From Phycisphaerales bacterium (GTDB taxonomy: Bacteria > Planctomycetota > Phycisphaerae > Phycisphaerales > UBA1924), in contig JAVJVK010000013.1 of NCBI GenBank assembly GCA_040221175.1, forward strand, positions 186,001 to 250,000: DNA of 64,000 nucleotides, given 5' to 3'. Numbering within the stretch: the stretch's first letter is position 1; each line of letters starts with the position of its first letter. A program made the position numbers and the translations under genes. The notes below the pieces were generated by a model that had not been told where the DNA came from, searched no databases, and saw only the letters and a list, made by a program, of their open reading frames with translations. Below are positions 1 to 64,000 of the stretch, in pieces.

Positions 1-887
1 AGGGCCGCCCGCTCGGCGTTCTCGAGCAACTCGAACGGCACCACCATGGTCACGTCGCTCATCCCGTCGCGCCGCGTCTGGAGCACGCGCTCCAGGCGTT
101 GCGACAGCCCGACGACCTGCTCGCGTTCCGGCACGGTCAGATAGAGCTCGCTGACGTGGACTTCGGCGGCGTTGAACGAACCGCTGGTGCGGCGGAAGAC
201 CGTATCGCCAAAGACGTATCGCGCCGTTTCGATCGGCACGTGGACGTCCTGGTTCAGATCACGACCGACCAGGGCCGAGCCCGCACCGCCCGCCAGCCCC
301 ACGGGCGCCAGCACGCCGACGATGCGCAGCGCCTTGTCGTCGACGCGGAGCGTATTGCCCAGGGGATCTTCGAGCGGAAAGAACTGGCGGGCAACCTCGT
401 GGCCGATGACGCACACCATGGCCCGTTCGGCGTTGTCGCTGTCGGTCAGGTACCGCCCCCGGGCCGTGCGGAGATTTGCGACCTCGGCCAAGAGCGGATC
501 GACGCCGTAGGCCTGGCTGGTCTGCTTCTTCGCACCGCGGATGAGTTCGGACCCGATTTCCTTCAGCGCGACGATCCGGGCCTCGTCCGAGAAGTTGTCG
601 TTGATGATCCGCATGTCATTCCAGGTAATCCCGTAGTTGACAACGAACGATCGTTCCTGACCCTGTTGCTGGGCCTCGGGTGGCCGCTGGCTGCGGACGA
701 TGATGTTCCGGGCGCCTAACTGCTCGATCTGCCGCAGGGCCTCCTGCTTGCTGCCCTCGCCGATGGACACCATACAGATCACGGCCGCCACGCCCAGGAT
801 GATGCCCAGGGCGGTCAGAAAGCTCCGCAGCTTGTGCAGGCGCAGATTGGCAATGCCCAATCGGATGGTTTCGAGCAGGAATGTCAC
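1..887 (-). CDS. MacB/FtsX-type ABC transporter permease (3' end outside window)
   Basis: Inner-membrane permease of the MacB/LolC/FtsX class. These usually pair with an LolD-like ATPase to move lipoproteins, peptides or other substrates by a mechanical (non-channel) mechanism. The N-terminus reads VTFLLETIRLGIANLRLHKL followed by a first membrane helix (RSFLTALGIILGVAAVICMV) and then GEGSKQ, the usual FtsX-family opening. A large extracytoplasmic MacB-PCD-like domain follows. About 295 codons are present; the C-terminal helices lie to the left of the window. I chose GTG at 887 because an in-frame TGA lies two codons upstream; the overlapping GTG at 897 is in another frame. The partner ATPase is not visible. 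The exported substrate cannot be told from this. Confidence 0.88.
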   Translation of the reverse strand, partial: MTFLLETIRLGIANLRLHKLRSFLTALGIILGVAAVICMVSIGEGSKQEALRQIEQLGARNIIVRSQRPPEAQQQGQERSFVVNYGITWNDMRIINDNFSDEARIVALKEIGSELIRGAKKQTSQAYGVDPLLAEVANLRTARGRYLTDSDNAERAMVCVIGHEVARQFFPLEDPLGNTLRVDDKALRIVGVLAPVGLAGGAGSALVGRDLNQDVHVPIETARYVFGDTVFRRTSGSFNAAEVHVSELYLTVPEREQVVGLSQRLERVLQTRRDGMSDVTMVVPFELLENAERAA

Positions 888-961
888 GCGTTTTCACCCG
901 ATAGAAGGCAAGTGGAGCCGAAAGGCGGGGCCCAACGAATAGATCCCGTCCGAACGCTCAG

Positions 962-1357
962 ATGGTAGTGGCCCCTATGCCCGTCGCGATCGGGGCCGGA
1001 GAATTGTCAGGGATACCGACGCGCGTGCCGCAGGCTGCAAGATCCATCGAGGTTGGCACCGAAACCGCCACGAGCGGCGGCTGGCTCTACGAGGTCACGC
1101 TGACCACGCCCGATGGCAGCACGACCCATGCCGTCAGCCTGAGCTGGCACGACCACGACTACTGGTGCGGCGGAGCGCTCGCCCCCAGCCGCCTGCTCGA
1201 GCGTCTTCTGAGCCTGCTGAGCCGGCACATGGGCAAGGGCAACACCCCCGCGTCGCTCCCCCCGCGCTTCGACTGCGCCACGGCCCGCCGATGGCTGCCG
1301 GAGATCGACGACCTGCTGCGCGAGGGGCCAATGGGCGGTAGCGGCGCACCGGCTTGA
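962..1357 (+). CDS. Small conserved-looking hypothetical protein
   Basis: A 131-aa protein I cannot assign to a named family. It has a regular globular composition: a central strand-rich part (residues about 38-60, GGWLYEVTLTTPDG...), then WHDHDYWCGG and a C-terminal helical part ending in a RRWLPEIDDLL-like helix. No signal peptide or membrane segment is seen. ATG 977 is an alternative start. It faces uvrA with only 12 bp between the two stop codons. It is probably a real gene because the reading is not low-complexity and it fills the whole space between two diverging and converging neighbours. Confidence 0.7.
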   Translation: MVVAPMPVAIGAGELSGIPTRVPQAARSIEVGTETATSGGWLYEVTLTTPDGSTTHAVSLSWHDHDYWCGGALAPSRLLERLLSLLSRHMGKGNTPASLPPRFDCATARRWLPEIDDLLREGPMGGSGAPA

Positions 1358-1369
1358 AATTCGTCTGGT

Positions 1370-4483
<3,114 letters not shown>

Positions 4484-4624
4484 CTCTTTCCCGTAGCCAA
4501 TCCGCCCCGATCCGCCGGGCCGGACCCGGACGATAGCGCGCCCGAACACCGAACGAACACCGGAGATGCTCCGTGGCGGGGCCATCCCCCGCTCCATACC
4601 TTGTGTTCCCAAGGGAGCCAAGCC

Positions 4625-5572
4625 GTGCACCGATTTCTCGCCCTCGTTCCAGCCTTGTTGGTCGCGGCTTGCAGCACCGTCCGGCCGAGTGCCGAGCAGC
4701 CACCGCCACCGGCGGATCTGACCGAGCCAGATCCGCCGAGCCAGCCCTTCTTCGCCGACGAGCCCCGCTGGCGTCCGATCTACCACGGCATCGAGTTTGC
4801 CGAACTGGCCACCGACGTGCCCCGACCGCTGGTCGTCTCGGCCCTGCGGATCGACACCGGAGCCGAGGGGCTCGAACTCGTCACGACGCCGGGCAATGGC
4901 GAGGCCCCGCTGGAGACCAACGGCCAGACCACGCGGGCCTTCCTCGAAGAGCACGGCCTTGCCGTCGCCATCAACACCCACTTCTTCAGCCCATGCTGCA
5001 ACCTGGTTCCCGGCGAGCCCAAGGACCTGGTTGGCCTCGCGATCGCTCAGGGCGAGTTGGTGAGTCCGGTGTCAAGTGAGAGTCAGCGCGACATTTTCAT
5101 CTTCGAGGCCGGCGTGCACGATGACTCGGCGCTCGACGCCATCATGCTCACATCGATCCAACTCGATCAAATGGAGCACTTCGCGCCCACCCACGCGATT
5201 GCCGGTCGCACGATCCTCGACCAAGGCGGGATCGTGGCGAGTGGGGACGACTTCGCCACGGCCCGCCATCCACGCACGCTCGTGGGGGTGAGCGATGACC
5301 ACACCACGCTCTATCTCGTCACCATCGACGGCCGCCAGCCCGGCTACAGCACCGGGGCGTCGCTGGCCGAGGCGGCGGCGATCCTCTTTCACCTGGGCGC
5401 AGACATGGCTCTGAACGTCGACGGCGGCGGCTCGACCACCATGATCATCCGCGACCCCGACGGCGCAAGCCAGTTGGGCAACAGTCCCAGCGGCGGGTTC
5501 GAGCGGGTCGTGGGCTCGAATCTGGGCTTTCGCGCCGCTCGCCTGCAACCGGGGACCAGCCAGAACCGGTAA
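4625..5572 (+). CDS. Phosphodiester glycosidase (NAGPA/DUF2233-like) lipoprotein
   Basis: 315 aa. The N-terminus is a lipoprotein signal (start GTG 4625, lipobox VAAC, acylated Cys about residue 16). The rest matches the NAGPA-type phosphodiester glycosidase fold: the AINTHFFSPC segment, an ARHPRTLVGV segment and the C-terminal ALNVDGGGSTTMIIRD motif, which is the hallmark of this family. Members cleave GlcNAc-1-phosphodiesters or related exopolysaccharide and wall-linked sugars outside the cytoplasm; the real substrate here is unknown. AAGGGAG at 4611-4617 lies 7 nt before the GTG and decides the start. It is divergent from uvrA and 34 bp ahead of the pilin-like gene. Confidence 0.85.
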   Translation: MHRFLALVPALLVAACSTVRPSAEQPPPPADLTEPDPPSQPFFADEPRWRPIYHGIEFAELATDVPRPLVVSALRIDTGAEGLELVTTPGNGEAPLETNGQTTRAFLEEHGLAVAINTHFFSPCCNLVPGEPKDLVGLAIAQGELVSPVSSESQRDIFIFEAGVHDDSALDAIMLTSIQLDQMEHFAPTHAIAGRTILDQGGIVASGDDFATARHPRTLVGVSDDHTTLYLVTIDGRQPGYSTGASLAEAAAILFHLGADMALNVDGGGSTTMIIRDPDGASQLGNSPSGGFERVVGSNLGFRAARLQPGTSQNR

Positions 5573-5606
5573 CACAAGACGTCTTCTCGCCCGGGAGGTA
5601 CCCGAC

Positions 5607-7124
5607 ATGTTCCGCGTTCGATTGGCAATCTCGTTCATCCTGTTGACTTCAGCCATCCTGAGTGCACAGCCCGGGCAAGACGTCCCGCCCGACCAGCAAG
5701 CCCGCATGCGTGCGATGGTGACGGCCCGACACCTTGCCCAGGCGGTCATCATGTACAGCCACGAGCACAACGCCATGCCCGGCGATGTTCGGGCGTTCTT
5801 CGATGCTGGCATCCTGACCGACACGCTCGGCCAAGCGAGCGAAGACGGTTCTGCATTGGTCGCTGATGGCGTGCGATACGGCTACCTCGGCCTGGCGGGC
5901 GTGTCGCCCAGCGAGGTTCCCGATTGGGGCGATATCGCCATCGGCCACCTTGACTTTGAGCAAGCGTTCGCGACCCAGCCCACGCCCGACAATCCCGACG
6001 GGGCGCTCGTGTCCGTTGCATTCCTCGATGGCCACGTCGAAATGGTCTCGCTGGCCGAGGCTCGCTGGCTCGTCGAGGAATCCAGCAAGACGCTGAGCGC
6101 CATTCGCGATGGCGCGCCCATGCCCCAGTACCGCCAGGTTGAACTGGACGCCGCGCGGCTGGCCCGCGCCATGCGTGCGTACGCGGCCGAACACGACGGG
6201 CTGGCGCCTCCCGATTGGGCGTCGACGTACCCATACCTCGAAACCGATGAGGGGGCGCAGGACGCTTCTGATCAGTTCAAGATCTACCTCTCGCCGCGCG
6301 CGCGGGAGAGCACCTTCATTCCCGCGTTCGAGAGCGATGCGGAACGCGATGCGTGGATCAACGCACATAGCATGTGGCGCAGCCATGCACACGGCGCCAA
6401 TCTCTGGCACGTCCCAAACCCGATGTTCACCGTGCTGCTGTCGGCCCGTCCCGATGCCTGGGTGCTCACGCCCGACCGGCGGCTGCGCGAGCACGTGCGT
6501 CGGCTGGCATTCGCGATGGTGGACACGCGGGGCGAATTGGCGGATCGCGAGTCGCTCGATGCCCGCCTGCGCGGCGCGGGCGAACTCTTCGACGCCATCC
6601 GACAGGGCGCGTCGCTCCCTCCGATCGATGATGCGATGCACGATCTCCGTGCCATAAGCATGGCGATCGCCGCGTATGCCAAGGCGAATGACGGCTACCT
6701 TCCCGGCGACCTGGGCGAAGTATTCGAGTACCTCGACGGACTGTGGGGCGTGCACGAGCGCGAGCCGGCCCGCGTATTCCTGCTCCGCGATGCCGAAACG
6801 CCCGACGTCCTCGCATCTCCGCTCGACGCCCAGTGGGTCCGCGAGCACGGTTCCTACGTGTACCTCGGGGATCCCACCGCCCGGCTACGCGACCTGCGGG
6901 GAACGCAGGCCAGTATCCTGCTCCACGCACCGCTGGATCATCCCTTCGATCTCGGCCTGCCGGGCGATGTCGGCGCCCGCGTGCCATTCGCCGGCCCGCT
7001 TCTTGGCGCTCGTTCCGAACCAGGGGACTGGACGGCCTTGCCGATGTTCATGTTTCCGCCCGAGGTCCTCAAAGAGCAAGCCGAAGCATCCCGCAAAGCC
7101 ATCCTTGAGCAGGCCCAGAAGTAA
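5607..7124 (+). CDS. Exported protein with three divergent pilin-like (DUF1559/H-X9-DG-like) repeats
   Basis: 505 aa with a cleavable signal (ISFILLTSAILSAQPGQ). I do not recognise a named family. The chain is built from three units that each open with a helix of the form RxLAxAxxxYxxEHxxxPxD and continue into a compact domain: about residues 37-165 (RHLAQAVIMYSHEHNAMPGD), 173-335 (ARLARAMRAYAAEHDGLAPP) and 350-505 (ISMAIAAYAKANDGYLPGDL). The first unit contains VAFLDGHVEMV, resembling the H-X9-DG end of planctomycete DUF1559 pseudopilins, but there is no prepilin cleavage site. It is probably an extracytoplasmic protein derived from a pseudopilin head by triplication. GGGAGG at 5593-5598 is the ribosome-binding site. 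A weak GGGCC/GGCCC hairpin with T4 lies at 7141-7161. Confidence 0.75.
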   Translation: MFRVRLAISFILLTSAILSAQPGQDVPPDQQARMRAMVTARHLAQAVIMYSHEHNAMPGDVRAFFDAGILTDTLGQASEDGSALVADGVRYGYLGLAGVSPSEVPDWGDIAIGHLDFEQAFATQPTPDNPDGALVSVAFLDGHVEMVSLAEARWLVEESSKTLSAIRDGAPMPQYRQVELDAARLARAMRAYAAEHDGLAPPDWASTYPYLETDEGAQDASDQFKIYLSPRARESTFIPAFESDAERDAWINAHSMWRSHAHGANLWHVPNPMFTVLLSARPDAWVLTPDRRLREHVRRLAFAMVDTRGELADRESLDARLRGAGELFDAIRQGASLPPIDDAMHDLRAISMAIAAYAKANDGYLPGDLGEVFEYLDGLWGVHEREPARVFLLRDAETPDVLASPLDAQWVREHGSYVYLGDPTARLRDLRGTQASILLHAPLDHPFDLGLPGDVGARVPFAGPLLGARSEPGDWTALPMFMFPPEVLKEQAEASRKAILEQAQK

Positions 7125-7259
7125 AAGCTTCGGCGTTACCGGGCCTGTGGGCCCTGCTTTTGGGCGAAACACCAGAGCCTCACGGGCGTATACCCCCCTG
7201 ATCCGCGTCGGGGCCCTGGCAGGCTGCGGCGTTTCATCCAAGGACTGGGGAGGTCCACC

Positions 7260-8396
7260 ATGCCACGACGCACCGTTCTCGCGGGCATCGCCTGCGCTGC
7301 CGCTATTTCCGCCGCGGCACACGCGCAGGAAATCATGCCGTTTGCAGATTACTTCCGGCAGGACCACACCCGCTGCCTGACGCCCGATCCGCGCATTGTG
7401 CCGGGAATGCTGCCGGGCGTTGACAGCCCCAGCGACTGCTCGTTGACGCGCACGAACCCCGACGCGGCCTACGACCCCAGCACGGGCGTCTACCGCGTTC
7501 CCGTCGTCGTGCACATCATCCAACGCACGGATGGCACCGGCTCGATGAGCGACGCCCGCGTGCATTCGCAGATCGACGTGCTCAACGAAGACTTCCGCGC
7601 CATCGCCGGCACGCTCGGCGCTCCCGGCACCGACGTGGGCATCGAGTTCTACCTCGCGACCGAAGATCCCGATGGCAACCCCACCACGGGCATCACCCGA
7701 AGCGTCAACAACACGTGGTACAGCGACCGCGGCAGCTACTGGAATACGCTCGCCTGGGATACGAACCGCTACCTGAACATCTACACCAACAGCGCGTCGG
7801 GCGCGCTGGGCTACGTGCCGAACCTGCCGCAGGGCGGCATCGTCGGCCTGCCCGAGGATCGCGTCGTGGTGCTGCACTCGGCCTTCGGCCGAGACGCTCC
7901 GCTGCGCCCGTTCGACCTGGGACGCACCGCAACCCACGAAGTCGGACACTACCTGGGCCTTTATCACACCTTTGACGGTGGTTGCGGGTCGACCAGCAGT
8001 TGTGCCACGACGGGCGATCTCATCTGCGACACCAACGGCGAGAGCAGCCCGACCTTTGGTTGCCCCGGATCTCGGAGCAGCTGCGGCCTTCCGGCGCCGA
8101 TTGACAACTACATGGACTACTCCGACGACCGGTGCATGAACAAGTTCACGCCCATCCAGGCCCGGCGTATGCGCTGCACGATCGAGAACTACCGCCCCGA
8201 CGTGTACTCGGCCGCTTCGGCGGGCTGCTCGCCGGCCGATCTGGCCGAGCCCTTCGGCGAACTCAACGTCTTCGACTTCCTGGCGTTCCAGAACCTCTTC
8301 GGCACCGGCGACATGGCCGCCGACTTCGACGGCGATGGAGAGTTGACGATCTTCGACTTCCTGGAATTCCAGTCTCAGTTCGCCGGCGGCTGCTGA
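7260..8396 (+). CDS. M43 (pappalysin/cytophagalysin-like) zinc metalloprotease with GC-type dockerin
   Basis: 378 aa secreted protease. Signal peptide ends at AHAQ. The zinc site HEVGHYLGLYH starts at His226 and fits HExxHxxGxxH with a third His ligand; a Met-turn segment NYMDYSDD follows about 60 residues later, as in M43 metzincins. Several Cys pairs (about residues 242-280) suggest disulphides and an extracytoplasmic location. The C-terminus (about 330-378) is a GC-type dockerin-like module with two FDFLxFQ units and a terminal Gly-Cys. The first unit lacks the Asp-rich calcium loop (AEPFGELNVFDFL), while the second is intact (DFDGDGELTIFDFL). GGGGAGG 7 nt upstream marks the ATG. The protein substrate is unknown. 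Confidence 0.9.
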   Translation: MPRRTVLAGIACAAAISAAAHAQEIMPFADYFRQDHTRCLTPDPRIVPGMLPGVDSPSDCSLTRTNPDAAYDPSTGVYRVPVVVHIIQRTDGTGSMSDARVHSQIDVLNEDFRAIAGTLGAPGTDVGIEFYLATEDPDGNPTTGITRSVNNTWYSDRGSYWNTLAWDTNRYLNIYTNSASGALGYVPNLPQGGIVGLPEDRVVVLHSAFGRDAPLRPFDLGRTATHEVGHYLGLYHTFDGGCGSTSSCATTGDLICDTNGESSPTFGCPGSRSSCGLPAPIDNYMDYSDDRCMNKFTPIQARRMRCTIENYRPDVYSAASAGCSPADLAEPFGELNVFDFLAFQNLFGTGDMAADFDGDGELTIFDFLEFQSQFAGGC

Positions 8397-8409
8397 CCAC
8401 CGAAACCAC

Positions 8410-9048
8410 TTAAGGCGTGCTTCGCCCTTCGGCCGGTTCGACTGCTTGCGGTCGGACCGGCCCTGTCATTTCGATCGCCTGATCAAGCCGGGCGGCGATG
8501 ATGGCGGTCAATGCCGGATCGCGCGTGGCCGTCAGGCCCAGATCGATGCTGGCCGTCCCCAGCGGATCGACCACGCCGGGCGTCGATCGCGTCAGCCGAA
8601 GCGTGCCGTTCACCAGCACGCCGCCGAGCGTGTCGGAGCCGGGCCTGGCGTTTGGGCGCAGCAGCCCCGATCCGCCGTAGATCGCAAGCGTTCCGTCGTT
8701 GATGACCAAATGCTGGATGATGGTGTTGCCCGCGGCACTCGACAGCGGCGTCTTGCCCGCAATGGGCACGGCGAACATGCGGACGCGCGTGATCTGTCCC
8801 TGAACGCCCTCGAAGCCCCGGGCCGGATCGAGATCGTCGATGGTCAGGTCCGTGGCCAGGATTTCAGCCTGGGTCTCGCCGGTGCTGCGGTAGGCGACGA
8901 TGACGGGCCGGTGCGTCAGGCTGGCCCCACCAGACGCGTCGCGGATGCTCTGGATGCGAACGCGATCGGGTCCAACGCCGCAGGCCGTCATTGCGCAGCA
9001 GGCCAGCACGAGGGCCAGGCGAGCCATACGGCTTGTGTTCCTACCCAT
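8410..9048 (-). CDS. Putative exported lipoprotein, function unknown
   Basis: 212 aa, not recognised. From ATG 9048 the N-terminus reads MGRNTSRMARLALVLACCAM and then TACG, a lipoprotein-like signal with Cys after TA. ATG 9027 is a possible shorter start. The mature part is rich in beta-strand patterns and contains a stretch IIQHLVINDGTLAIYGGSGL and a later GTASIDLGLTA. It may form a small beta-sandwich or outer-layer component. It is divergent from the next gene, with 156 bp between the starts, and converges on the M43 protease gene with 13 bp between stops. Confidence 0.7.
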   Translation of the reverse strand: MGRNTSRMARLALVLACCAMTACGVGPDRVRIQSIRDASGGASLTHRPVIVAYRSTGETQAEILATDLTIDDLDPARGFEGVQGQITRVRMFAVPIAGKTPLSSAAGNTIIQHLVINDGTLAIYGGSGLLRPNARPGSDTLGGVLVNGTLRLTRSTPGVVDPLGTASIDLGLTATRDPALTAIIAARLDQAIEMTGPVRPQAVEPAEGRSTP

Positions 9049-9204
9049 GGGCTGCGTTCTCCGCGTCGTGCCACCGCATTCAGGGCGAGTCGGAAGGAAA
9101 ACCCGCACTCGGGAGTTCGCCCAAACGGCGGCCATCACTGCAGCCAAACGCTAGGTCGCGCGGTACAGCAGGCTGTCCGAATCCAGATCCCAGGAAGGCA
9201 CACC

Positions 9205-10185
9205 ATGCACGCCCTCGTCTCCACCATCGTCATCCTCGCCGTGTGCGGCTCGGCCATGGCCCAGCAAGGCGTCCGGGCAAAGAGCCCCCGGCGCGATGCC
9301 GGCCAGAGCGCCCTCCGGATGATTGCCGAGAGCCAGGCGAACCGGAACATCGGCCAGCCATCGCCCTTCGAAGGCCCTTCACACGTCGCACCGCGCGTGC
9401 CCCGGCACTCCGGCTACCCCTATGTCATCGGCGGCGACGTCTTCGGGCGCGTGCACGTCGGAAGCCGCTTTCGCCACGACATCGTCCGCATCGGTCGGTC
9501 TCCCTACATCTGCTACGACGGGGGCTACTACCGCTATCGCGGCTTCGATCCGTACTATGAGCCCACGCGCCGGCAGGTGGTCCAGAGCCCCACGGTCATC
9601 GTCATCGATCGCACTGGCGTGAGCACGAACGAGGTCGATCCGGCAGAGCCCATCGAACTCGCCGAAGCCGATCGCGTCAGCCCTGAGGAACTCGGCCGAA
9701 CGGCGCTGTACGCTGGCGAAGCCGAGCAGGCCGTCCGCTTCCTGACCGAGCACGTGCTCCTCAACGAGGGGGATCGCAAGGCCGAGCGACTGCTGGGCAT
9801 TGCGCTCGTGCTCGATGGCCAGACCGAACTTGGCATCGCCGTTATCGCCAGGGCTTACCGGGGCGATCCGGAAATGGCTTTCGCGCCGCTGGGCCGAGAC
9901 ACCATCGATTCGCTTGCCGCGTGGCGGAGCGTCCAGCGCGACGTCCAGCGGTATGCGGGCGTGCAGCGCACGGGGTCGTCGTGGCTGGCGGCGATCGTCG
10001 TCACCCAGGAAGAACTGCCCAACCGCACGCACGAGCAGCGCCTCGAACACGCGCGCCGGGCCGGCCTTGACGTCGACGTCGCCGATGCCTTCCAGCGGTA
10101 TCTTGAGGGAGGCGAGCCCATGCAACCCGTCAAGGAAGACGGCCAGCCCCAAGCCGAGGCGAGCGAGCGCGACGGCGACCAGTAG
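9205..10185 (+). CDS. Exported protein with TPR-like C-terminal half, function unknown
   Basis: 326 aa with a signal peptide ending SAMAQQ. The middle has a Tyr/Arg-rich segment (YYRYRGFDPYYEPTRRQ, about residues 112-130) followed by a predicted strand and, from about residue 165, two or three helix-turn-helix units that look like tetratricopeptide repeats (GRTALYAGEAEQAVRFLTEH... RKAERLLGIALVLDGQTELG). No catalytic motif is visible. TPR modules of this type usually mediate protein contacts in the periplasm or at the outer membrane. AGGAAGG at 9192-9198 is a good ribosome-binding site 6 nt before the ATG. It ends 3 bp before the convergent carA stop. Confidence 0.72.
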   Translation: MHALVSTIVILAVCGSAMAQQGVRAKSPRRDAGQSALRMIAESQANRNIGQPSPFEGPSHVAPRVPRHSGYPYVIGGDVFGRVHVGSRFRHDIVRIGRSPYICYDGGYYRYRGFDPYYEPTRRQVVQSPTVIVIDRTGVSTNEVDPAEPIELAEADRVSPEELGRTALYAGEAEQAVRFLTEHVLLNEGDRKAERLLGIALVLDGQTELGIAVIARAYRGDPEMAFAPLGRDTIDSLAAWRSVQRDVQRYAGVQRTGSSWLAAIVVTQEELPNRTHEQRLEHARRAGLDVDVADAFQRYLEGGEPMQPVKEDGQPQAEASERDGDQ

Positions 10186-10188
10186 CCG

Positions 10189-11385
10189 CTACGTGCCGGC
10201 CATCGCGTCCACGAACGCATCGAACAGGTAATCGCTCTCGTGCGGGCCCGGGCTTGCCTCGGGATGGTGCTGCACGGCGAACACCGGCCGCCCCTTCAGC
10301 CTGAACCCCGCGACGGTCTTGTCGTTCAGGTGCGTATGCGTCACCTCGCCACCCACGGCCGCCAGGCTATCGGCGTCCACCGCGAAGCCGTGATTCTGGC
10401 TGGTGATCTCAACGTGTCCCGTGGCCGAGTGGAACACCGGCTGGTTGGCCCCTCGATGCCCGAACTTGAGCTTGTACGTCTTGGCGCCCGCCGCCAGGGC
10501 CAGGAGCTGATTGCCCAGGCAGATGCCGAAGGTCGGCAGCGACTGGCGCTGCTCGAGCACAGCCCTCAACGCGGCGATCGTGGCTTCCACCGCGGCGGGA
10601 TCGCCCGGGCCATTGCTGATGAACAATCCGTCGGCCTGCTCCTGATCGAGGATCTCCAGCAAGGTCTTCGCCGGAGTGTCGAAGGGAACGGCTACCACTT
10701 CGCAGCCGCGGCTGAGCAACTGGTCGTAGATGGCCCGCTTGGCCCCGCAATCCAGCGCCACGACCTTGTACGTCCTGCCGCTCGGATCGATCGGCCGCAG
10801 CCGCCACAGGCGATGGCCCGGCTCGACACGCATCGTCGATCGCGGGCTGACGTCGGCGGCGAGGTTCTGGCCGGCCATCGACCCCACGCCCCTAGCCAGC
10901 TTCACCAGTTCGGTATCGCTGATGGAGTCGTCGGCCGTCATGGCCGCGCCCATCGCCCCGCCCGCGCGGATGCGCCGGGTCAGCGCCCGTGTATCGATGC
11001 CGGTGATGCCCAGGATGCCGTGCTCTTCGAGGAACTGGCCGAGAGTCTTGGTCGACCGGTAGTTGCTGTGGCGCTGGGCCAACTCTCGGATCACGAGCCC
11101 GGCCGCCTGGATGCGGGGGCTCTCCATGTCGATGTCGTTGGCCCCCGTGTTGCCGATGAGCGGAAAGGTCTGCACCAGGATCTGGCCGCGGTAGCTCGGG
11201 TCGGTCAGCGATTCCTGGTAGCCCGCCATGGCGGTGTTGAAGACGATCTCGCCCTTGGTCACCGACCCGTCCAACGCGCCGAATCCTCCGCCCACGAAGA
11301 CGGCTCCGTCGGCCAGGGCCAGGCGGGCCCTGGGCATCGGCATGCGGGCGGCGGGCGTTGCAGCGGCGGCTGGGGCGGTGGACAT
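10189..11385 (-). CDS. carA: Carbamoyl-phosphate synthase small (glutaminase) subunit
   Basis: Class I glutamine amidotransferase that supplies ammonia to CarB for carbamoyl phosphate (pyrimidines and arginine), cytoplasmic. 398 aa. The N-terminal CPSase domain contains GEIVFNTAMAGYQESLTDPS and the DTRALTRRIR element. The C-terminal glutaminase carries the nucleophile in FGICLGNQLLALAAG and the His/Glu pair in QHHPEASPGP. ATG 11385 was chosen because upstream in-frame sequence is Arg/Pro low-complexity and AGGAGG lies 11 nt before it. carB is not in the window, so the two subunits are unlinked or carB lies elsewhere. Confidence 0.97.
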   Translation of the reverse strand: MSTAPAAAATPAARMPMPRARLALADGAVFVGGGFGALDGSVTKGEIVFNTAMAGYQESLTDPSYRGQILVQTFPLIGNTGANDIDMESPRIQAAGLVIRELAQRHSNYRSTKTLGQFLEEHGILGITGIDTRALTRRIRAGGAMGAAMTADDSISDTELVKLARGVGSMAGQNLAADVSPRSTMRVEPGHRLWRLRPIDPSGRTYKVVALDCGAKRAIYDQLLSRGCEVVAVPFDTPAKTLLEILDQEQADGLFISNGPGDPAAVEATIAALRAVLEQRQSLPTFGICLGNQLLALAAGAKTYKLKFGHRGANQPVFHSATGHVEITSQNHGFAVDADSLAAVGGEVTHTHLNDKTVAGFRLKGRPVFAVQHHPEASPGPHESDYLFDAFVDAMAGT

Positions 11386-11509
11386 GGGCGGCGGGGCCTC
11401 CTGGCGAGGGCGCGATCGGGTCCGTCGTGACACGTGGCGGCACGCGGGGGCCACATGAGCGGCTCTTCAGCATCGTAGGGCCGTCGCCCCTTCGCCCATA
11501 CCCTGCGCC

Positions 11510-12001
11510 ATGCTCGAAACGATCTTCGGACCGGCCATGGAGGCGCCCGATGCCTGGTATCAGGGGCCAGCCCGCCTCGTGCTCGCGATGCTGTTCGGCG
11601 CCGTGGCGGGCGTCGAGCGGGAGGCCAGCGGCCACTTTGCCGGGCTTCGAACCTACGCCATGGTCTCGCTGGGAGCCGCCGGCTTCGCGCTGATCTCCAC
11701 CAACCTGTTCGAGTACATGCTCGAACTCGCCCCCGACTCGGCCGGCCACGCGACCCGCATCATCTCGGCCATCGTCGGAGGCATCGGCTTCCTCGGAGCC
11801 GGCGCCATCATCCAGTCGGGCGGCAAGGTCCACGGGCTGACCACCGCGGCGGGCCTCTGGGCCATCGCGGCCGCCGGGGCCGCCGCGGGCCTGGGGCTGG
11901 TGACCATCGCCCTCAGCATCGCCGTGCTGTGCGTGCTCGTGCTGCTCGCCAACGCGGCCGACAGGGCCATTCGTGGCGCGGGTGAAAACGATAAGGACTG
12001 A
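11510..12001 (+). CDS. MgtC/SapB family membrane protein
   Basis: 163 aa, four to five predicted membrane helices. The family core is clear: a conserved acidic-basic segment GVEREASGHFAGLRTYAMV after the first helix and GGIGFLGAGAIIQSGGKVHGLTTAAGLW in the middle (residues about 88-116). MgtC relatives inhibit or modulate F-ATPase or ion homeostasis in low Mg; the exact role of this short version is unknown. TACCCT at 11499-11504 lies 5 nt before the ATG and there is no Shine-Dalgarno sequence, so a leaderless transcript is likely. It is divergent from carA, with 124 bp between the starts. Confidence 0.9.
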   Translation: MLETIFGPAMEAPDAWYQGPARLVLAMLFGAVAGVEREASGHFAGLRTYAMVSLGAAGFALISTNLFEYMLELAPDSAGHATRIISAIVGGIGFLGAGAIIQSGGKVHGLTTAAGLWAIAAAGAAAGLGLVTIALSIAVLCVLVLLANAADRAIRGAGENDKD

Positions 12002-12100
12002 TTTCACCGATCCGCCCCACATTTCGATGCAACCTGTCGCCCGGCTTCGATTACACTGAAACCGGGCCAGCTTGTCTCGAAGGTCCAGGGGAGGCTCAAG

Positions 12101-14875
12101 ATGAAGGCAGTCAGCCGGGTTGTTCTCGTGGCGCTCGCGGGCGTTCTTGTGCTCGCCGCATTCGCACATGGAAGTCCGAAGGCGCCTGTTGCGTCTATCG
12201 AGGCATTCACGAAAGCGCGGTCGATCGAAGGCGCCGTGAGCGTGCTCACCGTCGATCGCTCCGCCCTCCGGGCGGCGTTTGCCAGGGACCAGGCCGTGAC
12301 GCTCAGCAATATTCCCATGCCCGACGGCTCTCGCCTCGATTTGGTCGTTGAGCCCTTCCGCGTGTTCGCCCCCGGTGCACGGATCATCGTCGCCGACGAA
12401 ACCGGCGAGCGTGAAGCCGACTTCGATCCCGCGTCGGTGCTGCACTTGCACGGCCGCGTCGCTGGTGTGCCCGGTTCGCACGTCTTCCTGAGCATGGCCG
12501 ACGGCTCGGCCACCGGTCGCATCGAGATGGGGGCCAGCCAGCCGACGTTCGTGATCAGCAGCGAGGGCGGCAAACCGGCCCGTGGCGGGGTCGACATGGA
12601 CGAGGATGAGATCGCCATTTTCGAGGCCGAGCGGACCTTCGCGCCCCAGACGGTAGCCAGCATGTGCGACGCGCCCGATGGCACGCCCGGGCCCGGCCCC
12701 TTCGAGCCCGGTATTGCTCGTGGCACGCGGCGGGTAAAGCTGGCCGTCGACACCGACTACGAGCTATTCCGCATCCTCGGTGATCAGACCAAGCTGTTCA
12801 ACTACGTCTCCCACCTGTACGCGACGGTGAGCGACCTGTCGATGCGCGACACCGGCGTGCGGTTCGACCTCATCTATCTGCGCATCTTCACGGCGCCCGA
12901 CGATCCATACGGGTCCGGTGCCGGGTTCCCGATTCTTTCCAGCGGCGAAATCGGCTTCGACGTCGCCCAACTCTTCAGCGGTTCACGCACGCCCAGCGCC
13001 GGCGGGGCGGCCTACATCTGCGGCCGTGCGTCTTGGGTCGCCCACGCCACCGGCCAGTTCACCGACCCAACGGCTCGCAGCGTCTTCAACCAGGACCTGC
13101 GCATCACCGCCCACGAGCTGGGCCACAACATTGGTGGTCCCCACCCCCACGACATCGGCGTCGATGAGTGCGACGACGGGTTCGCCCGTTCCCGCCGGGG
13201 CTCGCTGATCAGCTACTGCGCGCAAACCTACAGCGGCCGGGCCGCCCTGGTCGACCCGCACTACCACACCGCCATCCGCGAACGCATCGCGACGTGCTCG
13301 CCCGGCTACACGCTCGACTGCAACCAGAACTACATCGACGACGTGCTCGACATCGCCGAGGGACGCAGCGCCGACGCCAACATGAACGGCGTTCCCGACG
13401 AGTGCGAGGACTGCAACGGTAACGGCGTGCTCGACACCGAAGACATCGCCATGGGCACGAGCTTCGACCTCAACACCAACGGTATTCCCGACGAGTGCGA
13501 GCCGGACTGCAACGGCAACGGCGTGCCCGATGACCTGGACCTGATCTCGACAAACAGCGAGGACGCCAACGGCGACGGCATCCCCGACGAGTGCCAGGCC
13601 GATCGCGACGGCAACGGCAGGGCCGACTGGACCGACATCTTCGAAGACATGAGCCTGGATCTGGACCGCGATGGCATCCTCGACGCGACGCAGGACTGCG
13701 ACGGCGACGGGGTGATGGACATCGACCAACTCGACCACGCCCATAGCCTGTGGGCCGTCTCGTCCGCCCACGACACGATCAAGGAGTACCACTACCGCAG
13801 CGGCGTACTGCGGGGGCAGGCCGAGGGAAACTACCTCGTTGAGCCTACCGACGTGCTGATCACCGCCGACCGCCGCGTGCTGGTGGCCGACGCGGGCGAC
13901 GGCAGCGTGGCCGAGTTCGACCGCACAGGCGGCTTCGTGCGGGATCTGGTCTCGCCGGGCGCGGGCGGGCTTGTCTCGCCCATCGCGATGGTGCTGGCCC
14001 CCGATGGCTCGTTGCTGGCGGCCGACCAGGAACTCCACGCCGTGCTGCGGTACGACGCCGCCACCGGTGCATTCCTGGGCGTATTCGTCGAGTCCGGTGC
14101 GGGCGGGCTGGTCGAGCCCCGTGCCATGGCATACAAGCCCGGCGGCAATCTCTTCGTAACCTCGGGCGATTCCCGCGTGCTGGAGTTCGACCGCAACACC
14201 GGCGCATTCGTGCGCGTGTTCATCACCATCGAGCCGGACCCCGATCCGCGGACGATCCGCGAGCCGCGGGGCATCCTGTTCCTGCAACGGCCCGGCGGGC
14301 TGGACGTGCAGTGCCTGGTGGCCTGCGAGTTCTGGTTCTACGGCGGCATCTTCGAGTTCGACGTCGAGACCGGTGAGCTGATCGGCGAGTGGAGCGACGG
14401 CACCTTTGGCGGCAAGCTGCGGAGCCCGTGGGCGCTCCGCCAGGGGCCCGATGGCAATGTGTACGTGAGCAGCTCGAATCTGCACGAACGCGCCGAGCGG
14501 CCGCCCGCGGCTACGCTGGGCCCGCAAACCGCCGGCCTGCACCTCACCCAGCCGCACATCTTCCAGTACGACGCCGCCAGCGGCCGCCTCCAGAGCGCCT
14601 ACGTCCAGGGGTATGACTCGGGGCTACACCACCCCAAAGGCTTCGACTTCATGCCCGGACCGCTGGACCGCAACGCCAACGCCATCCCCGACGCCTGCGA
14701 GTCGGTGTGTGCCGGAGACTGCGACCGTTCGGGCGCCGTCGATCTGCTGGACTTCCTGTGCTTCCAGAACGCGTTCGCCGCCGGCGATGCGCGGGCCGAC
14801 TGCACGGGCGACGGCGTGCTCGATCTCTTCGACTTCCTGTGCTTCCAGCGTGCGTTCGACGCCGGCTGCCCGTAA
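12101..14875 (+). CDS. Secreted reprolysin-like metalloprotease with Ca-binding repeats, NHL propeller and GC-type dockerin
   Basis: 924 aa multidomain exported protein. Order: signal peptide (1-25); propeptide-like region to about 200; metzincin domain with HELGHNIGGPHPH (His338, HExxHxxGxxH); Cys-rich stretch; five or six Asp/Asn loops (about 405-545, repeats such as DCNGNGVPD and DANGDGIPDEC) resembling thrombospondin-3/EF-hand calcium repeats; an NHL-like beta-propeller (about 550-850, EPTDVLITADRRVLVADAGD-type units); GC-dockerin (about 872-924, two DFLCFQ units, ends GCP). GGGGAGG (12089-12095) is a strong ribosome-binding site and TACACT at 12052-12057 a possible -10. Probably a cell-surface or secreted protease for large marine substrates; the target is unknown. 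Confidence 0.9.
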   Translation: MKAVSRVVLVALAGVLVLAAFAHGSPKAPVASIEAFTKARSIEGAVSVLTVDRSALRAAFARDQAVTLSNIPMPDGSRLDLVVEPFRVFAPGARIIVADETGEREADFDPASVLHLHGRVAGVPGSHVFLSMADGSATGRIEMGASQPTFVISSEGGKPARGGVDMDEDEIAIFEAERTFAPQTVASMCDAPDGTPGPGPFEPGIARGTRRVKLAVDTDYELFRILGDQTKLFNYVSHLYATVSDLSMRDTGVRFDLIYLRIFTAPDDPYGSGAGFPILSSGEIGFDVAQLFSGSRTPSAGGAAYICGRASWVAHATGQFTDPTARSVFNQDLRITAHELGHNIGGPHPHDIGVDECDDGFARSRRGSLISYCAQTYSGRAALVDPHYHTAIRERIATCSPGYTLDCNQNYIDDVLDIAEGRSADANMNGVPDECEDCNGNGVLDTEDIAMGTSFDLNTNGIPDECEPDCNGNGVPDDLDLISTNSEDANGDGIPDECQADRDGNGRADWTDIFEDMSLDLDRDGILDATQDCDGDGVMDIDQLDHAHSLWAVSSAHDTIKEYHYRSGVLRGQAEGNYLVEPTDVLITADRRVLVADAGDGSVAEFDRTGGFVRDLVSPGAGGLVSPIAMVLAPDGSLLAADQELHAVLRYDAATGAFLGVFVESGAGGLVEPRAMAYKPGGNLFVTSGDSRVLEFDRNTGAFVRVFITIEPDPDPRTIREPRGILFLQRPGGLDVQCLVACEFWFYGGIFEFDVETGELIGEWSDGTFGGKLRSPWALRQGPDGNVYVSSSNLHERAERPPAATLGPQTAGLHLTQPHIFQYDAASGRLQSAYVQGYDSGLHHPKGFDFMPGPLDRNANAIPDACESVCAGDCDRSGAVDLLDFLCFQNAFAAGDARADCTGDGVLDLFDFLCFQRAFDAGCP

Positions 14876-14905
14876 CGCGCCCGGCTTCCCTCCATACCCT
14901 GCTGC

Positions 14906-17233
14906 GTGCCCCAGAGCCTCTTCAAGGACGACCGCCCACCGCCCGCCGGCCCCTTCCTGGCCGTCGCCCTCGAACGCTCCATCGACGGCAGGACGCTCAC
15001 ATATGCCCCCCCGGCCGACAGCGAGGAGGAGGCTGAGGCGTTGGTCGGGCGCGCGTGCATGGCGCCACTCGGCCGTGGGGGCAGGGGCGGCGCGCCCACG
15101 CGGGGAGTGATCGTCGCGGCCGGCGGCCCGGAACTGCTCGACGGCTTCGATCCCCACAAGGTCCGCCAGCTCCTGGCCGTCGGCGACGCGAAGCTCCCCG
15201 AGGGCGTGCTCGAGCTTGGCCGGTGGATAGCGGAGTACTACGCGTGCCCGCTGGGCATGACGCTGGCCGCCATGCTGCCCGCGGCGGTCAAGAAGGCGGT
15301 GGGGCGGAAGAAGCGGACGGCACTCAAGCCCACGGGCAACCAGATCGACGCCAAGCTCCCCCCCGCGACGAGGAAGGCGCTCGAGGGCCTGGCCGACATC
15401 GACGCCGACGCCTGGCCGCTCGAGGAGCGCGAGCTGGTCGGCCGCCTCGAACTAAAGAACGCCAGCCCCATCCGCCGCCTGGTGTCCCTCGGCCTGCTCG
15501 AAGAGGTGACGCTCACCGACGTCGTCGCGCGCACGCAGGACGCGACGCCGCTGGCCCTGGAAACCGGCCCGGCGCCCACGCCGACCGCCGAGCAGAAGGC
15601 CGTCATCGACGGGGTCGCATTGGAAGGCTTCAGCACCCACCTGCTCTTCGGCGTCACCGGCTCGGGCAAGACCGAGGTCTACCTCCAGTTACTCGAGCGC
15701 GTGCTGGCGTCGGGCAAGTCGGGCATCGTCCTCGTCCCCGAGATCGCCCTCACGCCCCAGCTCTCGTCCAGGTTCATCGCAAGGTTCGCCCCCGTGCTCG
15801 GCGAGCGCGGCGTGGCAGTCTTACATTCGGGCCTGAGCGCCGGCCAGCGCCACCGCGCGTGGGACGCGGTCTCGCGTGGGCTCGCCCGCGTGGTCGTCGG
15901 CCCGCGCTCGGCACTCTTCGCGCCGCTGACGAACGTGGGTCTGATCGTCGTCGACGAGGAGCACGCCAGCGACTACAAGCAGGACCAGGCCCCGCGCTAC
16001 CACGGCCGCGACGCCGCCATCAAGCGGGCCCAGATCGAGGGCTGCCCGGTGCTGCTGGGTTCGGCAACACCAAGCCTCGAAAGCTGGCGCAACGCCCAGC
16101 TCGGCCGCTCCACCCTCTGGCGCATGCCCACCCGCGCCCCCGGTTCGGCGGGGTTGCCGCGGGTCGAGGTCGTCGACCTGGCCGAAGAGCGCAAGGCCAG
16201 CCGCGAGCGCGGCCAGCGCATGGAGCTGCTGGGCCCAACATTAGAAAGCGCCCTGCGCGACACGCTCAACGACGGCGGCCAGGCCGTCATGCTCCTTAAC
16301 CGCCGCGGCTTCGCCCGCGTGGTCGCCTGCCCCGACGCCATGTGCGGCTGGACGCTCGCCTGCGACTCCTGCTCGGCCGCCATGGTCTTCCACCGCAAGG
16401 GCGTGCTCAGCAGGCGGGGACTCGTCCGCTGCCACCACTGCCTCGCCGAACAGATGATGCCCAAGAGCTGCCCCGCCTGCGGCAAGAAGACCATCCTGCT
16501 CGGCCGCGGCACGCAGCGGCTGGAAGACGAGCTCGCCGAGCGCATGGGCCTGGACGATTCCGAGATGGCCCGCATGGACGGCGACACGATGCACCGCGCC
16601 GTCGACTACCAGGGCGTGCTGGGCCGCATCGCCGACGGCTCGATCCGCGTGCTGCTGGGCACGCAGATGATCGCCAAGGGGCTCGATTTTCCTAATATTC
16701 GATTGGTCGGCGTGGTCGACGCCGACACCGCCCTGGGCATCGCCGATTGGCGCTGCCAGGAGCGGACCTTCCAACTCGTCAGCCAGGTCGCGGGAAGGGC
16801 GGGCCGGGGCGACAAGCCGGGAAGGGTCATCGTCCAGACACTCAGCCCCGATCTTCCCAGCATCCAGGCCGCCGCCGCCCACGACTACGAACGCTTCGCC
16901 GCCGACGAGCTCGCCGTGCGACACCAGGCCCACCTGCCGCCATTCACCCGCGCCGCCTGGATCGTCGCTCGCGACCGGCAGTACGCCAAGGCCGAAGAGC
17001 GAGCCTTCGAGATCGCCGGCCTGCTGGCCGAGGCTTTCGAGGACAAGGCAAGGATCGAGGGCCCCGCCCCGGCCCCATTGGAGCGCGCCCACGACGAGTA
17101 CCGCGTGGGGCTGGAGGTCTACGCCGCCAGCGCCGCGATTTTGAGGGACGGCCTGCTGAAGATCCGCGCCCAGCACGGCCTGGTCAGTGACGCGAGCGTC
17201 GCCATCGACGTCGATCCGGTCAGCATCTGGTAG
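14906..17233 (+). CDS. priA: Primosomal protein N' (replication restart helicase)
   Basis: SF2 3'-5' DNA helicase that reloads DnaB at stalled forks. 775 aa. The N-terminal DNA-binding domain is present. Walker A is GVTGSGKTEVYLQ, Walker B box VVDEEHASDYKQ, and the strand-loading zinc module reads CPDAMCGWTLACDSC ... CHHC ... CPACGKK (about residues 475-535). Late helicase motifs LLGTQMIAKGLDFPN and QVAGRAGRGDKPGRV are intact. Start GTG 14906: TACCCT at 14895-14900 lies 5 nt upstream and no Shine-Dalgarno is seen, suggesting leaderless translation. It lies 30 bp after the metalloprotease gene but looks independently expressed. Confidence 0.96.
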   Translation: MPQSLFKDDRPPPAGPFLAVALERSIDGRTLTYAPPADSEEEAEALVGRACMAPLGRGGRGGAPTRGVIVAAGGPELLDGFDPHKVRQLLAVGDAKLPEGVLELGRWIAEYYACPLGMTLAAMLPAAVKKAVGRKKRTALKPTGNQIDAKLPPATRKALEGLADIDADAWPLEERELVGRLELKNASPIRRLVSLGLLEEVTLTDVVARTQDATPLALETGPAPTPTAEQKAVIDGVALEGFSTHLLFGVTGSGKTEVYLQLLERVLASGKSGIVLVPEIALTPQLSSRFIARFAPVLGERGVAVLHSGLSAGQRHRAWDAVSRGLARVVVGPRSALFAPLTNVGLIVVDEEHASDYKQDQAPRYHGRDAAIKRAQIEGCPVLLGSATPSLESWRNAQLGRSTLWRMPTRAPGSAGLPRVEVVDLAEERKASRERGQRMELLGPTLESALRDTLNDGGQAVMLLNRRGFARVVACPDAMCGWTLACDSCSAAMVFHRKGVLSRRGLVRCHHCLAEQMMPKSCPACGKKTILLGRGTQRLEDELAERMGLDDSEMARMDGDTMHRAVDYQGVLGRIADGSIRVLLGTQMIAKGLDFPNIRLVGVVDADTALGIADWRCQERTFQLVSQVAGRAGRGDKPGRVIVQTLSPDLPSIQAAAAHDYERFAADELAVRHQAHLPPFTRAAWIVARDRQYAKAEERAFEIAGLLAEAFEDKARIEGPAPAPLERAHDEYRVGLEVYAASAAILRDGLLKIRAQHGLVSDASVAIDVDPVSIW

Positions 17234-17262
17234 CCGCTGCGTGAAGGGATCGGCGGAAGGGC

Positions 17263-18654
17263 CTACTCGGGGCAGCCGGCTTGGAACGCGTCCTGGAACG
17301 CCAGGAAGTCGAAGACCGTCAGCTCGCCGTCGCCGTCGAAGTCGGCGGCCGCTTCTCCGTCTTCAAAGAGGTTCAGGAAACTCAGGAAGTCGTAAATGGT
17401 CAGCGCGCCGTCGAGGTCGAGGTCGGGGGCGCAATCGAAGCACGCCAGGTCGTAGGCGTGGACGAGGCCGACGGAGAAGCCGCCGAAGAAGGCGTCGGGC
17501 GCGCTAACGGCGGCGCGGTTGCCGTTGGTGGCCACGCCCAGGCCGAAGCGGCCGAGCCGGCCGTCGGGGTCGATGCGCGCCGCCTGCGACCACACGCCGT
17601 CGGGGCCGCGGCGGAAGACGTACGCGGCGCCGGTCTGCAGCCACACGTCCTCCTCCGTTCCCGCGATGAGCGTGTCGCCGTCGAGGTCCATGCGAATGCC
17701 CAGCGTATGGTTCTCGCCGGCCGGCTCATGCGTCAGTTCCTGAGTGAGTTGCCACCGATCATCTCTCAATTCATACAAGTAAATGACACCCTGATTTTCG
17801 TACGTACGATCCGCGCCACGACCGGCGATGGCCAGCGTGCCACCATCGAGGTGAATCGTTGAACCAAAGGCCGGTCCGAATCTCGGCATGCTCGCAATGT
17901 CCGGCGGAATGATTCGCTGGACGAACTCGAGTCCCTCACCGGGAACGCGCCGGTAGACAAACACCGACCCGCCGAGATCGACTTCAGTATCGTCGACACT
18001 CGCACCAATAAATACCCACTGTTGATGCATAGCAATAGAACCACCAAAACCAGCGCTCGCGGGCAGCGGCGAAACCACCTCATCAACAAATACCCAGCCC
18101 TCCGATGATTCTTCATAGAGCAGCACGCTTCCGGGCGACTCGGCCTGATAGAACAGCGCGGCGTCGTCCCGTAGCGTCGCCGAACCCCCGAAGCCCAGAA
18201 GAAAACGGGGCTCGCGTGGAACGAACTGGTACACCTCGTTCCACTGCTGGCCGTCGTACTCGTAGAGGTATGCCTTGCCCGACTTCTCGCCATCCACCAT
18301 GGCCCCACCCGCGCCCACGAGCAGCCGGTCGCCATCGCGGCTGAACGACCCGCCAAACCCCGAGGCCAATGTGATATCAGGTGGCACGATGTGCTGCGTG
18401 CGTTGCCACAAGCCGTCGGCGTCGAGTTGGAAGACGTGCAGCGCACCCGTGGCGCAATCAAATGGATCAGGGCAGAGCGTCGGTTCGCCGGGATTGCCCA
18501 CAAAGAGGAACTGATCGTCCATGGAAACCCGGCCGAAGTTCCCGCCCTCGGGCATGCCGAGTGGCTCGAGCGTCTGGGGTTCGCACTGGGCGAGGACGGT
18601 GCTGGCGAGGCCCAGAGTGGCGGTGGAAAGAGCGAAGGCTCGGAGGGGTCTCAT
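17263..18654 (-). CDS. Exported FG-GAP/propeller-like protein with GC-type dockerin
   Basis: 463 aa. Signal peptide MRPLRAFALSTATLGLASTV ending in LAQ. Residues about 35-405 are repeated units of the type GGSFSRDGDRLLVGAGG...GKAYLYEYDG, with GxAYVFRR or GSVFVYRR in each, a seven-or-so-bladed integrin-alpha-like (FG-GAP) propeller. The C-terminus (412-463) is a GC-dockerin with paired YDFLSF and FDFLAFQ units ending GCPE. ATG 18654 is supported by the signal peptide and by TTGCAA-N17-CACAAT ending 6 nt upstream, so the mRNA is probably leaderless, unlike the other dockerin genes. Longer in-frame sequence upstream is repeat array, not protein. Likely a surface or secreted binding protein. Confidence 0.85.
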   Translation of the reverse strand: MRPLRAFALSTATLGLASTVLAQCEPQTLEPLGMPEGGNFGRVSMDDQFLFVGNPGEPTLCPDPFDCATGALHVFQLDADGLWQRTQHIVPPDITLASGFGGSFSRDGDRLLVGAGGAMVDGEKSGKAYLYEYDGQQWNEVYQFVPREPRFLLGFGGSATLRDDAALFYQAESPGSVLLYEESSEGWVFVDEVVSPLPASAGFGGSIAMHQQWVFIGASVDDTEVDLGGSVFVYRRVPGEGLEFVQRIIPPDIASMPRFGPAFGSTIHLDGGTLAIAGRGADRTYENQGVIYLYELRDDRWQLTQELTHEPAGENHTLGIRMDLDGDTLIAGTEEDVWLQTGAAYVFRRGPDGVWSQAARIDPDGRLGRFGLGVATNGNRAAVSAPDAFFGGFSVGLVHAYDLACFDCAPDLDLDGALTIYDFLSFLNLFEDGEAAADFDGDGELTVFDFLAFQDAFQAGCPE

Positions 18655-18689
18655 GACCACATTGTGACGCAATCGGGCGGCGATTGCAA
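18654..18689 (-). promoter_or_regulatory. Sigma-70-type promoter for the 463-aa dockerin gene
   Basis: On the minus strand TTGCAA (18689-18684), a 17-nt spacer and CACAAT (18666-18661) form a near-consensus promoter. The start codon ATG (18654-18652) begins 6 nt after the -10, so initiation near the A of ATG would give a leaderless transcript. A run of ten C (18701-18710 on the plus strand) sits 11 bp upstream of the -35. Confidence 0.7.
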
Positions 18690-18786
18690 GGCGAATGCGT
18701 CCCCCCCCCCGCTCGTCCTCGATTACTGCGGGGCCAACGACACGGGAACTCTTCCAACGTCCCATCACTGTCCCCGCCCGATCCCC

Positions 18787-19038
18787 ACCGAGAACGCCTC
18801 CGCCAGCAGCGAAGACCGTTGTGGAAGCTGCCAGAACGCCCCTTCCAGCAGGGAATACGGCCCCGGCAGCAGGGAGAACGGATTTCCCACCTGGGAAGGC
18901 CGTTCTGGCAGCAGGGAGGGCGATCATCCCAGCAGGGAAGATGGTTCTGGTAGCAGGGAAGATCGTTCCGGCAGCTGGGAAAACGGTTCTCCCAGCTGGG
19001 AGAATCGTTTTTGGTTGAACGAAAACCGTACCCGCGTC
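18787..19038. repeat. Degenerate 21-bp tandem repeat array, 12 units
   Basis: Twelve back-to-back 21-bp units with no spacers. The best conserved (18850-18996) start AGGGA or TGGGA, have a central G-A-rich block followed by CGTTCTG-like bases and end GGCAGC or CCCAGC. Units at both ends are more diverged, and the last one merges into the left arm of the hairpin. The period equals seven codons and all units are in register, so all three plus frames read as heptapeptide repeats, but no start signal precedes them. Confidence 0.85.
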
Positions 19039-19062
19039 CACCGGATACGGTTTTCGTTCAAC
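19014..19062. repeat. 17-bp perfect inverted repeat (hairpin) at the end of the array
   Basis: Left arm 19014-19030 (GTTGAACGAAAACCGTA) is exactly complementary to right arm 19046-19062 (TACGGTTTTCGTTCAAC), with a 15-nt loop. A further 12-nt copy of the right-arm core (GGTTTTCGTTCA) occurs at 19071-19082. There is no T tract after either arm, so a simple Rho-independent terminator is unlikely. Confidence 0.9.
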
Positions 19063-19258
19063 GCTGGGTTGGTTTTCGTTCATGATCGGGAAGGCCCGGG
19101 AGGGCGGCACTCGGGATTCGGCAATCGGCGGGGAGCGGCCGGTGAATCTGCCCGATGACAGGATGCCGATTGCCGGGCGCCGAATCCGGCCTTCCCCACG
19201 CCCCACAACTCCACCCATCGTTCACCCGCCCGGGCCCGCCGTGTCGATACTCTTGCCC

Positions 19259-20131
19259 GTGATCGTCTACCTCAACGGCCAGTACCTCCCCGCCGCCGAC
19301 GCACACGTCAGCGTGTTCGACCGCGGCTTCCTCTTCGGCGATGGCGTCTACGAGGGCGTCCGCGTCTTCGACGGCACCGTCATCTGCCCCGACCGCCACG
19401 TGAGCCGGATGGCCGGCGGGCTGGCCGAGGGCCGGGTGCACTGGGATCCGCGCCAGCTCCCGGCGATCTGCCTGGAGCTCTGCCGCCGCAACGGGCTGGC
19501 CAACGCGTTCATGTACGTCCAGGTCACCCGCGGCACGCCGCCCCCCGGCGAGCCCGTCCGGGCCCGGACCATGAGGGCCCAGGGCGAGCCCACCGTCTTC
19601 GCCTTCGCCACGCCCCAGCCGGCGATGGACCACTACGCCGAGCCGCCCACCACGACCCTCGCCCTGGTCGAGGACCGCCGCTGGGACCGCGGCCACCTCA
19701 AGAGCATCAGCCTGCTGGGCAACGTGCTGGCCGCCTACGAGGCACAGGCCCAGGGTGCCCAGGAGGTCGCCATGCACAAGGGCGGCCTGCTCACCGAGGC
19801 CTGCGCTTCGAACATCATCATCTCGGTCGATGGCCAGCTTGCGACCCCCTCGCTCGACAGCGCCTCCATCCTCGAGGGCGCGACCCGGGCCCGCTGCCTG
19901 GCCCTGGACCCGGCAATCGTCGAGCGGCCGGTGGGCGTCGACGAGTTGCTGCGGGCCGACGAGGTCATGCTCGTGGGCACCACCAGCATCGTCACCAGCG
20001 CCCTGAGCATCGACGGCAAGCCGGTGGGCGACGGACGCGTCGGCCCGCAGGCCCGCCGCCTGCTGGAGCTGGTGATGGACGACTGCCGGAGCCAGGTGGA
20101 AGCCGCCAAAGAAGCCCTCGCGGTCGGCTGA
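19259..20131 (+). CDS. D-amino-acid aminotransferase-like PLP enzyme (class IV)
   Basis: 290 aa fold-type IV PLP aminotransferase, of the D-amino-acid / branched-chain aminotransferase family. It opens IVYLNGQYLPAADAHVSVFD with RGFLFGDGVYEGVRVF, as D-alanine aminotransferases do. The PLP lysine is in RGHLKSISLLGN, and TEACASNIIIS is the cofactor-phosphate segment. The most likely reaction is D-Ala plus 2-oxoglutarate to D-Glu plus pyruvate, but a branched-chain or aminodeoxychorismate-lyase-like role cannot be excluded. GTG 19259 fits the family N-terminus and has TACTCT 5 nt before it. The stop TGA ends at the base before the murD ATG, so the two are co-transcribed. Confidence 0.82.
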   Translation: MIVYLNGQYLPAADAHVSVFDRGFLFGDGVYEGVRVFDGTVICPDRHVSRMAGGLAEGRVHWDPRQLPAICLELCRRNGLANAFMYVQVTRGTPPPGEPVRARTMRAQGEPTVFAFATPQPAMDHYAEPPTTTLALVEDRRWDRGHLKSISLLGNVLAAYEAQAQGAQEVAMHKGGLLTEACASNIIISVDGQLATPSLDSASILEGATRARCLALDPAIVERPVGVDELLRADEVMLVGTTSIVTSALSIDGKPVGDGRVGPQARRLLELVMDDCRSQVEAAKEALAVG

Positions 20132-21460
20132 ATGCCGTCGCTGGAGGGCAAGCGCGTCACCGTCATGGGCCTGGGCCGCTTCGGCGGCGGGCTTGGCGTG
20201 GCGAAGTGGCTGCACGCCCAGGGCGCGCACGTCCTCGTCACCGACATGGCATCCGCCGAAACACTCGCGCAGCCGTTGGCCGAGTTGCCCGATGGTGTCG
20301 AAACCCGGCTGGGGGAGCACATTGCGTCTGACTTCACGACGACCGATCTGGTCGTCGCCAGCCCGGCCGTCTCGAAGCCCTGGAACAACCCATATCTGAA
20401 CGCGGCGACCAACGCCGGCGTGCCCATCACCACCGAGATCGGCCTGGCCGTCGACCGCCTGCCCGACCGCACCCGCGTCGTCGGCGTCACCGGCACCGCC
20501 GGCAAGAGCACGACCAGCGCCATGACCGCGCGCGCCCTCGAGGCTACGAACCAGCGCGTCCACCTCGGCGGCAACATCGGCGGCTCACTGCTCGACGCCG
20601 ACATTCAACCCAACGAACTCGTCGTCCTCGAACTCTCAAGCTTCATGCTCCACTGGCTCGGCAAGCGCGCCTGGTCGCCCGGCACCGCCGTCGTTACCAA
20701 CATCGCGCCGAACCACCTCGACTGGCACGAGACCTTCGAGCACTACGAACAAAGCAAGCGCCACATCGCCGCCCACCAGCAATCGGGCGACCTGCTGCTG
20801 AGCGACCGCTGGCCCGAACTCACCACCGCCACCCGCGTGCGTCCGACCACGGACCTGCCAACCCTCACCCTCCCCGGCACCCACAACCGCGCCAACGCCG
20901 CCATGGCCCTCGCCGCCGCCAGCGCCACGCTTCATCGCCACGGCATCGCACACGACCGAGCCACGCTTGCCGGCGCCATCGCCACATTCCCAGGCCTTCC
21001 ACACCGCCTGCAGCTCGTCGCCACCCACACCGGCGTCTCGTTCTACAACGACAGCAAGTGCACCACGCCCGAGGCCGTCGCCCTCGCCGTCGAGGCGCTC
21101 GCCGACCGCACGCCCCGCACGAACATCCACCTCATCGCCGGCGGGGCCGACAAGGGCGTGGATCTCGCGCCCATCGCCGATCTCTCGCGCAGCATCGGCT
21201 CGCTCCATACCATCGGAGCGACCGGCCCGCGCATCTGCGAGCTGGCCGGCGGGAAGGCGGCGCACCATGGCACACTTGAAGCGGCGTTCGAGGCGGCGGT
21301 GGGGGAGGCGAGCGAGCGCCACGCCGTCCTGCTCAGCCCCGGATGCGCCTCGTGGGACCAGTTCACCAACTACGAGCAACGCGGGTCGCAATTTGCTGAT
21401 CTCGTGCATCGCTGGATCGCTGCTCGGCCTGAGCGCGTGCACCCCGCCCAAGCCGATTGA
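20132..21460 (+). CDS. murD: UDP-N-acetylmuramoyl-L-alanine:D-glutamate ligase
   Basis: Cytoplasmic Mur ligase that adds D-glutamate to UDP-MurNAc-L-Ala in peptidoglycan synthesis. 442 aa. N-terminal Rossmann-like GLGRFGGGLGVAKWL, ATP loop GVTGTAGKSTTSAMTA, conserved NIAPNHLDWH (about residue 190) and C-terminal FYNDSKCTTPEA with the LIAGGADKGVDL segment are all present. It starts directly after the aminotransferase stop. It is not in a division/cell-wall (dcw) cluster: no mur or fts neighbours occur here. Its last 68 bp overlap the following lipoprotein gene. Confidence 0.95.
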   Translation: MPSLEGKRVTVMGLGRFGGGLGVAKWLHAQGAHVLVTDMASAETLAQPLAELPDGVETRLGEHIASDFTTTDLVVASPAVSKPWNNPYLNAATNAGVPITTEIGLAVDRLPDRTRVVGVTGTAGKSTTSAMTARALEATNQRVHLGGNIGGSLLDADIQPNELVVLELSSFMLHWLGKRAWSPGTAVVTNIAPNHLDWHETFEHYEQSKRHIAAHQQSGDLLLSDRWPELTTATRVRPTTDLPTLTLPGTHNRANAAMALAAASATLHRHGIAHDRATLAGAIATFPGLPHRLQLVATHTGVSFYNDSKCTTPEAVALAVEALADRTPRTNIHLIAGGADKGVDLAPIADLSRSIGSLHTIGATGPRICELAGGKAAHHGTLEAAFEAAVGEASERHAVLLSPGCASWDQFTNYEQRGSQFADLVHRWIAARPERVHPAQAD

Positions 21461-22175
21461 CCCCGCCCCGCCCGAGCCCGGACCCGTGACGCCCCGCGCC
21501 GAGGCAGCGCCCGCGCCCGTCGCCGATCCCCAATCCAGATCCGAGCCGCCCAAGACCATCACCCTCGCCGAAGGCCTCCGCCTCAACCGAGCCGAACGCT
21601 GGATCGAGCTCGACGGCTTCGTCCCCATCGACGTGCGCGAGCAGGACCGCACGGGCTACACGCTCATCCGCTACCTCGAGTGCATCGCCGTCACCCCCAT
21701 TAGTGGCAAGGACCACGAGGCCCTCATGGTGACGCAGGTGAAGCCCTCGACCATCCACGCGGCGTTGCTCACGCTTGGCCTGGAGCCCGGCGCCCCCGGG
21801 GCGATTGCCTGGTACGGCCGCGAACCCGTCGCCCGACCGGCGCGTGGCGCGCCCGTGACGATCACCTATCGCACGGCCGACCAACCGCCCCCGGGCGAGC
21901 CGATCACGACGTTCATCGTCGATGCCGACACGGGCGAGCACTTCGATGCACGATCCCAGTGGGTCTTCGCGGGTTCACTGTTCGAGAACGACCGCTACGT
22001 GGCCGACGCCGATGGGCTCGTCGTCGGCCTGCACACCTTTGGCACCGAACTCGTCGCGCTGCAGCAGGCAATGAGCCCCGATTCGTTCATCGAAGAACCA
22101 CGTTGGATCGCCCACCCGGAGCAGACCCCCGGGTTTGGCGCGAGCGTCATCATCCGGATCGCCGCCGATCGTTAG
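21393..22175 (+). CDS. YdjY-domain lipoprotein
   Basis: About 260 aa. A hydrophobic N-terminus with lipobox LSAC (Cys about residue 16) follows a probable TTG start that lies inside murD; the exact start is uncertain because no ribosome-binding site is visible and the n-region lacks a positive charge. Residues about 50-130 are a YdjY-type domain, typical of planctomycetes: LNRAERWIELDGFVPIDVRE, then LEC..., DHEALMVTQVKPSTIHAALL and LGLEPG. The function of this domain is not known. Coupling to murD suggests an envelope role. It ends in a 4-nt TTAG overlap with the convergent htrA. Confidence 0.78.
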   Translation: MLISCIAGSLLGLSACTPPKPIDPAPPEPGPVTPRAEAAPAPVADPQSRSEPPKTITLAEGLRLNRAERWIELDGFVPIDVREQDRTGYTLIRYLECIAVTPISGKDHEALMVTQVKPSTIHAALLTLGLEPGAPGAIAWYGREPVARPARGAPVTITYRTADQPPPGEPITTFIVDADTGEHFDARSQWVFAGSLFENDRYVADADGLVVGLHTFGTELVALQQAMSPDSFIEEPRWIAHPEQTPGFGASVIIRIAADR

Positions 22176-23584
22176 GGACGCACGCGGACGGTCAACTCCC
22201 GCGTCTGCTCGGATTCGGGCTCGCGCACCAGGATGGTGGTTTCTCGGCCCAGCGCGATCCGCGAGAGCGCAATTGCGTCCAGGAACTCGGTGTAGGTATC
22301 GATTTCCTGCCCGTCGATCGCCACGATCTGCTGTCCCTCGGCAAGCCCGGCGCGCCGGGCGACCGAGTTGTCACGCGTCCGCCGAACGTACACGAGGCCC
22401 CGGTTATCCAGGCGTATGTCCAGCCCGATGTGGCGGTCCAGCATTTGCTCGGTGGGGCCACCGATGGCGTTGATCGAATCGAGTTCGTCGAGCACGACCG
22501 TGGTCTCGATGGGCGTGCCATCGCGCCACACGCGGACGGAAAGCTCCTTGCCCGGCCGCATCGTGTTGACCACGGCGCGGAGGATGTCCGGGCTGGGCAC
22601 CGCCTGCCCGCCGATGCTCTCGATGATGTCATCGGCCAGGATGCCTGCGCGCTCGGCGGGCCCGCCATCGGTCACCTGACCGACCACCACGCCGATGCCC
22701 TTGAAGACGTCGTCTTCGATGATGGGGCGCTGCCCGCGGAAGCCACCGAAGGCGATGCCAAGCCGGCCCCGCGCCACGCGGCCGGTTTCGATGATTTGGT
22801 CGGCGACCGATTCGATGGTCGACAGCGGAATGGCGAAGCTGATGCCGGCGCTCTGGCCCTCGCTGGGGTTGGCCAGTGAGTCGCCCGAGCGTCCGGTTGC
22901 GATCGCGACGTTCATGCCGATGATCCGACCACGCACGTCGATCAGCGGACCGCCCGAGTTCCCAGGGTTCACCGCCGCATCGGTCTGGATGAAGTTCGTA
23001 AACGCGCTGCCCGCCGCCCCGGTGTTGGGGTCGCGACCCAGCCCGCTCACGATGCCCTCGCTCATCGAGAACTTGAAGTTGAACGGCGAGCCGAACGCGA
23101 ACACGCGGTCGCCCTGCTGGGGCATCTCGCCCGTGGCGCGCGGCAGCGGGATCATGCCCGTCGCATCCTCGGCCTTCAGCACGGCGATGTCGGTAAACAC
23201 GTCAACGCCCACCACGTCCGCGGTCATGACGCGCCCGGTGTACAACTGCAGGCTGACGCGGTCCGATCCGCCCACGACGTGGGCATTTGTCAGGATGTGC
23301 CCCTCGTCGTCGTACACCCAGCCAGAGCCCGCAGCCCCGGCGCTGAATCGGCTGGCCGACATCAGGTGCACCACCCCCGGCTCGACCGACTGGGCGATGG
23401 CCCGCGTGGCGCGGTTGATGCGAAGCAGGATGTCGTCCTGCACCAGTTCCTGACGAGCGAGCGTGACCTGAGCGTGTGCCTGCTGCGCTTCGGTGCGACG
23501 CACGATCTCTGGCGCTGCCAGCAACGCCGCCATCGCCGTCAACAGCACGACCGCCGCCGGGCCCAGGGTGATAAATCGTCTCAT
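22172..23584 (-). CDS. HtrA/DegP-type periplasmic serine protease with two PDZ domains
   Basis: 470 aa. An N-terminal signal anchor or signal peptide (residues 1-24) is followed by a trypsin-like domain with catalytic His102 (LTNAHVV), Asp132 (FTDIAVLK) and Ser210 (NPGNSGGPL). PDZ1 follows at about 285-375 (GGPAERAGILADDIIESIGG) and PDZ2 at about 385-470 (VARRAGLAEGQQIVAIDGQE). HtrA proteins degrade or refold misfolded envelope proteins. GGAGG lies about 7 nt upstream of ATG 23584. It may be linked with the dockerin-rich exoproteome as quality control (inference). Confidence 0.94.
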   Translation of the reverse strand: MRRFITLGPAAVVLLTAMAALLAAPEIVRRTEAQQAHAQVTLARQELVQDDILLRINRATRAIAQSVEPGVVHLMSASRFSAGAAGSGWVYDDEGHILTNAHVVGGSDRVSLQLYTGRVMTADVVGVDVFTDIAVLKAEDATGMIPLPRATGEMPQQGDRVFAFGSPFNFKFSMSEGIVSGLGRDPNTGAAGSAFTNFIQTDAAVNPGNSGGPLIDVRGRIIGMNVAIATGRSGDSLANPSEGQSAGISFAIPLSTIESVADQIIETGRVARGRLGIAFGGFRGQRPIIEDDVFKGIGVVVGQVTDGGPAERAGILADDIIESIGGQAVPSPDILRAVVNTMRPGKELSVRVWRDGTPIETTVVLDELDSINAIGGPTEQMLDRHIGLDIRLDNRGLVYVRRTRDNSVARRAGLAEGQQIVAIDGQEIDTYTEFLDAIALSRIALGRETTILVREPESEQTRELTVRVRP

Positions 23585-23678
23585 GGATTGCCTCCGAACC
23601 GTCCGGAAACACCAAGCGACGCAAGCCGCCGGATGTTCCCCACACAGATGCCCCGGGCGCGTCGATCCGGCAGGGGGC

Positions 23679-24521
23679 CTAGCGGTCCCGCATGCCGAAC
23701 GTCTTGCCGCCGAAGTCTCTTTCGGCTACCCGGCGCACCCATTGCATAGCCGCTTCGCGGATCACCGGCCCGAGGTTCGCAACCGGCTGGGCCAACCCCG
23801 GGGTTTTCTCCAGGAGACCCATAACGTCGTGCAGCACCACCACCTGCCCGTGACAGCTCGTCCCGGCCCCGATGCCGATCACCGGCACGCCCGAGGCGGC
23901 CACCAGTTCATCGGCAACCTCCGTGGGTACGGCCTCGACCAGAAGCATCGCCGCCCCGGCCGCCTCGAGCGCCCGGGCGTCGGCCAGCACGCGATCGGCC
24001 TCGCTCTGCGTCCGGCCCTGAGCCTTGTACCCGCTCGTCATCGCGACGTGCTGGGGCTTGCTGCCAACGTGCGCGCAGACCGGGATACCCGCCGAGGCCA
24101 TGCGCTTGACCAGCGGCGCGAAGCTCTCGTCGGCTTCCAGCTTCACGATGTCGGCCTTGCCCTCCACCAGGAATCGGCCGGCGTTCTCGAGCGCCCTGTC
24201 GGGGCTGGCCTGGTACGTCATGAACGGCATATCGCCCATGACCACCGTGTTCGGCGCTCCCCGCTTGACCGCCGCCGTCAGCGCCAGCAAAACCTCGAAG
24301 GGCATGTCGATCGTCCGCGGCAGTCCGAGAATCACCTCCGCCGCGGTGTCTCCCACGAGCAACAAGTGCACGCCAGCCTGCTCGAGCAGTCGCGCCGTCG
24401 ACGCGTCATAGCACGTCAGGCAGGCAAAAGGCTCGCCCTGGCGGGCCATTCGGCCCAGCGTGGCCAGCGTCACCGGCTTTCGTTGCGAAGCGCCCTCGAT
24501 GATCGATCCCACCGTGCTCAC
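23679..24521 (-). CDS. panB: 3-methyl-2-oxobutanoate hydroxymethyltransferase
   Basis: First committed enzyme of pantothenate synthesis: transfers a hydroxymethyl group from methylene-THF to 2-oxoisovalerate. 280 aa TIM barrel. Family segments are intact: LTCYDASTARLLEQAG, VGDTAAEVILGL with DTIDMP-like positions, MGDMPFMTYQ, KLEADE, AHVGSKPQ and GIGAGTSCHGQVVVLHD. Start is GTG 24521, 9 bp after the nadE stop on the same strand, as last gene of a five-gene run. TAGGAT lies 6 nt upstream but shares its TAG with the nadE stop codon, so it may be chance. Confidence 0.96.
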   Translation of the reverse strand: MSTVGSIIEGASQRKPVTLATLGRMARQGEPFACLTCYDASTARLLEQAGVHLLLVGDTAAEVILGLPRTIDMPFEVLLALTAAVKRGAPNTVVMGDMPFMTYQASPDRALENAGRFLVEGKADIVKLEADESFAPLVKRMASAGIPVCAHVGSKPQHVAMTSGYKAQGRTQSEADRVLADARALEAAGAAMLLVEAVPTEVADELVAASGVPVIGIGAGTSCHGQVVVLHDVMGLLEKTPGLAQPVANLGPVIREAAMQWVRRVAERDFGGKTFGMRDR

Positions 24522-24530
24522 GCAGCCATC

Positions 24531-26237
24531 CTAGGAGCCCAACCCATCCAGCCCCGAGCCCATCCAGCCCTGGGCAATGGGCATCCGCCGCCCCGGGCCG
24601 AAGGCGACCGGCGTCACCTTCAGGGCTACGCCATATTGCCGTCGCTTGTATTCGTGCGTCGCGATCAACCGGCACATCCTTCGCACTATTTCGGCGTCGC
24701 AGCCCGTCTGGGTGGCGATCGCGTCAACGCCCTGCCGCCCCTCTACGCGCAGCGTGACGATGCGATCGAGCACGTCGTAGGCCGGCAGCGTGTCGTCGTC
24801 ACGCTGATCGGGCGCCAACTCGGCGCTGGGCGGCTTGGTGATCGTGCCCTCGGGAATCGGCGGTAGACCGAACCCGAACGCCCGTGGATCGGTGTTCATG
24901 GCGCGCGCCAGCTCGTACACGCGCAGCTTGGTCAGGTCGGCGATCGGCGCGATGGCGCCGTTCATGTCGCCGTAGAGCGTGCAATAGCCGACCGCGAGTT
25001 CGGTCTTGTTGCCCGTCGTCACCACAAGGGCGTTCAGCCTGTTGCTCAGCGTCATGATCGCCGTGCCGCGCAGCCGGCTTTGCAGATTCTGCTCGGTCAC
25101 GTCGGGCCGCTCTGCGCCCAACGCCGGCGCGCCCAGATCTTCAAACACGCCGTCCACCACGCCGCGAAAGCCAGCCATCGGTTCGGCGATCGGAAGCGTG
25201 ACCAGGCGAATGCCAAGATTCTGCGCGAGCAACTCCGCATCCGAGAGCGCATGCTCGGATGAGTATGGCCCGGGCATCGCCACGCCAATCACGTGCTGGG
25301 CGCCCAGTGCCTTCACGGCAACTGCGCACGACACCGCCGAATCGATGCCGCCGCTCAGTCCCAGCAAGACGCGCTCGAAGCCGGTCTTGCGCACGTAGTC
25401 CCGCACCCCTACCGCCAGCGCCTCGGCCAGCGCGACGTCGGGGCCCGCTTCGAGCATCGAATCGCGTGCACGCTCGCCGCTCTCGGACAACTCGACAACC
25501 GTCACGCCGTCGCCCATCCGGGGTCCTGCGGCGCGCTGCCGACCCGTTGGGTCGAACGCAATCGCATGGCCGTCGAAGATGAGGTCGTCGTTTGCGCCCG
25601 CCTGGTTCACGCCCAGCACCCACACGCCCTGCTGCTGCGCATGGCCGCCCACGAGCGCCAGGTGCCGCTCGTGTTTTTCCTCCACGAACGGGCTTGCCGA
25701 CGGGGCGACGATCACGCGCGCCCCGGCCGAGACCAGATCACGGACGGGGTCGTCCTTCAACTGGTATCGCCAGTGCTGGTCCGCATCCTGGCCCATCCAG
25801 AGATCCTCGCAGATCGCCAGGCCCACCCGCTCGCCCGCCACGTCGAACACGCACGCCACGTCACCGGCAACGAAGTAGCGGTCCTCGTCGAATACGTCGT
25901 ACGTCGGCAGCAGGCGCTTGTGATACGTATGGGCAAGACGCCCATCCTGGAACACCAGCAGGCTGTTGCGAACGCCACGCCCGTCCTGCACCGGGGACCC
26001 AACCACGATCGCCGGGCCGCCGCGCGAGCGTTCCGCAAGCCCGAGCGCGCGGTCATAGCACCGCTGGACGAAACCGGGCTCGTAGAGCAGGTCTCGGGGC
26101 GGATACCCGCAGACGGCCAGTTCGGGCAACACCACCAGATCGACCGCGCCGGCCGAGCGCACCGCGTCCTCGATCAGCCGGATGTTGCCGACCAGGTCGC
26201 CCACCTTCGGATTGATCGGGGCCAACGCGATGCGCAT
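24531..26237 (-). CDS. nadE: Glutamine-dependent NAD+ synthetase
   Basis: 568 aa two-domain enzyme: an N-terminal nitrilase-type glutaminase with catalytic triad Glu39 (VLPELAVCG), Lys108 (YHKRLLP) and Cys143 (AICEDLW), and a C-terminal synthetase domain with the PP-loop SGGIDS at 295-300. It converts deamido-NAD to NAD+ with ammonia channelled from glutamine. The segment GNKTELAVGYCTLYGD and the Lys-containing KPPSAEL loop are typical. It starts 9 bp after the flippase-like gene, with TAGCCT 6 nt before the ATG overlapping that gene's stop. Confidence 0.97.
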   Translation of the reverse strand: MRIALAPINPKVGDLVGNIRLIEDAVRSAGAVDLVVLPELAVCGYPPRDLLYEPGFVQRCYDRALGLAERSRGGPAIVVGSPVQDGRGVRNSLLVFQDGRLAHTYHKRLLPTYDVFDEDRYFVAGDVACVFDVAGERVGLAICEDLWMGQDADQHWRYQLKDDPVRDLVSAGARVIVAPSASPFVEEKHERHLALVGGHAQQQGVWVLGVNQAGANDDLIFDGHAIAFDPTGRQRAAGPRMGDGVTVVELSESGERARDSMLEAGPDVALAEALAVGVRDYVRKTGFERVLLGLSGGIDSAVSCAVAVKALGAQHVIGVAMPGPYSSEHALSDAELLAQNLGIRLVTLPIAEPMAGFRGVVDGVFEDLGAPALGAERPDVTEQNLQSRLRGTAIMTLSNRLNALVVTTGNKTELAVGYCTLYGDMNGAIAPIADLTKLRVYELARAMNTDPRAFGFGLPPIPEGTITKPPSAELAPDQRDDDTLPAYDVLDRIVTLRVEGRQGVDAIATQTGCDAEIVRRMCRLIATHEYKRRQYGVALKVTPVAFGPGRRMPIAQGWMGSGLDGLGS

Positions 26238-26246
26238 GTGCCGAGG

Positions 26247-27305
26247 CTACGCGCCCCGTGGGGGGCTCGTGCGGGCGAATCGGGACCGCAGCACGCGATC
26301 CAGGCGCAGCCACGCGATGGCAAGCCCCGCCCCGGCGATGACCACGACCAGTTCGGCCCCCGCCGTCAACAAGGCAATGGGCGCGAAGCCCCGGGCGTCG
26401 AGTCCAAGCAAGCCAGCCGTGCCCATTGCGGCGCCCTCGCGGAATCCCAGCATGCCCACCGGCGAGAGCGCACCGGCCAGGAAGTGCCCGCCCGAGATTA
26501 ACAGCCCGTCGGTGGCCGACACGTCCGAGCCCACGAGTTCGCCCGCCACGACCCACCGCCACGCCTGCGCGCCAAAGTCCACCGCTCGGAAGAGTACGAC
26601 CACGGCGACCCATCGACCGCTGGCCAGCATGTCCAGGCCCATGTGCAGTTCGCGTATCACCTGGGTACGCGCCAGCCGCAGCGCCCGCTTGCCGCCCACA
26701 CGGCCGATGAGACGGCTGAGCCGGCGGTGTCCCCGCTCGCCGCTCAGACGCTTGGCGATGAGGACCGTCATGCCCGAAAGCAAGACCATGAAGACCACGG
26801 CCGCCGGCACGGTCCATCCGCCAAGCACGCCGCGCAGCAGCCCCGCGCCGATCAACGCCCCGCTCACCAGCAGCAGCGTGGCCGTCACGGCGCCGAACCA
26901 GCCGAAGATCATCGCCATCGGCACCTTGTCACGCCGGTTGTGGATCGCGATGCGTGCCAGCAGACCGATCTTGAACGGCAAGTTCGCCAAGAACGTGGCG
27001 AGTGCGTTGGTGGCCACCACGTCCAGCGGAGCAATCCGCCGCACCGGCCGCAACGCGGCCCAGAAGATCAGCCCGTTTGCCACTACGCCCACCACGCTCA
27101 GCCCCAGCAGCGAGGCAAGCGCGCCCGGCGGCGCGTCGGCCAGTTGCTCGAGCGATGCTCGGTTCTCTTCGCTCAACGCCAGACGCACGCACCATCCCAG
27201 CAGCGCGATGCCAATCAGGAAGCCCACCACCTGCAGCACCAGGCGTGCCCGGCTGCGCGAAGCGGAAGAACCAGCGTCGGGAGATTGAGAGGCGGTGTCG
27301 TCCAT
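26247..27305 (-). CDS. Flippase-like / lysylphosphatidylglycerol synthase-type membrane protein
   Basis: 352 aa with about eight predicted membrane helices and a 26-residue hydrophilic N-terminus. The pattern matches the flippase-like domain family (LPG_synthase_TM): NALATFLANLPFKIGLLARI near the start, an RLARTQVIRELHMGL cytoplasmic loop, and the SPVGMLGFREGAAMG and APIALLTAGAELVVV helices. Members move or modify lipid-linked substrates; no substrate can be named. It lies 3 bp after the glycosyltransferase-like gene, which suggests a shared pathway for a lipid-linked sugar. Confidence 0.8.
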   Translation of the reverse strand: MDDTASQSPDAGSSASRSRARLVLQVVGFLIGIALLGWCVRLALSEENRASLEQLADAPPGALASLLGLSVVGVVANGLIFWAALRPVRRIAPLDVVATNALATFLANLPFKIGLLARIAIHNRRDKVPMAMIFGWFGAVTATLLLVSGALIGAGLLRGVLGGWTVPAAVVFMVLLSGMTVLIAKRLSGERGHRRLSRLIGRVGGKRALRLARTQVIRELHMGLDMLASGRWVAVVVLFRAVDFGAQAWRWVVAGELVGSDVSATDGLLISGGHFLAGALSPVGMLGFREGAAMGTAGLLGLDARGFAPIALLTAGAELVVVIAGAGLAIAWLRLDRVLRSRFARTSPPRGA

Positions 27306-27308
27306 GCG

Positions 27309-29339
27309 CTAGAGCGGGCCCAAGTCGATGAGGATACGCCCGAGCGGCCCCGGGCCGGGCCAATAGCCCGCAACGACGCCCTGGGCGGCAAGTTCGCCGA
27401 TGGCCCGGGGCGTCAACGCCGCGTCCAGCCAACCCGAGTCGCGGAGCCGCCGCAGTTCCATCTCGTCGATCACGAGCCATCGCACACCGGCATCGCGGAG
27501 CGCCTCCGCCTGCTGGGCCGGCGCATCCGGATGATCGCCCACCACGCGGACAAGCAGCCCCGCGTCCCACGTCGTCGCATAGATCGGATCCGTCAGGTAG
27601 TACAGAGGGGCGCCATCCCCGGCCAGCAGCACCCGGCCTGAGTCCTCCGCCAGCCCGAAGTTCACGACGCCCTGCGGAGACGCCTTCGGGTCGAGCCTTC
27701 CCGTAAACCAGGCCGGGCCCGCGGCAATAAACACGCCTGGCCGTCCGCCGCATTCGCTCGCATACGTCCAGACGAGCCACGCGCCCTGGGCCAGCGAAAG
27801 AACCGCCGCGGCCCACACGGCCCGTACTCCGGTTCGCGAAAGAGCCAGGGCCATGAGCGGCATCACGGTCAACACGATGGGCATCAGGAACCGGCTCTGC
27901 AAGTGCGTCAGTGCGAGCCATGCGATGAGTTGGAATGCAAGGCCGATTGCCAGAGCCGTGGCAAGCGCGTGACGCCGCAGCAATGGTGCCGCTACCGCCG
28001 AGACGACCCCAAGTGCACCAAGCAGCCCCCAATGCGGATGCAGCAGCCCGCGCATGGATGAGCCCCCGGGGAACGGGCCGGCCGGATCGGGAAGCGCGAG
28101 CAGCTTGAGCCGCTCCAGCACCGATCCATCGAACGCATGGCCCGCCGACCACCGGGCATGCTGCTCGGCCGTCCAGTGACCCGAGCCAAGCAATGCCGCG
28201 AGCTGCGGAAACACCGGACTCCCCGCCGCCAAGCCGTTGCGCACCAGCCACGGCAAGAGCGTGGCCGCGCCCACCGCCGCTCCGATTCCGCCGCACCTCA
28301 GCCAGGCCCGGCTCGGCGTCGTCACCACCAGCACAGAGCCGATGATCGGTCCCACCAGGAACAGCGCCGTCGGCTTCGCACCACAGGCCGACCCAACCAG
28401 GAATGCCGCCAGGGCCCATCGAGCCACCGGCGCGGCCTTCGAGACCGCCGCCAGCATGGCGCCGGCCCCCAGCGCCAGCACCGCCGGCTCGTTGTACGCA
28501 AGGCTGCCCGTGACCACCAGCCACGGTGTCGACAAGGCCAGGGCGGCAAGCGCCGTCGCGATGCCGCTGCGTCCGGGCGTCTCTTCGGGCATCAGCAGCC
28601 AGCACAGCCGACCGATCAGCACCACGGCGATCAGGAGCATGAGTGCGCTGAGGCACTGAAACGACATCAGCCCAACGCCGCTGCCGGCGGCCGGATGCTC
28701 TCCGACCAGCGCCGCCAGGTGATAGAAGCCGGCCTCCACGTATCCGGGCAGATACGAGTAAACGTTGTGATCGACCGGCCAGAGCTGACCCGACGCAAGC
28801 CACTCGGCGGGCAATTGGGCGTGGTAGCTCCGCGTGTCATATCCACGGCCTTCGCTCTCCCACAGCCACCCCACGGGGCTGGCCGACGCAACCGCGAGCA
28901 CGGCGATTCCGGGAATCAGCGACAGCGATGCAGGGTGCACGCCTGCGCCCGCGCGGTCTTGCCGCTTCATCAGATCGATCGCCAGCAATACCAGGCCGGC
29001 TAAGACGGGTAGCCCCGCCACGACGCGACGCCCCCCAGCACCAAGCCACTCGAACGCGCCCAGCACACCCAAGACGTGGCTGATGGCGAGCATGAAGCCC
29101 AGCCCCACGGCCGGGGCGAGCCACGCGGCGGTCGTGCGATCTTCCATCCAGCGCAACGAAGCCGCCCCCAGCCCCCATGCGCCGGCCAGATATGCCCCCG
29201 CCAACACGCCCGCGGTCGCCCATACGCTGGCAACCGCCACCACCGTGCCGAGCCACGACACAACGCCGATCGCCGCCACGCCGAGGATCGCCGCAATGAG
29301 CCCGCCCACCAACAGTCCGGCCAGGGCCTTCGAACTCAC
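27309..29339 (-). CDS. Polytopic membrane glycosyltransferase-like protein (GT-C/PMT type)
   Basis: 676 aa with about 12-13 hydrophobic helices followed by a soluble C-terminal domain of about 130 residues. After the first helices an extracytoplasmic loop reads WLWESEGRGYDTRSYHAQLP, with the acidic/Tyr pattern seen in GT-C (ArnT/PMT) glycosyltransferases that take sugars from polyprenyl phosphates. I do not see a diagnostic motif that fixes the acceptor. GTG 29339 overlaps the upstream stop (GTGA), so it is translationally coupled to the ModA-like gene. The flippase gene follows 3 bp later. Confidence 0.75.
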   Translation of the reverse strand: MSSKALAGLLVGGLIAAILGVAAIGVVSWLGTVVAVASVWATAGVLAGAYLAGAWGLGAASLRWMEDRTTAAWLAPAVGLGFMLAISHVLGVLGAFEWLGAGGRRVVAGLPVLAGLVLLAIDLMKRQDRAGAGVHPASLSLIPGIAVLAVASASPVGWLWESEGRGYDTRSYHAQLPAEWLASGQLWPVDHNVYSYLPGYVEAGFYHLAALVGEHPAAGSGVGLMSFQCLSALMLLIAVVLIGRLCWLLMPEETPGRSGIATALAALALSTPWLVVTGSLAYNEPAVLALGAGAMLAAVSKAAPVARWALAAFLVGSACGAKPTALFLVGPIIGSVLVVTTPSRAWLRCGGIGAAVGAATLLPWLVRNGLAAGSPVFPQLAALLGSGHWTAEQHARWSAGHAFDGSVLERLKLLALPDPAGPFPGGSSMRGLLHPHWGLLGALGVVSAVAAPLLRRHALATALAIGLAFQLIAWLALTHLQSRFLMPIVLTVMPLMALALSRTGVRAVWAAAVLSLAQGAWLVWTYASECGGRPGVFIAAGPAWFTGRLDPKASPQGVVNFGLAEDSGRVLLAGDGAPLYYLTDPIYATTWDAGLLVRVVGDHPDAPAQQAEALRDAGVRWLVIDEMELRRLRDSGWLDAALTPRAIGELAAQGVVAGYWPGPGPLGRILIDLGPL

Positions 29340-30166
29340 CGTCCGGCCCCGGGCACGATAAAGCCCATGCGAGCCGCGATGGAGCGAGCTTCCGCATCCG
29401 TCAACAGCCACTCTGCAAGATCGGCGCCCGAATCGCTGAACCACGCGACGTGATGGATCGTCGCGTCGCCCCGCGGCTGATCGAGGTAGCCCACGATGCG
29501 CACACGCGACGGGTCGGCATCGCTGCCGAACACGATTCCGAAGGATTGCTCCGGCGGCTGGCGCTGGGCGAAGAACGACACGCGTTCAACGATCATCTCG
29601 CCGCCGTCGAAGTTGCCCGATGCCAGCGACACCTCGCCCCACAGCCCGCTCTCGCGCAGCGATGCCCGCGTCCATCGGCCCAAGGCCGTTCGTTCCAGGG
29701 CGACGTGGACCGGAGCGCGGCGCATCGCCAGTTCGCGCCGGTCCAGCGTTGAGCGCTGTGCGACGACGACCGCCAGCGTGTTGCCAACCCACGCCGCCGT
29801 GCCCAGGGGTGTTCGCGTCAATCCATCGATCTGGTGCACGCTCTCGCTGAGGTAGGCATCCGCTTCGGCCCCGCGTTCCAGCCGCATCGCCAGCCATTCG
29901 GCCTGATCCATGCGAGCAGTCCGGGCCCCCTCGTACACCACCAGATCGATGCCGGGCCGGGCTCCCTCGTACAGCGGCTCGAGCCGGCGGACCAGCGCCG
30001 CCAGCACCGGATCAACGGCCACGCGAACCGGTTCGAGCCCCTCCACGGGAACAACCTGGCCCCGCCCCGAGGCGTCGGGCCAGCGGCTGACCGTTTCGGG
30101 CTTCATCGCGCAACCCACCAGGCCCAGAATCACGATCAGAAGAATGGAGCACACGACGCCTCGCAC
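29336..30166 (-). CDS. Molybdate/tungstate-type periplasmic solute-binding lipoprotein (ModA-like)
   Basis: 276 aa. Lipoprotein signal LLIVILGLVGC with Cys at about residue 20 (starts GTG 30166 or GTG 30154). The mature part has the periplasmic-binding-protein class II layout: PVRVAVDPVLAALVRRLEPL, EGARPGIDLVVYEGA, ADAYLSES, TPLGTAAWVGNTLAVVVAQ, and the hinge-and-C-lobe segments down to FSDSGADLAEWLLTDAEARS. That fits ModA/SfuA-like extracellular binding proteins. No permease or ATPase follows; instead a membrane glycosyltransferase is coupled to it, which is odd for a transporter component. Ligand unknown. Confidence 0.75.
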   Translation of the reverse strand: MRGVVCSILLIVILGLVGCAMKPETVSRWPDASGRGQVVPVEGLEPVRVAVDPVLAALVRRLEPLYEGARPGIDLVVYEGARTARMDQAEWLAMRLERGAEADAYLSESVHQIDGLTRTPLGTAAWVGNTLAVVVAQRSTLDRRELAMRRAPVHVALERTALGRWTRASLRESGLWGEVSLASGNFDGGEMIVERVSFFAQRQPPEQSFGIVFGSDADPSRVRIVGYLDQPRGDATIHHVAWFSDSGADLAEWLLTDAEARSIAARMGFIVPGAGR

Positions 30167-30308
30167 GGGCCATTCTTCGGGTTCTCGGGCCTCCCGGCTT
30201 TGTAATGGGTGCCCCGCACATGAAACCGGCGGGCCCGGCCGCCCAACAATGGGGTGTCCCCGGGGCCGCTCACGCGAACCCGCTTGCTTCCATCTCCTTG
30301 GAGCCGCC

Positions 30309-30800
30309 ATGCACGCCGCAGCATTCGCCGTGAACATCGGAAGCAACCGCACCGATCCGCCCGCCACCGATGGCGGGGCATACGTGGAGCCGCTTTCGAC
30401 CGAGGGCGACCGCCAATGGGCCCTCTGGACGCACCTGGCTCCGTTGCTGGCCGCCATCGTCACGTCAGGGGCCGTCGCGCCGCTGGCCATCGGCTGGGGG
30501 CTCTACGTCATGCACGTCCCGGGCAAGAACAAGCCCTTCCTGGCCGACCATGGCCGCGAGATGTTCAATTTCGCACTCAGCTACACGCTGTACTGGACGG
30601 TCGGCGCTATCGCCGTGGGCATCGTGACCTTCGGGGCCGGGCTGATCGTCTACATGCCGGCCCTGGTCGTCCTGGGCCTGGTGGGCACCATCCGGGCCAG
30701 CATCGCCGGCGCCAAGGGCCGCTACTACCGCTACCCCATGTGCTTCCGCTTCATGAAGGCCCCGGGCGAGCGTGATGCTCAATGGGCGCAGGCCGCATGA
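30309..30800 (+). CDS. DUF4870 domain membrane protein
   Basis: 163 aa. After a 40-residue hydrophilic start (DPPATDGGAYVEPLSTEGDR) come QWALWTHLAPLLAAI and three membrane helices. The pattern GKNKPFLADHGREMFNFALSY between helix 1 and 2 is the DUF4870 signature. The function of the family is unknown; it is common in Gram-negative and planctomycete genomes. TTGGAG lies about 6 nt before ATG 30309. It is 46 bp upstream of lptB but separated by a -10-like element. Confidence 0.85.
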   Translation: MHAAAFAVNIGSNRTDPPATDGGAYVEPLSTEGDRQWALWTHLAPLLAAIVTSGAVAPLAIGWGLYVMHVPGKNKPFLADHGREMFNFALSYTLYWTVGAIAVGIVTFGAGLIVYMPALVVLGLVGTIRASIAGAKGRYYRYPMCFRFMKAPGERDAQWAQAA

Positions 30801-30846
30801 GGAAGGACCGCCGGCCGACCGCGCCGCACGGCTAAACTCACCCGGC

Positions 30847-31653
30847 GTGCCCCTGCTCGAAGCAACCAACCTGCACAAGAGCTTCAACGGGCGCGAGGTC
30901 GTGCGCGGCGTCAGCTTTGCCGTCGGCCGGGCCGAGATCGTGGGCCTGCTGGGCCGAAACGGCGCCGGCAAGACCACCAGCTTCCGCATGACCATTGGCA
31001 TGCTCGCCGCCGACGAGGGCAGCGTCCACTTCGACGGCCAGGATGTCGCCCCCCTGCCGATGTACAAGCGGGCCCGCCTGGGCATGGGCTACCTCAGCCA
31101 AGAGCCCAGCGTCTTCCAGCGGCTGACGTGCGAGCAGAACCTGCTGGCCATCCTCGAGACGCTGCCCCTGTCCCGCAGCGAGCGCAAGCAGCGGGCGGGC
31201 GAGTTGCTCGACCGCTTCGGCCTGACCAAGAAGACCAAGGAGAAGGCTCGCACCTGCTCGGGCGGCGAGCGGCGCAAGCTCGAGATCGCTCGTGCCCTGG
31301 TCACCAGCCCCCGCATCATCATGCTCGACGAGCCCTTCAGCGGGGTCGACCCGATCGCCGTCGAGGACCTCCAGCAGGAGATCCGCACGCTCCGCGATGC
31401 CGGTATCGCGTGCCTGATCACCGATCACAACGTGCACCAGACCCTCAAAGTCTGCGACCGGGCCTACATCATCAACGACGGCAAGGTCTTCGCCGAGGGC
31501 GCCCCGGGCCCGCTCATCAAGAACGAACTGGTCCGCCAGACCTACCTTGGCGGGCTATTCCGCGGCGACGAGTTCGACACGCCCGACGCGCCGCCCTCGG
31601 TTCGCCGACGCGGGGGCGCCGGTGGGGCGGCCGTCAGGGGATCAACGCCGTGA
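30847..31653 (+). CDS. lptB: LPS export ABC transporter ATP-binding protein
   Basis: Cytoplasmic ATPase that drives LptB2FGC extraction of lipopolysaccharide from the inner membrane. 268 aa. Walker A GRNGAGKTTSFR, Q-loop YLSQEPSVFQRL, signature CSGGERRKLEIAR (C replaces the usual L), Walker B IIMLDEPFSGVDP and H-loop ITDHNVHQTL, which is the typical LptB sequence. The last 30 residues are a basic/Gly tail. Start GTG 30847: TAAACT at 30833-30838, 8 nt upstream, with no ribosome-binding site. The stop overlaps the next start (GTGA). The Lpt membrane subunits are not in the window. Confidence 0.92.
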   Translation: MPLLEATNLHKSFNGREVVRGVSFAVGRAEIVGLLGRNGAGKTTSFRMTIGMLAADEGSVHFDGQDVAPLPMYKRARLGMGYLSQEPSVFQRLTCEQNLLAILETLPLSRSERKQRAGELLDRFGLTKKTKEKARTCSGGERRKLEIARALVTSPRIIMLDEPFSGVDPIAVEDLQQEIRTLRDAGIACLITDHNVHQTLKVCDRAYIINDGKVFAEGAPGPLIKNELVRQTYLGGLFRGDEFDTPDAPPSVRRRGGAGGAAVRGSTP

Positions 31654-32039
31654 TCGTGCGCACGGCTGCGATCATCGCGTGCGCCGCCATTTCGGGCTGC
31701 ACGTCGCGCACCATCGTGGTGACCAGCGACCCTCCGGGCGCCCTGGTCACGCTCAACGGCGTGGAGGTCGGCGCAACGCCCGTGGAAGTAGGCTTCCGCT
31801 ACTACGGCCAGTACGACCTGCGCATGCGCAAGGAGGGCTACCAGCCCCTCACCGCCGCTCCCTGGGCCAATGCGCCGTGGTATGAATACCCGCCCATCGA
31901 CTTCCTGCTGCTGCCATTCCCCCTCGAGACACGGGTCAAGTGGCACTATCAACTCGAGCCCACGTCCGTGGAACAGGACGCTTCCGACGCACTCATCGAG
32001 CGCGGCCAGCAGATGCGGCGAGCCATGACGCCAGGCTGA
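31650..32039 (+). CDS. PEGA-domain lipoprotein
   Basis: 129 aa. Start GTG 31650 overlaps the lptB stop (GTGA). Lipoprotein signal with CAAISGC, Cys about residue 17. Then a PEGA domain: TSRTIVVTSDPPGALVTLNG, GATPVEVGFRYYGQYDLRMRK and GYQPL. C-terminal WANAPWYEYPPIDFLLLPFP is a conserved-looking extension. PEGA domains are beta-rich surface or periplasmic modules without known activity. The coupling to lptB suggests an outer-membrane or periplasmic partner in envelope assembly (inference). Confidence 0.85.
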   Translation: MIVRTAAIIACAAISGCTSRTIVVTSDPPGALVTLNGVEVGATPVEVGFRYYGQYDLRMRKEGYQPLTAAPWANAPWYEYPPIDFLLLPFPLETRVKWHYQLEPTSVEQDASDALIERGQQMRRAMTPG

Positions 32040-32060
32040 GCGCCGCGGCGATCGCACGTC

Positions 32061-32573
32061 CTAATCCAGGTGCAGCGGGCCGATGTTCGAGGCCCGCGTG
32101 GGCGTCGGGGCCTCACCGTTCAGGCGCGCCGCGATCACCCGACCGATATACAGCTCGTGATCGGCGTCCATGTCTACATGCCGGACAACCTCGCAGTCGA
32201 ATGCGAGCACGCTCGATTCCAGGATCGGAGCGCCCGACTCGAGCGTAAGGACCGCCACCGCATCGAACGGGTCGTGGTATTCCTCAGCCGATGGAAATCG
32301 CTCGAAGCGACGCCGCATGGCTCGATCGCTCGGCGAGACGCTGCACACGGCAAACGCGCGCGAATCGCGGATGAGCGGTTCGATGCGGTGCCCCCGCCGC
32401 ACCGGCACGCAGATCAGCATGGGCTCGGTCGCGCACAGGTGGACGCCCAGCGCCAGCACGCCCGCACGATCGCTGTCGTGGCGAGCCGAAAGCAGGAACA
32501 GCCCGGTTGGCAGGCGGTCGCACGCCTCGGCAATAAGCCGCTCCTGGGCGGGATCGAGGTTGGTTTCGGTCAC
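32061..32573 (-). CDS. Flavin reductase-like (FMN-binding split barrel) protein
   Basis: 170 aa. The reading LPTGLFLLSARHDSDRAGVLALGVHLCATEPMLICVPVRRGHRIEPLIRDSRAFAVCSV follows the flavin-reductase-like domain (RutF/HpaC type) in which FMN is bound between two monomers. The later segment has DPFDAVAVLT and SSVLAFDCEVVRHVDMDADH, matching the usual second half. GTG 32573 is favoured by GGGAG 6 nt upstream. It probably reduces or carries flavin for an oxygenase that is not in the window, so the physiological partner is unknown. It converges on the PEGA gene, with 21 bp between stops. Confidence 0.8.
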   Translation of the reverse strand: MTETNLDPAQERLIAEACDRLPTGLFLLSARHDSDRAGVLALGVHLCATEPMLICVPVRRGHRIEPLIRDSRAFAVCSVSPSDRAMRRRFERFPSAEEYHDPFDAVAVLTLESGAPILESSVLAFDCEVVRHVDMDADHELYIGRVIAARLNGEAPTPTRASNIGPLHLD

Positions 32574-32729
32574 GCGAGCTCCCGGAGTAGGGCCAAGAAC
32601 CCGAGTGTACGGATACGGGGGAACTGCGGATGCAGGGGCCACAAATATGAACACAACCCGATCAGATTAGCATCATTCGGATGTTGGCTGGACAGAAATG
32701 CAAAGTTTCGCCGAAATCGGGGGCAGAAA

Positions 32730-32754
32730 GTGTTGCATTGTGGGGCAAAGTGGG
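32730..32754 (+). promoter_or_regulatory. MraZ-type operator: 10-bp-spaced GTGGG repeats
   Basis: GTGTT (32730-32734), GTGGG (32740-32744) and GTGGG (32750-32754) recur exactly every 10 bp, one helical turn. Enterobacterial MraZ is known to bind TGGG-type direct repeats with 5-nt spacers ahead of its own gene, so this is a likely autoregulatory operator. It overlaps the -35 and spacer of the promoter, as expected for repression. Confidence 0.75.
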
Positions 32755-32761
32755 TCATAAT
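32733..32761 (+). promoter_or_regulatory. mraZ promoter
   Basis: TTGCAT (32733-32738), 17-nt spacer, CATAAT (32756-32761): near-consensus sigma-70 spacing. Predicted start is about 32768, giving a leader of about 27 nt to ATG 32795 and no Shine-Dalgarno. Confidence 0.75.
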
Positions 32762-32794
32762 CCCACGCAATGCCCCTCGTGAGTGCCCAGCCCG

Positions 32795-33238
32795 ATGCTC
32801 TTCACCGGACATGCCGAGCACAGCATCGACGCCAAGCTGCGTCTGTCGCTGCCCAAGAAGCATCGGGCCCAGTGGGACCCCGACGAGCAGGGCGACCAGT
32901 GGTACTGCGTGCCCTGGCCCAACGGCATCCTGCGGCTCTACCCGGCCAAGACGTTCCAGCGGCTGGCCGAGCAGAGCGCCGAGAGCCTGACACCCAACGA
33001 GGACGAGAGCGAACTCGAGGCCACGCTGTATGGCCTGGCCGAGATGCTCACGGTCGATGCCCAAGGGCGGATCATGCTGCCCAAGGAGCACCTGGAAATG
33101 ACCGGTCTCGGGCGTGCGGTGGTGGTCGTGGGCGTGCGCAACCGGCTGGAGATCCACGACCAGGACGGCTGGCAAGCGGATCGAGCAAGGCGCTTCGCCG
33201 ACTTGCCCAACCTGGTCCGAAAGGTCGATTCGAAATGA
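32795..33238 (+). CDS. mraZ: Transcriptional regulator MraZ
   Basis: 147 aa. Two AbrB-like SpoVT/MraZ domains: MLFTGHAEHSIDAKLRLSLP with KKHR and a C-terminal LTVDAQGRIMLPKEHLEMTG. MraZ forms ring-shaped oligomers and represses the dcw operon in enterobacteria. It is usually followed at once by rsmH (mraW); here rsmH is missing and the next gene is a NUDIX hydrolase 446 bp away, so mraZ is separated from a dcw cluster. GTG 32783 is an alternative start. Promoter and GTGGG repeats lie directly upstream. Confidence 0.92.
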   Translation: MLFTGHAEHSIDAKLRLSLPKKHRAQWDPDEQGDQWYCVPWPNGILRLYPAKTFQRLAEQSAESLTPNEDESELEATLYGLAEMLTVDAQGRIMLPKEHLEMTGLGRAVVVVGVRNRLEIHDQDGWQADRARRFADLPNLVRKVDSK

Positions 33239-33684
33239 TGCAGGAGATTCCTGAATCCCTGGATCAACAGGCGATGACGGGGCGCCAGGCGGCAGGACGC
33301 TGCCGACCCCGCATGGATACCGGCGTCCGCTGGACGGATGCCACCGGCTGTCGGAGAGAGAGGGGTGCTGGCCTCGGCTGACACCCTGGGGCTCGGGTCG
33401 TTCTGACGGACGGCTCGACGCGTTCTCGAGGGGGCCCGCAGGGTCGCGGGCTACACACGCGGTTGTGCGAGGGGCTCAAGGACGAGCCCCGGCGTGCCCC
33501 CCTCGAGCAAGCATCTCGTCCTCCTCTCGTGGGGCCCCCGAGGCGATCTCGGCGGCCCATCTGAACACCACCGGCTCCGCGGCAGTTCCCACCACCACCA
33601 TTTGCTGCGAGCCACTTGATCCGCCCCGGCACCACCCGGGGCGGATCTCTTTTGTCCGCCGCGTGCCCCTAGCCTCGCTTCCCC
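33239..33684 (+). other. 446-bp non-coding stretch after mraZ with strong secondary structure; candidate RNA or leader
   Basis: No convincing gene. A short overlapping frame begins ATGA at the mraZ stop (33235-33381, 48 aa), with composition unlike a real protein. The plus strand can form CGTCC/GGACG (33324-33336), an 11-bp CTCGAGGGGGC stem (33425-33435 with 33497-33507) that closes over hairpins at 33435-33450 (CCCGC/GCGGG), 33454-33467 (CACA/TGTG) and 33471-33490 (GGGGCTC/GAGCCCC), and it ends at a terminator (33618-33655). I looked for tmRNA, RNase P and SRP RNA core motifs and did not find them. Confidence 0.5.
33618..33655 (+). terminator. Rho-independent terminator
   Basis: GATCCGCCCCGG (33618-33629) pairs perfectly with CCGGGGCGGATC (33636-33647) over a 6-nt loop, followed by TCTTTTG. 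It would end a transcript coming from the mraZ side about 400 nt after the mraZ stop. Confidence 0.8.
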
Positions 33685-34242
33685 ATGAGCCAACCTTCCG
33701 AATTGCCCTACAAGCTCGCTTGCCTGTGCGACCTGCGCGACAGCCAAGGCCGAATCCTCCTGATCGAGCGCCGCAAGGCGCCCAACCTGGGCCTTTGCTC
33801 GCCCATCGGCGGCAAGCTCGACACGGCGGCGGGCGAATCACCCCATCAGTGCGCCCAGCGCGAGATTCATGAGGAGGCGGGCATCGAGGTGCCGGTCGAG
33901 CGCCTCCACCTCATGGGCCTTGTCAGCGAACGCGCCTTCGAGGGCAAGGGCCACTGGCTCATGTTCTACTTCCGCGTACTCGGCCCGGTGGAGGTGCCCG
34001 AACGGGAGATCCCTGAGGGTCGGCTTCGGTGGTTCGAGCCCGGCAAGGTCGCGGCATTGCCGCTGCCCGAGACCGATCGGAGCGTGATCTGGCCGCTGGT
34101 CGACCGCCACGACCATGACGACTTCTCCAGGGTCGATGCCGACCGGCCGGGCTTGCCGGGGCTGTTTGCCGTCCACATCGATTGCCGGGGAGATCGCCTG
34201 GAGTGGACCGTGGAACAAACCGGTCGGGGTTCCCAAACGTAA
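33685..34242 (+). CDS. NUDIX hydrolase
   Basis: 185 aa. NUDIX box in residues about 50-78: GGKLDTAAGESPHQCAQREI then HEEAGIEV, with the RExxEExG core. The distance from the first Gly to the Glu is two residues longer than the x5 consensus. NUDIX enzymes cleave nucleoside diphosphate-X bonds (housecleaning or NTP sanitising); the substrate here is unknown, though the SPIGGKLD opening resembles 8-oxo-dGTP/ADP-sugar type members. TAGCCT at 33670-33675 lies 9 nt before the ATG. A GGGGACC/GGTCCCC hairpin (34243-34263) directly follows the stop. Confidence 0.9.
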   Translation: MSQPSELPYKLACLCDLRDSQGRILLIERRKAPNLGLCSPIGGKLDTAAGESPHQCAQREIHEEAGIEVPVERLHLMGLVSERAFEGKGHWLMFYFRVLGPVEVPEREIPEGRLRWFEPGKVAALPLPETDRSVIWPLVDRHDHDDFSRVDADRPGLPGLFAVHIDCRGDRLEWTVEQTGRGSQT

Positions 34243-34283
34243 GGGGACCGGGGCACGGTCCCCGCCGCAATATACTTGTTCGC

Positions 34284-36104
34284 ATGACCCATTTGCCCAT
34301 GACAACCAGTGGCCGGCCCTGGCGAGCCATGCGCCTGGCGTTGGTTTCTCTCCTGGCCTTGGCGCTCGTGGCGGTCGAGGTGGGGCTGGCCCAGGAAGGC
34401 GGTCAGGCCTCCGCCCAATCCGCGCCGATCTCGTCGGTACCCGCGTCGAGGCAGGCCCAGGAAGTCGTGGTGCTGCCGATCCGCACCGCCATCGACCGGT
34501 TCACGATGAAGGGGCTCGAGCAGCGGCTGGAGCGAGCACAGGAAGATGGCGCCCAGGCCGTCGTCATCGAACTGGACACGCCCGGCGGCGAGGTCGGAGC
34601 CGTGCTCGAGATCAGCGATCTGCTCAAGACCAGCCAAGTTCCCACGATCGTGGCCTGGGTCAACAACACGGCGTTCAGCGGCGGGGCGATCATCGCCATG
34701 GCCTGCGACGACATCGTGACAAACGATCCGGGCACGCTGGGCGATGCCATCCCGATCCAGGTGTCCCAACTCATGGGCATCCAGCAATTGTCCGAGGAAG
34801 AACGGCAGAAGATCCTGGCGCCCTTGCTCGTCGACCTGGTCGATTCGGCTCGACGGAATGGGTACGACGAGAAACTCGTGCAGGGCTTCGTCTCGCTGGG
34901 CGTCGAGCTCTGGATGATCGAGCGGACCCGACCGGGGCCGGAAGGCCAGCCCGTTGGCGAGCGCATGTTCATCGACCTTGCCGAGTATCGCATGCTCTTT
35001 GGCGAGCCACCGGAGGCGCGATCGTCTGAAATCCCTTCGGCGGGCACCGGACAGGCGACGTCCCAGCCCGAGGCGACCGACGCCGATCAGGCCGACCCGA
35101 GCGATCCCACGGCATTCCGGCCGGCGGCGCCGCGCCTGGCCGACCTGGACGCCCAGCAGGAACTCAGCCGAGGCCTTGCCGTGCCGACGACGCGGGCGTC
35201 GCTCAGCGAAGGCGACCGTGGGGGGTGGCAGGTGGTGGCGTACGTGACCGATGGCAAGGCGCCGGTGACCATGACCGCCGAGCAACTGGTGCGATACGGC
35301 GTTGCCAATCGCGTCGTGACGAACGATGAACAGCTCAAGGCGTTCTTCGGCGCCACGTCGCTGGAGCGATACGAAGAGAACTTCTGGTTCGTGGTCGCAC
35401 GGTTCATGTCCAACCCGCTCATTCGCGGCCTGCTGCTCGTGTGCGTCATCGTGGGCTTCTTCGTCGAGATGGCCAGCCCGGGGCTGGGCGTGTTCGGCGC
35501 GATCGGCATGCTGGCGCTCGTGGGCCTGCTGGCGCCGGCCGCCATGGTGGGCATGGCCGGCTGGTGGGAGTTCGTAGCGCTGGGGCTGGGCGCGCTGCTC
35601 GTGCTCGTTGAGGTATTCGTGGTTCCGGGGCTCGGCGTGCCGGGCGTGATCGGCGCGGTGCTCGTGTTCCTTGGCCTGCTGGGCACGTTCACCGGCGGCA
35701 ATGGCTTCCAGACCCAGGGCGAACTGCTGACCGGCGTGGTCGTCCTGCTGCTCTCGCTGGCGACGGCGGGCGTCATCATCTTCCTGATCGCCAAGAACCT
35801 GGGCAGCATTCCCGGGCTGAATCGCTTGATACTCAAGAGCGTGCCGTCCGATGGCGACGACGACCAGCCCTCGTTCTTCGATGCGATGTCGACCGGTACG
35901 ACCCGCGTACGGCTCGAAGTTGGAACGGTGGGCGAAGCGGTGGGGGTGCTGCGGCCCTCGGGCCGGGCCCGCTTTGGCGAAGATCTGGTCGACGTTGTCT
36001 CGGTGGGACCGATCATCGAAAGCGGGCAGCCCGTGCGTATCGTGGAAGCCACGGCCTTCAGCGTCGTGGTCGAGCGGGCCGACGACGCCCGGGAGGGCGG
36101 CTGA
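34284..36104 (+). CDS. ClpP-class membrane serine protease / NfeD1-type protein
   Basis: 606 aa. Signal or first membrane helix at about 14-36, then a ClpP/crotonase-fold domain (about 58-200) with ELDTPGGEVGAVLEISDLLK and VNNTAFSGGAIIAMACDD, the Ser in FSGG being the expected nucleophile. I cannot place the general-base lysine of archaeal NfeD proteases confidently; the aligned position looks like Val or Asp. A long hydrophilic insert (about 225-305) is followed by four or five membrane helices (about 370-525) and a C-terminal OB-fold NfeD domain. TATACT at 34271-34276 lies 7 nt before ATG 34284, probably leaderless. Partner of FloA in stomatin/flotillin operons. Confidence 0.88.
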   Translation: MTHLPMTTSGRPWRAMRLALVSLLALALVAVEVGLAQEGGQASAQSAPISSVPASRQAQEVVVLPIRTAIDRFTMKGLEQRLERAQEDGAQAVVIELDTPGGEVGAVLEISDLLKTSQVPTIVAWVNNTAFSGGAIIAMACDDIVTNDPGTLGDAIPIQVSQLMGIQQLSEEERQKILAPLLVDLVDSARRNGYDEKLVQGFVSLGVELWMIERTRPGPEGQPVGERMFIDLAEYRMLFGEPPEARSSEIPSAGTGQATSQPEATDADQADPSDPTAFRPAAPRLADLDAQQELSRGLAVPTTRASLSEGDRGGWQVVAYVTDGKAPVTMTAEQLVRYGVANRVVTNDEQLKAFFGATSLERYEENFWFVVARFMSNPLIRGLLLVCVIVGFFVEMASPGLGVFGAIGMLALVGLLAPAAMVGMAGWWEFVALGLGALLVLVEVFVVPGLGVPGVIGAVLVFLGLLGTFTGGNGFQTQGELLTGVVVLLLSLATAGVIIFLIAKNLGSIPGLNRLILKSVPSDGDDDQPSFFDAMSTGTTRVRLEVGTVGEAVGVLRPSGRARFGEDLVDVVSVGPIIESGQPVRIVEATAFSVVVERADDAREGG

Positions 36105-36598
36105 TGGATCCACTGCTGGTGTGGGGGCTGTTGTTGCTCGCCTCGGCGGCCTTCCTCGGGCTGCTGGAACTGTTCGTTCCCAGCGCGGGCATCATCGGCA
36201 TCGTGGCGCTGGTGGTGGCCATCGCCGGCGTGGTCTGCCTGTGGAGCTATGAGACGGCCTGGGGCGTCACCGGCATGCTGGCGGTCATCGTCATCGCGCC
36301 AACGGCCACGTACTTTGGCTTCAAGGTGCTGCCCTACACGCCCATCGGCAAGGGCCTGATCCTGAGCAATCCCGAGCCCGACGATCCGGCATCGAACCCC
36401 TCCAATGCCGCACACGCGGTGCGAATCGCGCTGGTCGGGCAGGAGGGCGAAGCCCAGACCGATCTCAGGCCCATTGGCGTGGTGAAGATCGAGGGCCAGC
36501 GGCACGACGCGGTGGCCGAGAGCGGATACATCGCACGAGGCTCGTCGGTCCGCGTGGTGTCGGCCGACGGGATCCAACTGAAAGTTCGCCAGATCTAG
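36104..36598 (+). CDS. Short NfeD-family membrane protein
   Basis: 164 aa. Three hydrophobic segments (about residues 5-75: LLVWGLLLLASAAFLGLLEL, GIIGIVALVVAIAGVVCLW) followed by an OB-fold NfeD domain (RIALVGQEGEAQTDLRPIGV, VRVVSADGIQLKVRQI). It corresponds to the short NfeD proteins that bind flotillin/stomatin oligomers. The start overlaps the previous stop by one base (TGATG). It is 128 bp upstream of floA, which has its own promoter. Confidence 0.9.
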   Translation: MDPLLVWGLLLLASAAFLGLLELFVPSAGIIGIVALVVAIAGVVCLWSYETAWGVTGMLAVIVIAPTATYFGFKVLPYTPIGKGLILSNPEPDDPASNPSNAAHAVRIALVGQEGEAQTDLRPIGVVKIEGQRHDAVAESGYIARGSSVRVVSADGIQLKVRQI

Positions 36599-36654
36599 GG
36601 ATAAGGATCAGCCAGCGTCGCGAGTGGGGAGGACCCCGCCGATTGCGGACGGGC

Positions 36655-36682
36655 TTGCAGGCCCGCGCCGTGGGCTTATAGT
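36655..36682 (+). promoter_or_regulatory. Internal promoter for floA
   Basis: TTGCAG (36655-36660), 16-nt spacer, TATAGT (36677-36682), followed after about 30 nt by AGGAGG (36713-36718) and ATG 36727. This would let floA be expressed without the two NfeD genes. Confidence 0.6.
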
Positions 36683-36726
36683 CCGCCTCAGCCACGGACC
36701 GAGCACGGTTCCAGGAGGTTTCAGGA

Positions 36727-37746
36727 ATGGGAAACATACCCCCGGGTGTCTGGATCGCGATCGGCATCGTCCTGCTGATCATTCTGATCGTCATCGTGGC
36801 GATCCTCGGCCGATTCATCAAGCTCTGGATCCAGGCGTTCGTGTCCGAGGCCAAGGTCAGCTTTGGCGCGCTGATCGGCATGTGGCTTCGGAAAGTGGAC
36901 ATGAACGTGATCGTCTTCAGCCGCATCCGTGCGGTGAAGGCCAAGCTCAACATTTCCACCGACCAACTCGAGACCCACTACCTGGCCGGCGGCCGCGTGC
37001 CCAACGTCGTCAGCGCGATGATCGCGGCCAGCAACGCCCGCATCGACCTGCCGTGGGACGTCGCCGCCGCCATCGATCTGGCCGGCCGTGACATCCTCGA
37101 CGCGGTGAACACCAGCGTGAACCCCAAGGTCATCGACTGCCCGGGCGCGAACCAGCCGCGCACGACGATCGACGCGGTGGCCCAGGACGGCATCCAGCTC
37201 AAGGCCAAGGCCCGCGTCACGGTGCGTACGAACCTGGCCCGCCTGGTCGGCGGCGCCACCGAGGAAACGATCATCGCCCGCGTGGGCGAGGGCATCGTGA
37301 CCACCATCGGCTCGGCCCAGAACCACAAGGCAGTTCTCGAGAATCCCGACAACATCTCTAAAGTGGTGATGGAGAAGGGGCTGGACGCAGGCACGGCCTT
37401 CGAGATCCTCTCGATCGACATCGCCGACATCGACGTGGGGGAGAACATCGGCGCGAAGCTGCAGACCGATCAGGCCGAGGCCGACAAGAAGCGGGCCCAG
37501 GCCGAGGCCGAGAAGCGCCGCGCGATGGCCGTCGCCGCCGAGCAGGAGTTCCGGGCCGAGGAGCAGAAGAACCGCGCACTGGTCGTACTGGCCGAGGCGG
37601 AAGTGCCCAAGGCGATGGCCGAGGCCTTCCGCGGCGGCCACCTGGGTGTCATGGACTATTACCGCATGCAGAACATCCAGGCCGATACGTCGATGCGCGG
37701 CTCCATCGCCGGCGACGACGATAAGGATCGCAAGCACCGCGAGTAG
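36727..37746 (+). CDS. floA: Flotillin-like protein FloA
   Basis: Membrane-bound scaffold of bacterial membrane microdomains. 339 aa. An N-terminal hydrophobic segment ([20 protein letters not shown]), the SPFH/PHB domain (about 40-220, with [20 protein letters not shown] and [10 protein letters not shown]), and a C-terminal coiled coil rich in Glu/Ala ([20 protein letters not shown]). The acidic/basic tail is short. AGGAGG 8 nt upstream defines the start. The order NfeD1-NfeD2-FloA matches Bacillus yqeZ-floA-yqfB-like loci. A terminator follows at 37775-37796. Confidence 0.95.
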
Positions 37747-37774
37747 CCCCGGTTATCCATCGCCGAATGAACGA

Positions 37775-37800
37775 AGCCCGGGCCAGAACCCGGGCTCTTG
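37775..37800 (+). terminator. Rho-independent terminator after floA
   Basis: AGCCCGGG (37775-37782), 6-nt loop, CCCGGGCT (37789-37796), then CTTGTGTTT. It lies between the convergent floA and 3D-domain genes. Confidence 0.75.
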
Positions 37801-37838
37801 TGTTTCATTGAGTCAACGCTCGGCAAGGCAATTGCTGT

Positions 37839-38558
37839 TTACGACCGCTGCTTCCGGGGGTCGACCGCCGGCTTGCCGTCGGCGTACTCCCAGATGACCA
37901 CGTCCAGCGTCTTCACGCCCCACTGGAGCGCCGCCTCGTGGCTGGGGAACAGCAGGTCGAGCCTGTTGCCCTTGATGGCCCCGCCACGGTCCAGCACCGG
38001 CACGACCTTGCCGTCGTTGTAGCCCTCGATGCTCAGCATGGTGCCAAAGGGCAGCAGGTCGGTATCGGCGGCAACGAGGAACCCGCCGTTGGCGTCCACC
38101 GAGTGCAGCGTGGCGGTCTGGCCATCGGCGAAGGGGTAGCACGAGGCCGCATCGGCCGAGTAGGCCGTCACCTTCATCGTGATGGTCCGAGCTGGGCGGA
38201 CGGGTCGGCCGTTGAACCACCGCAGGCTCGTGTCGGGCTCGACGTCGCCGGCCAGCGACGCGAAGGCGGGCGTCGCCAGGGCCGCGGGTTGGACGGCTGC
38301 GGCGTCGATCGTCGCTTCGGTCGAGGGGCGTTCCTGGGCCGGCTGGGTCTGCATCGCCTGCGGAGGCGTGATGGCGGCCATGGGGCTCACCGGGCCCAGC
38401 TGCTTGGCGATGATGGCCGTTGCGACGGTCATCACCGCGCCGCCCAGCCAGAGGACGCCTGCCGAGGGCCTCTTGCCGCGCGATGCCGCGGCCAGGCCGA
38501 CCATGTCCTGGGTCGGGGCGGCGCAGGTCCGGCCCTCGCGCTCAACGCGCACGTTCAT
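37839..38558 (-). CDS. 3D-domain (three conserved Asp) exported protein
   Basis: 239 aa. A hydrophobic segment near residue 35 (LWLGGAVMTVATAIIA) anchors it; a Pro/Ala/Gln-rich linker follows. The C-terminal 100 residues form a 3D/MltA-C double-psi beta barrel: MKVTAYSADAASCYP, HSVDANGGFLVAADTDLLPF, GKVVPVLDRGGAIKGNRLDLLF with the catalytic-type Asp residues. Such domains occur in lytic transglycosylases and peptidoglycan-remodelling factors. ATG 38558 was chosen; the upstream extension is Arg-rich and lacks a start signal. It is divergent from the TauE/SafE gene over 306 bp. Confidence 0.82.
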   Translation of the reverse strand: MNVRVEREGRTCAAPTQDMVGLAAASRGKRPSAGVLWLGGAVMTVATAIIAKQLGPVSPMAAITPPQAMQTQPAQERPSTEATIDAAAVQPAALATPAFASLAGDVEPDTSLRWFNGRPVRPARTITMKVTAYSADAASCYPFADGQTATLHSVDANGGFLVAADTDLLPFGTMLSIEGYNDGKVVPVLDRGGAIKGNRLDLLFPSHEAALQWGVKTLDVVIWEYADGKPAVDPRKQRS

Positions 38559-38864
38559 GTCTTTACTTTTCTGATCCACCACCGGTCTCCGCTTGCCGGC
38601 CGACCGGGCGAACGGGGCCACCACGCCCCGAGGCTCCACCCAATCTTCAGTTGCGGTCCCAGGGGCACCACCCCCTCGGGACCGACCGGCTCGCGTCTTG
38701 GCCCACGGTAGGGGCCAGGGGCGATCCGGTCAGCCAACGGTCAGTTCCCGTTCTCGGACGACGTCGGCATTCCGCGTCCGTGGCTGAAGGCAAAGTGCCC
38801 CGGCCGGGGACAAAAGCGAGCCACGAGCGTCGATGGGGGGCCTCTTTCCCTACCGTTGGGCCGC
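38559..38864. other. 306-bp divergent intergenic region, structured, no gene
   Basis: Holds a strong inverted repeat (GGTCCC-A-GGGG with CCCC-CTC-GGGACC, about 38655-38683) and, near the right end, TACCGT (38851-38856) 8 nt before the permease ATG. I see no convincing promoter for the minus-strand gene. No open frame with a start signal is seen. Confidence 0.5.
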
Positions 38865-39743
38865 ATGACCCTCACCGAGATCTTGATCTGCCTGGTTATC
38901 GGGGCCTTCGCCGGCGTGCTGGGGGGGCTGGCGGGCATCGGCGGCTCGATGATCATGCTGCCCGCGCTTGCCCTGTTCGTGGCCGACCCGGACCCCGACA
39001 GCGCGCATCACCTGTTCATGGCTTCGGCCATGGTCGTCAACGCCGTGGTGAGCTTCCCGGCCGCGCTGCGCCATCGCAAGGCGGGGGCAATCCACTACGG
39101 GGCGCTCCGCGTCATCCTTCCGGCGATGGCGATCTCGATCGTCGTCGGGGTCCTGATCTCCAATCAGATCGAAGGGCTCACGCTGCGGAAGATCCTGGCG
39201 GGCTTCATCGCCGCGTACGCGCTGATGACCATCTACCGGTTCTTCAAGAAGAGCGAGGAGCCCGAGCTCGACGCCAAGGGCGTGCACCCCATCAGGCTGA
39301 CCTCCATCGGCGTCGCGACGGGGTTGGTGGCCGGGCTGCTGGGCATCGGCGGCGGCGTGCTCATGGTGCCCATGCTGCAGGTGTTCTGCAAGATGCCCAT
39401 CAAGAACGCCATCGCCACCAGTTCGGCCGTCATGGTGCTGACAGCAATCGTGGGCGCCTCGCTCAAGCTGGCAACCCTCGGGCCCGAGCACGGCCGCAGC
39501 GTGGTCGATGCGTTGATCATCGCGGCGGCCATCTCGCCCACGGCTTTCTTCGGCGCCCGCCTGGGCGCAACGTTGACGCACAAGCTTCCGCTGCAGGCCG
39601 TTCGCCTGGTGGTGTCGCTGGCGCTCCTGGTGGTGGCTGCCAGAATGGCGGCCGACGCATGGAGCAAGCGTCAGGAAGGCCTGCCCGACAAGCCCGTCGA
39701 TGCGCCGCAATCGGTCGAGGGCGGCGTCGAGGGCTCGGCATAA
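38865..39743 (+). CDS. TauE/SafE family sulfite/anion exporter-like permease
   Basis: 292 aa with eight or nine membrane helices in two halves. Each half opens with the family Gly motif: FAGVLGGLAGIGGSMIMLPAL and VAGLLGIGGGVLMVPML. Family members export sulfite, sulfoacetate or related anions, or import sulfur compounds; the substrate here is unknown. The C-terminal 25 residues are a hydrophilic tail. TACCGT lies 8 nt before the ATG and no Shine-Dalgarno is seen. TTG 38856 would be an alternative start. Confidence 0.92.
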   Translation: MTLTEILICLVIGAFAGVLGGLAGIGGSMIMLPALALFVADPDPDSAHHLFMASAMVVNAVVSFPAALRHRKAGAIHYGALRVILPAMAISIVVGVLISNQIEGLTLRKILAGFIAAYALMTIYRFFKKSEEPELDAKGVHPIRLTSIGVATGLVAGLLGIGGGVLMVPMLQVFCKMPIKNAIATSSAVMVLTAIVGASLKLATLGPEHGRSVVDALIIAAAISPTAFFGARLGATLTHKLPLQAVRLVVSLALLVVAARMAADAWSKRQEGLPDKPVDAPQSVEGGVEGSA

Positions 39744-39823
39744 TCCGACGCCCGCGGGCGCGTCATGTGCAAGAACAACGCGATGCATTGCTCGGTTGGT
39801 ACCGAGCAAAGGAGCTTGACGCC

Positions 39824-40654
39824 ATGTCGATCGCGTTCGTCAATAACTCGAAGACCGTGCTGCTACTGGGCGCCCTGATGGCGCTGGTCGTTGGGGTTGG
39901 CTACGCCCTTGGTGGGGCAAACGCCATTCTCCCCGCGCTGGTGCTGGCCGTCGCCATGAACTTCTTCGCGTTCTTCTTCTCGGGGAAGATCGCCATCGCG
40001 TCGATGCGGGGTCGGGAAGTCACCAGCGGGAAGCTCTACGACCTGGTCGACGAACTGCGTCAGCACGCGGGCCTGCCCATGCCGAAGGTGTACGTGTGCC
40101 CGCACCAGGCGCCCAACGCCTTTGCCACAGGCCGAAGCCCCAGGCACGCGGCGGTGGCGGTGACCGAAGGCGCCTTGCAGCTGCTGACGTACGAGGAACT
40201 GGCCGGCGTGATGGCCCATGAGCTGGCCCACGTCAAGAACCGCGACACCCTGATCAGCACCATCGCCGCGACGGTGGGCGGACTCATGGGCATGCTGGCG
40301 TACTGGATGTTCCTGTTCGGCGGGAACCGAGACAACGGAAACCCGCTGCTGGCGATCGTGGCCGTGCTGGCGGGCGCCGTCGGGGCAGCCATCATCAAGG
40401 CGATGATCAGCCGCTCGCGCGAGTTCGTGGCCGATGCGGACGGCGCCAGCATCGCCGGTTCGCCCGACGGGCTGATCAACGCCCTGCGCAAGCTGGAGAT
40501 GTACGCCAAGCGCATCCCGATGCACAACCCCAACCCTGCGCAGAACAACCTGTTCATCATCGAACCGCTCACGGGCGGCAAGACGCTGAGCGATCTGTTT
40601 GCCACGCACCCGCCGACCGAAAGGCGCGTCGCGGCCCTCATGCAGGCCCGCTAG
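39824..40654 (+). CDS. htpX: HtpX-like membrane zinc metalloprotease (M48B)
   Basis: 276 aa. Two N-terminal helices, then zinc ligands HELAH (MAHELAHVKNRD, about residues 130-134) and the third ligand Glu in SREFVADADGAS; two further helices between. The end LSDLFATHPPTERRVAALMQ is typical of HtpX. It degrades damaged inner-membrane proteins together with FtsH in other bacteria. AAGGAG about 10 nt upstream. Its TAG stop shares the palindrome CTAG with the convergent DUF255 gene. Confidence 0.93.
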   Translation: MSIAFVNNSKTVLLLGALMALVVGVGYALGGANAILPALVLAVAMNFFAFFFSGKIAIASMRGREVTSGKLYDLVDELRQHAGLPMPKVYVCPHQAPNAFATGRSPRHAAVAVTEGALQLLTYEELAGVMAHELAHVKNRDTLISTIAATVGGLMGMLAYWMFLFGGNRDNGNPLLAIVAVLAGAVGAAIIKAMISRSREFVADADGASIAGSPDGLINALRKLEMYAKRIPMHNPNPAQNNLFIIEPLTGGKTLSDLFATHPPTERRVAALMQAR

Positions 40655-43005
40655 TCGACGCCCAGCTCGCCCTCGCACTGACGATCGATCGCCACGTCGA
40701 GCTCCACGGTGCGCACGGGCAGGCATCGAGCATCGTCGCACGCCTGATAGCTGACCACGAGGATGGGCCGGCCCGACCACTCGCCCTCCAGCTCGAGCGC
40801 GACGGGGAACTCGATCTCGCCCTCGTGCACCAGGATGGACTCGTCGTGCGACCACGGCGTGCCGTTCGGGTAGTCGGCGTACACGCGCACGCCCGACCCG
40901 CCACGTACGCCGACGCGCAGGGGCGGCAAGTCGGCGTTCCCCGGTTCGGCGGCGTAGACGTGCCAGCCCTCCTTGATGCGAACGACCAGGTGGAACTGGG
41001 CGGGCAGGTCCGGACCGAGCGTGACGCGGTCGCCGCTGGCGTAGATCTCCACGGGCGTGAACGAGTCGTCGACGGGCTCAGGCATGGAACGCACGCGTTC
41101 GAGTTCGGCATCGATGACCGATTCGGCAAAGTGCTGGTTCTGCCGCATGAACCGCAAGAGGGCGGCCGTCGAGCCAGCCGTGCCCAGCGGAGACTCGGCA
41201 ATCGCTGGCGAAAGGGCCTTTAAGACGGCCGCCGCGTGATCGAGCGCACCCGACTCGGGCGCAATCTCGTGCAACGTCGCCATCGCGTCCAACAGCACCG
41301 AGTGGGCACATGGCGTGGCGCCGTCGTAGGTGCTCCGGCCTCGCACGAACAGCTCGGCGGACCGAGTGTCGTAGAGCACGCCCGGCTCATCGGATTCGCC
41401 GAAGCGTGCCAATGCGGTTTCGAGCATCATCTTTGCTTCGGCGATGAGTGGTGCCGGATCCCCGGCTTCGAGCACGATGCGAGCGCGGGCGAGTTCGGCC
41501 AGGCCGCGGATGCACCACGCGGCATCTTCGAGAAAGCCGGAGTCGGCTCGATCGCCGTCGCGCCAGCTTCGCACCGGCAGCCCGTCGCCGGCGATCATGT
41601 GCTTGCGCAGGAACGCGGCCGTGCGATCCGCCTGCTGGAGCAGCTTGGGATCGTGCAATTCGATGGCCGCGGCGGCCAAGGCGTGCAGCATCATGGCGTT
41701 CCATGCGGCCAGGCACTTGTCATCGCGGATTGGAGCCTTGCGCTGGTCGCGCGCGTCGAGGAGCCGGGCGTTGATCTGGTCGAGGCGTTCGCGCAGCTTG
41801 GTGGCGTTCAGGTCGTGCTCGGTCGCGTACTTCTCGAGGCGGTCGTCCAGCCGGAGCACGTTCGCCGGCGGCGCATCGCGGTGGTGGGGATCCTGGAAGT
41901 TGGGGCCGTGATCGAGGCCGTAGAGCGAGACGGCGAGGTCGGCTTCGCCTTCGGGAAGCGCGGCGCGCACCTGGTGGGCGGTCCAGAGGTAGTTCAGGCC
42001 CTCGCGTCCATCAACCTCGGCATCCAGTGCGCTCGCGAAGCCGCCGGAATCCAGACGCATCTCCCGCTCGGCCCAGTCGATGATGCGCCGGGCCGCGTGG
42101 GCGTATCCATCGTCACCAAAGACACGCGACCCGCGGGCATATGCGGCAAGGAGCTGCGCGTTGTCGTACAGCATCTTCTCGAAGTGCGGCACGGTCCAGT
42201 TGGCGTCAACGGCGTAACGGTGGAAGCCCCCGCCGACGTGGTCGTGGATGCCGCCGACCATCATGCGATCGAGCGCGTGGCGCAGCGCGACGTCGGAGGC
42301 ATGCTTCGTGGCCTCGTCGGCCGCGTCGCGCGCGGCGAGCAGGAGCTCAAGATATACCGGCTGTGGGAACTTGGGCGCGCCGCCGAATCCGCCGTTGGTG
42401 CGATCGACCATGGTCAGCAGCGTGCGCACGGCCTCGGCGATCGCCTGCGGCCCCACGTCGATGCGCTCGCCGGTGGTCACGCCCAGCCCATCGCTGACGG
42501 CCTCGGCCAGCTTGTCGGCTTGTTCCATCACCTCGCCGCGCTGCTCGTTCCAGGCCTGCGAGATGCCCTGGAGCACCTCCAGGAAGCTCGGCCGGCCGTG
42601 CATGGGCTCGGGCGGGAAGTACGTGCCGGCCCAGAAGGGCTTGCCGGCGGTGGGTTCGAGGAACACGCTCATGGGCCAGCCGCCGCTGCCGGTCATGATC
42701 TGCGTGGCGGCCATGTAGGCCTCGTCGATGTCGGGGCGTTCTTCGCGATCGACCTTGACGCACACGAAGCGTTCGGCCATAGCCTGCGCCACGGCGTGGT
42801 CATCGAAGCTCTCCCGCTCCATGACGTGGCACCAGTAGCAGGTGGCGTAGCCGATGCTCAGGAAGATGGGCACGTCGCGGCGGCGGGCTTCATCGAAGGC
42901 GGCCTGGCTCCATGGCATCCACGGCACGGGGTTGTGCGCATGCTGGAGGAGATAGGGGCTGCGCTCGTGGATCAGTTCGTTCGTCGTGGTTTCAGGCGGC
43001 GGCAT
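40651..43005 (-). CDS. DUF255 (YyaL/SPATA20-type) thioredoxin-domain protein fused to a DsbD-alpha-like domain
   Basis: 784 aa. N-terminal DUF255: HERSPYLLQHAHNPVPWMPW and SIGYATCYWCHVMERESFDD with a CxxC (CYWC) thioredoxin-like site, then KVDREERPDIDEAYM. The middle is an (alpha/alpha)6-type glycan-epimerase-like barrel (about 190-640). The last 120 residues are unlike normal YyaL: EGWHVYAAEPGNADLPPLRV, then ILVVSYQACDDARCLPVRTV, matching DsbD N-terminal (alpha) domains with the two redox Cys (C-x5-C). The fusion suggests a thiol-transfer role. The start overlaps the upstream gene by 14 bp. No signal peptide seen, which is odd for a DsbD-alpha-like domain. Confidence 0.88.
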   Translation of the reverse strand: MPPPETTTNELIHERSPYLLQHAHNPVPWMPWSQAAFDEARRRDVPIFLSIGYATCYWCHVMERESFDDHAVAQAMAERFVCVKVDREERPDIDEAYMAATQIMTGSGGWPMSVFLEPTAGKPFWAGTYFPPEPMHGRPSFLEVLQGISQAWNEQRGEVMEQADKLAEAVSDGLGVTTGERIDVGPQAIAEAVRTLLTMVDRTNGGFGGAPKFPQPVYLELLLAARDAADEATKHASDVALRHALDRMMVGGIHDHVGGGFHRYAVDANWTVPHFEKMLYDNAQLLAAYARGSRVFGDDGYAHAARRIIDWAEREMRLDSGGFASALDAEVDGREGLNYLWTAHQVRAALPEGEADLAVSLYGLDHGPNFQDPHHRDAPPANVLRLDDRLEKYATEHDLNATKLRERLDQINARLLDARDQRKAPIRDDKCLAAWNAMMLHALAAAAIELHDPKLLQQADRTAAFLRKHMIAGDGLPVRSWRDGDRADSGFLEDAAWCIRGLAELARARIVLEAGDPAPLIAEAKMMLETALARFGESDEPGVLYDTRSAELFVRGRSTYDGATPCAHSVLLDAMATLHEIAPESGALDHAAAVLKALSPAIAESPLGTAGSTAALLRFMRQNQHFAESVIDAELERVRSMPEPVDDSFTPVEIYASGDRVTLGPDLPAQFHLVVRIKEGWHVYAAEPGNADLPPLRVGVRGGSGVRVYADYPNGTPWSHDESILVHEGEIEFPVALELEGEWSGRPILVVSYQACDDARCLPVRTVELDVAIDRQCEGELGVD

Positions 43006-43987
43006 CTTTGCTCATCACGCGGACGACCATCGACGACACGCTCGCGCTGGCAAGCTCATCAACGGGCGCCAGCTCGTTGGGGCTCAGTGGGCGCGGGGCG
43101 CGCGTCCCCAGTCGCTCGGTGGCCATGGCGCTGGCATGGAGGACCACGTCAACCGGCAGCGTGCTGAGCGTCACGCTGACCAGGCCGCGCATGAGGGCGG
43201 GGGCGTCTTCGTCCTGGCACGCGGCGATCTCGGGAAGGTGCGCGTCGAACGCGTCGGCGTATCGGGTTGCGGCCTCGCGGGCCCGGCCGCACCAGGCCTC
43301 GCGCTCGGGGCCCGGTCCCTGGCCACGCACGGGCGCGAGGTGCAGCGCTTCGACGGCGGCATCCATGGCGGCGCGAAGGGCTTCGAGCTCGGGCTCGAGC
43401 ATGTCGCGCGCAATCACGATGCTGTCGGCATCGGCCTGGAGCAATACCGGCAGCACCAGCGCCAGGCGGTCGCGCGTCTTGCTCAGCCGGGCCTCGGCCT
43501 TCTGGACCACGCTGCTGGGCTCGGGGCGCACGACGGTAAGCGCATGGCGGGCGGCGTAGCGATCAAGGCCAAGCATGACCGGCACGCTCACGCCGGGGTC
43601 GGGCCCGGCCCGAAGCACGTCGCGGGCGACGGCTTGCAGGTAGTCGTCTTCGTCGCCAAACAGGTCGAGCCGCATCAGCGGGCCCAGCGCGGCGCACGCG
43701 GGGTCGGTGGTCAGCCGCTTCCAGGCGCTGGCCATCTCGGCGGCCGGGTGGGCCAATTCATCGACCGAGGGCAAGACCACGCCGGCTTCCCACAGCGGCT
43801 GGCTCCACCGCCAGCTTCGGATCATGTCCAGGTATTCGGGCACGCGGTCGGCGGCCGAGCGGGCGGCGGTGGGGCTCACGCCCTGGGGCGAGGGCAGGAG
43901 GGTGTACACCTGGTCTGCCAGCAGCACGGCCGCCATGACGGGCGCCTCGCGCGTGGTGAAGTGGTATGGGCTGACCAATGCGTCCAT
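42992..43987 (-). CDS. Hypothetical protein coupled to DUF255 gene
   Basis: 331 aa, not recognised. Mostly helical with no signal or membrane segment. It opens MDALVSPYHFTTREAPVMAA and contains a PEYLDMIRSWRWSQPLWEAG segment; the centre is rich in Ala, Asp and Glu helices. I see no catalytic motif. The stop overlaps the DUF255 start and it lies 11 bp after the hydrolase gene, so the three probably form an operon with galE. TAAGAT lies 8 nt before the ATG but overlaps the preceding stop codon. It may be a planctomycete-specific cytosolic protein. Confidence 0.75.
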   Translation of the reverse strand: MDALVSPYHFTTREAPVMAAVLLADQVYTLLPSPQGVSPTAARSAADRVPEYLDMIRSWRWSQPLWEAGVVLPSVDELAHPAAEMASAWKRLTTDPACAALGPLMRLDLFGDEDDYLQAVARDVLRAGPDPGVSVPVMLGLDRYAARHALTVVRPEPSSVVQKAEARLSKTRDRLALVLPVLLQADADSIVIARDMLEPELEALRAAMDAAVEALHLAPVRGQGPGPEREAWCGRAREAATRYADAFDAHLPEIAACQDEDAPALMRGLVSVTLSTLPVDVVLHASAMATERLGTRAPRPLSPNELAPVDELASASVSSMVVRVMSKDAAA

Positions 43988-43998
43988 GAAGAGGAATC

Positions 43999-45240
43999 TT
44001 AGGGCGAGTCCTTCGACTCCTCCCCCGGCGGCAGGCCGAGTTCGCCGCCGTCGACCCATTGGTTGACCTGGCCGACCATCTCGCTCAATGACATGAACAG
44101 CATGACGTGGTTGGTGGGATACGTGCGGCGCACTGGGGTCACCCCGCTCTCTCGAAGGCGATCGACCATGAGCGCGCTGGACTCGAACGGGACGGCCTTG
44201 TCGAACGAACCGTCGACGACGAGCACACGCGTGTCCGGATCGAAGTGCGCCGCCGCGTGGTAGCCGTCCAGCGTGGATTGCTGGAGGTAGGCGCGCTCGA
44301 ACTCGTCCCGGTCCGCGGCCTTGTCCTCTCCTTGGAAGGTGAAGAAGACCGACTTGATGAACTGCTTCATGAAGGTGCTGTCGATGCTGATGCCCGCCGC
44401 GTTGGCGCCGCCGGCGACCAGCACGGCCGTCTCGTATGCCCCGGGGTTTCGCGCCACGACGGCCGGCAGCAGGATCGCGCCGCCGCTGAAACCCAGGATG
44501 GCCCGCGGCTTGCCCTCCAGCCGACCATCGCGCTCGGTCATGAACCGGACGCCCGCCTCGACGGCGTACGCGGTCTCGGCCGTGCGATCATCGGCGTGAT
44601 CGGCGAACGCGCGGCCTTCCTGAGGACCTTCGCCCGCGGGAACGTCGATGAGGATCTGCTCGGTGAAGCGCGACGGCTGGCTGAGCAGGCGCAGCACGCT
44701 CCAGCCGCGGGAGCGCAGGTCGGCCGACCACTTCTCGTAGAGCTCGGGCGGATAGCCGAAGGTGCCGGGAATGATCACCGCGATGCCGCGCACGTCGTCG
44801 GCGGTGGCGGGCTCGCAGGCCATCCACGTGCGCTCGATCTCGAGCGTTCCGGGTCGCAGCGAGGCGAACACGACGGTCTGCACGCCGCCCTCGGGCATGG
44901 CCGCCGCCTGGGCCGGCGAGATCTCGAATACCAGCGCGTTGCGGCCCTCGGGCCGGACGCTTCCCGGGACCACCTCGGACGCGACGTCGCCCACGCGTTC
45001 GAGCAGTACGGCCGCGTGCTCGGCCACGCCGGGTACCTCGGGCCGATCCATGAAAAAGCCGACCTGGAAGGACTCGTATCGGCGCGGGTCTCCGCCCACC
45101 GGAATGATGACGCCCTTGTCGCCCAGCTGCGCCTCGAAGGCCCGCGCGGGCCAGATCGGCGCCCGGGTGGCGACGTCCGGGTCGCTCAGGCAGAGCGTGG
45201 CGCAGGCGAGAACGGCGACGATGCAAAGCAACCGGGTCAT
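43999..45240 (-). CDS. Exported alpha/beta-hydrolase-like protein
   Basis: 413 aa. Signal peptide MTRLLCIVAVLACATLCLSD. A Pro/Arg-rich N-terminal part leads to an alpha/beta-hydrolase-like domain (about 165-390): GIAVIIPGTFGYPPELYEKW as the first strand and oxyanion region, nucleophile elbow ILGFSGGAILLPAVV (GxSxG), and LVVDGSFDKAVPFES and PTNHVMLFMS as likely acid and His segments. The substrate is unknown; an esterase or peptidase is possible. The start overlaps the galE stop (ATGA). Confidence 0.8.
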   Translation of the reverse strand: MTRLLCIVAVLACATLCLSDPDVATRAPIWPARAFEAQLGDKGVIIPVGGDPRRYESFQVGFFMDRPEVPGVAEHAAVLLERVGDVASEVVPGSVRPEGRNALVFEISPAQAAAMPEGGVQTVVFASLRPGTLEIERTWMACEPATADDVRGIAVIIPGTFGYPPELYEKWSADLRSRGWSVLRLLSQPSRFTEQILIDVPAGEGPQEGRAFADHADDRTAETAYAVEAGVRFMTERDGRLEGKPRAILGFSGGAILLPAVVARNPGAYETAVLVAGGANAAGISIDSTFMKQFIKSVFFTFQGEDKAADRDEFERAYLQQSTLDGYHAAAHFDPDTRVLVVDGSFDKAVPFESSALMVDRLRESGVTPVRRTYPTNHVMLFMSLSEMVGQVNQWVDGGELGLPPGEESKDSP

Positions 45241-46253
45241 GATCCGTACCCCTTGGGATTGGCCTTCATCCACGTCCATGCCGAGTCGATGACCTCGTCG
45301 AGGTCGGTTATTCCGGCCTGCCAGCCCAGTTCGGCCTGCACCTTCGCCGGGTCGGCGTAGAGCGCGGGCGGGTCGCCCGGGCGCCGGGGGCCGATCTCCG
45401 CGGGAATGGCGTGCCCGGTCACGCGGCGGCAGCTCTCGACGATGTCCTTGACCGAGTAGCCCTTGCCGATGCCCAGGTTGTACCGGCGGCTCTGGCCGTC
45501 TTCGAGCGCCTCGAGCACCCGCACGTGGGCGTCGACCAGGTCCTCCACGTGGATGTAGTCGCGGATGCACGTGCCGTCGGGCGTCTCGTAGTCGTCGCCG
45601 AAGATGGTGATCTTCTCGCGCTTGCCCAGGGCGACCTCCAGCACGATGGGGATGATGTGGCTGTGCGGGTCGTGGTCTTCGCCCAGGACGCCCGTGCGAT
45701 CGCAGCCGGCGACGTTGAAGTACCGCAGCGCGGCGAAGGCGAACGTCGAGCCCTCGCGCCGCCGCGCCTCCAGGTAGTCGTCCAGCACCTGCTCCCCGTG
45801 CAGCTTGCTGACGCCGTAGGGGCTCACCGGCGCCAGGGGCGCTTCTTCGGTCACGGGCATCGAGGGCGGCTGGCCGTAGACGGCGCACGTGCTGGAGAAG
45901 ACCAGGCGCGTGACGCGCGCATCGCGCACGGCCTCGAGCAAGGGCACCAGGCTGTTGTTGCGGTGGTACTCCAGCGGCCGCAGCACGCTCTCGCCCACCA
46001 GGCTCAGGGCGGCAAAGTGCAGCACGGCCTGGACGTGGTGGCCCATCATGAGGCGTTCCATGTGGCTGCGGTCGGTGGTGTCGCCCTGCTCGAAGGTGAA
46101 CCTTCGCCCGCCGAGCTCGCGCAGGGCGTCGATGGCCCCGCGGTTGCCGCGCTGCATGTTGTCTAGCCCGACGACGGTCCGGCCGTCCTTCAAGAGCCGC
46201 TGCACGGCGTGCGAGCCGATGTAGCCCGCCGCCCCGGTTACCAGAATCGCCAT
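45237..46253 (-). CDS. galE: UDP-glucose 4-epimerase
   Basis: 338 aa short-chain dehydrogenase-type epimerase interconverting UDP-Glc and UDP-Gal. NAD-binding GAAGYIGSHAVQRLL at the start, SSTCAVYGQP, and the catalytic pair in SPYGVSKLHGE (YxxxK). C-terminal YNLGIGKGYSVKDI is typical. It provides UDP-Gal for surface polysaccharide. GGAGG 5 nt before the ATG. First gene of a tightly overlapped four-gene run (galE, hydrolase, unknown, DUF255). Confidence 0.95.
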   Translation of the reverse strand: MAILVTGAAGYIGSHAVQRLLKDGRTVVGLDNMQRGNRGAIDALRELGGRRFTFEQGDTTDRSHMERLMMGHHVQAVLHFAALSLVGESVLRPLEYHRNNSLVPLLEAVRDARVTRLVFSSTCAVYGQPPSMPVTEEAPLAPVSPYGVSKLHGEQVLDDYLEARRREGSTFAFAALRYFNVAGCDRTGVLGEDHDPHSHIIPIVLEVALGKREKITIFGDDYETPDGTCIRDYIHVEDLVDAHVRVLEALEDGQSRRYNLGIGKGYSVKDIVESCRRVTGHAIPAEIGPRRPGDPPALYADPAKVQAELGWQAGITDLDEVIDSAWTWMKANPKGYGS

Positions 46254-46328
46254 CGTGCCTCCTATCGTCGCCGTCTGGGTCGGGCCGATGGTAGAGCCGG
46301 CCGCCCCGAAGCCTTGGCGACCTCCCGC

Positions 46329-47435
46329 ATGAGCACCGATTCACCCCCTCCATCGTCCGCACCACCGACCGAGCCGGGGCCCATGCCCACGCCGCCCGCG
46401 CGGCCGCCGTTCCTGCGGCTGCTGGTGGGCGGGGGGCTCATGGGGCTGGCCAACCTCGTGCCGGGCATCAGCGGGGGCACCATGCTCGTGGCGGCGGGGG
46501 TGTACCGCCGGTTCGTCGACGCCGTCAGCGACGCCACGCGGCTGCGGCTCTCGGCCGCCACCATCGTCACGCTGGCCCTGATCGTGCTGGGGGCCGGCTC
46601 GGCCATCGCGCTGGGGGCCCTGCCGGTGTCCTACGGGCTCGCCGAGGCTCGCTGGGCCATGTACGCCCTGTTCATCGGGCTCACGATCGGGGGCGTGCCC
46701 TCGCTGTATGCGCTGGTCCGGCCGCTGAGCCCCCGGCTGGTGGCCTTCGCCCTGCTGGGGCTGGCGGGCATGCTGGCCGTCGTGGCGGCCCAGGAGATGG
46801 GCGCGGGCGGCGGCGGCGGGGGCGCAAGTGGCGGTGGGGGCGGTGGGGGTTGGCTCATGCTGGTCGTCGCCGGGGCCGCGGGGGCGGCGGCGATGGTGCT
46901 GCCGGGGGTCAGCGGGGCCTACCTGCTCCTGCTGCTGGGCCAGTACGAGGCCGTCGTCACCGCCATCAAGGACCTCTCCCGCGGCGACGCGTCGGCCCTG
47001 GCCACGGTCGTGCCCATCGGCGCGGGCGTGCTGGTGGGCATCGCGGGGGTCAGCAACCTGCTCCGCTGGCTGCTGCACAAGTACGAGAAGGCAACCCTGG
47101 CCGTGCTGCTGGGGCTGCTGCTGGGCGCGCCGGCGGGGCTCTACCCCTTCCGCGAGGCCGTGCCGCCCGCGGCGGGCGAGGTCATCAAGGGCCAGATCCT
47201 CACGCAGGAGACCGCGGCCGAGGTCGAGCCCAAGGACTGGCCCACGCGGGCGTTCATGCCATCGCTCGGGCAGGTCGCCGCGTCACTGGGGCTGGTCGTC
47301 GTCGGCGGCGCCGCGACCATGGGCGTCGCCCGGCTTGGTCGTCGCGCTGACGCTGGGGGTCGGCGCGCTGACGCCGGAGGCGGGCGCGCCGGCGCCGAAG
47401 GCCGGGCGCCGCCAGCCGCCGAAGCGGGGGACTGA
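46329..47435 (+). CDS. DUF368 family polyprenyl-phosphate transporter (PopT-like)
   Basis: 368 aa with about eight membrane helices. The DUF368 signature is clear: GLMGLANLVPGISGGTMLVA and a second half AAAMVLPGVSGAYLLLLLGQY. DUF368 proteins (PopT) were shown to recycle undecaprenyl phosphate across the cytoplasmic membrane. A poly-Gly insert of about 18 residues (GGGGGGASGGGGGGG) interrupts the middle. The last 51 residues, an Ala/Gly/Arg tail, overlap the lgt C-terminal coding region on the opposite strand for 153 bp. Confidence 0.9.
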   Translation: MSTDSPPPSSAPPTEPGPMPTPPARPPFLRLLVGGGLMGLANLVPGISGGTMLVAAGVYRRFVDAVSDATRLRLSAATIVTLALIVLGAGSAIALGALPVSYGLAEARWAMYALFIGLTIGGVPSLYALVRPLSPRLVAFALLGLAGMLAVVAAQEMGAGGGGGGASGGGGGGGWLMLVVAGAAGAAAMVLPGVSGAYLLLLLGQYEAVVTAIKDLSRGDASALATVVPIGAGVLVGIAGVSNLLRWLLHKYEKATLAVLLGLLLGAPAGLYPFREAVPPAAGEVIKGQILTQETAAEVEPKDWPTRAFMPSLGQVAASLGLVVVGGAATMGVARLGRRADAGGRRADAGGGRAGAEGRAPPAAEAGD

Positions 47436-48551
47436 CGCGCCCAGCCGCTGGGCCTTCTTCGCCCGCGCGACGACGAAGCCGAGCAGCGCGAAGCCGCCCA
47501 CGACCAGCGCCACGCTCAGCCACTGCCCGCGGCTGAGGCCCATGGGCCGGGCGACGGCGAACTGGGTGTCGGGCAGGCGGTAGAACTCGGTGAAGATCCG
47601 CCCCAGGCCGTAAAGAATCATGAACCACGCCGTCACCACGCCGGCCACGCGCGGGCGGGCCCACACGATGAAGAGCGCCAGCAGCAGCAGCGGCCCCTCG
47701 ACGGCCGCCTGATAGAGCTGGCTGGGGTGGCGGGCGTTCAGGAACGCCTGCATGAAGTTGGCCGCGCGCTCGGCCGCCGCCCCACCCCCACCGCCCCCGC
47801 GCAAATCGGCCAGCATGTCCTGGTAGGCCAGCTCGAAGCGGGCCATGCCCTCGGGGTTGAGCAGCTCCAGGTAGCTCATGCCCACCGCCTCGGCGGCCAT
47901 CTGCACCTGCCGGTCGGTCACCTCGCCCGTGCCCGCGCGCGAGAGGATCTCCTGGGGGAACTGCACGCTCCACCATAGAAGCACGGCGCCTTCTTCGTAG
48001 GGCGGGCGGGCGACGACCTTGCCGAGCAATTCACCGTTCACGAAGTTGGCCAGCCGCCCGCACATCAGGCCCACGGGCGCCACCGCGCAGGCCAGGTCAA
48101 CCAGGTGCAGCGTGGGCACGCGCGCGAGCTCTGGGAGGTTTTCCTTCGCCGCGCGACGCCGCAGCAGCCGGGCCAGCAGGGCCAGCCCCAGCAACGCCCC
48201 GACCATGCCCCCGTGGCTGGCCATGCCCCCCTTGGCGATGTTCAGGGCCGCCCAGAAGGGGAAGCCGCCGGTGAACTCGCCCAGCAGCGACGGCTGGTAG
48301 AGCACGAGGTAGCCAACCCGGCCGCCGACCACCCCGCCGATGCCCCCGAAGAGCACCAGGTCGCCGATGGCCGCCCCGGGGATGGGCGTCAGCCCGCGCC
48401 CGGCGGCCACGCGGAGCAGCAGGTAGGCCAGGGCGAACCCCAGCACATAGGAAATCCCGTACCAGTAGATCGTCGCCGGGCCCAGGCGGAGGGCGATCGG
48501 GTCCAAATCGTGCAGCCAGGGGAGGAAGGGCGCCGCGAGGGTGGGGGTCAT
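47283..48551 (-). CDS. lgt: Phosphatidylglycerol:prolipoprotein diacylglyceryl transferase
   Basis: Inner-membrane enzyme that lipidates the lipobox Cys of prolipoproteins, the first step of lipoprotein maturation. 422 aa, longer than the usual 270-300. Core: ALRLGPATIYWYGISYVLGF, KGGMASHGGMVGALLG, the signature MCGRLANFVNGELLG with the catalytic Arg, and HPSQLYQAAVEG. A Gly-rich insert (about 225-260) and a basic/disordered 55-residue tail explain the length. TAAACT lies 6 nt before ATG 48551, so the mRNA is probably leaderless. Several lipoproteins in this window would be its substrates. Confidence 0.95.
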   Translation of the reverse strand: MTPTLAAPFLPWLHDLDPIALRLGPATIYWYGISYVLGFALAYLLLRVAAGRGLTPIPGAAIGDLVLFGGIGGVVGGRVGYLVLYQPSLLGEFTGGFPFWAALNIAKGGMASHGGMVGALLGLALLARLLRRRAAKENLPELARVPTLHLVDLACAVAPVGLMCGRLANFVNGELLGKVVARPPYEEGAVLLWWSVQFPQEILSRAGTGEVTDRQVQMAAEAVGMSYLELLNPEGMARFELAYQDMLADLRGGGGGGAAAERAANFMQAFLNARHPSQLYQAAVEGPLLLLALFIVWARPRVAGVVTAWFMILYGLGRIFTEFYRLPDTQFAVARPMGLSRGQWLSVALVVGGFALLGFVVARAKKAQRLGASVPRFGGWRRPAFGAGAPASGVSAPTPSVSATTKPGDAHGRGAADDDQPQ

Positions 48552-48887
48552 GGCCTGAGTTTAGCGGACGTGCGGCCCGCGCCCGCGCGAGCCGCGGGCG
48601 GGCGGGCCCGGCGTCGCCGGAGGGCCCGCGGCGCGGGTTGGCGGTCCGAAAACACGATTTCTCTGCTCCGCGCAACGCGTTGCGCGGCCTGCGCAACAGT
48701 GCCTTCGCCCTGCGCAACGCGTTGTGCGGCCCGCGCAACGCGATACCTGCCCCGCGCAACGCGATGCGCGGCCCGCGCACCAGCGCCTCGGCCCCGCGCA
48801 ACGCGTTGCGCAGCCCGCGCACCGCGCTCCCGGCCCCGCGCAACGCGGCGCCCGCCCCGGGCGCGCGTGCCCCGGGCCCGGCGTGCG
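48552..48887. other. 336-bp intergenic region with second 21-bp array
   Basis: Between lgt and the GC-dockerin gene, both on the minus strand. The 10-unit array at 48668-48877 fills most of it, starting 10 bp past the dockerin gene stop. The left part holds TAAACT (lgt -10) and a GC-rich stretch. No gene is seen. Confidence 0.8.
48668..48877. repeat. 21-bp tandem repeat array, 10 units, partly palindromic
   Basis: Ten contiguous 21-bp units with no spacers. Most begin CCGCGCAACGCG or CTGCGCAAC and end GGC or GCC; the best contain the perfect palindrome CGCAACGCGTTGCG (48670-48683, 48796-48809). Units ending in GGC or AGC alternate with units ending in a CC pair. The plus frame reads as heptapeptides (PRNALRG-like) but has no start signal. 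The last unit (48857-48877) is degenerate. Confidence 0.88.
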
Positions 48888-49580
48888 TCAGGAACAACCC
48901 GCGTCGAAGCGGTTCTGGAAGGCCAGGAAGTCGAACACCGTCAGCTCGCCGTCGAAGTCGAAGTCGGCGATGGCCTCGCCCGCGTCGAAGGCGTTGAAGA
49001 AGGCAAGGTAATCGAAGAGGTCCAGCTGCCGGTCCTGGTTGATGTCGGCCCGGCAGGCGACGACCGTCAGCGTGGCGTTGCCCTCTTCCAGGAGGTGCAA
49101 GCGCGAGTGGTACGAGGCGCAGTATTCGCACTCGAACACCGAGTACCTTGCCGTTCGCGTCTGGAAGGCGATCTCCCATCCGAAGACCGGGGCGGGGTGG
49201 TTGGCGGTGTAGGTGGCCGACCAGAAGGGCATCGGGTCCGTCGGGTCGGCACGGATGTCGTGGAACTGGATCTGCGCGGCGACGATGTTCTCGATGCCCG
49301 CGATGGTCTCGAACCCGCGCTGCGTGCCCGGGCCGTCCATCGGCGACAGGAGGCGGTGATCGGAGAGGTAGTCCGAGCCGGTGTCGCACACCAGGCTCGT
49401 GAAGACGTAGGCGATGGCGAAGTCCACGCGCGACTCGAAGTGGGCGCGCAGCTCGATGGTGGCGCTCTCCCCACGCTCGATGATGGGCGGGTCGACGACG
49501 ATCTCGATGGCGTTGGGCGAGGTCTGGGCGGCGGCGGTGCTGGTTGCGATCAGGATGGCGATCGACGCGGCGGTGCGCAT
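48888..49580 (-). CDS. Exported protein with GC-type dockerin
   Basis: 230 aa. Signal peptide ending STAAAQ. Residues 22-175 form one beta-rich domain with no named family: ERGESATIELRAHFESRVDF and later VFGWEIAFQTRTARYSVFEC, with Cys at about 148 and 151. The C-terminal 50 residues are a complete GC-dockerin: DINQDRQLDLFDYLAFFNAF and DFDFDGELTVFDFLAFQNRF, ending DAGCS. GGAGGA 7-8 nt before ATG 49580 is a strong ribosome-binding site. The beta-rich part could be a cohesin-like or PEP-type domain, but I cannot show that. Confidence 0.83.
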   Translation of the reverse strand: MRTAASIAILIATSTAAAQTSPNAIEIVVDPPIIERGESATIELRAHFESRVDFAIAYVFTSLVCDTGSDYLSDHRLLSPMDGPGTQRGFETIAGIENIVAAQIQFHDIRADPTDPMPFWSATYTANHPAPVFGWEIAFQTRTARYSVFECEYCASYHSRLHLLEEGNATLTVVACRADINQDRQLDLFDYLAFFNAFDAGEAIADFDFDGELTVFDFLAFQNRFDAGCS

Positions 49581-49643
49581 GGCGGGGTCCTCCGTTGGCC
49601 TGTGCGCAGCATACCACGAGTCGCCCGGATCACCAAGGAAATC

Positions 49644-50531
49644 TCAGCCCATCGCCGCCCGGATCCTCGCGCATTGGGCGATGACCGCCGCGGCGGCGTC
49701 CGGCGTGAGCTGGGTGGCCCCGTCGCTCCAGGCGCTGGTGGGGTCTGGGTGGCTCTCGATGAACAGCGCGTGCACGCCCGCGGCGACGGCGGCCGCGGCC
49801 AGCATCCCCGCACGCTCGGGCCGCCCGCCGGTCTGCGCGCCCGCTCCGGGAAGCTGCGTGCTGTGCGTGGCGTCGAAGCACACCGGCGCCGGCCCCCGAT
49901 CGCAGAACGCGCTGCGGTCGAGCTCCATCATGTCGCCGACGCCGAGAAAATCGTTCACCAGGCGGTGGTAGCCGAAGAACGTCCCGCGCTCGGTGAGCAG
50001 GGTGTTGTCGCACCCGGCCTCGTGGAGCTTCTTGATGGGCCCGAGCATCTCCCTTGGGCTGAGGAACTGGCCCTTCTTGACGTTCACGGCGGCGCCGGTG
50101 GGCGCGGCGGCGCGGGCGGCGGCCTCGAGCAGGTCGCTCTGGCGGCACAGGAACGCGGGGATCTGGACGATGCTGGCGACCTGAACGACCTTGTCGGCCT
50201 GCTCGGGCAGGTGGATGTCGGTGGTGACCGGGCAGCCCAACTCGCGGCCGATGTCTTCGAGCCAGCGGAGCCCCTCGTCGATGCCCGGCCCGCGGGGCGA
50301 GCCCGCGCTGGAGCGGTTGGCCTTGTCGAAGCTTGCCTTGAAGACGTAGGGCAGGCCCGCCCCCCCACCAGCCTCTTCGCAGGCCCGCTTGAGCGCGCGG
50401 CCGACGGTCAGGCCCATGTCCCTGCTCTCCAGCGTGCACGGCCCGGCGATGACCAGCAGCGGGTGACCGGGGCCGACGGGGATGGGCTGGGCGTGGGGGC
50501 TGGGGATAACGCAAGGGGGGGCGGGTGGCAT
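49644..50531 (-). CDS. kdsA: 3-deoxy-8-phosphooctulonate synthase
   Basis: Condenses phosphoenolpyruvate with arabinose-5-phosphate to Kdo-8-phosphate for LPS inner core. 295 aa TIM barrel. Segments LLVIAGPCTLESRDMGL, FKASFDKANRSSAGSPRGPG, TDIHLPEQADKVVQVASIVQ, NVKKGQFLSPREM, LLTERGTFFGYHRLVNDF and CFDATHSTQLPGAG are all family markers. ATG 50531 has TACCAT 5 nt upstream and no Shine-Dalgarno. Divergent from an ABC exporter gene, with only 33 bp between the start codons. Its substrate would come from KdsD, whose gene begins at the right window end. Confidence 0.96.
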   Translation of the reverse strand: MPPAPPCVIPSPHAQPIPVGPGHPLLVIAGPCTLESRDMGLTVGRALKRACEEAGGGAGLPYVFKASFDKANRSSAGSPRGPGIDEGLRWLEDIGRELGCPVTTDIHLPEQADKVVQVASIVQIPAFLCRQSDLLEAAARAAAPTGAAVNVKKGQFLSPREMLGPIKKLHEAGCDNTLLTERGTFFGYHRLVNDFLGVGDMMELDRSAFCDRGPAPVCFDATHSTQLPGAGAQTGGRPERAGMLAAAAVAAGVHALFIESHPDPTSAWSDGATQLTPDAAAAVIAQCARIRAAMG

Positions 50532-50564
50532 CGCCGATGGTACCGGCCACTCGTACACTGGCCC
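50532..50564. promoter_or_regulatory. Compact divergent promoters of kdsA and ABC ATPase gene
   Basis: Minus-strand TACCAT (50542-50537) is 5 nt from the kdsA ATG; plus-strand TACACT (50554-50559) is 5 nt from the ABC GTG. The two -10-like hexamers are separated by 11 bp, so any -35 of each promoter would lie across or beyond the other -10. No -35 is obvious. Confidence 0.6.
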
Positions 50565-51428
50565 GTGCTGCAGCTCACCGACGTCCACAAGCGCTTCGGC
50601 CGCGTCACGGCGGTGGACGGGCTGTCGCTGGAGGTCGCCGCGGGCGAGGTGATGGGCCTGCTGGGCCCCAACGGCGCGGGCAAGACCACGACCATCGGCA
50701 TGGCCGTGGGCCTCTTGCGCCCCGACCGCGGCACGGTGACGCTGGGGGAGGACGATGATTTCGGCAGCCCGGCCGACCCGGCCATGCGCCGGCGCATCGG
50801 CGTGGCCCCCCAGGCCATCGCGCTGTACGAGCCCATGACGGCGCGCGAGAACCTGGTGCTCTTCGCCCGGCTGCACGGTCTGGGCCGGCGCGAGGCCCTC
50901 GCCCGCGCGGGCGAGTTGCTCGAGCTGGTTGGCCTGACCGACCGGGCCCACCATCGCGTGGCGGGCTTCTCGGGCGGCATGAAGCGCCGGCTGAACCTGG
51001 CCGCCGCGCTGGTGGGCCGGCCGCGGCTGGTGCTGCTGGACGAGCCCACGGCGGGCGTGGACCCACAGTCTCGCAACGCCATCTTCGACATCGTGGCCGG
51101 GCTGAAGGCCGCGGGCGTGACGGTGCTGTTCAGCACGCACTACATGGAAGAGGCCGCCCGGCTGTGCGATCGCGTGGCCATCGTCGACCACGGCCGGCTG
51201 CTGGCGCTGGGCACGGTGGGCGAGCTGGTCGAAGCCCACGGCGGGCCGAGCATGGTGGTGGTGCGCCGCCACGGCCACGACGAGCAGCGCACGGCGACGA
51301 GCTCGCCGCTGGACGAGCTCTCCAGGCTCATCGCCGACCACGGCTCGACCATCGCCGAGCTGCGCGTGGAGACGCCCGACCTGGAGGCCGTCTTCCTGAC
51401 GCTCACCGGCCGGGAGCACCGGCATTGA
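50565..51428 (+). CDS. ABC-2 type exporter, ATP-binding subunit
   Basis: 287 aa. Walker A GPNGAGKTTTIG, Q-loop VAPQAIALYEPMTARENL, signature FSGGMKRRLNLAAAL, Walker B LVLLDEPTAGVDPQ and H-loop FSTHYMEEAARLCDRV, the CcmA/NatA-type layout of drug and polysaccharide exporters. A C-terminal regulatory extension (about 225-287, ending in ETPDLEAVFLTLTGR) is typical. Start GTG 50565 with TACACT 5 nt upstream. The stop overlaps the TTG of the permease gene. Substrate unknown. Confidence 0.93.
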   Translation: MLQLTDVHKRFGRVTAVDGLSLEVAAGEVMGLLGPNGAGKTTTIGMAVGLLRPDRGTVTLGEDDDFGSPADPAMRRRIGVAPQAIALYEPMTARENLVLFARLHGLGRREALARAGELLELVGLTDRAHHRVAGFSGGMKRRLNLAAALVGRPRLVLLDEPTAGVDPQSRNAIFDIVAGLKAAGVTVLFSTHYMEEAARLCDRVAIVDHGRLLALGTVGELVEAHGGPSMVVVRRHGHDEQRTATSSPLDELSRLIADHGSTIAELRVETPDLEAVFLTLTGREHRH

Positions 51429-52729
51429 GCGGCGTGGCGTCGGGGTGGCGCGTGGTGCTGGTGCTGGCGGCCAAGGACGTGCGTCTGCTGTCGCGCGACC
51501 GCGTGGCGTTGTTCTTCACGCTCGTGTTCCCGCTGCTCTTTGGCATCCTCTTCGGCGCGGTGTTCAGCGGCTCGGCGGCCGGCGAGGGCCCGCGGGCGCT
51601 GGACGTGGCGCTGGTCGATCTCGACGATTCGCAGGACTCGCGCGGCGTGATCGCCGGGCTCGTCGAGGATGGACAGATCGCCCCCGTGCGGGCCGAGTCG
51701 GCCGAGCAGGCGCGCCAGCTCGTGCGCACCGGCGCGGTCGAGGCGTACTTCGTGTTCCCCGATGGCTTCGGCGAGGCGGCGACGATGCCCTTTGCCGGCT
51801 CGCCCATGCGCCTCGAGATCGGCAGCGGCCCCAGCGGCCGGGGCACCCGGGCGATGCTGGAGGGCATGGCCACGCGGGCGGTGTTCCAGCAGTTCGGACG
51901 CAACATGCTCGACCCCGAGCGTTCGCGGCAGATGGTCGGTGAAGCGCGCGAGCTGCTGGCGGGCGCCCGGGACATGGACCCGGCGCAGCGGATGGCCGTG
52001 CAGGCATTGCTCCGCGCGGCCGAGGGCGTGGTCTCCGAGACGCCCGCTGGTGGCCAGGGCGATGCCGCCGGCCTGGACATCGTCGATATCGATCAGGTCG
52101 AGGTGACGGCCGTCGCCGACGCGACGGCGGTGAGCTCGTTCGCGATCAGCTTCCCTCAGGCCATGCTCTGGGGCGTGATGGGCTGCGCGGCGGTGTTCGG
52201 GGTGTCGCTGGTGGGCGAACGGACGGGCGGCACGCTCACGCGGCTGCGCGTGGCGCCCATCTGCCGATGGCACATCGTGATGGGCAAGGCGGTGGCGTGC
52301 CTGGCGACCACGCTGCTGGTGTGCGTGGTGATGCTGGCGGTCGCGTGGCTGGCCTTCGGCGTGCGGCCCGTGGCGCCGGTGACGCTCGTGGTTGCGTTGC
52401 TTGCCGTCTCGCTGTGCTTCGTGGGCATCATGATGCTGCTTTCGGTGGTGGCGCGCACGGAGGCGGCGGCCAGCGGCATCGGCTGGGCATGCCTGCTGAC
52501 GCTGGCGATGATCGGGGGCGGGGCGATCCCGCTGGCGTTCATGCCGCCCTGGCTTCGGCAGGTCGGGCACGTCAGCCCGGTCAAGTGGGGCATCCTGGCG
52601 ATCGAGGGCGGGCTATGGCGCGGGCTGAGCGCGGGCGAGATGCTGCTGCCCATCGGGCTGCTCGTGCTCATCGGCGCGGGCGCGTTCGTCCTTGGGGCCG
52701 CGGTGTTCGCACGGCGAGAGAACAGATAG
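51425..52729 (+). CDS. ABC-2 type exporter, permease subunit
   Basis: 434 aa, of the YhgE/DrrB-NatB class. One helix near the N-terminus (LFFTLVFPLLFGILFGAVF) and a large extracytoplasmic domain (about 45-225), then five C-terminal helices (SFAISFPQAMLWGVMGCAAV, LVGERTGGTLTRLRVAP motif between helices). TTG 51425 overlaps the ATPase stop (TTGA), with GGGAG 8 nt upstream; GTG 51434 is an alternative. The large domain resembles ABC-2 exporters of small molecules. Substrate unknown. Confidence 0.88.
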   Translation: MSGVASGWRVVLVLAAKDVRLLSRDRVALFFTLVFPLLFGILFGAVFSGSAAGEGPRALDVALVDLDDSQDSRGVIAGLVEDGQIAPVRAESAEQARQLVRTGAVEAYFVFPDGFGEAATMPFAGSPMRLEIGSGPSGRGTRAMLEGMATRAVFQQFGRNMLDPERSRQMVGEARELLAGARDMDPAQRMAVQALLRAAEGVVSETPAGGQGDAAGLDIVDIDQVEVTAVADATAVSSFAISFPQAMLWGVMGCAAVFGVSLVGERTGGTLTRLRVAPICRWHIVMGKAVACLATTLLVCVVMLAVAWLAFGVRPVAPVTLVVALLAVSLCFVGIMMLLSVVARTEAAASGIGWACLLTLAMIGGGAIPLAFMPPWLRQVGHVSPVKWGILAIEGGLWRGLSAGEMLLPIGLLVLIGAGAFVLGAAVFARRENR

Positions 52730-52738
52730 GAGATGCGG

Positions 52739-53284
52739 ATGAACGACGCGGCGCACGGCGAATTCCTGGCCCACAACATCCTGCATACGCAGACGCTCTT
52801 CGAGCGATTCCTGGTGGGCTTTGACGATGGCAACCGCACCACGCAGGCGCCGGCCATGCCCAACCATGCCGCGTGGACGCTCGGGCACTTGGCGCTGACG
52901 GCGCACCGCTGCGTCGATCGGGTGCTGGGGCGCGACGATCCGGGTGAACTGCCGCCCGAGGCCTTCGTCATTGGGGACCAGGGCGATGCGCAGCGGTTCG
53001 CGACCGAGAGCGTCAGCTTCGGCTCGACGCCCACGGATGAGCCCGATCGATATCCGGGGCTCGATCGCTCGCTGGAGATCATGCACGCGGCGCACCAGCG
53101 GCTGGCGCAGGCTTTACGCGAAGCCGACGCGGCGGCACTGTCGCGCCAGACGCCGTGGGGCGCCGGGCAGACCACCGTCTCCGATCTGGCGCTACGCATG
53201 GGGTTCCACATCGCGACGCACTGCGGCCAGATCGTTGATCTGCGGCGAGGGCTGGGGTTTGCGCCGGTGCTCGGCCGGCGCTAG
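52739..53284 (+). CDS. DinB-superfamily four-helix protein
   Basis: 181 aa four-helix bundle. His ligands of the family are visible: HNILHTQTLFERFLVGFDD, MPNHAAWTLGHLALTAHRCV and GFHIATHCGQIVDLRRGLGF. DinB-like proteins bind a metal and some are thiol-dependent S-transferases; the role here is unknown. ATG 52739 is preferred over ATG 52733 because AGGAG (52728-52732) abuts the latter and stands 6 nt from the former. It lies 9 bp after the ABC permease stop, so it is possibly part of that operon. Confidence 0.85.
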   Translation: MNDAAHGEFLAHNILHTQTLFERFLVGFDDGNRTTQAPAMPNHAAWTLGHLALTAHRCVDRVLGRDDPGELPPEAFVIGDQGDAQRFATESVSFGSTPTDEPDRYPGLDRSLEIMHAAHQRLAQALREADAAALSRQTPWGAGQTTVSDLALRMGFHIATHCGQIVDLRRGLGFAPVLGRR

Positions 53285-53315
53285 CCTGAGAGACTTGAAC
53301 CGATAGGGGGTCCGC

Positions 53316-54191
53316 ATGAAGATCTTCCACGTCGACGCCTTCACCGCCAGTGTCTTTGGTGGCAACCCCGCCGTGGTGGTGCCGGTCGAGCAATGGCCGT
53401 CCGAGGCCGTGATGAAGCAGGTGGCCGCCGAGCAGAACCTGAGCGAGACGGTCTTCGTCGGCCCGCCCAGCGATGGCGATGCCGATCGCAGGCTGCGATG
53501 GTTTACGCCCACCGTTGAGGTGCCCCTGTGCGGTCACGCGACGCTGGCGGCGGCGCACGTGCTGTGGAACCACCTGGACGAAGTGGTCGAGCGTTTGACC
53601 TTCGAGAGCCTGAGCGGGCCGTTGACGGTCTGGCACGAGAAGCAGAACGACGACGACCTGATTGTCATGGACTTCCCCGCCCGGCGCACCGTGGCGTGCG
53701 ACGGACACGCGGCAATCGTGGAGGCGCTCGGGGCCAGCCCGGCGGAACTCCTGCGTACGACAGAGAACATCGGCGTGGGCGATGATGCGCACCCGCTGTA
53801 CATCGCCGTGTACGACAGCAAGCGCGAGGTGCACGAGCTCGAGCCCGATATGAAAAAGCTGGCGGCGATCGAGGCCCACGGCGTGATCGCAACGGCTCCG
53901 GGGGCGAGCCACGACTTCGTGTCGCGGTTCTTTGCCCCGCGGGCGGGCGTGGACGAAGACCCGGTGACCGGCAGCGCGCACTGCGCGCTCGCGCCCTACT
54001 GGGCAAAGCGGCTTGGCAAGAGCCGGCTGGCGGCGCGGCAGGTGTCGCGGCGTGGCGGCGAGCTGCGCTGCGACGTGGCGACGACCGACCAAGGCGACCG
54101 CGTGCTGCTGGCGGGCAAGGCCGTGACGTACAGCGTGGGTGAGATCATCGCACAGCTTGCCGGCGAGGCCGAGGCGGTCGTGCCGGCCTGA
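53316..54191 (+). CDS. PhzF family isomerase/epimerase
   Basis: 291 aa. PhzF-type diaminopimelate-epimerase fold with two halves: KIFHVDAFTASVFGGNPAVV, catalytic Glu in AAEQNLSETVFVG, CGHATLAAAHVLW, and second-half PRAGVDEDPVTGSAHCALAP-like (RAGVDEDPVTGSAH). Most PhzF homologues have no known substrate; only a few act in phenazine synthesis, and no phenazine genes occur here. AGGGGG 5 nt before the ATG. It follows the DinB gene by 31 bp. Confidence 0.94.
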   Translation: MKIFHVDAFTASVFGGNPAVVVPVEQWPSEAVMKQVAAEQNLSETVFVGPPSDGDADRRLRWFTPTVEVPLCGHATLAAAHVLWNHLDEVVERLTFESLSGPLTVWHEKQNDDDLIVMDFPARRTVACDGHAAIVEALGASPAELLRTTENIGVGDDAHPLYIAVYDSKREVHELEPDMKKLAAIEAHGVIATAPGASHDFVSRFFAPRAGVDEDPVTGSAHCALAPYWAKRLGKSRLAARQVSRRGGELRCDVATTDQGDRVLLAGKAVTYSVGEIIAQLAGEAEAVVPA

Positions 54192-54329
54192 TGAACGCCA
54201 GCGACGTCCGATAGCGATCGATCTGCGGGCGCGTCGCGGTTCTCTTGGCATTGTTTGGCGGTCGTCAGGCAGACAATTGCGGTCGATCGGTTACGCTGTA
54301 GCGTGACCCCATCCAAGGAGGATCGACCC

Positions 54330-55664
54330 ATGCCCTTCGGACGTCTTACCACCGCCGCGCTCGTCCTTTCCGCCGGCTCGATCGCGTTTGGCCAGGCCGC
54401 CGACCCGACCGTGTTCGTTGGCAACAACGGCAACCTGCTGGGCGCCGTCACGAGCCTGCAGCCCGATGCCTCGGGCGCCCTCGTTCAAGTGGATTACCTG
54501 GTCATCGACGAGCGGCCGGCTGGCACGGGCTCGCTGCCTGGGACGAACGTCGAAGGCATCGCGCTCTCGGCGGGCGGGCGTTATCTGGCGACCGGCCACG
54601 CAACGGCGCTCGACCCCGAGCAACTGACGATCATCGAGATCGACGTCGACGGCACGATGGAAATCCTGGACACCTTCAGCGTGCCCAACGCGCCGCTTGG
54701 CATGGCGTGGATCGACGACGAGTACATCGCCGTGGCCGAATCAAACCTCGGTCAGTCGTTCGCACGGGTGTATCGCTACACGCCGGGCGGTTCCCCGATG
54801 ACGGGCTCGCTCGTGGAAGTGGACGCCACGCCCGAGGGCTCGTTCATCACCAACATCGAGGCAGATCACGATCGCCGGCTGATCTTCGTGCAGGACTCGG
54901 CCTTCGGCGGTGGCACGGCCAACGTGACGTCGTACGCGGTCGATGCTGCCGGGCAATTGGGCGAGGTGGGCTTCGTGTTTACGGCGCCCAACTTCGCACT
55001 GGACATGTGGCTGGCGCCCAATGGCGAATGGCTGTACGCTGGCGGGGGCATCAGCGGCACCGGCAACGACGTGCTGGGCTTCCGCGTGGGTGTGGGTGGA
55101 TCGCTCGAGTTCATGCCCGGCGCGCCATTCATCAGTCCCGGAGACTCGCCCGCGTGGGTGACGGTGAGCCCGGACAACCGCTTCGTGTACGCCGGCCACG
55201 GCCGAGACGCGACGGTGCAGGGCTTCTCGACCGACAACGAGACCGGCGCGCTCACGGCGCTGGGCGTTTCGTTCGACGTTGGCAGCCAGGGCACGCTTGG
55301 CACCGTCGGCACGCTCGACTTGCCCGCGGGCCAGTTCCTGTTCGTCACCGATAACTCGACGGTGTTCGACGACATGAGCGGCATCTACAGCTTCCGCATC
55401 GAGGACACGGGCGACCTGACGCAGGTTGGCGACATCGTCATGACCCCCGGAAGCCAGCCGGACAACTTCGTGGTCTGGCAGCCCGGCGGCGATGACTGCC
55501 GCGTCGATCTGGACGGCGACGGCGAGTTGACGATCTTCGACTTCCTGGCCTTCCAGAACCTGTTCGACGCCGGCGACCCGGCCGCCGATTTTGATGGCGA
55601 CGGCGACCTGACGATCTTCGACTTCCTGGCGTTCCAGAACGAATTCGATGCAGGGTGTGAGTAA
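54330..55664 (+). CDS. Exported seven-bladed propeller (lactonase-like) protein with GC-type dockerin
   Basis: 444 aa. Signal peptide ends SIAFGQ. Residues 25-385 form a beta-propeller of the 6-phosphogluconolactonase/YVTN type: NVEGIALSAGGRYLATGHAT, DMWLAPNGEWLYAGGGISGT, AWVTVSPDNRFVYAGHG, each blade closing with a Tyr. Residues 395-444 are an intact GC-dockerin (DLDGDGELTIFDFLAFQNLF and DFDGDGDLTIFDFLAFQNEF, ending GCE). AAGGAGG (54315-54321) 8 nt before the ATG is a consensus ribosome-binding site. Probably secreted or surface; enzymatic activity uncertain. Confidence 0.86.
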   Translation: MPFGRLTTAALVLSAGSIAFGQAADPTVFVGNNGNLLGAVTSLQPDASGALVQVDYLVIDERPAGTGSLPGTNVEGIALSAGGRYLATGHATALDPEQLTIIEIDVDGTMEILDTFSVPNAPLGMAWIDDEYIAVAESNLGQSFARVYRYTPGGSPMTGSLVEVDATPEGSFITNIEADHDRRLIFVQDSAFGGGTANVTSYAVDAAGQLGEVGFVFTAPNFALDMWLAPNGEWLYAGGGISGTGNDVLGFRVGVGGSLEFMPGAPFISPGDSPAWVTVSPDNRFVYAGHGRDATVQGFSTDNETGALTALGVSFDVGSQGTLGTVGTLDLPAGQFLFVTDNSTVFDDMSGIYSFRIEDTGDLTQVGDIVMTPGSQPDNFVVWQPGGDDCRVDLDGDGELTIFDFLAFQNLFDAGDPAADFDGDGDLTIFDFLAFQNEFDAGCE

Positions 55665-55745
55665 GGAGTGACACTCGGGTGGGTCTTCGCCGCCCGCCGA
55701 AAACATCTTCAGGCAACCTGTTAGATTTGCTCCCGAGCCGGCAAG

Positions 55746-55784
55746 TCCTCCGTGAGAGGCGGTGCACCCCGCACTGCCGGAGGA
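55746..55784 (+). promoter_or_regulatory. Stable two-part hairpin in the 5' leader of the 766-aa gene
   Basis: Outer TCCTCC/GGAGGA (55746-55751 with 55779-55784) and inner GGCGGTGC/GCACTGCC (55758-55765 with 55771-55778, one G-U pair) leave a 5-nt loop ACCCC. The GGAGGA strand ends 22 nt before ATG 55807. The true ribosome-binding site GGGAG lies outside at 55795-55799. Confidence 0.6.
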
Positions 55785-55806
55785 TGGACTACTCGGGAGC
55801 TTTCAC

Positions 55807-58107
55807 ATGAAGACGGGAACGAACCTGACGAACCGGCGGGCCGGTTCATTGGCGGATCGAGCAGCGGGCCAGCCCGCTCGGCGTGGTATGGCCCTGGGGG
55901 CCCTGGTCGCCCTGGCGGGGTCGGCGTGCCCGGTGGGCGTGCTGGCGGGGGCGTCGGTGGTCATGGTCGCCGGTCAGTTCGCCCGGGCCCAGTGCGGCGC
56001 CGAAGTGCTGACCCAGTCGACCGCGCCGGACGTCATTCAGGCCGGCCGGGCGGTGTGGTGCGGCAACCTTGAAACCAATGCCGATACGCAGATCGCCCGC
56101 GGCTTCGTGGCTCCGCACGACATGACCATCTCTTGCGTGACGTTCGGCGTCACGCGCAACACGGGCGGCGAGTGGCCCTGCCACGTACGCATCGCCACCG
56201 GCGCGCCCACCGATCTCTATGCCAGCCGCACGGTGCTGGCCGAGGAAACGGTGCAGATCCCCGCCGGCACATTCGAGGAGTTCTTCACGGTCGAGATTCC
56301 GCCGGTGTTCTTGCCCGAGGGCACGGTGTTCACGGTCGAACTGGATACGCCCTCACGGTTCCCGGCCTCGGGTGGCGATGGCGCGCTGCTGTCGCTGGGG
56401 TTCAACGCGCTCGGCCAATCGGCGCCGTCGTACCTGCGCGCACCGGCGTGCGGTGCCGAACTGCGGTTCATCGACCTTGTCGCCCTGGGCTTTCCCAACA
56501 GCCACGCGGCGATGTCGCTGGGCACCAAGAGCGGGTATGCCGTGCCAACGCTGGGAGGCTTCGAGATCACGCCGATCGGAGACGTGGTGCTGAGTACCGA
56601 GGGAGGCGAGGTCGTCGCGTACGGCGATGGCGGGCTTTCGATTCAGTTGGGTGACGCGACCATGGGCGCGGGCGCCAACTTCCGCGTGCTCTCGACGGGC
56701 GACGAGGTGTCGCCAGCCGTGCAGGTCGGTTTCCACGGCGCAACGACGACCGACGTACTCGCATTCCGCAACAACCCCGCCACGTCGGATGAAGCCGTCC
56801 TGGACGTCCTGTCGGACAACCCTGCATTCGACCGGTTCCGCGTTCGCGTGTTCCGAAACGGCGAGCTCGTCGGAACGCTGGAAGACCAGGCCTCGGGCAC
56901 GGTGCGATTCGCTGATGCAGGCGATGGTCCCATCTGGGACTGGATCAAGGGGCTGTTCGGCGGCGGGGGCTTCGAGGCCCACTGCAACATCACCAAGGAG
57001 TATTACGAGAGTGGGGCCATCAAGAGCACGACGCAGTCGTACGGTGCATCGCTCGGCTCGGCGCTGATCTCGCCCAGCGGCGGCGGGCCCGGCTACGTCG
57101 GCGATGAGATCACGATCGAACCCATGATGGCAACGCTTGCCGGAGAGCCACCGCTGTCGCTAAGTATCGTGGGCGACGGCGTCGTGGGCGTGGCGATCGA
57201 CGTTGACGACCTGCCGCCCGCGGTGGTCATCGGCCAGGCCGAAACGAGCGTTCGCAGCGTCGGCGCCGAGACCACCACCCAGGTGGGGGTCTCCATGAAG
57301 GCCATCAACACCAAGGGCGTGAACTCGGGCTCCATGTACGCCACCGATCTGACGGGCGACGGCGAGGCCGACCTTCGCTACGTACCCGGGCTCGCAGGCG
57401 AGGGCGAGAGCGTGCGTATGGAACTGGGCGGCGTCGAGTCGGCAACGATCAGCATGGACCTGACGGTGGCCGATCCGTTCGCGGCGTGCATGGTGGTGTG
57501 CTCGTTCGAGGTGGGGCCGATCAGCATTCCCACGGGCAAGACGGTCTTCGATCCGTGGCCGATCGATCCGATGTTCGTTGCCGTGGCGCCAGACTTCACG
57601 GGCGTGGGCGACGAGACGTACACGTTCCAGGTCTTCGACGCCGCCGGTACGTTGGTGCACGAAGCCTCTGGCATGCGGGGCATCGCGGGCGGCACGTCAC
57701 GCTGGCCCTGGAAGGTCGGCAAGCTGGGCGGCCAGACTCCGTGCTTTGCGATCTGCTATCCCGATGGAACGCTGCTCCGCTTGGCCGACGGGCAGGAGTT
57801 CGACGTGCACGAAGTTCGTGCGCTGGCCGAAGGTGCGCCGCCCGCAGGCCCGCTCAGTGCGCTCGACATCGGCGTCCTGGGCATGGACCAGGTCGTCTTG
57901 TCAAACCCGGTGACGGTCCTGCCAGAGATTGCTGAGCCGTGCTATGCCGACCTCGACGGCGATGGCGTGCTGACGTTGTTCGACTTCCTGGCGTACCAGA
58001 ACCTGTTCGCGACCGGGTCGCCGGTGGCAGACTGCGACGAAGACGGTGCGCTGACGCTGTTTGACTTCCTGTGCTTCCAGAACGCATTCGCGGTCGGTTG
58101 CCCGTGA
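55807..58107 (+). CDS. Large exported protein of unknown function with GC-type dockerin
   Basis: 766 aa. The long N-terminus (about 60 residues) has a late signal-like helix (GMALGALVALAGSACPVGVL, ending ARAQC). Residues about 65-235 form a beta-sandwich (EEFFTVEIPPVFLPEGTVFT), 235-700 several beta-rich segments without a family I recognise, one with a Trp-rich loop (GPIWDWIKGLFGGGG, about 380). The C-terminal 50 residues are a GC-dockerin with LDGDGVLTLFDFLAYQNLF and DEDGALTLFDFLCFQNAF, ending GCP. GGGAG 7 nt upstream. A terminator follows at 58142. It follows the lactonase-like dockerin gene by 142 bp. Confidence 0.83.
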   Translation: MKTGTNLTNRRAGSLADRAAGQPARRGMALGALVALAGSACPVGVLAGASVVMVAGQFARAQCGAEVLTQSTAPDVIQAGRAVWCGNLETNADTQIARGFVAPHDMTISCVTFGVTRNTGGEWPCHVRIATGAPTDLYASRTVLAEETVQIPAGTFEEFFTVEIPPVFLPEGTVFTVELDTPSRFPASGGDGALLSLGFNALGQSAPSYLRAPACGAELRFIDLVALGFPNSHAAMSLGTKSGYAVPTLGGFEITPIGDVVLSTEGGEVVAYGDGGLSIQLGDATMGAGANFRVLSTGDEVSPAVQVGFHGATTTDVLAFRNNPATSDEAVLDVLSDNPAFDRFRVRVFRNGELVGTLEDQASGTVRFADAGDGPIWDWIKGLFGGGGFEAHCNITKEYYESGAIKSTTQSYGASLGSALISPSGGGPGYVGDEITIEPMMATLAGEPPLSLSIVGDGVVGVAIDVDDLPPAVVIGQAETSVRSVGAETTTQVGVSMKAINTKGVNSGSMYATDLTGDGEADLRYVPGLAGEGESVRMELGGVESATISMDLTVADPFAACMVVCSFEVGPISIPTGKTVFDPWPIDPMFVAVAPDFTGVGDETYTFQVFDAAGTLVHEASGMRGIAGGTSRWPWKVGKLGGQTPCFAICYPDGTLLRLADGQEFDVHEVRALAEGAPPAGPLSALDIGVLGMDQVVLSNPVTVLPEIAEPCYADLDGDGVLTLFDFLAYQNLFATGSPVADCDEDGALTLFDFLCFQNAFAVGCP

Positions 58108-58141
58108 TCGGGAGGAGGAGTTGCAGGTTCATGGAACCTCG

Positions 58142-58177
58142 CCACGCCCCCGTTCCCTGACGGGGGCGTGGTCTTTC
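58142..58177 (+). terminator. Rho-independent terminator after the 766-aa dockerin gene
   Basis: CCACGCCCCCG (58142-58152), 8-nt loop, CGGGGGCGTGG (58161-58171), then TCTTTC. Confidence 0.8.
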
Positions 58178-58203
58178 GGGAGATCAAGGAAGTGGAGGCT
58201 GTC

Positions 58204-58401
58204 GTGCGATCGGTGCTGGCATTCCTGGTGCTCGGCGGCATGATGTTGATCCTGGCATCGATCGCGATCGGCGCCATGATCAGCTTGGGCAACGGACGCC
58301 CGAACTGGTTGCTGATCGGCGTCTTCGCCCTGGACTCCGCGGCGATCCTGTATCTGTTCTCGTGGCTGGTCCGGCGGGGTGGAGACGATGCCTCAGACTA
58401 G
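58204..58401 (+). CDS. Small two-helix membrane protein
   Basis: 65 aa. Two hydrophobic segments (VLAFLVLGGMMLILASIAIG and LLIGVFALDSAAILYLFSWL) with a short hydrophilic loop and an acidic tail; no known family. GGAGG at 58194-58198, 5 nt before GTG 58204, supports it. It lies between a terminator and the convergent kinase gene, sharing the CTAG palindrome as stop. Confidence 0.6.
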   Translation: MRSVLAFLVLGGMMLILASIAIGAMISLGNGRPNWLLIGVFALDSAAILYLFSWLVRRGGDDASD

Positions 58402-61400
58402 TTGTCAGGTTCGGCATCGCCCGGATCGCGCCAATAGCCTGCATTGCCTCGGACATAGCTCCGAAGGTGGTCAAGGCTGCTGATGCCAATCCAGTCGTCC
58501 TCACCCGACGTAAGGATGGTCGAGCCATCGGGCCCCAACGCGATGGAGAACACGGCGTGATCGTGAACGGGAAGCTTGGCCAGTTCGGCGCCGCTGCGTG
58601 CATCGAACACGAAGACCGAACCGCCAGGGCCGACGGCGAAGAGGATGGCGCCCCCGGGGTGATACGCAAGGTCGTAGGGGCCCCAGGGCAACCCGGCGAT
58701 GGTCTGGATCGGTCGGCCGGTACGTGCGTCCGAGATTCGAATGGTGCGCTCATCGGAAGCGACGGCGACCGTGGAGCCATCGGGCGACCAGGCGACCGCT
58801 CGGATGAAATCGTTGCCACCGTCGAAGCCGGCCAGAGGCAGTCCAGTCTCGACATCGAGGAGCACGGCCTGCCGACGGTCCGAAACGGCGGCGCACAAGA
58901 GGCGGTTGCCGTCCGGGCTGAAGCGGACCATCGGCACGCGCGCGGCACCGATTTCGATGATGCGTGGGGTCGCGCCGGCTTCGTTACGCCACAAACGCGC
59001 GGTCCCGTCCGCGGCGCCCACGGCAATCCACGCATCGTCCGGGCTGAATCGTGCGCTCCACAATCGGGGCAGGCCCTGGGCAACGATGCGTACTTGCGTG
59101 CCAGATCGATTCCATATGGCGATTCGGCCATCGAAGCCCGAACTCAGGACGTGCGCGCCGTCGGCGGAAAAATGAACGGACGTGATGACCCCATCGTGGG
59201 CCGGGAAGGACAGCACGTTCGATGCATCCGGCGATCGCACGCTGAGGTAGCCCGCGTCATCGCCCCACGCCATGGCGCCGTCCATCGCGCAGTCAATGGA
59301 TGCATGGGTCACCGGGCCTGCGTCCTGGCGCGATAGCCAGGGGCGGTCGTGGACGTCGTAGACGGCGACATCGGTGTCGACGTGCGCAACGGCGATCCGG
59401 CTGGCCGGCGCATCGAGCGCCATGGCCGCGGCGCGCCGGCCGGTATCGATGCGGCACCTGATCTCGAGCCGAGGCACCGAGAGGCTGAGCAGGATGCCGT
59501 CGCGGTCGATGACATAGAGCGCGGCGCCGGACGTCGTGAAGGCGATCTTGTCGATTTCCTTTGTCTCGATCTCGCGCATGGTGCGCGGGCTCGAAGTGTC
59601 GGCCGCATCGAACAGCAGCACCGTGTTGTCGAGCGTGACGGCGAGCATCTGGCCGTCGGGCGATATGGCAAGGCACTTGGGCGGGATGTTGAAGTCTTCG
59701 TGTGCTTCGCTGCCCAGCGCGATGCTCTCCTGCACCTGCCAATCCGGTGGTCGTCGGATCTCGACCCGTCGCGCCGACCCGGCCGTGGCCGCGAGCAGCG
59801 TTGGCCCGCCGGAGTGCTCGGCAAGCGCGACGGCGCGAATGCCACCACCCAATCGCAGGGCGGGAGACTGGCCGGTGGCGTCGCGGATGGTGAGCCAGCC
59901 GGGTTCGGACTCGTTGTGGGATACGAGGGTCCGGCCATCGTTGCTCGGCACGATTGCCGAAGGGGCTCGCCCTTCGAATGACAAGCGCGCGCGTTGGTTG
60001 CCATCGGCCGCGTTCCACATGAAGGCAGAACGCGGGTGCAACGCGATGGCGTAGCGGCCGTTCGCGCTGGCGAACGCGGCGGTGGCCAGTCCCTGCTCGT
60101 CCGCCGGAGCGGGCGCTCGGGCGCGCGTGATGTCAAGCCCCTCGAGGGACAGCGAGATCCGAGATCCGAGACCGTCGATGGCCCAGACGTGGTTGCCGTC
60201 CAGTTCGAAGCCAATCGCGTCGCACCGGGCGTCCGTGCGCACGCGCACGACCCTGGGCAGCCTCGCGTAGTACTCCATGAGCGACCACGCCGATCGCAGT
60301 TGCGCGGGCGTGCCCACGAACGGCATGTCCGGGCCCGTGTCCAGGCCGGCGGCGATGGACTCGGTCCACAGGATCGCCTCGGCGCGATCGATGTCTCCAC
60401 CGGCCGCCATCAGGCGCGCCCGCTGCACGTTGCTTTCGGCTAAGGCTGCTTCGGCGTCTCGCCGGGACCGGTCCAGGTCCGCCGCGAGCAGCGCGAACCC
60501 GATCGCGGCAACGAGCGTGGTGACCGCCACGAACGCGGCGGCGGCCGTGACGGCGCGATTGCGTCGCAACAGCTTCCACATGACGTACGCCGCGCTCTCA
60601 CGCCGGGCGGCGATGGGATACCCGTGCAGGTAGCTCTCGATGTCCTCGGCCAGCGCGGCGGCGCTCGCGTAGCGGCGGTCGGGATCCTTGGCCAGGCATC
60701 GAAGCACGATGGTCTCGACGTCGGCCGGCAGGCGGGCGACGTAGTGACGCGGTGGCGTGGGCGCCGTCTCGGCCGCGTGGCGGGCGATGGCCAGCACCGA
60801 GCCTTCGCATGGATAGGGCATGTGGTCGGTCAACAGCCGGTAGAGCACCATGCCAAGCGAGTACACGTCGCTGCGAGCCCCGGCGTCGCCCGGCTGGGCG
60901 TCCAGGCGCTCGGGCGCGGCATACGAGGGCGTGCCCACGAACTCCTGCGTGACGGCGGCGTCGCTGGCATCGAGCGAGGAACGGGCCAGACCGAAGTCGA
61001 GCACGCGGGCCAGGCCGTGCCGGTCGACCATGATGTTGCTGGGCTTGAGGTCTCGATGGATGACGCCCGCCGCGTGCGCGTGCGCCACGCCGTGGGCGAC
61101 CTGCGCCATCAGCCGCATGACCGCATCGGTCCGGGCTCGAGACCCCGGCTGCGCCGGACCCAGGGCATCGCCGACGGAACGATCGATGGCGACGCCCTCG
61201 ACGAACTCCATCGCGACGTATCGTCCGCCGTCGCTGGCCCGGCCCGACTGGTACACCGACACGATGTTCGGGTGGCGGAGCTGTGCCGCCAGTTCGATCT
61301 CGCGCTCGAAGCGGCGGAGTTGTCGCGGCGTGGCCAGCGCGCCGCCCAGCAGCATCTTGATCGCCACGGCCCGCGATGGCTGCTCCTGCTCGGCCCGGTA

Positions 61401-61679
61401 GACCACGCCCTGCCCGCCGCGGCTGATCTCTTCGAGCAATCGGAAGCCCGGCACGGCGCCCGGCAGCGGTCGACCATCGCCCGGGGCTTGAGCGTTGCTT
61501 TCTTCGAGGGCCCGGGCGATGTCTTCGGCCGCGTTGGCGAGGAAGCGGTCGTTCTGGCGGCACTGCTCGACGTGCTGGCGGCAGGCGGCGCAGCGGGCCA
61601 CGTGCCTGCGGATCTTGCGCGGCGCGTCGCTTCCCGCGGCCAGCGCCCCGAGCACCGAGGCCGACGGACAGCGGCCCAT
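58398..61679 (-). CDS. Ser/Thr protein kinase with N-terminal anti-sigma-type zinc finger and C-terminal WD40 repeats
   Basis: 1093 aa. Order: zf-HC2-like HxxxCxxC (His26, Cys30, Cys33) in residues 20-40; Ser/Thr kinase (about 75-340) with ISRGGQGVVYRAEQ loop, VAIKML, catalytic HRDLKPSNIM, DFGLAR and SYAAPERL; one membrane helix (about 375-400, AVTAAAAFVAVTTLVAAIGF); WD40-like repeats (about 450-1090) such as GVITSVHFSADGAHVLSSGFDGRI. Start ATG 61679 shares a base with the sigma-factor stop (TGATG), so it is coupled. It probably senses an outside or periplasmic cue through the propeller and controls the ECF sigma factor. Confidence 0.93.
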   Translation of the reverse strand: MGRCPSASVLGALAAGSDAPRKIRRHVARCAACRQHVEQCRQNDRFLANAAEDIARALEESNAQAPGDGRPLPGAVPGFRLLEEISRGGQGVVYRAEQEQPSRAVAIKMLLGGALATPRQLRRFEREIELAAQLRHPNIVSVYQSGRASDGGRYVAMEFVEGVAIDRSVGDALGPAQPGSRARTDAVMRLMAQVAHGVAHAHAAGVIHRDLKPSNIMVDRHGLARVLDFGLARSSLDASDAAVTQEFVGTPSYAAPERLDAQPGDAGARSDVYSLGMVLYRLLTDHMPYPCEGSVLAIARHAAETAPTPPRHYVARLPADVETIVLRCLAKDPDRRYASAAALAEDIESYLHGYPIAARRESAAYVMWKLLRRNRAVTAAAAFVAVTTLVAAIGFALLAADLDRSRRDAEAALAESNVQRARLMAAGGDIDRAEAILWTESIAAGLDTGPDMPFVGTPAQLRSAWSLMEYYARLPRVVRVRTDARCDAIGFELDGNHVWAIDGLGSRISLSLEGLDITRARAPAPADEQGLATAAFASANGRYAIALHPRSAFMWNAADGNQRARLSFEGRAPSAIVPSNDGRTLVSHNESEPGWLTIRDATGQSPALRLGGGIRAVALAEHSGGPTLLAATAGSARRVEIRRPPDWQVQESIALGSEAHEDFNIPPKCLAISPDGQMLAVTLDNTVLLFDAADTSSPRTMREIETKEIDKIAFTTSGAALYVIDRDGILLSLSVPRLEIRCRIDTGRRAAAMALDAPASRIAVAHVDTDVAVYDVHDRPWLSRQDAGPVTHASIDCAMDGAMAWGDDAGYLSVRSPDASNVLSFPAHDGVITSVHFSADGAHVLSSGFDGRIAIWNRSGTQVRIVAQGLPRLWSARFSPDDAWIAVGAADGTARLWRNEAGATPRIIEIGAARVPMVRFSPDGNRLLCAAVSDRRQAVLLDVETGLPLAGFDGGNDFIRAVAWSPDGSTVAVASDERTIRISDARTGRPIQTIAGLPWGPYDLAYHPGGAILFAVGPGGSVFVFDARSGAELAKLPVHDHAVFSIALGPDGSTILTSGEDDWIGISSLDHLRSYVRGNAGYWRDPGDAEPDN

Positions 61680-62308
61680 CACTCGTCCTCGTCGTAGGCG
61701 ATCGTGAGCTCGCGCACGAGTTCGCGGAGCCGGCCCGTCAGCCGGTTCTTGACGACGTACACCGCATCCACGCTCATGCCGCACTGGCGGGCGACTTCGG
61801 CCGCCGGCACGCCGCGGATGGCGAACAGCTCGAAGGCGCGTAGCGTCTCGTCTCGCATCCGGCCCTCTTCGCGGATGAGCGCCAGCGCCTGCCCGATGAT
61901 GGCCCGCTCGCGTTCGTGGCGCCAGGCCTCGGCCATGCTCGCGTCCCGTTCCCAGCCTTCGGCCGCGTGGTTCTGGGCGTGCGCGCCTCGGCTGCCGTGG
62001 GTACGCCCCAGCCGCGCCGCCACGTGGCCGGCGATGCCGATGAGCCAAGAGCTCAGCCGGCCGCGGCCGCGCTCGTACCGGCCAGCCGCGTAGGAGCGCG
62101 CGAACTCGGCGAGCGTCTGCTGGGCGATCTCGGCGGCGTCGTGGTCGGCAAAGCCCCGGCGGCGGGCAATGGCCACGAGGATGGGCCGGTAGCGGGCGTC
62201 GAAGCCCTCCCACGCGGCGGCGTTGGCCGGGTCGCGCAGGTCGTCCAGCAGCCGCGTGGTGGTACGCGTTCCCAGGGGGGCCGGGCCGCCGGGCGGTGGC
62301 GTGGACAT
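61679..62308 (-). CDS. ECF-type RNA polymerase sigma factor
   Basis: 209 aa. Region 2 FDARYRPILVAIARRRGFAD with QQTLAEFARSY (residues about 40-80) and region 4 ETLRAFELFAIRGVPAAEVA with GMSVDAVYVVKNRL helix-turn-helix (about 150-195). ECF factors of planctomycetes are often regulated by a Ser/Thr kinase rather than a classical anti-sigma factor; the coupled kinase here carries both features. Start ATG 62308 with TACCAT 5 nt upstream (leaderless). Target promoters are not visible. Confidence 0.9.
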   Translation of the reverse strand: MSTPPPGGPAPLGTRTTTRLLDDLRDPANAAAWEGFDARYRPILVAIARRRGFADHDAAEIAQQTLAEFARSYAAGRYERGRGRLSSWLIGIAGHVAARLGRTHGSRGAHAQNHAAEGWERDASMAEAWRHERERAIIGQALALIREEGRMRDETLRAFELFAIRGVPAAEVARQCGMSVDAVYVVKNRLTGRLRELVRELTIAYDEDE

Positions 62309-62360
62309 GCCCGATGGTACGCGAGGGACGGGTGGGGCGCGGGCATTCCCGGAAGGTCGA

Positions 62361-62930
62361 TCAGGTCGTCGTGCCGGCCCGCTGAGACTCCTGCCACTGG
62401 CGACGCCAGTCTCCGGCGTGCGTATTGATCGCGGCCTCGAATCGTGCGGCGCGCCATTGGGCGCCACACTCGGGGCAGGTGGCCATGCCGTCGTCGTCTT
62501 GAGGTACGTCGTTCTTGTGCAGATCAAGGGCCAGGTCGTGGCCGCAGGCGGGGCAGAGGCCGGCCTGGGCCCACGCGTGGATAGCCCGTCGGTTGGTCTC
62601 GCGGGCTCGGGCGTTGGCGACGAAGGGAACCCAGCGGTAGGCGCAGGCAATGAAGAGCCCGATGGCGAGCATGACAACATGCCAGTACCAATCCGGGAGC
62701 ACGGGCTGGGACGAGACCGCCTGGATGACGACGAGGATCAGGCCGGGGCCGATGGCAATCAGCAAGAAGGCGAAGAAGGCCGACCAGTGCATGTTCTGCG
62801 AGTTGCCCAGCGAGATCTCGCCGCTGAGCTTCCTCAGCCGCTTCGATGGCTTCTTGGGAAGGTCCAATGCCTGGAGTGTCACGGCGCGGCCGCGGTCATC
62901 GGTCGGTTGGGTGGCCTCCTGCGAGTTCAT
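62361..62930 (-). CDS. Membrane protein with C-terminal zinc ribbon
   Basis: 189 aa. Two adjacent membrane helices (SAFFAFLLIAIGPGLILVVI and WYWHVVMLAIGLFIACAYRW, residues about 50-105), then a cytosolic zinc ribbon: CPACGHDL and CPECGAQW (about 132-165). Hydrophilic N-terminus of 45 residues. No named family. The start overlaps the scpA stop (ATGA), so it belongs to the scpA transcript; a role linked to chromosome segregation is only inferred. Confidence 0.78.
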   Translation of the reverse strand: MNSQEATQPTDDRGRAVTLQALDLPKKPSKRLRKLSGEISLGNSQNMHWSAFFAFLLIAIGPGLILVVIQAVSSQPVLPDWYWHVVMLAIGLFIACAYRWVPFVANARARETNRRAIHAWAQAGLCPACGHDLALDLHKNDVPQDDDGMATCPECGAQWRAARFEAAINTHAGDWRRQWQESQRAGTTT

Positions 62931-63748
62931 GCGTCCTCGGCCGCCTCCCCCTCGACCAACCCCAGCCACACCTGCCCGGGCTCTTCCCCGACCGCCTCGC
63001 CGCGCCACGCGCGAACGCGGACGTTGCGGACCAGCTCGAGGATGCCCAGGAACATGCCGATGGCCTCGCCCCGCGTGCGGCCGGTGAACAGGGCGGCCAG
63101 GGGCAGGGCGGGCCGGCCGGTTTCCTCTCTTGCGCGCTCCAGGCGGTCGATGGCGTCGGCCTGGTGCAGCTCGATGGGCGTGTCGTCGTCTGTGACGGTG
63201 TGCTCGCCCAGGCGGTCGAACTGGATGCTGCTGGCGATGCGGTCGAAGGCCTCGACCAGGTCGGTCAGCGACAGGTCGTCCATGTCCAGGGCGAGGTCTT
63301 CTTCGCTCTCGTCGCGGGCGGGCCGCAGGGCGGGGGCGACGCGGGCGCGGGCCTGCCATTGCTCGAGGCGCTGCTCGAGCGCATCGGCCCGGTCGCGGAG
63401 GCGCTTGTATTCCAGGAGCTGGCGGACGAGCTCGGCCCGCGGGTCCTCAGGTTCCTTGTCGTCCTTGCGGTGCTCGCGCCTGGCGGCCTCGGCGTCCTCG
63501 GGGCTCAGATTCTCGGCTGCGACGACGCGGCTCTTGATCTCCGCCAGCGTCGCGGCCATGACCAGGAACTCGCCGGCGGTGTCGATGTCGATGGTCGACA
63601 GGTCGCGGATCGCCTCCATGTATCGCTCGGCGATGAGGGCGACGGGGATGTCGTGGATGTCGACCTCGTGCACGCGGACCAGGTGCAGCAGCAGGTCCAT
63701 GGGCCCCTCGAAGGCGTCGACGGCGATGGCGGGGCCGGTGGCGTCCAT
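62927..63748 (-). CDS. scpA: Segregation and condensation protein A
   Basis: Kleisin subunit of the SMC-ScpAB complex in chromosome condensation, cytoplasmic. 273 aa. N-terminal winged-helix VDAFEGPMDLLLHLVRVHEV (residues about 10-30), LIAERYMEAIRDLSTIDIDT and LVMAATLAEIKSRVV, then a long Glu/Arg/Asp-rich middle and a C-terminal segment EAIGMFLGILELVRNVRVRA. ATG 63748 has TAGACT 5 nt upstream and no Shine-Dalgarno. Divergent from kdsD over 39 bp. smc and scpB are not in the window. Confidence 0.95.
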   Translation of the reverse strand: MDATGPAIAVDAFEGPMDLLLHLVRVHEVDIHDIPVALIAERYMEAIRDLSTIDIDTAGEFLVMAATLAEIKSRVVAAENLSPEDAEAARREHRKDDKEPEDPRAELVRQLLEYKRLRDRADALEQRLEQWQARARVAPALRPARDESEEDLALDMDDLSLTDLVEAFDRIASSIQFDRLGEHTVTDDDTPIELHQADAIDRLERAREETGRPALPLAALFTGRTRGEAIGMFLGILELVRNVRVRAWRGEAVGEEPGQVWLGLVEGEAAEDA

Positions 63749-63787
63749 GGGGGAGTCTAGGGCGGTTTTCGCGTCATACCCTCACCG
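63749..63787. promoter_or_regulatory. Compact divergent promoters of scpA and kdsD
   Basis: Minus-strand TAGACT (63759-63754) is 5 nt before the scpA ATG; plus-strand TACCCT (63777-63782) is 5 nt before the kdsD ATG. The two starts are separated by only 39 bp. No -35 is obvious. Confidence 0.6.
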
Positions 63788-64000
63788 ATGACGACCGCCA
63801 TGCGTACGACCGAGCACCTCGAACTGGCCAGCCAACTCCTCAAGGAAGAGGCGGCGGCGGTGGGGGCGCTCGCGGAACTTCCTGACGGTTTCGCGAAGGC
63901 CGTGGAGATGATCGACGGGTGCGCTCGCGCGGGCGGCACGGTGCTGGTCACCGGGCTGGGCAAGAGCGGCCACGTGGGCGCCAAGATCAGCGCGACGATG
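63788..64000 (+). CDS. kdsD: Arabinose-5-phosphate isomerase (KdsD/KpsF-type), 5' part only
   Basis: The first 71 codons are present and run off the right edge. Reading: an LELASQLLKEEAAAV helix, then GGTVLVTGLGKSGHVGAKIS, the SIS-domain entry of KpsF/GutQ/KdsD isomerases, which convert ribulose-5-phosphate to arabinose-5-phosphate for Kdo. TACCCT 5 nt before ATG 63788 suggests a leaderless mRNA. With kdsA at 49.6-50.5 kb it supports Kdo-containing LPS. The GutQ/KpsF paralogues cannot be told apart from this fragment. Confidence 0.85.
   Translation, partial: MTTAMRTTEHLELASQLLKEEAAAVGALAELPDGFAKAVEMIDGCARAGGTVLVTGLGKSGHVGAKISATM

Follow-up and report, generated by a model that had tools for sequence, protein, structure and literature searches.

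A class of non-coding tandem arrays with a fixed 21-bp period and locus-private sequence near accessory genes of Phycisphaerae

The 64,000-nucleotide stretch analysed here (hereafter the window; contig JAVJVK010000013.1 of a Phycisphaerales bacterium) carries a row of contiguous 21-bp units in a gap between two divergent genes, and the question is what kind of element such an array represents and why its period is kept. The gap covers 18655–19258, as delimited by a home-made codon-based gene caller. The gene on its left (17263–18654, minus strand) encodes a 463-aa FG-GAP repeat protein (PF14312), whose N-terminus by eye resembles a signal peptide and which bears a GC-type dockerin (NF041540, 42 bits versus a cut-off of 29), as the initial annotation had proposed. 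The gene on its right (19259–20131, plus strand; from the same caller) is a conserved neighbour that we take to be aminotransferase-like; the names aminotransferase, priA, and lgt used here are presumptions from the look of the proteins.

The array itself was placed at 18780–19031 (no strand assigned) and comprises ~12 diverged units with the imperfectly self-complementary consensus TGGCAGCAGGGAAAACGGTTC; the number 12 was set by iterative consensus, and the outer units are weak. Its combined lag-21/42 score of 0.685, compared with 1000 dinucleotide shuffles that averaged 0.307 and peaked at 0.405, confirmed the contiguous, in-register units that had been reported in the divergent gap. The lag-21 and lag-42 identities (18787–19038) are 0.57 and 0.63, respectively, the 42-bp step fitting slightly better than 21. 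The unit length given at first was upheld, but the units are diverged, not identical, with a mean identity to the consensus of 0.71 (~71%). They follow one another without spacers, which sets the array apart from a CRISPR with its identical repeats and unique spacers, again as first annotated. Some units are dyads, imperfect ones included, the best being the perfect 18-bp dyad TTCTCCCAGCTGGGAGAA at 18987–19004 (no strand assigned; axis 18995.5, 9/9 pairs), and the array folds better than its own column-permuted versions on both strands (z −2.7 and −3.1). The hairpin seen earlier at the array end is present at 19014–19064 (plus strand; 17-bp outer stem, −30.8 kcal/mol), overlapping the last unit on the side of the aminotransferase-like gene. 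A search of the 3.44-Mb genome with the array letters returned, outside the array itself, only matches of at most 25 bases with E values of 0.13 or worse, which lends no support to mobile DNA in the sense of a sequence family, one of the roles suggested at the outset.

A second array with unrelated letters lies at 48667–48880 of the window (no strand assigned; palindromic unit CCGCGCAACGCGTTGCGCGG; score 0.696 versus a shuffle maximum of 0.542), between an lgt-like gene and a GC-dockerin gene (48888–49580, minus strand; gene caller and NF041540 search). The initial annotation of the first array mentioned neither this array nor the dyads, imperfect ones among them, of the first. Weak 21-bp periodicity at 47322–47428, over the overlapping ends of two convergent genes, was counted as coding. 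When the genome was sampled with 20 stretches of 20 kb in addition to the window (464 kb of 3.44 Mb), a lag scan of periods 10–33 placed 14 of 16 non-coding arrays at period 21, with one each at 12 and 14. Strict TRF rows in non-coding DNA of at least 100 bp, which can overlap one another, fell at periods 21 (8 rows), 42 (10), and 84 (2) and at no other; lenient TRF (at least 120 bp), whose rows carried 0–15% indels, contributed weak periods of 22 and 24 at two sites of the window and, within 21-bp arrays, of 10 and 14. The same lag scan of 386 kb of a congener (G006) gave 13 arrays at period 21, 5, 4, and 3 at 12, 14, and 28, and single ones at 15, 18, 19, and 24, part of these being 7-bp-unit arrays; strict TRF there gave periods 7 (1), 21 (11), 42 (4), 63 (4), 84 (1), and 144 (1). 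One array at period 21 was found in each of G004 and G005 (200 kb), and none at 21 by lag scan in G002, G021, G056, and G051, the gene model being thin for G056 and failing for G051.

Extrapolation from 12 arrays in the 400 kb of samples other than the window gives ~100 arrays per chromosome; over 50 arrays, the number of units was 5–20. No sequence motif common to the arrays was found, and the unit letters are private to each locus. The window array is a member of a class of non-coding elements defined by their period, with the letters free. Uniqueness to this locus, which the initial annotation had named as a ground for doubt, is true of the sequence but false for the class, since arrays occur elsewhere in the genome, in the genus, and in other genera. 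Separately, 7-bp tandem repeats, or what resemble their relics, are seen in the window at 19100–19200 and also at L175:8166-8333, L109:20236-20471, and L108:7317-7501 (GGGCATT, CTGAGTT, and TCGGGTG types); the 7-bp-unit arrays at L175:8166 and L239 are without the self-complementarity of the 21-bp arrays.

The register was examined in 73 arrays (L175:8166 left out) by taking the consensus from the 126-bp detection window and seeking further units outside it. Phase 0 yielded 135 further units, compared with an average of 3.75 over the remaining 20 phases and 3.3 for a shuffled consensus; in 54 of the 73 arrays, one or more additional units stood in phase. With 2224 of 9240 positions in recognisable units deviating from the consensus, indels at an ordinary rate would presumably have disrupted the phase of units so diverged. 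B-DNA has 10.5 bp per turn, making 21 bp two turns, and the window array combines a spacing of whole helical turns with a kept register, as does a helically phased, iteron-like array. Periods 10/11 and 31/32, though also suited to helical phasing, are essentially absent; helix geometry alone therefore fails to explain 21. DNA curvature was also considered as a selected trait and set aside: phased roll, calculated with roll values from general background knowledge, is about twice that of intergenic DNA, yet not above that of column-permuted arrays, so that the period itself accounts for the bending without added selection.

A period of 21 bp without frame shifts is also what a translated heptapeptide repeat, with seven codons per unit, would give. 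None of 50 arrays is without an open frame, the mean number of open frames is 4.2 of 6 versus 3.2 in column-permuted arrays, stop density is 0.0072 versus 0.0107 in GC-matched intergenic DNA, and the FG-GAP reading frame passes through the window array without a stop. Column variability, however, carries no codon-phase signal (p<0.05 in 2 of 50 arrays; Fisher p 0.57, n=50), in agreement with the earlier view of the window array as non-coding; for the codon-phase, open-frame, and roll/stop tests, duplicates and the 7-bp-unit arrays L175:8166 and L239 were dropped. Moreover, the frame of the gene below reaches through the array at some loci and not at others, and promoter-like boxes stand between array and gene. 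A protein-coding repeat, marked by third-position variability and a consistent frame, was therefore rejected as the main reading, frames varying among loci. The dinucleotide TA occurs at 0.37 of expectation in arrays versus 0.55 in intergenic DNA, and since TA depletion cuts stops without coding, coding is disfavoured rather than excluded; we regard translation of the arrays as very improbable.

Self-complementarity is in excess across the class, with a mean z of −1.66 against column-permuted arrays and 28 of 56 arrays below −1.5 (a few arrays counted twice, and duplicates and the 7-bp-unit arrays L175:8166 and L239 kept), and many arrays are without it. A universal palindrome in the consensus was considered and dropped (mean 6.6 of 10 pairs versus 5.9 expected), the folding test being the stronger one. 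The excess is present on both strands and would suit an RNA-level element, that is, a series of hairpins in a transcript of the array, acting as attenuator, terminator, or small RNA and shielding the downstream promoter from read-through. In line with this, T4 runs occur on the gene-proximal side of 16 of 51 arrays and on the distal side of 2 of 51, and terminator-like hairpins directed toward the gene occur on the proximal side of 12 of 51 versus 3.7 in shuffled sequence. Terminator-like sites, however, also exceed the shuffled level on the distal side (8 versus 2.7) and on the proximal side in the opposite direction (7 versus 3.3), and a terminator in every array was rejected, the excess being modest and present on both sides. 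An RNA should furthermore accommodate indels in its loops or spacers, but the arrays hold their register, and an Rfam search of 18500–19300 gave no family, the matches lying far below gathering scores.

At the window locus, the dockerin gene is preceded by predicted sigma70-like boxes TTGCAA-N17-CACAAT (18661–18689, minus strand), which end 6 bp before its ATG; the array begins ~90 bp above the −35 box, and a paralogue (L281) is preceded by the same boxes at the same spacing. Judging from these boxes, the promoter of the dockerin gene likely lies between the array and the start codon; the array would therefore stand outside the mRNA of that gene, unless another promoter exists. The small-RNA source proposed in the initial annotation thus gained no support from this layout, and we hold a role at the RNA level to be rather improbable.

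The placement of the arrays is not even among genes. A frequent array neighbour is an uncharacterised ~230-aa family, here called X: in the samples, 7 of 14 X genes border an array, compared with 44 of 1138 genes overall. Among gaps of at least 300 bp, arrays were found in 6 of 11 next to X genes and 7 of 19 next to dockerin genes versus 6 of 129 others (Fisher p 3.7e-5 and 2.0e-4). X showed no Pfam family above cut-off and only sub-threshold NCBIfam matches. Its predicted structure (3 sequences; mean pLDDT 73.6, pTM 0.37) comprises a helical hairpin and a sandwich matched by fibronectin-III domains, the best match of the model to the PDB having an E value of 1.1e-3 with none at 0.001 or below; the model gives no hint of a DNA-binding role for X. 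There are 39 X matches in the genome of the window and 2–52 in congeners; six of seven genus genomes hold 20–52 matches and G002 holds 2 (X loci L192–L251 and others). No X gene lies within the 64-kb window.

In 54 distinct X loci from seven genus genomes (six duplicates removed), a 21-bp array was found within 800 bp on the 5' side in 27 and on the 3' side in 1, the latter preceding a gene that by eye is succinyl-CoA-ligase-like, whereas periods 18, 20, 22, 24, and 27 gave 0 of 54 on either side. A detectable array is absent at half of the X genes. At orthologous X genes, arrays keep their place and period across species while their letters have diverged; L192, L193, and L199 have a common inverted repeat, which in L199 carries a paired change and in L194 is retained with mismatches. 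The search for relatives in other Phycisphaerales, proposed in the initial annotation, was fruitful at X loci of the genus and of other genera alike. Outside the genus but within the family, 26 of 36 matching genomes were given an X locus, and an upstream 21-bp array was found in 17 of these 26 loci and in 11 of 18 genera; at 4 of the 26 (L254, L260, L264, and L277), another 5' period also scored at least 0.55. Among nine further X loci (L339 and eight from other genera; L335 is almost without 5' flank), L336, which comes from another family of the order, has an array within 800 bp, and L338 has one at a greater distance. From the 27 loci L316–L342, 14 were examined, plus L339; by position, most of the others are genes already seen as L195–L277. 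Pooled, 18 of 35 X loci beyond the genus have an array, compared with 2 non-coding 21-bp arrays in randomly chosen stretches of seven other-genera genomes totalling 400 kb, 60 kb of which (G029) had a poor gene model.

For the FG-GAP dockerin genes, the side is less clear. Paralogues in the genome of the window have an array upstream in 7 of 20 and downstream in 1 of 20, while those of congeners have one upstream in 3 of 23 and downstream in 6 of 23 (two loci dropped as too short); pooled, 10 of 43 are upstream and 7 of 43 downstream, with no clear side. One array (L014) lies between convergent genes. The dockerin set of G000, a 3.4-Mb genome, is unusually large: with 150 of 240 candidates scored, the FG-GAP/GC-dockerin protein gave at least 151 matches, many of which cover just the ~55-aa dockerin tail.

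Above X genes, sigma28-type boxes TCAAG-N15-GCCGAT are enriched, with a score of at least 10 in 14 of 52 X genes versus 36 of 978 genes, and the spacer is 15 in 13 of the 14. Eight of these 14 X genes have an array, and in seven of the eight the boxes stand between array and gene; arrays thus lie above promoter-like sequence at several X genes as well as at the window gene. The X-gene boxes agree with the sigma28 consensus TAAAGWWY-N11/12-RYCGAWRN as given in the accessible part of PMC8762339. A sigma factor of the FliA type is among the encoded proteins (TIGR02479, above cut-off). From their sequence, the X family and its sigma28-type boxes may possibly form an unrecognised FliA regulon in Phycisphaerae.

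The history of the window locus bears on the origin of its array. In G001 and G005, the aminotransferase-like gene comes immediately after the priA-like gene, with neither an FG-GAP gene nor an array between them, and the closest congener relative of the window FG-GAP protein is only 47% identical; the gene and its array are therefore probably a lineage-specific insertion. The place directly above the aminotransferase-like gene is taken in G003 by a dockerin gene, as judged by reading the sequence, and in G006 by an X gene that has an upstream array of its own. Comparison of the window (17233–19259) with L030, L031, L033, and L034 showed accessory genes at this site that differ per species, with no such gene at all in two species, and the site is possibly an insertion hotspot. 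Such exchanges of accessory genes, and the missing gene and array at the orthologous junction, are what one would see if the array were a scar at the edge of inserted modules, recognised by its structure in the manner of an integron attC, a structure-recognised site. No common termini were seen, however, and no recombinase was noticed beside the arrays on casual inspection; moreover, orthologous X genes of different species retain their arrays, and the same array sequence is not dispersed. This reading appears to us quite improbable.

A mutational origin, in which replication slippage or template switching in this lineage adds DNA in steps of 21 (set, for example, by a protein footprint) and leaves mostly functionless arrays beside tolerant accessory genes, would account for the private letters and for an array adjoining a lineage-specific gene. 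It also finds favour in arrays whose units barely differ and which are therefore probably young: L101:8444-8695 consists of near-identical 21-bp units, the first two inverted at its edge, and may show how arrays begin. The register kept in diverged arrays, the frequency of arrays at X loci of other genera over random stretches, and the 27-to-1 preference for the 5' side of genus X genes all argue against it, and we consider a purely mutational origin unlikely, if still a serious contender.

Our best reading, held tentatively and at somewhat less than an even chance, is that the arrays are DNA-level, helically phased multi-site elements near promoters of accessory genes. A fixed 21-bp register would set every unit on one face of the helix, where an oligomerising DNA-binding or architectural protein could assemble unit by unit and so determine the local state of the DNA upstream of the promoter, through activation, silencing, or insulation. 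Slippage or conversion in steps of 21 would keep the units of an array alike, and selection would remove out-of-register indels; selection as the cause of the register, the bound protein, and the effect on expression are steps that we infer. Among the roles offered in the initial annotation, the protein-binding array fits best, the protein itself being putative. Against the multi-site reading stand the array-less half of the X genes, the unclear side at FG-GAP genes, the convergent genes of L014, and the lack of a common motif, which is unusual for a protein site. A bolder version, which we advance as doubtful, is that the element is defined by its period alone: a lineage-specific factor would read phased similarity or structure and not letters, and each paralogous gene, notably X with its sigma28-like promoters, would have a private version renewed by local amplification.

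Regulatory DNA is usually found through a common sequence, whereas an exact two-turn period with private letters, tied to particular gene families in many genera, would be missed by motif searches. The arrays offer a direct test of whether register can be selected while sequence stays free, and they point, in Phycisphaerae, both to an undescribed process of amplification or architectural factor and to a gene family that is large and uncharacterised. The open-access literature searched, with most subscription papers outside its scope, contained no description of an array class with an invariant non-coding period.

Among known systems, the iterons of plasmid origins are direct repeats of ~17–22 bp, close to two turns of the helix, to which an oligomerising protein binds; unlike them, the arrays number ~100 per chromosome by the above extrapolation, stand beside promoters of unrelated genes, and have private letters. 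Tandem repeats above promoters of surface-protein families are also known as 'tuning' or contingency loci, whereas most arrays here are diverged inside and therefore unlikely to be hypermutable. A survey of bacterial satellites describes mixed repeat lengths, many repeats coding for amino-acid repeats, and few satellite-rich species (PMC6749651, accessible part); the arrays resemble satellites and minisatellites as non-coding tandem arrays scattered in a genome, but differ in an invariant non-coding period tied to gene families, none of which is described in that part of the survey. REPs, according to the accessible part of PMC3733652, are palindromic, extragenic sequences of 20–40 bp present in many copies per genome, reported also in Planctomycetes, and have a genome-wide common sequence with a GTAG or CGTC tag. 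The arrays are like REP/BIME elements (PMC3733652) in being short-unit, palindromic, extragenic, and many per genome, and the window array is itself palindromic and intergenic; in place of a shared, dispersed palindromic sequence, however, they combine locus-private letters with a fixed tandem period.
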